22,002 nt of DNA from a virus. A program made the position numbers and the translations under genes. Location: IMG/VR virus record IMGVR_UViG_3300034062_001695, positions 1-22,002 of that record. The stretch is one strand, 5' to 3'. Under the pieces are notes generated by a model, which worked only from the letters and a program-made list of their open reading frames with translations, was not told where the DNA came from and ran no database searches. Positions 1 through 22,002 of this stretch are shown here, in pieces; within the stretch, counting starts at the first letter, position 1; the number at the start of each line of letters is the position of its first letter.

Positions 1-1835
1 AGGAAAACAAGGCGAAAGGATATGTGACTTTTGGTGCTGACAACTTGTATCCCGATTTTTTAATTGAGTTATTCAATAAGTCACCCAAGCACAATGCCAT
101 CGTTTCTTCCAAAGCATCGTATGTTGCCGGAGTTGGGACAAAGGTAATCGGACAAAACACCGTTGACATCGCAAAAGCCGAAGCAAAGATTCAAGCGATT
201 AATGCCTACGAAACACTTGCACAAGTTAAAAACAAGATTGCTTATGACCTTGAGTTGTTCAATGGTTATTGCCTTGAGATAATTTGGAACAAAGCGAAGA
301 CGGCAATTGCAGAAATATACCACATTCCTTTCAAGAATATCCGCAAAGGACTTGAAGGCGAGTATGTGTATTGCGAGGATTGGACTGACCGCAAGGCAGA
401 GCAAGTTCACTATCAGCCATTCAACACAACCACAAGAGAATCAAAGTCACTTTATTATTGCCAATTCTACCGACCTGGTCAAGGCGAATATCCTTTGCCG
501 GATTACATCGGTGCGTTGAAGTACATTGAAGTGGACACCGAGATTTCAAATTATTATTTGAATAGCATCAAGAACGGATTCACGGCTCAGACCCATATTC
601 AGCTCTTCAAGGGGCTACCAACTGTAGAAGAAGCTAGGGCAACGCAGAGAAGATTCAAGGAAACCTATCAAGGAACTGACAATGCCGGTGGACTTATCAT
701 CCAATACAACGACCCACAAGAGAAAGAATCAGTCATCAGCAACTTGCAACCGTCTGACTTTGACAAGCAATTTGATTTGTTAAATAAGACCGTACAACAA
801 GAGATATTCGTTGCACACAAGGTGAACTCACCAATGCTCTTTGGAGTGCGTGTGGAAGGTCAATTGGGTGGTCGTAGCGAGATGATTGAAGCGTATGAGA
901 TGTTCCAACAATCGTACATCGAACCCCGTCAACAAAAGATTGATGATACTTTGACATATTTGTTTGAGTTCATCTCTCCAGTTCGCTTAGAAACAATTAA
1001 CAAACCACCAATCGGATTGGATTATCAGGCGTTATTTACTGCCGGTTTGATTTCAAACGAAGAAGCTCGTGCAGAATTAGGACTTCCAGCACTTTCAAAT
1101 GTAAAAGTGCAGTCATCATTGAACGATGCCATCAACGCATTGTCACCTTTGGTTGCAAACAATGTCTTGTCAAATATGACCATCAACGAGAAGCGTCAAT
1201 TGGCTGGACTTGATCCGATAGTTGGCGGTGATTTGTTGGAATCTTCTACAGCACCCGTTGCCTTGTCCAAACAAAATCCGTTTGGCTGGGATGATGAGCG
1301 TGACTTGGCGGTCTTTATGAAGTACGGTGAACCTGCGGAGAACTTTGAACCGATGAAGTTTGACTTCGCATCTGCGATTGAATCAGCCATCTTGAATGTG
1401 TTGAAGGAAAACAAAGGTTTGCAGATAGGTGATATTGTAAACATCACCAAACTTGACCCACAAGTCGTGGTTGATACCATTGCAAAATTGAACGAAGCCA
1501 AGTTGATTAAGGGATACAATCAAGGATTGGAAGTAACCCCAAAAGGATTGGATGAAATTAGTCAGTTACAAACCGAAATTGTAGTTCGTTACAAATATGC
1601 AGTTGCACCAGGAATATCAGGTGGAATGATTATACCCGGTTCTCGTGATTTCTGCCGTCAAATAGACCGATCCAATCGTGTTTATTCTCGTGCGGATATT
1701 GATGCAATGTCGGCACAAACGGGGATTGATGTTTGGAGCAGACGAGGTGGATGGTATCACGACCCAGTGAGAGATGTGAATGTTCCGCAATGCAGACACA
1801 TTTGGCAACAACAATTATTGAGGAGAATTAAGTAA
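1..1835 (+). CDS. Phage portal protein, 5'-truncated, with gpF/gp7-like C-terminal extension
   Basis: Portal proteins form the dodecameric ring at the capsid vertex through which DNA enters and leaves. The frame is open from the left edge (GAA AAC AAG GCG AAA GGA TAT before the GTG at 24), so the gene starts outside the window and that GTG is an internal Val. Counting from it (residue 1): FGADNLYPDFL then NKSPKHNAIVSSKASYVAG is the typical N-terminal block of Bacteroidetes phage portals, and the body to about residue 370 fits the family. Residues ~466-512 look like a winged helix (IGDIVNITKLDP ... VTPKGLDEI). Residues ~538-594 (RDFC, GGW, CRHIW) resemble the C-terminus of Mu gpF/SPP1 gp7 minor head proteins. 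The stop overlaps the next start by one base (TAATG). Portal call is confident; the C-terminal domain calls are by pattern only. Confidence 0.85.
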   Translation, partial: ENKAKGYVTFGADNLYPDFLIELFNKSPKHNAIVSSKASYVAGVGTKVIGQNTVDIAKAEAKIQAINAYETLAQVKNKIAYDLELFNGYCLEIIWNKAKTAIAEIYHIPFKNIRKGLEGEYVYCEDWTDRKAEQVHYQPFNTTTRESKSLYYCQFYRPGQGEYPLPDYIGALKYIEVDTEISNYYLNSIKNGFTAQTHIQLFKGLPTVEEARATQRRFKETYQGTDNAGGLIIQYNDPQEKESVISNLQPSDFDKQFDLLNKTVQQEIFVAHKVNSPMLFGVRVEGQLGGRSEMIEAYEMFQQSYIEPRQQKIDDTLTYLFEFISPVRLETINKPPIGLDYQALFTAGLISNEEARAELGLPALSNVKVQSSLNDAINALSPLVANNVLSNMTINEKRQLAGLDPIVGGDLLESSTAPVALSKQNPFGWDDERDLAVFMKYGEPAENFEPMKFDFASAIESAILNVLKENKGLQIGDIVNITKLDPQVVVDTIAKLNEAKLIKGYNQGLEVTPKGLDEISQLQTEIVVRYKYAVAPGISGGMIIPGSRDFCRQIDRSNRVYSRADIDAMSAQTGIDVWSRRGGWYHDPVRDVNVPQCRHIWQQQLLRRIK

Positions 1836-2401
1836 TGACAAACTTTGTATATTTCATATCAACAACCTATTTGAAAGACAACAGTCCTTTGAATGAGAAT
1901 GTTGACGATAAGTTGCTGAAGTCAGCAATCAAAGAAGCTCAGGAAATCTACATCCGTGATGTCATCGGTTCAGGTATTTACAACGAGTTGCAGACACAAG
2001 CATTCGCAGGAACTCTGACCAACTTGAACACCACCCTTTTGGATTCGTATGTAGCACCTTGTTTGAAGTATTATACTTTGACCGAAGCAATGTTGCCAAT
2101 GACATTCAAGCTGATGAATAAATCGGTTGCATCTCGTGAATCGGACAATGCTCGTGCAGTATCCGTTGAGGAGATGACATTGATTGAAGGCAGATATCGT
2201 GACAAAGCGGAATACTATGCGAATCGTTTGCGTGATTATCTCCGTACAAACACGAATGATTATCCATTGTTCTTGAATCCCGGCAACACGATTGACACCA
2301 TCAGACCGAAATCAACTGCATTCAGCGGAGGAATTTATTTACCACTAAGATATGACGATTGTTTCTTCAACTATGACTTCCCCACCGACGAGAACAAATA
2401 A
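1835..2401 (+). CDS. Head-tail connector/adaptor-like protein (DUF6712-type)
   Basis: 188 aa, starting at ATG inside TAATG of the portal stop, so translation is probably coupled. The protein is mainly helical; a central segment with LDSYVAPCLKYYTLTEAMLP and a later RYRDKAEYYANRLRDYL helix, ending in an aromatic stretch (YDDCFFNYDF), match the conserved small protein that directly follows portal genes in many Bacteroidetes phages. By position and size it is likely a head-completion adaptor that docks under the portal (functionally like HK97 gp6/SPP1 gp15), but I cannot show this fold from sequence alone. No signal peptide or membrane segment. Confidence 0.6.
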   Translation: MTNFVYFISTTYLKDNSPLNENVDDKLLKSAIKEAQEIYIRDVIGSGIYNELQTQAFAGTLTNLNTTLLDSYVAPCLKYYTLTEAMLPMTFKLMNKSVASRESDNARAVSVEEMTLIEGRYRDKAEYYANRLRDYLRTNTNDYPLFLNPGNTIDTIRPKSTAFSGGIYLPLRYDDCFFNYDFPTDENK

Positions 2402-2445
2402 GTGGCAAAAAAACAACGAAGCCAAACTTCTCAAATTCCTAAAAA

Positions 2446-2886
2446 ATGACATTAAACCAAATCATAGCAAAGATTCAGACCGCAGCCGAAAGCCATAAGA
2501 TGGTCGGTCACTTTGGCGTTGGTCAACAATCGAATTTGACGGTTGAAAATGTGGAGTATTATCCGCTTGTTTGGTTGTATCCAGATGGCTTCAATTTGCA
2601 GTCAACTGGAAAGTTGATGACATACAACTTTGCATTGATTGTGATGGATCGTGTGTTTGAATCTGAGAGCAACACAATTGAAGTTCTTTCGGATACTGCA
2701 CAAATTATGTCGGATATTTTTGCTTTGGTAGAAACCAACACGGAATCCGATGGTGACTTTGAATTGAGCATCAACGGAAACGCATCCCCATTCTATGATT
2801 CAAAAACTGATATACTGGCTGGATATGCAATCAACTTCCAAGTTCTCACTCCTTATCTCTCTAATAGTTGCGTTGTACCTGTGTAG
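2446..2886 (+). CDS. Tail terminator/tail completion-like protein
   Basis: 146 aa. N-terminal helix (TLNQIIAKIQTAAESHKMVG), then beta-rich segments (VEYYPLVWLYPDGF; LMTYNFALIVMDRV), a helix (TIEVLSDTAQIMSDIFALVET) and a final strand (AGYAINFQVLTPY). This order and the conserved YPL.W, YNF.LIV.DRV and EVLSDTAQI blocks are familiar from a protein encoded in the neck region of Bacteroidetes siphophages, where it probably caps the tail tube. Start is ATG at 2446; the 44 bases before it hold only a 15-codon GTG frame that I do not call. The 3' end overlaps the next gene in another frame by about 60 bp. Structural role is inferred from pattern and neighbours. Confidence 0.55.
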   Translation: MTLNQIIAKIQTAAESHKMVGHFGVGQQSNLTVENVEYYPLVWLYPDGFNLQSTGKLMTYNFALIVMDRVFESESNTIEVLSDTAQIMSDIFALVETNTESDGDFELSINGNASPFYDSKTDILAGYAINFQVLTPYLSNSCVVPV

Positions 2887-3109
2887 TGTTGTGTGGGCGA
2901 TGTTCAATTTTGAAGAACATCCAAAGCCAAAAACACTATTGAAGGTAGAAATGCACGAAAGAATTGTGGAGAGGGAGAAAATCAAACGAAGCATTCTAAT
3001 CAAATATCTCAATCACTTGGATACAATCTACCTTGATACATTCAAAAGTTCGTCAGAAGGTCTCAAACAAGCAATTGAGTTACATCGTACACTTGACACA
3101 ACTCTATGA
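2825..3109 (+). CDS. Small single-pass membrane protein, unknown
   Basis: About 94 aa from ATG 2825 (an ATG at 2795 would add ten residues; internal starts at GTG 2891 or ATG 2900 would remove the membrane segment). A hydrophobic stretch (KFSLLISLIVALYLCSVVWAMF) close to the N-terminus is a clear transmembrane helix, followed by a charged, probably helical C-terminal part (EMHERIVEREKIKR ... LKQAIELHRTL) ending at an ATGA overlap with the phosphoesterase gene. The membrane segment is encoded where this gene overlaps the end of the upstream structural gene. The topology would suit an inner-membrane spanin- or holin-accessory protein, but there is no diagnostic motif. Start uncertain; function unknown. 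Confidence 0.5.
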   Translation: MQSTSKFSLLISLIVALYLCSVVWAMFNFEEHPKPKTLLKVEMHERIVEREKIKRSILIKYLNHLDTIYLDTFKSSSEGLKQAIELHRTLDTTL

Positions 3110-3942
3110 AGAAAAACAATGTTCTCAAAATTGACAAGCCGTTTGAAGAAACGAAGGTTCTATTGATTAGTGATTTGCATTGGGACAACCCAAAATGTGA
3201 CCGTGTAACTCTAAAACGACATCTTGACTTGGCAGTTGCCGGAAACAATGACATCCTAATAAACGGGGATTTGTTTTGTTTGATGCAAGGTGCGTATGAT
3301 CCACGCAAGAGCAAGTCAGACATCAGACCTGAACACAATGTTGCAAACTACTTTGATGCCATTATTGAAACTGCCGTTGAATGGTTCACGCCCTATGCTC
3401 ACAACATTAAGCTCATCGGATATGGCAACCACGAAACAAACATTCTCAAACGCCAAGAAACCGACATCATTGAACGATTTGTCACTTTGTTAAACTACAA
3501 AACGGGGAGTGATATTCAAGTCGGTGGATATGGTGGATGGATTCGATACACCTTTGAACAATACGGCAAAACTTGTATGTACACAATGAAGTATATGCAC
3601 GGATTCGGTGGTGGTGGTGCGGTCACTCGTGGAACAATTCAGCACAACCGGATGAGTGTGAATGTAGAAAATGCCGATGCTATTTGGATGGGTCATGTTC
3701 ACGAGGACTATGAGCTTACATACACGGTTGAAACCTTGTCAATCAGGGGAACTGTATATTTGCGTGACATCTTGATGATTCGTACATCAGCATACAAAGA
3801 AGAATATGGAGATGGTTCAAAGGGATGGCACATTGAAAGAGGTGCATCGCCAAAGCCAATCGGAGGTCGTTGGTTGGTTATGAATCCAGTTCGTGAAGAA
3901 GACCATCGCAAGGTCATTGCTTACACTCACAAAACAATCTAA
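3106..3942 (+). CDS. Calcineurin-like metallophosphoesterase
   Basis: 278 aa with the full metal-binding series of the family: SDLHWD (D23, H25), NGDL (D55), GNHE (N108, H109), MHGFGG (H165) and GHVH (196-199). These normally bind two metal ions and hydrolyse a phosphodiester or phosphomonoester; the substrate cannot be told from sequence. Start ATG overlaps the previous stop (ATGA). No signal peptide, so cytoplasmic. It sits inside the head/neck cluster rather than with the DNA-metabolism genes; possible roles are nucleic-acid repair/processing or nucleotide turnover. Family call is confident, biological role open. Confidence 0.85.
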   Translation: MKKNNVLKIDKPFEETKVLLISDLHWDNPKCDRVTLKRHLDLAVAGNNDILINGDLFCLMQGAYDPRKSKSDIRPEHNVANYFDAIIETAVEWFTPYAHNIKLIGYGNHETNILKRQETDIIERFVTLLNYKTGSDIQVGGYGGWIRYTFEQYGKTCMYTMKYMHGFGGGGAVTRGTIQHNRMSVNVENADAIWMGHVHEDYELTYTVETLSIRGTVYLRDILMIRTSAYKEEYGDGSKGWHIERGASPKPIGGRWLVMNPVREEDHRKVIAYTHKTI

Positions 3943-3965
3943 GAGTTAAAAAAACGCAAACGGAT

Positions 3966-4223
3966 ATGATCTTAAAGGTTCAAATAGTTCACGAGCAAAA
4001 GAACGACAATTGGATGGGTTTGATTGAAGGAGAATCAGACATTGTTGAAATTGTCGAAGACGGTGCGATTGATTCTGCACAAATTGTTGCAGTGAGTGCT
4101 TATCACGAGTATTGCATCGTTTATATGCTCGGTGGTCACTCGTTTATACTGGAAGAAGAATATGATATATTTGTAAAGAGATGGATAAAATCAACCCACA
4201 ACACTATAAACAAGGACTCGTAG
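3966..4223 (+). CDS. Hypothetical acidic protein
   Basis: 85 aa, not recognised. Begins with a strand-like segment (ILKVQIVHEQ), then an acidic middle (EGESDIVEIVEDGAID), further beta-like segments (IVAVSAYHEYCIVYMLGG) and a C-terminal basic end. Looks like a small all-beta cytoplasmic protein. Its last 43 bases overlap the DUF3310 gene in another frame. ATG start at 3966 lies 23 bp after the phosphoesterase stop, behind an A-rich stretch. Codon composition is like that of its neighbours, so it is probably real. Confidence 0.55.
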   Translation: MILKVQIVHEQKNDNWMGLIEGESDIVEIVEDGAIDSAQIVAVSAYHEYCIVYMLGGHSFILEEEYDIFVKRWIKSTHNTINKDS

Positions 4224-4402
4224 AATGTATTTTGGCTATTGAGTCAGCAATGACCAATGAGCAATTCAAAGGGTATTTGCGAGGCAATGTTTTGAAGTAT
4301 TGTTGGAGGCACGAAAATAAAGGAGGCGTTGAGGATTTGCACAAAGCCAAATGGTATCTTGACAAACTAATCGAAACAACTGAAAAAAATGCTAATTTAT
4401 AG
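4181..4402 (+). CDS. DUF3310 family protein
   Basis: 73 aa matching the DUF3310 (SaV-like) pattern found in many phages: KINPQHYKQG at the N-terminus, then FKGYLRGNVLKYCWRHENK, then GVEDLHKAKWYLDKLI. The family is sometimes annotated as a nucleotide kinase, but I know of no firm biochemical role. Start ATG lies within the end of the previous gene (43-bp overlap) and the stop overlaps the next start by 14 bp, so the three genes are likely co-translated. Family assignment is confident because GN.lKY..R and DL.KAkWYLd.L are both intact. Confidence 0.85.
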   Translation: MDKINPQHYKQGLVECILAIESAMTNEQFKGYLRGNVLKYCWRHENKGGVEDLHKAKWYLDKLIETTEKNANL

Positions 4403-4733
4403 AATGTGGTTCTTGTTGTTTCTCATTCCTTTGACCAGCAATGGACAAGTATTGATTGATACTTGTGTAATCCAAGAAGCCAATCACTATCTTGTGAAAG
4501 GTGCAATTGCGAGAAGGCAAGTCACAGTTCTTCGCAAAATTGTGACATCGGATTCCATCATTATTGATCAGCAAGATTCCATCATCGGTAAGCAAAAGAC
4601 AAACATCGGATACCTGAAGGAAGACAACGATACACTTGTGAAGCGAAATAAAGCCATCTCACGCACTTTGATCAGTTACAAGATGCTGAGTGTAGTTCTA
4701 ACCATTTTAAGCGTTGCAATATGGCTGAAATAG
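4389..4733 (+). CDS. Envelope protein: N-terminal signal, coiled coil, C-terminal membrane helix (spanin-like candidate)
   Basis: 114 aa. Residues 1-19 are a hydrophobic signal-like segment (MWFLLFLIPLTSNGQ from the second Met); residues ~25-90 are polar and heptad-like (QQDSIIGKQKTNIGYLKEDN); residues ~95-113 are a hydrophobic helix ending at LK. This layout, with both ends in or at a membrane and a helical periplasmic rod, resembles unimolecular spanins, which fuse inner and outer membranes at lysis. However, there is no lipobox cysteine at the expected place (the first Cys, in VLIDTC, is too far from the hydrophobic segment). Either ATG 4389 or ATG 4404 may start it. No endolysin or obvious holin is visible nearby, so the lysis role is a guess. 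Confidence 0.5.
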   Translation: MLIYRMWFLLFLIPLTSNGQVLIDTCVIQEANHYLVKGAIARRQVTVLRKIVTSDSIIIDQQDSIIGKQKTNIGYLKEDNDTLVKRNKAISRTLISYKMLSVVLTILSVAIWLK

Positions 4734-5257
4734 ATTTGTCCAAACTACCCGATGCACTTGATACTTATTTAGGTGATGCATCCGAAGGGTCACTCCTTCA
4801 GCAAATTATTATTGATTGGTGGAACAAGAAGGTGATTCCACCGATTTGGGCGAATCTTGATGCCAACGGAACAAACGCATCATCCAAACTCCGACAATCT
4901 TTTGCACCAGGAAACATCACCAAGTCACCCACATCAATCAACACCATTCTTGTGGCTGAGGATTATTGGGAATTTATAGAATACGGAAGGAAGCCAACAC
5001 GAGGTGGGCATATTGAAGGCACTCCGTACTTGTGGCAATCACTTGTTAAGTGGTTAGAGCAAAAAGGATTGAAACCATACGAAGGTCAATCATATGACAC
5101 TTATGCCAAAGCCATTGCAAGAAATATTCACCGAAAGGGAACGAAGGCACAACCATTCTTGGAAAAGGCGTTTACCGAATCAATCCAAATGGAATTGGTC
5201 AACGAGTTGAATGCTCGTTTCGGGGATTTGATATTTAGTGAGGACATAAAAATATAA
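4721..5257 (+). CDS. HK97 gp10-like neck/tail-completion protein
   Basis: 178 aa. The central and C-terminal parts carry the signature of gp10-like head-tail joining proteins: EDYWEFIEYGRKPTRGG, then a P-[YF]-L-W block (GTPYLWQSLVKWLEQKG), and a final IHRKGTKAQPFLEKAF. These proteins sit in the neck or at the top of the tail. ATG lies 13 bases inside the previous gene. This is the last gene before a strong promoter, so it closes the first structural block. Role assigned by family pattern. Confidence 0.7.
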   Translation: MAEIDLSKLPDALDTYLGDASEGSLLQQIIIDWWNKKVIPPIWANLDANGTNASSKLRQSFAPGNITKSPTSINTILVAEDYWEFIEYGRKPTRGGHIEGTPYLWQSLVKWLEQKGLKPYEGQSYDTYAKAIARNIHRKGTKAQPFLEKAFTESIQMELVNELNARFGDLIFSEDIKI

Positions 5258-5273
5258 TTAAAAGTAAAATTTA

Positions 5274-5305
5274 TTTGCATTATTGATTTGTTTATTTTAC
5301 TTTTG
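5274..5305 (+). promoter_or_regulatory. Bacteroidetes-type promoter for the early (recombination) operon
   Basis: TTTG at 5274-5277 and TACTTTTG at 5298-5305 are separated by exactly 20 bp, matching the -33 TTTG / -7 TAnnTTTG pattern of Bacteroidetes primary sigma. Transcription would begin around 5310-5312, just at or before the ATG at 5313, so the HTH message would be nearly leaderless. It lies in the 55-bp gap between the neck gene and the HTH gene. Confidence 0.75.
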
Positions 5306-5312
5306 TGTCGTT

Positions 5313-5498
5313 ATGGATTACGCAAAAGCAATTGAAACAATCAAACTGAAACGAAGACAAGGTCTTTTTCAGATTGTCGCACGGAAGACCGGAGTGTCAC
5401 TTCCAACCGTTCGCAAGTATTTAGTCGATGGGAACATCGTTTCTCCCAAAGCAAAAGCCGTCATTGAGATTGCATTGAGGGAGGTGAACAATGATTGA
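5313..5498 (+). CDS. Small helix-turn-helix DNA-binding protein
   Basis: 61 aa from ATG 5313; the open frame reaches back to a TTG at 5283, but that would place the start upstream of the -7 element, so the ATG is preferred. A helix-turn-helix is visible at about residues 18-45: FQIVARKTGVSLPTVRKYL, where ARKTGVS-PTVRKYL gives the two helices. It is the first gene after a strong promoter, the usual place for a phage early regulator (Cro/repressor-like). Probably binds phage operators; targets unknown. Overlaps the next gene by 8 bp. Confidence 0.7.
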   Translation: MDYAKAIETIKLKRRQGLFQIVARKTGVSLPTVRKYLVDGNIVSPKAKAVIEIALREVNND

Positions 5499-5760
5499 GT
5501 TGGCAATCAACGGATGGATTCTGACTGTGCAAGGTCGGATCACCGAAGAGAAGTATGTCTACACAATTGAGGCGGTTGACAATTGGCTTATCGCAAACCA
5601 CATTGAAGAACTTGGCGATTATGTAAATTCAACCACCAGCGGATTTGGTGATTGTTGTATCAAAGAATTTGACGGCATCAACTCGGAAGCATTCTTCAAT
5701 GCTGAACCAACTAAATTTAAGGTTCTATTTATGATAGGACAAAGAACTAACTTTTTCTAA
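5491..5760 (+). CDS. Hypothetical protein with a canonical Shine-Dalgarno
   Basis: 89 aa, not recognised. Mixed alpha/beta look (ELAINGWILTVQGRI; YTIEAVDNWLIANHI; a Cys pair in GFGDCCIKEF; C-terminal KFKVLFMIGQR). Unlike most genes here it is preceded by a near-perfect ribosome-binding site, GGGAGGTGA, six bases before ATG 5491. It sits between the HTH gene and the ERF gene, so is expressed early. Confidence 0.55.
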   Translation: MIELAINGWILTVQGRITEEKYVYTIEAVDNWLIANHIEELGDYVNSTTSGFGDCCIKEFDGINSEAFFNAEPTKFKVLFMIGQRTNFF

Positions 5761-5772
5761 AAACAAAACTCT

Positions 5773-6312
5773 ATGAATAAAAGCGAATCAATCAAGAACA
5801 TTGCCGGTGCATTGGTAAAATTCCAAGCATCGGTGAGCAAGGTATCAAAGGAAGCAAACAATCCTTTCTTCAAAAAGAAGTATGCCAGTTTAGCGAACAT
5901 ACTGGACACCATTCAAAAGCCATTAAGCGAATGCGGATTGGCAATCACGCAGTTCCCTGATCAAGATGCACTCACCACATTAATCATTCACGCTGAATCA
6001 GGCGAGTGGATGGAATCATCCTATGTGATGCCGGTTGCAAAACAAAACGATCCACAAGCAATGGGTAGTGCAATCACCTATGCTCGGAGATATGCACTCG
6101 GTTCAATCTTGAATCTTAACATTGACGATGACGATGACGGAGAGAAAGCAATGGGAAGGCAGTCAGCACCCAAGAAAGAAGAACTCACCCCAAAGCACAA
6201 GAGTTGGGCAAAGGCAGTTGAACACTTGCAGACAGGTGGACTGATGACCGACATCACCACGAAGTTTGAAGTGAGCGAAACAAATCAGAAACTTTTAATT
6301 GGTGAAAAATGA
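5773..6312 (+). CDS. erf: ERF-family single-strand annealing protein
   Basis: 179 aa. ERF proteins (P22 Erf type) bind single-stranded DNA and anneal homologous strands in phage recombination. Family hallmarks are all present: ALVKFQASVSKVSKEANNPFFKKKYASL near the N-terminus (in pieces NPFFKKKYA, LANILDTI, PLSECGLAITQ), a strand-rich core with LIIHAESGEWM, and the diagnostic QAMGSAITYARRYAL followed by LNIDDDDDGE. The C-terminal tail is short and charged. It overlaps the exonuclease gene by 4 bp, giving the usual exonuclease plus annealing-protein pair. Confident. Confidence 0.93.
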   Translation: MNKSESIKNIAGALVKFQASVSKVSKEANNPFFKKKYASLANILDTIQKPLSECGLAITQFPDQDALTTLIIHAESGEWMESSYVMPVAKQNDPQAMGSAITYARRYALGSILNLNIDDDDDGEKAMGRQSAPKKEELTPKHKSWAKAVEHLQTGGLMTDITTKFEVSETNQKLLIGEK

Positions 6313-6956
6313 AACTTCAACTTCCAACAATTCACACTAATTTGACCGAAGACGATTGGCATCAATTGAGAAGCTCTCGTTTCACGGCATCCGAAATCCA
6401 CAAACTGATGGGTACTCCGAAGAATAAATCGGAGTACCTGTCAGAAACTGCAAAGACATTTATCTTTGAGAAGGCAGCGGAATATCTAACCGGTCAAAAA
6501 GCGGAGATGTATGGTCGTGCTTTGGATTGGGGCAAGGAACACGAGAAAGAAGCATTCCACTATTTCTCTCAGCAGACCGATGAGTTCTTCACTTACTACG
6601 GTGCAGAGACATACACCTTCATCACCTATGGCGAATGGGGTGGGTATTCACCTGATGCACTTGGCACACACCTGGTTGAAATCAAATGTCCTTTCAATAG
6701 CGGAAACCATCTTCAGAACTCATTCATCACCAACAACGAACAACTCAAATCTAAGCGACCCGAATACTATTGGCAAGTTCAAATGGGTATGGTTGCAACG
6801 GAGATGACGGAAGCGTTGTTCTTGTCGTATGATCCACGAATGCCCATTGGCAAGAAGCTCACGCAAACCTTAATCACTTTGGAGGATGACATCCAAGAAA
6901 TGATTGACGAGAAGTTGGCATCGGCTGGAGAACTATTTTTGTCAATCACAAAATAA
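6309..6956 (+). CDS. YqaJ-family viral recombinase/exonuclease (lambda Exo-like)
   Basis: 215 aa. PD-(D/E)XK nuclease of the YqaJ/lambda exonuclease type, which degrades one strand of duplex ends to feed the annealing protein. Seen: an N-terminal WHQLRSSRFTASEIHKLMG (substrate-binding Arg/Ser), GKEHE at 75-79, the catalytic SPDAL (D116) and VEIKCP (E124, K126), and the final YYWQVQMGM at 153-161. Coupled by ATGA overlap to erf. Length is normal for the family. Together with erf it forms a Red-like recombination module. Confidence 0.92.
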   Translation: MKLQLPTIHTNLTEDDWHQLRSSRFTASEIHKLMGTPKNKSEYLSETAKTFIFEKAAEYLTGQKAEMYGRALDWGKEHEKEAFHYFSQQTDEFFTYYGAETYTFITYGEWGGYSPDALGTHLVEIKCPFNSGNHLQNSFITNNEQLKSKRPEYYWQVQMGMVATEMTEALFLSYDPRMPIGKKLTQTLITLEDDIQEMIDEKLASAGELFLSITK

Positions 6957-7027
6957 ATCGTTCATTCACCAAGTCAAAAAAAAATATATTTTCATTTGTG
7001 AAAGTTATTGTGTTGTTTTGAATCACT

Positions 7028-7189
7028 ATGAAACGCTATAAAGTTATTTACCAAGACAATGAAGACAATGATTTGTACTTCATCCAGTTCTATGCTGCAT
7101 CACTTGAACAAGCAAACGCATTCGCTTACGAAAAGATGGCGAGTAAGAATGATGATTCAGTAACTTTCACCATTGAAGAAATTGCATAA
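7028..7189 (+). CDS. Hypothetical 53-aa protein
   Basis: Small ORF from ATG 7028 to TAA 7187-7189. The protein begins MKRYKVIYQDNEDNDLYFIQ and continues with a helix (ASLEQANAFAYEKMA) and a strand (SVTFTIEEIA): a beta-alpha-beta type small domain. Codon choice resembles that of neighbours, it fills the only gap between the exonuclease and the next gene, and its stop is followed two bases later by the next ATG. Function unknown. The 71 bases before it are A/T-rich and hold only a weak -7-like TTGTTTTG at 7013-7020 without a -33 partner at normal spacing. Confidence 0.6.
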   Translation: MKRYKVIYQDNEDNDLYFIQFYAASLEQANAFAYEKMASKNDDSVTFTIEEIA

Positions 7190-7191
7190 CT

Positions 7192-7398
7192 ATGGACTTA
7201 ATATTCTTAATCGTAATCACACCCATCACCATTGCGGTGATGTTTGTGTACTGGAAGCTGAAGCAATACTTCAATGACTTTGACAACTTGCCTGAGGCAT
7301 CACCGTATGAATTTGAACGGGACAACTACATCCCCGAATTTGATACCTACACCAAGACAATCTACAAACACAAATTTTACAAAGGAAAAAGCAAATAA
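7192..7398 (+). CDS. Small N-terminally anchored membrane protein
   Basis: 68 aa. Residues 2-20 (DLIFLIVITPITIAVMFVY) form a transmembrane helix; the rest is soluble, acidic/aromatic and then basic at the very end (HKFYKGKSK), suggesting a cytoplasmic tail. Not recognised. It follows the 53-aa gene by two bases and lies in the run of small early genes; such phage membrane proteins often act on host functions, but nothing here shows that. Confidence 0.6.
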   Translation: MDLIFLIVITPITIAVMFVYWKLKQYFNDFDNLPEASPYEFERDNYIPEFDTYTKTIYKHKFYKGKSK

Positions 7399-7406
7399 AA
7401 AATACT

Positions 7407-7745
7407 ATGAATCAAACACAATTATTTGACCAAATGCCGGAAAGCGATTTGGCAATCTTGAAAAAGGCAATGAACATCTTGCAATGTTACTTTGAGGAAA
7501 CACCAAAGTGTGTAAATCCAAATGTCCAACTTCACACAACCACTCGGAAATTCCTTGAGGATGTGAGGAAAGAATTCAAAAACCAATGGATTGAGCGAAA
7601 GCATCCAGTCCTTGAAAAGATTATGCGTGATCACTATGTCAAAGATTTGTACACAATGCTCAGGCAGTATGACAAACACAACTTGGTGGAAATTCAACGC
7701 CACGACAACAAGTCACAAAACATTGCTAAATTTAGATTTGTATGA
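7407..7745 (+). CDS. Hypothetical helical protein
   Basis: 112 aa, not recognised. Predominantly helical and charged: SDLAILKKAMNILQCYFEE, then TRKFLEDVRKEFKNQWIERK, then VLEKIMRDHYVKDLYTMLRQYD, ending in a basic IAKFRFV. The last two helices (DLYTMLRQYDKHNLVEIQR) could be a winged-helix remnant, but without a clear recognition helix I do not claim DNA binding. Stop overlaps the next ATG by 4 bp. Confidence 0.55.
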   Translation: MNQTQLFDQMPESDLAILKKAMNILQCYFEETPKCVNPNVQLHTTTRKFLEDVRKEFKNQWIERKHPVLEKIMRDHYVKDLYTMLRQYDKHNLVEIQRHDNKSQNIAKFRFV

Positions 7746-8014
7746 CTACCTACTTAATTATCGGAATGGCAATCTTATTTGTCATCACCCTTCTCCAGTT
7801 GCACAAAACAACTGAACGAGAAGATGAGCTACTTGAAAAAATCTCAAACAAGAATCGTTTGATTTGGGATTATGAAACCGAACTGCTGGAGATCAGGTCA
7901 AGGATTGCGGAAGCAAATGACCGTGCGAAAACTTGGGAACTACAAGCAAACTTCTTAAAAGAACTAAACGATGACAAAAATCAAAGCACTCGTGGTAAGA
8001 GCATCAATAAATGA
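7742..8014 (+). CDS. Membrane-anchored coiled-coil protein
   Basis: 90 aa. Residues 3-19 are a transmembrane helix (TYLIIGMAILFVITLLQL); residues ~23-75 are a charged, heptad-like coiled coil (EREDELLEKISNKNRL, then ETELLEIRSRIAEAND). Probably N-terminus out, coiled coil in the cytoplasm, or an Rz-like inner-membrane protein. There is no partner lipoprotein overlapping it, so a spanin role is unsupported. It overlaps the next small gene by 44 bp. Confidence 0.55.
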   Translation: MTTYLIIGMAILFVITLLQLHKTTEREDELLEKISNKNRLIWDYETELLEIRSRIAEANDRAKTWELQANFLKELNDDKNQSTRGKSINK

Positions 8015-8114
8015 TATTATCAAATGGCGTGTTTATTTTGCCGGAGAGTTACTTGCGACCTTTGAGAACGAAACGGATGCCATCTATTACGCTAACTTTA
8101 TAGACAGGCAATGA
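7971..8114 (+). CDS. Hypothetical 47-aa protein
   Basis: ATG 7971 to TGA 8112-8114, embedded at its start in the end of the coiled-coil gene. Protein: MTKIKALVVRASINDIIKWR, then a strand and a short helix (VYFAGELLATFENETDAIYY). Beta-strand, beta-strand, helix character with sensible composition. The stop forms an ATGA overlap with the next small gene, which is the normal arrangement here, so it is likely real. Function unknown. Confidence 0.5.
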   Translation: MTKIKALVVRASINDIIKWRVYFAGELLATFENETDAIYYANFIDRQ

Positions 8115-8272
8115 GCGAACGATACGCATTGATTTGGGCAATTGCCATCCTTCGTGATGACTACCAATATACCTGGTTGACGATCTCCAAGAAGATGGGA
8201 TATTCTATGACAAAGGTCATCCATTTGTACAACCAAGCGAAGCCACACTATAATTTGGAACAACCGAAGTAA
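8111..8272 (+). CDS. Small HTH-like protein, 53 aa
   Basis: ATG 8111 (overlapping TGA of the previous gene) to TAA 8270-8272. Residues ~20-45 read as a helix-turn-helix: YTWLTISKKMGYSMTKVIHL, where ISKKMGYSMTKV has the turn. The preceding helix is ALIWAIAILRDD. Possibly a DNA-binding regulator, which would fit its place just before a promoter; its 3' end contains the -33 element of that promoter. Called by pattern only. Confidence 0.5.
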   Translation: MSERYALIWAIAILRDDYQYTWLTISKKMGYSMTKVIHLYNQAKPHYNLEQPK

Positions 8273-8285
8273 TTCGCTATATTTG
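8254..8285 (+). promoter_or_regulatory. Bacteroidetes-type promoter
   Basis: TTTG at 8254-8257 and TATATTTG at 8278-8285, again 20 bp apart, an exact match to TTTG-N20-TAnnTTTG and the same spacing as the promoter at 5274. The -33 lies in the last codons of the preceding gene. Transcription should start around 8290-8292, producing the hairpin leader described next. Confidence 0.75.
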
Positions 8286-8290
8286 TAAGA

Positions 8291-8383
8291 GTGATTGACA
8301 AATGCGGGTTTGTCTATAATCAAAACTTTTTGCCTTCCTGATAGATGTGTTCCCGTAAACCTTCTATCTCGAAGGCTTTTTTT
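8291..8383 (+). ncRNA. Putative two-hairpin small RNA or leader/attenuator
   Basis: From the predicted start to the end of the T run is about 93 nt with no convincing gene. Hairpin 1: GACAAA (8297-8302), loop TGCGGG, TTTGTC (8309-8314). Hairpin 2: an intrinsic terminator (8332-8376). Its loop contains TGTGTTCCC (8346-8354), the exact 9-nt complement of GGGAACACA at 8397-8405, which begins in the start codon of the downstream HNH gene. The RNA could therefore act in cis (a read-through leader that can hide the HNH start) or in trans. A 21-codon frame (ATG 8345, stop 8408-8410) and a 5-codon frame (ATG 8302) also cross it; I regard these as less likely. Promoter and hairpins are seen; the RNA itself is inferred. 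Confidence 0.5.
8332..8383 (+). terminator. Rho-independent terminator/attenuator
   Basis: GCCTTC (8332-8337) pairs with GAAGGC (8371-8376); after a 2x2 internal mismatch GATAGA (8340-8345) pairs with TCTATC (8363-8368); TTTTTTT follows at 8377-8383. This is a two-part stem with a 17-nt loop and a U tract, lying 95 bp after a promoter and 11 bp before the HNH start. Termination would limit expression of HNH and the replication genes from this promoter. Confidence 0.65.
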
Positions 8384-8394
8384 ATGCAAAAAAA

Positions 8395-8916
8395 ATGGGA
8401 ACACAAATAGAAGAATGGAAAATCGTAGCGGAATGCAACGGTCGGTACTATGTTAGTAATTACGGCAGAGTTAAAAGCTTTATGTATTTCAGAGAGAAAT
8501 TTTTGAACGGAGGCATTGTTGGTCGTGGTTATAGAAAAGTAATTTTGGTTGATAAATTAAATAAACCTAAGCAATTTTATGTGCATCGCTTGGTTGCATT
8601 AGCATTTATTCCAAACCCTGAAAATAAATCATCTGTAAATCATAAAGATGGAAATAAATTAAATAACAATGTTGATAATCTTGAGTGGATGACACAACAA
8701 GAAAATGTTCAACACGCTTGGGATACTGGTCTTAATGAATCTCACAGATTGTCAATATCAAAGCCAGTTATTGATGTTGCGACTGGGAAAAAATACCAAT
8801 CATTAAAATTAGCTTGTGATGAAATTTGTGAAAATTATCAAATGCACAAACAAAGAATTATAAAAAGATTAAAAGTTCAACGATTTTTTTACATTAACAA
8901 CAATGGCAACGGATAA
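8395..8916 (+). CDS. NUMOD4/HNH homing endonuclease (free-standing)
   Basis: 173 aa. An N-terminal NUMOD4 motif (EEWKIVAECNGRYYVSNYGR, then VKS) precedes an HNH_3 nuclease: VHRLVALAFIPNP (63-75), VNHKDGN (81-87; N82/H83) and NLEWMTQQENVQHA (95-108). A C-terminal NUMOD1-like DNA-binding piece follows (KPVIDVATGKKYQSLKLAC). Such enzymes nick or cut DNA at a specific site and spread their own gene. The gene is richer in A/T codons (AAT, AAA, TTA) than its neighbours, suggesting recent arrival. It overlaps the next gene by 14 bp. A short ORF starting at ATG 8384 overlaps its start. No intron is evident. Confidence 0.88.
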   Translation: MGTQIEEWKIVAECNGRYYVSNYGRVKSFMYFREKFLNGGIVGRGYRKVILVDKLNKPKQFYVHRLVALAFIPNPENKSSVNHKDGNKLNNNVDNLEWMTQQENVQHAWDTGLNESHRLSISKPVIDVATGKKYQSLKLACDEICENYQMHKQRIIKRLKVQRFFYINNNGNG

Positions 8917-9496
8917 AAAATCATTCTTGATCTACTGCGATATTATTCACACGGTTGAGCAACTAACCGATGAACAAGCTGGTGATTTGTTTAAGCACAT
9001 TCTACGCTATGTGAACGACCTTAATCCGCAAAGTGATAGTGTGATAACCAAGATTGCATTTGAACCAATCCGACAAGCGTTAAAGCGTGATTTGGATAAA
9101 TACGAAACAATCAGGAAGCGTAATTCTGACAATGCTCGTATGCGATGGGATGCGACCGCATCAAGTGGCATACCAAATGATACCAAAAATGCCGATAGTG
9201 ATATTGTTATTGGTATTGATAGTGATAAAGATATAAAGAAACAAAGAGTTGTTTTTGAAAAACCAACTTTATCAGAGTTAAAAACCTATATGACGGAAAT
9301 CGGAATGAATGATGTATCCGAAAAGTGGTTTGACTATTATGAATCCAACGGATGGTTAGTTGGTAAAAACAAGATGAAGAACTGGAGGGCAGCGGTTCGT
9401 ACTTGGAAAAATAATAATCTTACAAATAATGTGACTACTCCACAAGTTATCAACCGAAAAATATTTAACTTGCAGGACTATGACTCAAGAACTTGA
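8903..9496 (+). CDS. Replication initiation/helicase-loader-like protein (DUF6291-type N-terminus)
   Basis: 197 aa. The N-terminal ~75 residues (SFLIYCDIIHTVEQLTDEQA, then GDLFKHILRYVNDLN, then DKYETIRKRNSDNARMRW) match the DUF6291 pattern common in phage replication clusters. A low-complexity linker (DSDIVIGIDSDKDIKK) leads to a C-terminal block, WFDYYESNGW then VGKNKMKNWRAAVRTW, typical of replisome organisers and helicase loaders. It overlaps dnaB by 17 bp. Likely recruits DnaB to the phage origin; the loader function is inferred from context and the C-terminal motif. Confidence 0.75.
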   Translation: MATDKKSFLIYCDIIHTVEQLTDEQAGDLFKHILRYVNDLNPQSDSVITKIAFEPIRQALKRDLDKYETIRKRNSDNARMRWDATASSGIPNDTKNADSDIVIGIDSDKDIKKQRVVFEKPTLSELKTYMTEIGMNDVSEKWFDYYESNGWLVGKNKMKNWRAAVRTWKNNNLTNNVTTPQVINRKIFNLQDYDSRT

Positions 9497-10718
9497 AGAA
9501 TACATAATCGGTCAACTTTTATTCTACGACCAAACTCGTGCAATGTTGCCACGAATCAAATCACAATGGTTTGAAGACAACCTGAACAAACGCATTGTTG
9601 AATCAATGTTGGAGATGTACATAAACAACGATGAGATTGATGTTTTAACTTTGGGAAAGAAGTTTAGCCGTGCGGAGATGGTCACCATCGTCAAACTCAC
9701 GCAGAATGTTTATGGAATGCCAAACATCAGCAGTCACCTTCCAGCACTTGAACACAGGTACCTGAAGAAACAATTCATTGAGAACATCACCAACTTGGAT
9801 TTGACTTCGGACTTAAAAGAGATTCTCACCAATGTTCAGACAATGGTCGACAACACCAAGTTCACTACCATCAATGATCCGGTCACGATTACCCAAGTTA
9901 CCAACAAGACCGTTGATGCTATTATCGAAGCGGTGCAAAGAGGTGACAAGCTCACGGGAAGACCAACGGGATGGGCAGGACTTGACCGAGTATTGGGTGG
10001 ATGGAACAACGGTGATTTGATTGTAATGGCTGCAAGACCCGGTCAGGGTAAAACGGCACTTGCTTTGTCGCTGATGTATGACTTCGCCAAGATTGGTGGT
10101 AAGGGATTGTTCTTGTCGCTGGAGATGAGCAACGAGCAACTTGTCAAAAGATACTTGTCGTTAATCACCGACCTTGCCAATTGGAAGATTCGCAATGCAA
10201 ACCTTCGGGAGTTTGAAGTTCATCAACTGATAAATTCAGCCAACAATCAGACGGTGCAATTCTACATTGATGACGATCCGAATTGCAGTATCCAACAAAT
10301 CAAAAGCAAAGCGAAGATTCACAAAGCAAAACACGGACTTGAACTTTTGGTGATTGATTACATCCAGTTAATCAAAGGAACAAAAACAAACCGAGAACAA
10401 GAGATTGCCGAGATTTCCCGAAACTTAAAATTGCTTTCTAAGGAACTAAACATCACAGTCATAGTGTTGGCTCAGTTATCACGCAAATGTGAGGAGAGAG
10501 CGGACAAAAGACCTATGCTGAGTGATATCCGTGAGAGTGGAAGTATTGAGCAAGATGCGGATGTTGTGATGTTCCCATTCAGACCGGCATACTATTCAGG
10601 TGAGAAGCTCCAACAAGAAGAAGCCGAATTGATTATCGCAAAGAATCGTCACGGTGAATGCTACACAATCAAAACGACATTCATCGGTGAACGCACAATG
10701 TACGAAGAACGACTATGA
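9480..10718 (+). CDS. dnaB: Replicative DNA helicase, DnaB type
   Basis: 412 aa, a typical length for phage DnaB. N-terminal helical domain (residues 1-~105), linker, then RecA-like ATPase: LTGRPTGWAGLDRVLGGW, Walker A ARPGQGKT (185-192), SLEMS (213-217), Walker B LLVIDYIQL (289-297), the sensor/arginine region DIRESGSIEQDADVVMF and the final AKNRHGEC. It forms the hexamer that unwinds DNA at the phage fork, working with the upstream loader. ATGA overlap with the methyltransferase gene. Confident. Confidence 0.95.
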   Translation: MTQELEEYIIGQLLFYDQTRAMLPRIKSQWFEDNLNKRIVESMLEMYINNDEIDVLTLGKKFSRAEMVTIVKLTQNVYGMPNISSHLPALEHRYLKKQFIENITNLDLTSDLKEILTNVQTMVDNTKFTTINDPVTITQVTNKTVDAIIEAVQRGDKLTGRPTGWAGLDRVLGGWNNGDLIVMAARPGQGKTALALSLMYDFAKIGGKGLFLSLEMSNEQLVKRYLSLITDLANWKIRNANLREFEVHQLINSANNQTVQFYIDDDPNCSIQQIKSKAKIHKAKHGLELLVIDYIQLIKGTKTNREQEIAEISRNLKLLSKELNITVIVLAQLSRKCEERADKRPMLSDIRESGSIEQDADVVMFPFRPAYYSGEKLQQEEAELIIAKNRHGECYTIKTTFIGERTMYEERL

Positions 10719-11656
10719 AACACGGAAGTTTATTTTCAGGAATAGGTGGCTTTGATTTAGCAGCCGAATGGATGGGATGGACGAATGTCTTTCATTGCGA
10801 GTGGATGGAATTTCCACGAAAAGTATTGGACTATCACTTCCCTGATGCGGATAGTCACATTGATATATGTAAAACTGATTTCACAAAATATGCAAACAAA
10901 ATTGACATTCTTACTGGAGGATTCCCTTGCCAACCATTCTCACTTGCCGGTAAAAGAAAAGGCACGGATGATGAACGCTACTTGTGGGGCGAGATGCTTA
11001 GAGCAATACAAGAAATTAAACCAAGATTCGTCATTGCTGAAAATGTCTTTGGTATCACGAATATTGATGGCGGATTGGTATTCGAGCAGGTGTGCCTTGA
11101 CTTGGAAAATGAAGGGTACGAAGTTCAGCCGTTTATTATTCCAGCTGCAGCCAAAAACGCACCGCACCGAAGAGATAGATGTTGGTTTATTGCCTACAGT
11201 TCTGCAAGACGGATTGAAGAGATGTGTGAATGGTCAAGCAATAAAAATAAATCCAATAATGCTACCAACTCCAACGGCAATGGATTCGACCAATGCAACG
11301 GCATCAATGAAATCAACACAAGTGAAAGAGGGGAGTATGCATTCAATGACATTGAGCAGATTCCTACTGACTCCGAGTGCATCGGACGGACTGAGATCAG
11401 GTATGACAATGGACAGTTTGAAACGCCACAACAAAGTGAATGCGGAGAACAGCAATTTAGCGGAGCAGATAGCACACAAAGTTGGTGGAGGAACTTCCCA
11501 TCTCAATCCCCGATTTGTAGCGGAGATGATGGGATTCCCACACAACTGGATGGAATTACCTTTTCAAAGTGGAGAGCAGAATCCATCAAAGGCTACGGCA
11601 ACGCAATAGTTCCACAAATCGCCTATCAATTATTTCAAATCATCAACGAGCTATGA
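10715..11656 (+). CDS. DNA (cytosine-5) methyltransferase
   Basis: 313 aa. Motif I LFSGIGGFDL (6-15), motif IV GGFPCQPFS (68-76, catalytic C72), motif VI ENV (109-111), motif VIII APHRRDR (149-155) and motifs IX/X DGITFSKWRAESIKGYGNAIVP (279-300, in parts). All catalytic parts are intact, so it should methylate cytosine at C5, probably to protect phage DNA from host restriction. The target-recognition region (165-255) is unusual: an Asn/Ser/Glu-rich, low-complexity segment. A second frame, 10785-11609, is open across most of the gene and looks protein-like there. Overlaps dnaB and the next gene by 4 bp each. No cognate endonuclease is seen. Confidence 0.92.
   Translation: MKHGSLFSGIGGFDLAAEWMGWTNVFHCEWMEFPRKVLDYHFPDADSHIDICKTDFTKYANKIDILTGGFPCQPFSLAGKRKGTDDERYLWGEMLRAIQEIKPRFVIAENVFGITNIDGGLVFEQVCLDLENEGYEVQPFIIPAAAKNAPHRRDRCWFIAYSSARRIEEMCEWSSNKNKSNNATNSNGNGFDQCNGINEINTSERGEYAFNDIEQIPTDSECIGRTEIRYDNGQFETPQQSECGEQQFSGADSTQSWWRNFPSQSPICSGDDGIPTQLDGITFSKWRAESIKGYGNAIVPQIAYQLFQIINEL
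10785..11609 (+). CDS. Overlapping +1-frame ORF inside the methyltransferase gene (possible overprinted protein)
   Basis: 274 codons from ATG 10785 to TAG, wholly inside the methyltransferase gene in the +1 frame. Far longer than any other same-strand overlapping frame in the window. Its protein has three copies of an LLPTPxAxD-like motif (GLLPTVLQDG 134-143, MLPTPTAMD 159-167, LLTPSASD 194-201), a CALTWKMKGTKFSRLLFQL block (103-121) and an ending with LNPRFVAEMMGFPHNWMELP (240-259). From memory these blocks recur in phage and metagenome proteins annotated as hypothetical or methyltransferase-associated; I cannot confirm this here. It could be a separate protein, a frameshift product sharing the methyltransferase N-terminus, or a by-product of selection on the other frame. 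Confidence 0.4.
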   Translation: MSFIASGWNFHEKYWTITSLMRIVTLIYVKLISQNMQTKLTFLLEDSLANHSHLPVKEKARMMNATCGARCLEQYKKLNQDSSLLKMSLVSRILMADWYSSRCALTWKMKGTKFSRLLFQLQPKTHRTEEIDVGLLPTVLQDGLKRCVNGQAIKINPIMLPTPTAMDSTNATASMKSTQVKEGSMHSMTLSRFLLTPSASDGLRSGMTMDSLKRHNKVNAENSNLAEQIAHKVGGGTSHLNPRFVAEMMGFPHNWMELPFQSGEQNPSKATATQ

Positions 11657-12129
11657 ACCACTATCAAGAAACCCACCTACTAAAACAAGAAGTCAAACGG
11701 CTCAAAGGAGTTGTTGCCGAACTGAATCAAAAACGAATTGACGAGGTCAAGAAACTCAAAGAAGAAATCATCAATCCAAGATGCAAGATCAACGAGATAG
11801 ATGCCGAATGGACTGAAGCGATGCGAGTGGTTGCAATCGTGTATGATGTCACACCTGATGCAATCGTGGATAAGGTTCGCACTCAAAACATTATGGATGC
11901 TCGGCACTTGTTTTGCTATTTATGTAGAAAGCATCTCAAGATGACCTATCTTTCCATCGGCAAGATTCTTCACCGTGATCACTCAACCATCATTAACTCC
12001 GTGCAAGTTTACGATTCACTTATAGAATATGACCGAACAACCAACAAACTATATGTCGAATCTTTATCCTTACTGGGTTTGCATCTGCACGAAAGGTCTA
12101 AGCTCGTCAATACATATTCTCCGGTGTGA
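11653..12129 (+). CDS. DnaA domain IV-like DNA-binding protein
   Basis: 158 aa from ATG 11653 (overlapping the methyltransferase stop as ATGA; an earlier in-frame ATG at 11569 would run deep into that gene). Residues 8-45 are a coiled coil (LLKQEVKRLKGVVAELNQK). Residues ~65-125 match the C-terminal DnaA-box-binding domain: TPDAIVDKVRTQNIMDARHL, LCRKHLKMTYLSIGKIL and the signature RDHST (108-112). There is no ATPase domain. It probably binds DnaA-box-like sites at the phage or host origin, either for phage initiation or to interfere with host DnaA. Confidence 0.8.
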   Translation: MNHYQETHLLKQEVKRLKGVVAELNQKRIDEVKKLKEEIINPRCKINEIDAEWTEAMRVVAIVYDVTPDAIVDKVRTQNIMDARHLFCYLCRKHLKMTYLSIGKILHRDHSTIINSVQVYDSLIEYDRTTNKLYVESLSLLGLHLHERSKLVNTYSPV

Positions 12130-12172
12130 AGATGAGATGCTCAGGATAAAGAAAAAATACGAAAAGAATGGT

Positions 12173-12180
12173 TATATTTG
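12173..12180 (+). promoter_or_regulatory. -7 element (TATATTTG) before the sigma-like gene
   Basis: TATATTTG matches TAnnTTTG exactly and lies 19 bases before the GTG start in a 69-bp gap. No TTTG is found 19-21 bp upstream (that position is A-rich), so it may be weak or need an activator. Confidence 0.45.
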
Positions 12181-12198
12181 TAGTATTGAAAAGAAAAT

Positions 12199-12708
12199 GT
12201 GAATAAAGCGGAAATCATAGAGGAACTCTCAAAAGCGGAATGGCTGACCAAAGCCACGAAGAACATAGCCAAAGGAAACGAGTTGGCAAGGGAACTCTAT
12301 CAATTCTACTTTCTCACCATACTGCAAAAACCTGATGAACAAATTGAGAAAATATACAATGACGGATACATCCAGTTTTGGACAATCCGTCTTTTGTACC
12401 TTTGTATCAACGGCAACCGGCATCCCTTTGGTGAATCTCGGATTTATGATCAATACGATGTCTATGACTTGCACTTGTCTGAAGAACCCGACCTTCTTAT
12501 GGAACGGGAAGAAGATGAACAAATCGAACAAAAACGAATCAACAAAATAAATCAAGTAACTGAAGAAGCGTATTTCTATGAGCGTGAACTATTCAAACTT
12601 TGGTGCAGCGGAATGTCAGCACGAGCAATCCACCGCCAAACGGATATTTCAGTCAGGGAGATTCTGCGAGTAGTAAAATTAATGAAAGAAAGATGTACAA
12701 CGAAATAA
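12199..12708 (+). CDS. Sigma-factor-like HTH regulator
   Basis: 169 aa. GTG 12199 is the only plausible start: no in-frame ATG occurs until mid-protein, and the overlapping ATG-TGA at 12197 is a start-stop. N-terminal helices (AEIIEELSKAEWLTKATKNI, GNELARELYQFYFLTIL, YNDGYIQFWTIRLLYL) resemble sigma region 2. A charged linker follows (LLMEREEDEQIEQKR), then a C-terminal HTH like region 4 (LFKLWCSGMSARAIHRQTDI, SVREILRVVKLMKER). I associate this layout with sigma-70-like proteins of Bacteroidetes phages. It would direct host RNA polymerase to phage (late) promoters; a plain DNA-binding regulator is the alternative. Confidence 0.6.
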   Translation: MNKAEIIEELSKAEWLTKATKNIAKGNELARELYQFYFLTILQKPDEQIEKIYNDGYIQFWTIRLLYLCINGNRHPFGESRIYDQYDVYDLHLSEEPDLLMEREEDEQIEQKRINKINQVTEEAYFYERELFKLWCSGMSARAIHRQTDISVREILRVVKLMKERCTTK

Positions 12709-12947
12709 TTGGAATTGCTTGTCTAAGCATCATCATCGTCAACTTCGGCAAACCAGCCGACTTGTTAAAACGCTATCTCTACGGAAGCGACTTCTCCAAA
12801 TGGAAACGAATGAAACCACTTGATTGTGCTTTCTGCTTGTCGTGGTGGTTGGGATTGTCTTTTTTTATATACACCTACGGATTTGTGGGTATCTTGTACG
12901 CATCCATAGCAACCGTAATCGTTGCACTCCTTGAGACAAAACTATGA
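12693..12947 (+). CDS. Small two-helix membrane protein with a CAFC motif
   Basis: 84 aa from ATG 12693 (an earlier in-frame ATG at 12600 would overlap the sigma-like gene by over 100 bp). Transmembrane helices at ~4-18 (EIIGIACLSIIIVNF) and in the C-terminal half (WWLGLSFFIYTYGFVGILYA and further). Between them PLDCAFCLSWWLGL is a conserved-looking CxxC-W block that I recall from small phage membrane proteins. Function unknown. Overlaps its neighbours by 16 and 4 bp. Confidence 0.6.
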   Translation: MYNEIIGIACLSIIIVNFGKPADLLKRYLYGSDFSKWKRMKPLDCAFCLSWWLGLSFFIYTYGFVGILYASIATVIVALLETKL

Positions 12948-13132
12948 CACCGCAAGAGAAAGCAAAAGAGTTGGTTGATAAATTTACCGTAGTTGGATTG
13001 CAACAACGAAACGAAGGGATTCAATGTGCATTGATTGCAGTTAATGAAATGATTAAAGTTGCTTGGTTTATTCCTGATGAGGAGATTTACGAGTTTTTGT
13101 TAGAAGTAAAAAAAGAAATTGAAAAACTATGA
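12944..13132 (+). CDS. Conserved small helical phage protein
   Basis: 62 aa: TPQEKAKELVDKFTVVGLQQ, then a helix (CALIAVNEMIKVAW) and a C-terminal acidic helix (YEFLLEVKKEIEKL). The EKAKELVDKF ... CALIAVNEMI pattern is one I recognise as recurrent in Bacteroidetes phage small-gene clusters, without a known role. ATGA overlaps at both ends show tight coupling. Confidence 0.65.
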   Translation: MTPQEKAKELVDKFTVVGLQQRNEGIQCALIAVNEMIKVAWFIPDEEIYEFLLEVKKEIEKL

Positions 13133-13389
13133 TAGAATTCATCCAGTCACTTCGCCCGGCATACGAGATCTACAAAAAGACACTCGTGTTTCAATTAACG
13201 CCTGAGCAATCGGCACAACTTCAGAATGTACACCGTGAGATATTTGGTCGCAATGTTCCCAACTGCTCAACTTGTGTGATTGAATCGGTGTTCTCGCTTT
13301 TGATATGGGCAGACCAAAAAGCATTGGAGTTAGCACAACTTGCCGATGATGAGCAGAAACCAAAGAGGAGGAGAAAGAATGAACAATAA
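13129..13389 (+). CDS. Conserved small phage protein, unknown
   Basis: 86 aa. Helical N-terminal half (PAYEIYKKTLVFQLTPEQSA), a CSTC pair (residues ~46-49) preceding a hydrophobic helix (VIESVFSLLIWADQKALEL), and a basic tail (KPKRRRKNEQ) suggestive of nucleic-acid contact. Familiar as a short gene in Bacteroidetes phage clusters; role unknown. Its 3' end carries an AGGAGGAG stretch that can serve as ribosome-binding site for the next gene, with which it overlaps by 11 bp. Confidence 0.6.
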   Translation: MIEFIQSLRPAYEIYKKTLVFQLTPEQSAQLQNVHREIFGRNVPNCSTCVIESVFSLLIWADQKALELAQLADDEQKPKRRRKNEQ

Positions 13390-13612
13390 ACAACAAACGG
13401 CAGTGGAGTGGTTCTTAATTGAATGCGGAAAATATGGTGATACTGCACAAATTCCAGATGAAGTAATTGACCAAGCCAAAGAAATGGAGAAAGAAAGAAT
13501 TGAAACTGCATACAACAAAGGAACAGTTCATGGAATTGATTATCCTGAAAGTACATTACCAATAACTGGTGAACAATACTACAACGAAACCTACGGAGGA
13601 GGTGAGCAATGA
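13379..13612 (+). CDS. Conserved small phage protein, unknown
   Basis: 77 aa from ATG 13379, chosen over an upstream ATG (13340) because AGGAGGAG lies directly before it and the overlap is smaller. MNNKQQTAVEWFLIECGKYG, then a charged helix (AKEMEKERIETAYNKG), then a Gly/Tyr-rich end (YYNETYGGGEQ). The KQQTAVEW ... AKEMEKE-I--AY--G pattern recurs in Bacteroidetes phages; no known function. Its own 3' end encodes the Shine-Dalgarno of the next gene. Confidence 0.6.
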   Translation: MNNKQQTAVEWFLIECGKYGDTAQIPDEVIDQAKEMEKERIETAYNKGTVHGIDYPESTLPITGEQYYNETYGGGEQ

Positions 13613-13830
13613 AAGCAATCCTTGAGTTTGACTTAACCGAAGAACGAGCAGAGTTTGATATGGCGGTGAACGGATACAAATTCTCGTTGGTTGCTTACTA
13701 TTTAGACCAGCACTTGAGGGGATTGATTAAGTATGCACCGGATAACCAAAGCGAGGATACTTACAAAGCGTTGCAAGAGACAAGAGACAAACTGCATCAA
13801 CTGCTCAATGAGTACAATCTTGAAATATGA
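13609..13830 (+). CDS. Conserved small phage protein, unknown
   Basis: 73 aa: AILEFDLTEERAEFDMAVNG then a helix (YLDQHLRGLIKY) and DNQSEDTYKALQETRDKLHQ. Conserved-looking in phages of several phyla, with the FDL-EE--EF--A-NG and R-L-KY ... R-KL motifs, but without an assigned role. Preceded by GGAGGAGGTGA, a textbook Shine-Dalgarno six bases from ATG, unusual for this window. ATGA overlaps on both sides. Confidence 0.65.
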   Translation: MKAILEFDLTEERAEFDMAVNGYKFSLVAYYLDQHLRGLIKYAPDNQSEDTYKALQETRDKLHQLLNEYNLEI

Positions 13831-14078
13831 AGAAACACACAATGCACTATCTCAACCATTTCGGTTATGACATAAGTGACTTCATCCCTTGTGAGGTGTG
13901 TGGCAAAACTGCCGTGGACATCCATCACATTGAACCAAGACAAATGGGAGGGACAAAGACAAAGGATGTGATTGAGAATTTACAAGCACTGTGCAGAGAA
14001 TGTCACATCAAATATGGTGACAAGAAACAATACAAGGACTTCCTAAAAGAGAAGCACCAAGAGAAATTGAAAATGTGA
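13827..14078 (+). CDS. HNH endonuclease, packaging-associated type
   Basis: 83 aa. Zinc-binding pairs C22/C25 (CEVC) and C56/C59 (CREC), and the HNH core DIHHIEPRQMGG (31-42), NLQALCRECH (51-60). Small HNH proteins encoded next to terminase genes cooperate with the terminase in DNA cutting during packaging in HK97-like phages; the position directly before the TerS-like gene supports that here. Distinct from the NUMOD4 homing enzyme at 8395. ATGA overlap with the preceding gene. Confidence 0.82.
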   Translation: MKKHTMHYLNHFGYDISDFIPCEVCGKTAVDIHHIEPRQMGGTKTKDVIENLQALCRECHIKYGDKKQYKDFLKEKHQEKLKM

Positions 14079-14094
14079 GATAAATGAGAAAACT

Positions 14095-14472
14095 ATGGCG
14101 AACGAGCAGAACTTAAAACCATTCAAGCCGGGAGAGGATGAGAGAAGAATTGGCAACGGAAGACCAAAGAAACTCATCACACAAATGAAGGAGATTGGAT
14201 ACACAAAATCCCAAGTGGAAGATACGATGTTGTCTATGTTGTCGCTATCACGGAAAGAACTGGAGAAGATAGACCGAGGGGATGAGTACACGATTATGGA
14301 ACGCACGATTGCCGGTGCATTGCTAAAAGGTCACGACAAAAACTCGTTGTTCAACTTGGAGATGTTGCTCACACGATCACAAGGCAAACCGAAAGAAACC
14401 ATTGACCAAACAATCCAATCTAAAAACTTTACAATAACTTTGAATCTCGATGAAAAAAACTTGGAGAGGTGA
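14095..14472 (+). CDS. Terminase small subunit-like protein
   Basis: 125 aa. N-terminal FKPGEDERRIGNGRPKK is a variant of the FKPGQSGNPNGRPK motif seen in many phage small terminase or DUF5681-type proteins; then helices (QMKEIGYTKSQVEDTMLSML, ERTIAGALLKGH, SLFNLEMLLTRSQGKPKE). It follows the HNH gene and is in the same cluster as the large terminase, so a DNA-recognition role in packaging is likely. The large subunit is not adjacent but ~1.9 kb downstream. It overlaps the next gene by 23 bp. Confidence 0.65.
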   Translation: MANEQNLKPFKPGEDERRIGNGRPKKLITQMKEIGYTKSQVEDTMLSMLSLSRKELEKIDRGDEYTIMERTIAGALLKGHDKNSLFNLEMLLTRSQGKPKETIDQTIQSKNFTITLNLDEKNLER

Positions 14473-14635
14473 GGATACATTCCCACCGTATGACGGAGAG
14501 TTGAAACTCGTTGCAACCTTTGATGGCGAAATCAAACTTGCACGGTTTATTGACGATATGTGGATAGACGAAAACACGATGGCTTGGATCAATGTGATGT
14601 ACTGGATGCCCATCCCAATTTTACCAAACGAATGA
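14450..14635 (+). CDS. DUF551-like small protein
   Basis: 61 aa with the layout of DUF551 proteins: early FPPYDGELKLVATFDGEI, then strands (FIDDMWIDENTMAWINV) and the typical C-terminal YWMPIPILP, equivalent to the HWMPLPEPP ending of that family. Function of the family is unknown. Overlaps both neighbours, the downstream gene by 4 bp (ATGA). Assigned by the C-terminal signature. Confidence 0.55.
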   Translation: MKKTWRGEDTFPPYDGELKLVATFDGEIKLARFIDDMWIDENTMAWINVMYWMPIPILPNE

Positions 14636-15375
14636 AAGTAATCCAATCAGGGCATCTCGGTGATTTGATCTATTCACTCACGGCAACCAAGCGAGTTGCG
14701 GAGTTGCACGGTGCGGTAGATTTTCACATCGGATTCCGTGAAAGGAACACCGTTGATGGTCATCCAAGCGGAGGATACTGTATGAACTTAAAATCATACG
14801 AATACATCAAACCTTTGCTTGAGCATCAATCGTACATTAAAAGGGTTGAGATGCACTCACACCCCGACATTGATTATGACTTTGATAAGTTTAGGAATCA
14901 CAGGTTGAATCTCGGTGCTGGTGATTTGAGGCGGAATCACTTTCTTGTCTACCCCGAATTGATGTCAGACCTTTACGAACCTTGCATTGAAGCGACTGAA
15001 CCTATCCCATACTTTGCGGACAAGATTCTCTTGAATTTTACATCTCGTTATCGCAATTACGACATCAACTATTTCCCATTGAAAGAACACAAGTGCGTTT
15101 TCTTTGGCTATGAATCCGAGTATATTGCATTCACCGAGAGATGGCAGTTGGATTGTGAACTATTGAAATGTCAGGATGCATTGATGTTGGCAACCATTAT
15201 CGGCAGTTCAAAGGCATTCATCGGAAATCAATCAAGCACATACGCAATCGCAGAGCAAATGAAAGTTAAACGATTGCTTGAGATATGCGTTCACACACCG
15301 AATGTCATCCCCATCAACAATGGCTTTGACTATGTCACCAATCAAGCTTTCAATCACTTACTCAAAACTCTATGA
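14632..15375 (+). CDS. Glycosyltransferase family 9-like protein
   Basis: 247 aa from ATG 14632 (overlapping TGA; the in-frame ATG at 14560 lies inside the previous gene). MKVIQSGHLGDLIYSLTATK at the N-terminus resembles the nucleotide-sugar transferase opening (heptosyltransferase/ADP-heptose type), and the C-terminal FIGNQSSTYAIAEQM then ICVHTPNVIP matches the donor-binding half. The middle, with YGYES-like and repeated Phe/Tyr segments, is divergent. It may add sugar to a phage or host surface structure or to modified DNA. The acceptor cannot be told. Confidence 0.65.
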   Translation: MKVIQSGHLGDLIYSLTATKRVAELHGAVDFHIGFRERNTVDGHPSGGYCMNLKSYEYIKPLLEHQSYIKRVEMHSHPDIDYDFDKFRNHRLNLGAGDLRRNHFLVYPELMSDLYEPCIEATEPIPYFADKILLNFTSRYRNYDINYFPLKEHKCVFFGYESEYIAFTERWQLDCELLKCQDALMLATIIGSSKAFIGNQSSTYAIAEQMKVKRLLEICVHTPNVIPINNGFDYVTNQAFNHLLKTL

Positions 15376-16361
15376 AATTACTGATACTTACGGACGGAAT
15401 GAATGGTGTTGTTTACCACCGCTTATTCACGCCACACTTACGGATGCAAATTGACGGACAAGCGGATGTCAGCGTTTGCCAATCACAAGAGGAATGGCTC
15501 ACACTTGATTACACCCAATTTGATGTGATCATCTTCTCACGATGGCTTGGGGCAAGGCATTATGATGTGTTAAAAAAGATTGCTGATTCAGGCACTCCCT
15601 ATGTCGTGGACATTGACGACTATTGGGTTCTCCCAAAATACAACCCAGCATATTGGAACTATCGCAAAGGAATCAAGCAAGGCGTAAAGGATGCCATCAA
15701 TTACGCTGATGCGGTGATCACCACAACTCCAGCACTTGCCAAAGAGATTCGTCAAATCAATGAGAATGTCATCATCGCATCCAACTGCCTTGACTACACA
15801 CACAAGCAATGGGAAGCCGAACCACAACCAAGAACCCACAAAATCAAAGTCGGATGGGTTGGTGGAGTTACTCACGAGGAGGACTTGAAGCTCATTGCTG
15901 AGGAGATCAAAGGAATGGACATTGAGTTTTACATCTGCGGTTATACACCAGGCGAGATTTGGAATCGGATTGCCAAGAGTATGCCCGATGCTAAGATTGT
16001 GGAAGGCACAACCGTGTTTGAATATGGTGAGGTGTACAAGCACTTTGACATCGTGGTCGCACCCTTGCAAGATACCAAGTTCAACAACTGCAAATCTGAG
16101 CTGAAGATACTGGAAGCCAGTGCCTACAAAAAGCCAATCATTTGTTCTGCGGTCTTGCCTTACCTGTATCACACCGCAAACGATGGGGTGCTATTTCTTC
16201 CACGCAACCAATGGAGATCAGGCATTCAGAAGTTGATTGATGCCGGTCACGGAGTTCGTCAGGCAATGGGTCAAAGCAACTACGAGTATTGCAAAAAGCA
16301 TCACAACCTTGAACTCCACAACCTAACCCGATTGCAGTTATACAAATCGTTGTGCAAATAA
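15372..16361 (+). CDS. Glycosyltransferase, GT-B fold (GT1/GT4-like)
   Basis: 329 aa. N-terminal Rossmann-like opening (LLILTDGMNGVVYHRLF), a VVDIDDYW segment, ADAVITTTPALAKEI, then the C-terminal domain KVGWVGGVTHEEDLKLI and the donor-binding block DIVVAPLQDTKFNNCKSELK, ILEASAYKKPIICS with the E-x7-E arrangement. ATGA overlap with the preceding GT9-like gene; the pair probably acts in one pathway. The stop overlaps terL by 10 bp. A phage enzyme that decorates virion proteins, host glycans or DNA is plausible. Confidence 0.85.
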   Translation: MKLLILTDGMNGVVYHRLFTPHLRMQIDGQADVSVCQSQEEWLTLDYTQFDVIIFSRWLGARHYDVLKKIADSGTPYVVDIDDYWVLPKYNPAYWNYRKGIKQGVKDAINYADAVITTTPALAKEIRQINENVIIASNCLDYTHKQWEAEPQPRTHKIKVGWVGGVTHEEDLKLIAEEIKGMDIEFYICGYTPGEIWNRIAKSMPDAKIVEGTTVFEYGEVYKHFDIVVAPLQDTKFNNCKSELKILEASAYKKPIICSAVLPYLYHTANDGVLFLPRNQWRSGIQKLIDAGHGVRQAMGQSNYEYCKKHHNLELHNLTRLQLYKSLCK

Positions 16362-17539
16362 ATTATACACGACCATATCTAACGAACTATCAAAAGGACA
16401 TCCTTGATTGCGATGCCCGTTTCACGATTACGGCTGCGAGTACCAAGACCGGCAAGACCGCATCACATATCATTTGGCTCTTTGAACAAGCACTCCAATG
16501 CAAGGATGGGCAGAGTGTGTGGTGGGTGGCTCCAGTATACCAACAAGCGGAGATTGCATTCCGAAGGATGAAGAACCAAGTAACGGACAAAAACTTCTTC
16601 ATCAGCAACGAAACAAAACTATTGTTGACCTTGCCAACGGGTGCAAGGATTGAATTTAAGTCAGGAGAGAAACCGGACAACTTGTATGGTGATGATGTCT
16701 ATGCTGCCGTGATTGACGAAGCGTCAAGGATGCGTGAGGAATCGTGGTACGCACTGCGTTCAACTTTGACTGCAACACAAGGCAAGTGCAAGTTGATTGG
16801 GAATGTCAAAGGCAAAAAGAATTGGTTCTATAAATTAGGGGAACGAGCAAGGCAAGGAGAAGCCGAATACAAGTATTTCAAAATAACGGCATACGATGCA
16901 GCAAGGGAAGGCATCATCTCGGAGAAAGAGATTGAACAAGCAAAGCGAGATCTACCTGATTATGTATTCCGTGAACTCTACCTTGCAGAACCAGCCGATG
17001 ACAAATCAAATCCGTTCGGCTTGGATGCAATCCGCAAATGTTACCGACCAATTTCATCAATGCCCGTTGTTGCTTGGGGTGTAGATTTGGCAAAGTATTC
17101 GGACTATACGGTTATTATTGGTATGGATGCGAATAATTGCGTATCATATTGTGAACGATTCCAAGCCGATTGGTCAGTCACTCAAGCGAGGATTGTCAAA
17201 CTGATTGGAAACACACCATCGTTTGTGGATTCGACCGGGGTTGGAGATCCTATCGTTGAACAACTTCAGCGACTTTGTCAAAGAGTGAAGGGATTCAAGT
17301 TTACAAGCCAAAGCAAACAACAACTCATTGAAGGGTTGGTGATGTCGGTGCAACAAACCGATGTGTTCTTTCCTGAAGAACCGATTGGAAGTGAGATGGA
17401 GAACTTTGAATTTGAGTACACAAGAACGGGTGTGCGATATACTGCACCGCCCGGACTACACGATGACTGTGTAATGGCTCTCGCACTTGCCGTTGATTGC
17501 AAAGCTCACAATAGACCAGGAACATTTTACTTCGCATAA
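16352..17539 (+). CDS. terL: Terminase large subunit (ATPase/nuclease)
   Basis: 395 aa from GTG 16352, inside the end of the glycosyltransferase gene; no ATG is available near it. ATPase: Walker A AASTKTGKT (28-36), WVAPVYQQAEIAF, Walker B VYAAVIDEAS (116-125), coupling GNVKG (150-154). Nuclease: WGVDLAKYSDY (D245), FVDSTGVGD (D293), HDDCVMALALA (D371/D372), all three metal sites intact. This motor pumps DNA into the procapsid and cuts it. Very clear family match. It ends one base before the tail chaperone gene. Confidence 0.95.
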   Translation: MQINYTRPYLTNYQKDILDCDARFTITAASTKTGKTASHIIWLFEQALQCKDGQSVWWVAPVYQQAEIAFRRMKNQVTDKNFFISNETKLLLTLPTGARIEFKSGEKPDNLYGDDVYAAVIDEASRMREESWYALRSTLTATQGKCKLIGNVKGKKNWFYKLGERARQGEAEYKYFKITAYDAAREGIISEKEIEQAKRDLPDYVFRELYLAEPADDKSNPFGLDAIRKCYRPISSMPVVAWGVDLAKYSDYTVIIGMDANNCVSYCERFQADWSVTQARIVKLIGNTPSFVDSTGVGDPIVEQLQRLCQRVKGFKFTSQSKQQLIEGLVMSVQQTDVFFPEEPIGSEMENFEFEYTRTGVRYTAPPGLHDDCVMALALAVDCKAHNRPGTFYFA

Positions 17540-17540
17540 T

Positions 17541-18101
17541 ATGAATTGGAAAAACATAACCATCCACCAACTTCAAGAGATTCACTCTTGTCGTGATATG
17601 TCTGACCTTGAGAGGCAGATGAACATCCTTGCCATCGCTTTGAATCTTTCAATGGATGAGGTCGAGTCAATGACATTGGACAAGCTCACAAACGAGTTTA
17701 CTAAGTTGTCGTTCTTGAATGACCTACCCAAAGCACCAATCAAGTTCACCTTCAAACTGCGTGGCAGATATTTCAGATTAGCCAAAACGCCAAACGAGAT
17801 GTGTGGTCACCACTTCATCGAACTCCAGCAGGTATTCAACGGAGATGTGATTGAATCGCTCAATAAGATTGTTGCCTTGCTATCCGTTGAGGTGGATTTC
17901 TTTGGAAGGAACAAGAAGGTCGTTGATGCTCAAGCACACTATGAGGATAAGTGTGGCTTAATGATGCACTTGCCCGTTCCACTTCCGTACACTTATGCTC
18001 TTTTTTTTTTGGAAGTTTATCCCGAGTTATTGAAAAATATCCTTTGCTCTTTGACGGATCAGATGAAGGAGATGAAAGAGCAGTTGACCAATCCCCAATA
18101 G
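17541..18101 (+). CDS. Tail assembly chaperone, short form (gpG-like)
   Basis: 186 aa from ATG 17541, one base after terL (the same frame continues upstream to ATG 17487 inside terL). N-terminal ITIHQLQEIHSCRDMSDLER, then DEVESMTLDKLTNEFTKLSF, a strand (IKFTFKLRGRYFRLA) and HHFIELQQVFNG match the type of helical chaperone encoded before the tape measure or tail genes of Bacteroidetes phages. Near the end, frame 0 crosses CTT TTT TTT TTG (18000-18011) and continues 34 residues to TAG 18099-18101. The -1 frame from that run is open for a further ~290 bases, so this is probably the unshifted product of a frameshift pair. Confidence 0.7.
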   Translation: MNWKNITIHQLQEIHSCRDMSDLERQMNILAIALNLSMDEVESMTLDKLTNEFTKLSFLNDLPKAPIKFTFKLRGRYFRLAKTPNEMCGHHFIELQQVFNGDVIESLNKIVALLSVEVDFFGRNKKVVDAQAHYEDKCGLMMHLPVPLPYTYALFFLEVYPELLKNILCSLTDQMKEMKEQLTNPQ

Positions 18102-18301
18102 TTTGGCTGGAGATAGTTGACAAGATTGTCAAAGGTGATCGCACCAAGTGGGATTTCATACTGGAGATGCCGTTGATTGAGTTCTTGAATTCAATGGCAT
18201 TCTACAAAGCCAAGACCAAAGAACGGCAGAAGCGTTTGGAGGATGCTGCCGGGAAAGGATTCAATCCGTACATCGTGGCTTGTCTGAATGAGATGTTGTG
18301 A
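17541..18301 (+). CDS. Tail assembly chaperone, -1 frameshifted long form (gpGT-like)
   Basis: Joining frame 0 up to 18008 with the -1 frame from 18008 gives 253 aa ending at TGA 18299-18301. The -1 part (GSLSRVIEKYPLLFDGSDEG, then PIVWLEIVDKIVKGDRTKWD, then LEMPLIEFLNSMAFYKAKTK) has the composition and pattern of the T domain of tail chaperones. It has no ATG before 18167, leaving only 44 residues if started there, so it is most simply expressed by frameshifting or the T run is misread by one base. Programmed -1 shifting at this position is known for lambda G/GT and many siphophages. Exact efficiency unknown. Confidence 0.65.
18000..18010 (+). promoter_or_regulatory. Probable -1 ribosomal frameshift slippery site (C then T10)
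   Basis: C followed by ten T at 18001-18010 gives several T-TTT-TTT heptamers in frame 0, an X-XXY-YYZ slippery sequence. The following GGAAGTTTATCCCGAG shows no strong pseudoknot by eye. It joins the two chaperone frames. Confidence 0.6.
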
Positions 18302-18359
18302 TACCGAGCGGTATAATACCAAGCAGTATCAATTGCGATGCACTAAATTATCCCAATCG

Positions 18360-18387
18360 GTAACAAATTTGTGGCAGTATTTGTTAC
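18360..18387. repeat. Inverted repeat, 9-bp arms
   Basis: GTAACAAAT (18360-18368) and ATTTGTTAC (18379-18387) are perfect reverse complements around a 10-base loop. No T run follows, so it is an operator or RNA hairpin rather than a clear terminator. Confidence 0.65.
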
Positions 18388-18426
18388 AAATTGCCAATTT
18401 ATAGGATTAGTGGCAAATGTTGGTTG

Positions 18427-18606
18427 TCAAATTTTTCCACTATACTCGGTAATTACCCGAATAACTGCATGAAATTTTCCAGTATATTCATTCATAAAAG
18501 TCATTTGTTGCGATAAGTATTGGGAATCACTACTGATTGCAAAGTATTTATGTCTGATTTGTCCATCATAAGTATACGCATTCGGGTATAATGTGGTATA
18601 AAACAC
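18427..18606 (-). CDS. Possible small antisense-strand ORF, 59 aa
   Basis: On the minus strand, from GTG (18606-18604) to TGA (18429-18427): VFYTTLYPNAYTYDGQIRHK, then FAISSDSQYLSQQ, then EYTGKFHAVIRVITEYSGKI at the end. The composition looks protein-like (strand/helix/strand) and contains two EY-GK copies that make a direct DNA repeat. It would be the only minus-strand gene. There is no ATG near the start; a TAATTTTG (-7-like) on this strand lies so close to the GTG that transcription would begin after it. The start also sits in the ACCCAAAA/TTTTGGGT hairpin. A frame this long in A/T-rich DNA can occur by chance, so this is tentative, possibly a gene remnant. Confidence 0.25.
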   Translation of the reverse strand: MFYTTLYPNAYTYDGQIRHKYFAISSDSQYLSQQMTFMNEYTGKFHAVIRVITEYSGKI

Positions 18607-18628
18607 CCAAAATTATATGCTTTTGGGT
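18605..18628. repeat. Inverted repeat, 8-bp arms
   Basis: ACCCAAAA (18605-18612), loop TTATATGC, TTTTGGGT (18621-18628), perfect arms. Overlaps the presumed start of the minus-strand ORF. Confidence 0.65.
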
Positions 18629-18640
18629 ACTATATGACAC

Positions 18641-18662
18641 ATTATTGTGCAATTATTGTGCA
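18641..18662 (+). repeat. Tandem 11-bp direct repeat
   Basis: ATTATTGTGCA occurs twice in a row (18641-18651, 18652-18662), about 70 bp before the next gene. Could be paired binding sites for a regulator. Confidence 0.6.
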
Positions 18663-18730
18663 ATCAATCAACTAATATATTGGTCAATGTGGTTCAAAAT
18701 GGGTGCAATTAACCATTATAAAGTGCAAAG

Positions 18731-19906
18731 ATGAGCATTTGGAACGCAACCACCTATCCGCTATTTTTTATCGTGGCTCTATCAATCACCCAACAACCCG
18801 ATTCATATCATCCAGCATTCAACGACACGAACTTCGTGATCACGGAATCTTCAGGTGGTATCTACACGAAAGACAATTTCAAGTTTATTGCAAATGTCAA
18901 AGTTGCAGCGACATCCGTTGCCAAGTTAAAAGCACCCATCTACTTTGGAAGTACAAACAAAGGGGTGTTCAACATTGGTCGCATCCTTGAGAGTTATGTG
19001 AGCAACGATTGGAACTTTGCAGATACATCACCAAGCGGATGCACATCGTCCTTCTCGGATTACGAGGTGGAGTTCGGGTATGAGTATTCACCATCAGCAA
19101 CGGGAACAATCACGGAGTATCTTGACTTGACTTCCGCAACTGGAACTGTTTGGAATGCTGCCTTGAATCCGTTTGATTTGGTCACCTACGCACAAGCTCA
19201 ATATCTTGCCACATCATCAAGTGCAAAGTTCTTGACAAATGTCAGAACGAGATACATCCATCGCACTCAGAAGGATTGGCTCTATGCTTTGAAAGGTGAT
19301 GCCACAAGCGTTGTAATTACCTACTCCGATGCCAGTACACAAACATTCTCTTTGCCTTCGTCTAAGGTCGTGAGAATACCTGTGGGAAATCAATTGACAA
19401 TACCTGGTGCAGCAACCTTCTTTGATGTCGTGTTGAAACTCGGTGGAACTGCCAAGTCAGAAACCTATCGCATCAACATAAAAGACGAGTGTAGCAAATA
19501 CGAAACAACGGATATTTTCTTTATGAACCGATTGGGAGGATTTGATTCCTTCCGTTTCAATATGGTTAGACGAGATACATTCGAGGTTGCACGAAAGCAA
19601 TTCCAATCCAATCCCTACTCACTCGGTGCGACATACGGTTATGAGACAAGCGTCCGCACTCGTTCAAACTATCATACGACTGCCAGTCAGAAAGTGAAGC
19701 TCACATCCAATTGGATTGATGACACCGAATCCGTTTGGTTGCGTGATCTAATTGAATCACCGGTGGTGTATATGTATGACGGTACTTTGTATGCGGTCAA
19801 CATTGACAATGCAACCTATGAGCAAAAGAAGGGTGTTCAGGACAAGTTGTTCAACCTTGAACTTGATGTCACCTTGTCGTTTGCTGACAAATCACAACGA
19901 CTATGA
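18731..19906 (+). CDS. Tail structural protein (distal tail/baseplate-like)
   Basis: 391 aa, almost entirely beta-rich. After PDSYHPAFNDTNFVI (a segment typical of this family, defining the position of a central tube partner), it has KAPIYFGSTNKGVFNIGRIL, ALNPFDLVTYAQAQYL, then IKDECSKYETTDIFFMNRLG, GFDSFRFNMVRRDTFEVARK and, near the end, VVYMYDGTLYAVNIDNATYE. The DECSKYET ... NRLGGFDSF ... FNLELDVTLSF blocks are those of a tail protein I know from Bacteroidetes siphophages. No signal peptide. It overlaps the following gene by 4 bp. Exact location in the tail is inferred. Confidence 0.65.
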   Translation: MSIWNATTYPLFFIVALSITQQPDSYHPAFNDTNFVITESSGGIYTKDNFKFIANVKVAATSVAKLKAPIYFGSTNKGVFNIGRILESYVSNDWNFADTSPSGCTSSFSDYEVEFGYEYSPSATGTITEYLDLTSATGTVWNAALNPFDLVTYAQAQYLATSSSAKFLTNVRTRYIHRTQKDWLYALKGDATSVVITYSDASTQTFSLPSSKVVRIPVGNQLTIPGAATFFDVVLKLGGTAKSETYRINIKDECSKYETTDIFFMNRLGGFDSFRFNMVRRDTFEVARKQFQSNPYSLGATYGYETSVRTRSNYHTTASQKVKLTSNWIDDTESVWLRDLIESPVVYMYDGTLYAVNIDNATYEQKKGVQDKLFNLELDVTLSFADKSQRL

Positions 19907-22002
19907 TCAGGTTATTAGTCAATAACTCCCCAGTTGACCTATCGGACAACTTTGACATTCTCATCTCCAAGTCAATTGCTGACATCAAGTCACCTGAAAC
20001 AAGGTCAAGTGAGTGGACAAAGACGGTTGTGATTCCTGGTACTCGTGCTAACAACAAGTTATTCTCACACATCTTTGAGGTTGAACAAACCATTCAAGGA
20101 ACTACGCAGTTTGCACCCGATTTCAATCCGAATAAGAAAGCGGATGTCGTGGTATTGCTTGATGAGATTGAGCAGATGCGTGGATTCATCCGATTAATTC
20201 AAATCAATGTGCTGGATTCAACGGACATCCAATATGAGTGTTCACTGCACGGACAAACGGCTGATCTATTCACGACCATCGCAGACCGCAAATTGAATGT
20301 GTTGAACTTCAGCGAATACAATCACACATTGTCAAGTGGCACGGTGATAAATTCTTGGGATACAAGCATTGTCAAGAACGCAACAACTCAAGCGTTTGCC
20401 TATGGTGAAGGTTATTTGTACGCCCTGATAGACAAAGGATATTCAACGGTGAGAAACATCAATCGCTTTGATGTGCCATCAATGACTCCTTGCCTTTATG
20501 CAAAGACCATCGTGGACAAGATATTCAGCAATGCCGGTTATTCGTACACAAACGATTCGTTTTTCAACAATGACCGATTCAAAAGATTAATAATTCCACC
20601 ACCAAACGGATTGATTGTTGATGCAATCACATTGGAACAACGAAGGTTCAAAGCAGGTAGATCAAGCAGTCAACTTTTGCTAACTGGTGGTACATTGATT
20701 TTTAATGTTGATTCAGGTGGTAACTTTTACGACAACGGCAATAACTACAACACAACAACGGGTGCTTACATTGTACCTGCTGGAGGGAACTATGTCTTTG
20801 AACCATACTTGGAACTTTTGTTAAGTAACATATTCCCGTCAATACTAACCACTACTTTCGGAATTGGTATTGGAATATATGTGAATGATAAGCTGATTAA
20901 AAAATCACTTGTTGGAAATACGATTGGAGGAACTCGTGCGTATCACCTACATTTTGACTTGCAGAATCTACTGGTTGGAGATAGCGTCAAATTAAAAATG
21001 ATGGGGGTGTATAATGTTGTTAATAACTATCAATTAACTGATGCCCAATTCACATTGGCAATGGTTGTCAATTCATTCTTGGAAAACAACTGTACTGGGT
21101 TTAATTATGGGTATGGGTCAACAACGGATTTTGCTCAGTTCTTAAACTCCGAAGTCAAGCAATCCGATATGCTGATGAGCTTTGTCAAGATGTTCAACTT
21201 GTACATTGAACCAAGCCAAGACCAGCCGAAGATACTTCGCATCGTTCCCCGTGATGATTTCTACAATGGTGTGAATGTGGATTGGACAAAGAAGTTGGAC
21301 TACTCGCAACCAGTTGAGATTGTTCCGATGGGTGATCTTGATGCAAACCCTTATGTTTTCACATACAAAGAGGGAGCAGATACATCCAACAAAGAATATC
21401 AAGAAATGTATCAATCAACTTATGGCTCACGCACATACAAGATTGACAATGACTTTGTAAAAACGGAGAAGAAGATTGACATTGTGTTCTCGCCTACCCA
21501 AATCAAGAACTACAACAACAACCAAAAGAACTTTGTGTTGAGTTATGTGGAATCTGAGAAGGATGGTGATTTGCGTATAATGTATTACGGAGGTTTGCAA
21601 TCCGATGTGTATTGGGATTTGTTGTTGTTTTCATATATGGATTCCATCGTTTATCCGCAAACCAAATTGCCCTTGACGATTCACTACGATTCAGTTACTG
21701 CACCGACCTTTGATATCCTATTTGGGATGCCGAAAGAATTGGGTGTTGGTGCTGGTTATCAATACGGCAATTTTAATCTTGTCACAAATTTCTATTATCG
21801 TTTCATCACCGAAATCACCAATAAGAACTCCAAAATTGTACGAGCTTATTTCAGAATCACACCGTCAGATTGGTACAACTTGCGATTCAACAACTTGTAT
21901 TTCTTTGAAGGTCAGTACTGGAGATTGAACAAGGTCAGCGATTACAATCCCGTTGAAGAAGGTGTTTATGAGTGCGAATTTCTTTTGGCTCAGTTCATCC
22001 CA
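19903..22002 (+). CDS. Large tail structural protein, 3'-truncated
   Basis: ATG 19903 overlaps TGA of the previous gene (ATGA) and the frame stays open for 700 codons to the end of the window, so the C-terminus is missing. It begins MIRLLVNNSPVDLSDNFDIL and includes SPETRSSEWTKTVVIPGTRA, NKLFSHIFEVEQTIQG, then ADVVVLLDEIEQMRGFIRLI; later KQSDMLMSFVKMFNLYIEPS and, near the edge, NLYFFEGQYWRLNKVSDYNP. These are marks of the large hub- or baseplate-like tail protein that follows the previous gene in Bacteroidetes phages. Beta-rich, with no signal peptide. Role in the tail tip is likely but not proven. Confidence 0.7.
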   Translation, partial: MIRLLVNNSPVDLSDNFDILISKSIADIKSPETRSSEWTKTVVIPGTRANNKLFSHIFEVEQTIQGTTQFAPDFNPNKKADVVVLLDEIEQMRGFIRLIQINVLDSTDIQYECSLHGQTADLFTTIADRKLNVLNFSEYNHTLSSGTVINSWDTSIVKNATTQAFAYGEGYLYALIDKGYSTVRNINRFDVPSMTPCLYAKTIVDKIFSNAGYSYTNDSFFNNDRFKRLIIPPPNGLIVDAITLEQRRFKAGRSSSQLLLTGGTLIFNVDSGGNFYDNGNNYNTTTGAYIVPAGGNYVFEPYLELLLSNIFPSILTTTFGIGIGIYVNDKLIKKSLVGNTIGGTRAYHLHFDLQNLLVGDSVKLKMMGVYNVVNNYQLTDAQFTLAMVVNSFLENNCTGFNYGYGSTTDFAQFLNSEVKQSDMLMSFVKMFNLYIEPSQDQPKILRIVPRDDFYNGVNVDWTKKLDYSQPVEIVPMGDLDANPYVFTYKEGADTSNKEYQEMYQSTYGSRTYKIDNDFVKTEKKIDIVFSPTQIKNYNNNQKNFVLSYVESEKDGDLRIMYYGGLQSDVYWDLLLFSYMDSIVYPQTKLPLTIHYDSVTAPTFDILFGMPKELGVGAGYQYGNFNLVTNFYYRFITEITNKNSKIVRAYFRITPSDWYNLRFNNLYFFEGQYWRLNKVSDYNPVEEGVYECEFLLAQFIP

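Follow-up and report, generated by a model that had tools for sequence, protein, structure and literature searches.

The window, by which we mean the whole stretch of 22,002 nucleotides of viral DNA analysed here, carries directly behind its terminase gene a reading frame that passes through a run of ten T residues and ends soon afterwards, while the -1 frame stays open for longer. This raises the question whether the locus encodes two proteins with a common N-terminal part and, if so, how the second frame is entered. The earlier note on this DNA had proposed a programmed -1 frameshift in a tail assembly chaperone gene. Based on the comparison with relatives described below, we consider it highly likely that two proteins sharing their N-terminal part are made by programmed -1 frameshifting, in an arrangement that resembles lambda G/GT in its anatomy. 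Very probably, some ribosomes slip back one base and thereby produce the longer protein. Among the open PMC papers listed in literature searches, as far as their available text goes, none on a frameshift in this gene was recognised.

Layout of the gene downstream of terL

The immediate upstream neighbour is the gene for the terminase large subunit (terL, 16352-17539, plus strand), which matched phrog_2 (E 9.8e-36) and Pfam Terminase_6N. The terL stop lies at 17539 and the ATG of the frame-0 gene follows one base after it. This gene (17541-18101, plus strand) runs from the ATG at 17541 to a TAG at 18099-18101 and encodes a putative short, G-like product of 186 aa. The T10 run (18001-18010, plus strand) is read in frame 0 as CTT TTT TTT TTG, with an in-phase T_TTT_TTT at 18002-18008 and an overlapping T_TTT_TTG at 18005-18011; the slip site had correctly been described as a homopolymer and not of the lambda type. 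The -1-frame extension (18008-18301, plus strand) consists of 97 codons (18008-18298) and a TGA stop at 18299-18301 and encodes the predicted T-like domain. Together with 156 frame-0 codons it gives a frameshift product of 253 aa. These coordinates agree with the T10 run in frame 0 and the 97 open codons reported before. The first -1-frame ATG past the slip is indeed at 18167, but a GTG in the same frame upstream of the slip (17951-17953, plus strand), a rival start that is rejected below, had been overlooked. The tail of the short frame likewise exists; it measures 30 codons after the second TTT of the slip, the 34 residues given previously having been counted from slightly upstream. This tail was included in alignment A3 (12 sequences). 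Its DNA is shared with the -1 extension from 18012 to 18098 (plus strand), and in this dual-coded stretch synonymous change was reduced in both frames relative to the single-coded flanks.

In the proposed mechanism, most ribosomes would stay in frame 0 and finish at 18101, yielding the 186-aa protein, and a minority would slip by -1 on the U-run and continue to 18301, yielding the 253-aa protein. The slip could occur by re-pairing of tRNA-Phe on U_UUU_UUU or by slippage on U_UUU_UUG. On both strands of the window T9 was matched 3 times (two of these inside T10), against 2.28 +/- 2.11 times in shuffled sequences. The T-run by itself is therefore no evidence, and the case rests on the relatives.

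Between the frameshift gene and the next gene lies a segment without a clear gene (18302-18730). A counterpart of 97-449 bp was present in 21 of the 48 close relatives measured and absent in the other 27. The segment contains imperfect inverted repeats and folds somewhat better than shuffled sequences (z -2.08); comparison with Rfam gave no credible family (best E 0.28, far below the gathering score).

Slip site and second reading frame in relatives

The initial set of relatives comprised 77 loci, of which 50 close and 24 distant ones cover the slip site and three stop short of it. Exactly T10 was present in all 50 close relatives (89% identity or more). In the distant relatives, T6C was found in 23 and T6 in another phase in one (L074). 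When all sets of relatives were pooled and made distinct over 240 nt around the slip, an in-phase XXXYYYZ heptamer was kept at 247 of 250 sites; among the matches listed, it was T_TTT_TTT at 218, T_TTT_TTC at 18 and A_AAT_TTT at 11. The last type occupies the homologous place, in phase, in a clade of 13 loci (from the scan with L422, which is itself included). A search of relatives for preserved slippery runs had been suggested earlier as a check on the frameshift, and its outcome was positive. The exceptions are three distinct sequences (L074, L084 and L085) with the frame-0 codons GTT TTT TCT TTG; these keep the -1 arrangement with neither a tandem heptamer nor a long run, and would need a slip in the P site.

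Each of the Phe codons of the slip was identical in every sequence of its set, and both were TTT in 37 of 37 sequences of the window clade. As a control, alignment columns of Phe outside the slip were inspected. A single codon was used in 2 of 9 such columns in the window clade, 3 of 10 in the CT9 clade, 4 of 9 in the T6C clade, where the control is less sharp, and 1 of 11 in one P12024S-related group; the GT9 clade had no Phe columns and was left out.

The second domain was in the -1 frame in all 128 distinct window-family sequences and was fused in none. These 128 were derived from 302 two-domain loci with many repeated contigs, in a set drawn partly from the best 80 of 207 and the best 80 of 281 relatives; six loci matching the first domain only (partial matches) were not counted. 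A scan with the -1 domain gave the same picture: among the best 80 of at least 452 relatives (80 distinct), 78 had a long upstream ORF in -1 relation, and the other two were L441, which is cut short but has T9, and L422, which has A_AAT_TTT. At the level of sequence, comparison of the relatives demonstrates the arrangement of the reading frames, the conserved slip site and the constraint on both frames that is described in the next section.

A cultured representative came from a different search. The AlphaFold model of the frame-0 protein matched a protein of Nonlabens phage P12024S in BFVD (E 3.3e-8), and the Nonlabens (Persicivirga) phages P12024S and P12024L are cultured relatives. Like the gene in the window, P12024S gp38 directly follows the terminase gene and carries an in-phase T9 (CTT TTT TTT TAT), past which the -1 frame is open and encodes a -1 domain; both halves matched in profile comparisons with the P12024S family (E 2.7e-9 and 1.9e-9). 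Unlike in the window, where we describe one gene, the P12024S locus (L314; NC_018271, 23136-23830) is annotated as two separate hypothetical genes, gp38 and gp39, which appear in PHROGs as two families of unknown function (32199 and 38404). Probably gp38 and gp39 are one frameshifted gene. In total 63 P12024S-related loci were found. With the partial locus L378 left out of the counts, T9 or longer was in place in 62 of 62 loci examined (46 distinct), and in all 46 distinct sequences the T-run had the same phase and the -1 frame was open beyond it, cuts at contig ends aside. Since P12024S infects Persicivirga, a Bacteroidota host is suggested for the phage of the window, and the phages with this arrangement probably infect Bacteroidota. 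A tblastn search of INPHARED with the frame-0 protein of the window gave no matches and also missed P12024S; no relatives were found in the bacterial genome contigs scanned. Flavobacterium phage 6H gp10, a structural match, was rejected as a further case: TTTTTTC is present, but in the -1 frame a stop follows after a few codons.

Coding constraint and alternative routes to the second frame

Synonymous and non-synonymous change (pS and pN) was compared in four clades of the window family, keeping only sequences with the commonest geometry (35 of 37, 35 of 47, 19 of 19 and 21 of 21; 2 and 12 were dropped). Frame-0 pS was 0.24, 0.41, 0.36 and 0.55 over the 60 nt directly preceding the slip, 0 in all four clades over the 12-nt slip, and 0.14, 0.10, 0.08 and 0.06 after it. 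In the -1 frame, pN/pS before the slip was 1.9, 3.0, 3.7 and 3.5, so that this frame looks non-coding there. Within the overlap -1-frame pS was 0.090, 0.077, 0.061 and 0.035, rising to 0.293, 0.295, 0.274 and 0.310 after the frame-0 stop. Overlap pN/pS was 1.02, 0.37, 0.61 and 0.93 for the -1 frame and 0.57, 0.30, 0.42 and 0.44 for frame 0; the -1 values near 1 in two clades are as expected where two frames share the DNA and are by themselves no sign of coding. The window clade was the least clean: pS was 0.18 over the 30 nt directly preceding the slip, and in the final 24-nt window at the end of the frame-0 tail it was not reduced (0.32). Third positions of the -1 frame are second positions of frame 0, and reduced -1-frame pS therefore indicates constraint on the frame-0 tail, unless an RNA element explains it. 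Both alternative tails look constrained. The statement that both products could be real gains from this, as synonymous change in the -1 frame was reduced where frame 0 is still open.

The switch in coding constraint at the slip was seen in these four clades and in three groups of the P12024S family. In the largest P12024S-related group (17 distinct sequences) both frames stay open beyond the slip, frame 0 for 86 codons and the -1 frame for 94; frame-0 pS was 0.35 upstream of the slip and 0.04 downstream, and -1-frame pS in the overlap was 0.066. The two smaller groups (5 sequences each) gave frame-0 values of 0.46 to 0.16 with a -1-frame pS of 0.036, and 0.40 to 0.05 with 0.144; in one group of five, frame-0 pS was still high in the first windows after the slip. 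In the 17-sequence group constraint seems to act on the two alternative tails alike for about 258 nt, the least expected part of the results.

Three other explanations of the open second frame have to be weighed against a ribosomal frameshift. Homopolymers are error-prone and the window is a single metagenomic contig, so the arrangement could reflect a sequencing error or a decayed gene. The ten T residues in all 50 close relatives come from separate contigs, however, which excludes an error, and purifying selection upstream as well as downstream of it speaks against decay; the chance of either is negligible. The second ORF might instead be a separate gene, initiated at a -1-frame ATG or GTG about 49 nt before the slip (17951 in the window) or re-initiated downstream. 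Such a codon does recur: at the place of the window GTG all 48 close relatives examined have ATG (41) or GTG (7), and 24 of 24 more distant loci have ATG, not always inside the open -1 stretch; moreover, the annotation of P12024S starts gp39 at an inner ATG. In the T6C clade this ATG lies within the open -1 stretch in 15 of 21 distinct sequences and some start codon, TTG included, in 21 of 21, so that this clade alone cannot decide on internal initiation. Yet the open -1 stretch upstream of the slip lacks any start codon in 36 of 121 distinct sequences (by five groups 3/35, 7/35, 15/19, 0/21 and 11/11) and in all 13 loci of the A_AAT_TTT clade, and by our reading the recurrent ATG or GTG arises from a conserved frame-0 Cys codon. 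The pN/pS of 1.9-3.7 before the slip also disagrees with translation of the -1 frame from there, and because the similarity of the -1 domain between clades begins at the slip, a start downstream would lose part of the domain. These comparisons argue strongly against internal initiation, which we regard as very improbable. The proposal of a programmed -1 frameshift has thus held up, with a conserved slip site, no in-frame fusion, no consistent second start and a switch in constraint at the slip. Neither of the two findings named beforehand as speaking against it, reads with nine or eleven T or homologues with a normal start codon for the second gene, turned up.

The remaining alternative is transcriptional: RNA polymerase would slip on the T9-T10 run, and ordinary translation of a transcript with one U more, or two U fewer, would then reach the -1 frame. 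According to the available text of PMC3711429, programmed transcriptional realignment often uses homopolymers of at least 8, or two shorter homopolymers combined. The window clade and all 62 P12024S-related loci examined retain 9-10 T in a row, and a T-to-C change at the last base of the heptamer occurs in 0 of 46 distinct P12024S-related sequences, although in each of them it would be synonymous in either frame. As the run in these phages stays at 9-10 despite the silent change available, an added part for transcriptional slippage is conceivable. A homopolymer of about 8 or more was not found in all members, however: 18 distinct sites have just T6 followed by C, another 11 carry A_AAT_TTT, where the longest run is 4, and 3 have T6. 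In the T6C and A_AAT_TTT sites the heptamer is intact and in phase; A3T4 may loosely be called two short homopolymers, but they are short. That XXXYYYZ stays in phase while its letters vary (U_UUU_UUU, U_UUU_UUC, A_AAU_UUU) points to tandem slippage of ribosomes, and the clades with T6C or A_AAT_TTT make slippage during translation a better explanation than slippage during transcription. We infer that it is the ribosome that slips, and consider polymerase slippage unlikely as the explanation. In the available text of PMC5009743, A_AAA_AAG is described as more prone to shifting in E. coli than U_UUU_UUU. A shared downstream RNA structure was not detected, RNAalifold finding no pairs on 10 sequences; single downstream folds gave scattered z-scores (-2.6 to +2.3), and a long-range helix was present in folds of the window clade. 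The natural series of slip sites at a homologous position, comprising U_UUU_UUU, U_UUU_UUC, U_UUU_UUG, A_AAU_UUU and a small clade without a tandem site, makes both slip-site evolution and ribosomal versus transcriptional slippage testable.

Genomic context and likeness to lambda G/GT

A TerL match closely precedes the gene in all 125 window-family loci and in 41 of 43 and 45 of 72 loci of two further sets, counting loci with at least 600 nt of flank and using two TerL queries; in the last set the gene start is approximate. In a 32-kb relative (G007) terL is followed by the frameshift gene, by two genes for proteins of 377 and 908 aa, the latter with a weak baseplate match, and by the tape-measure gene (phrog_24676, E 1.7e-8), about 3.9 kb downstream of the frameshift gene. 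Next come the genes for an XkdF-type protease, for a 177-aa protein without assigned function and for a possible capsid protein. The earlier note had stated that G/GT-type shifting is conserved in siphophages at this genomic position. The lambda position, between the tail-tube and tape-measure genes, does not apply here: the gene directly follows terL, and no tube gene was recognised in G007.

The predicted protein matched no function in Pfam and PHROGs scans, and hence no known chaperone family; one A4 member matched phrog_166 ('tail protein', E 0.0049). Searches of PDB sequences with both profiles gave no match. AlphaFold modelled the frame-0 protein with a mean pLDDT of 77 and the -1 domain with a pLDDT of 68. 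A PDB fold search with the frame-0 model returned nothing at E <= 0.001. In a second-look comparison of its residues 1-63 with PDB structures, the HK97 tail assembly chaperone (2ob9) came out on top with Z 3.3 over 58 residues, a weak match that lies within Z 1 of unrelated rows and is no proof of kinship. A BFVD match named tail assembly chaperone had E 0.089. The -1-domain model had no row at Z >= 2 among 10 second-look chains and nothing at E <= 0.001 in a viral structure library.

The anatomy does resemble that of lambda gpG/gpGT: a short product and its -1 extension, a slip on a heptamer, a second frame without a start of its own, and a phage with a tape-measure gene. The lambda slip heptamer is G_GGA_AAG, whereas U_UUU_UUU or A_AAU_UUU is found here. 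In addition, the gene directly follows terL and does not adjoin the tape-measure gene, and the Pfam and PHROGs scans found no sequence kinship. The two frames overlap by 30 codons in the window and by as many as 86 in relatives, whereas in lambda the slip is near the 3' end of g, as located in the available text of PMC5009743. Since neither the lambda position nor a sequence match was found, the gene is said to work like G/GT and is not filed as a member. From the anatomy we infer that a role as tail assembly chaperone, which the earlier note had stated, is likely; Pfam and PHROGs gave it no function match and the structural support was weak. As in lambda, many short molecules would coat the tape-measure protein and the few long ones would recruit tail-tube subunits.

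The chances seem to us about even that the slip does not add a domain but swaps one: there would be two conserved, functional C-terminal tails, and slippage would set the ratio of two chaperones with different partners. That reading includes a wide distribution of the arrangement among uncultured, probably Bacteroidota-infecting phages, most of them with an uninterrupted run of U9-10. If true, dual use of the same DNA would extend over 30 codons in the window and over 86 in relatives, and the relatives with 86 codons would make two chaperones of similar size. With the frameshift, a large and mostly uncultured group of phages gains a probable long product that had been missing, and that is split in the annotation of the cultured relative. 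Owing to its length, the dual-coded overlap offers a way to test what the frame-0 tail does, and P12024S and P12024L exist as cultured phages.

A separate observation in the window concerns another pair of overlapping frames. An ORF of 274 aa (10785-11609, plus strand) is completely contained in the C5 cytosine methyltransferase gene (10715-11656), from which it differs in frame. It matched PHROG 1008 (DNA methyltransferase, E 9.3e-26) and had no Pfam match. The nested ORF matched 78 phage records, 64 of them over at least 80% of its length, and in Paenibacillus phage Tadhana the annotated methyltransferase CDSs gp54 and gp55 are nested likewise. Apparently this is a long nested gene that has been retained in different groups of phages.
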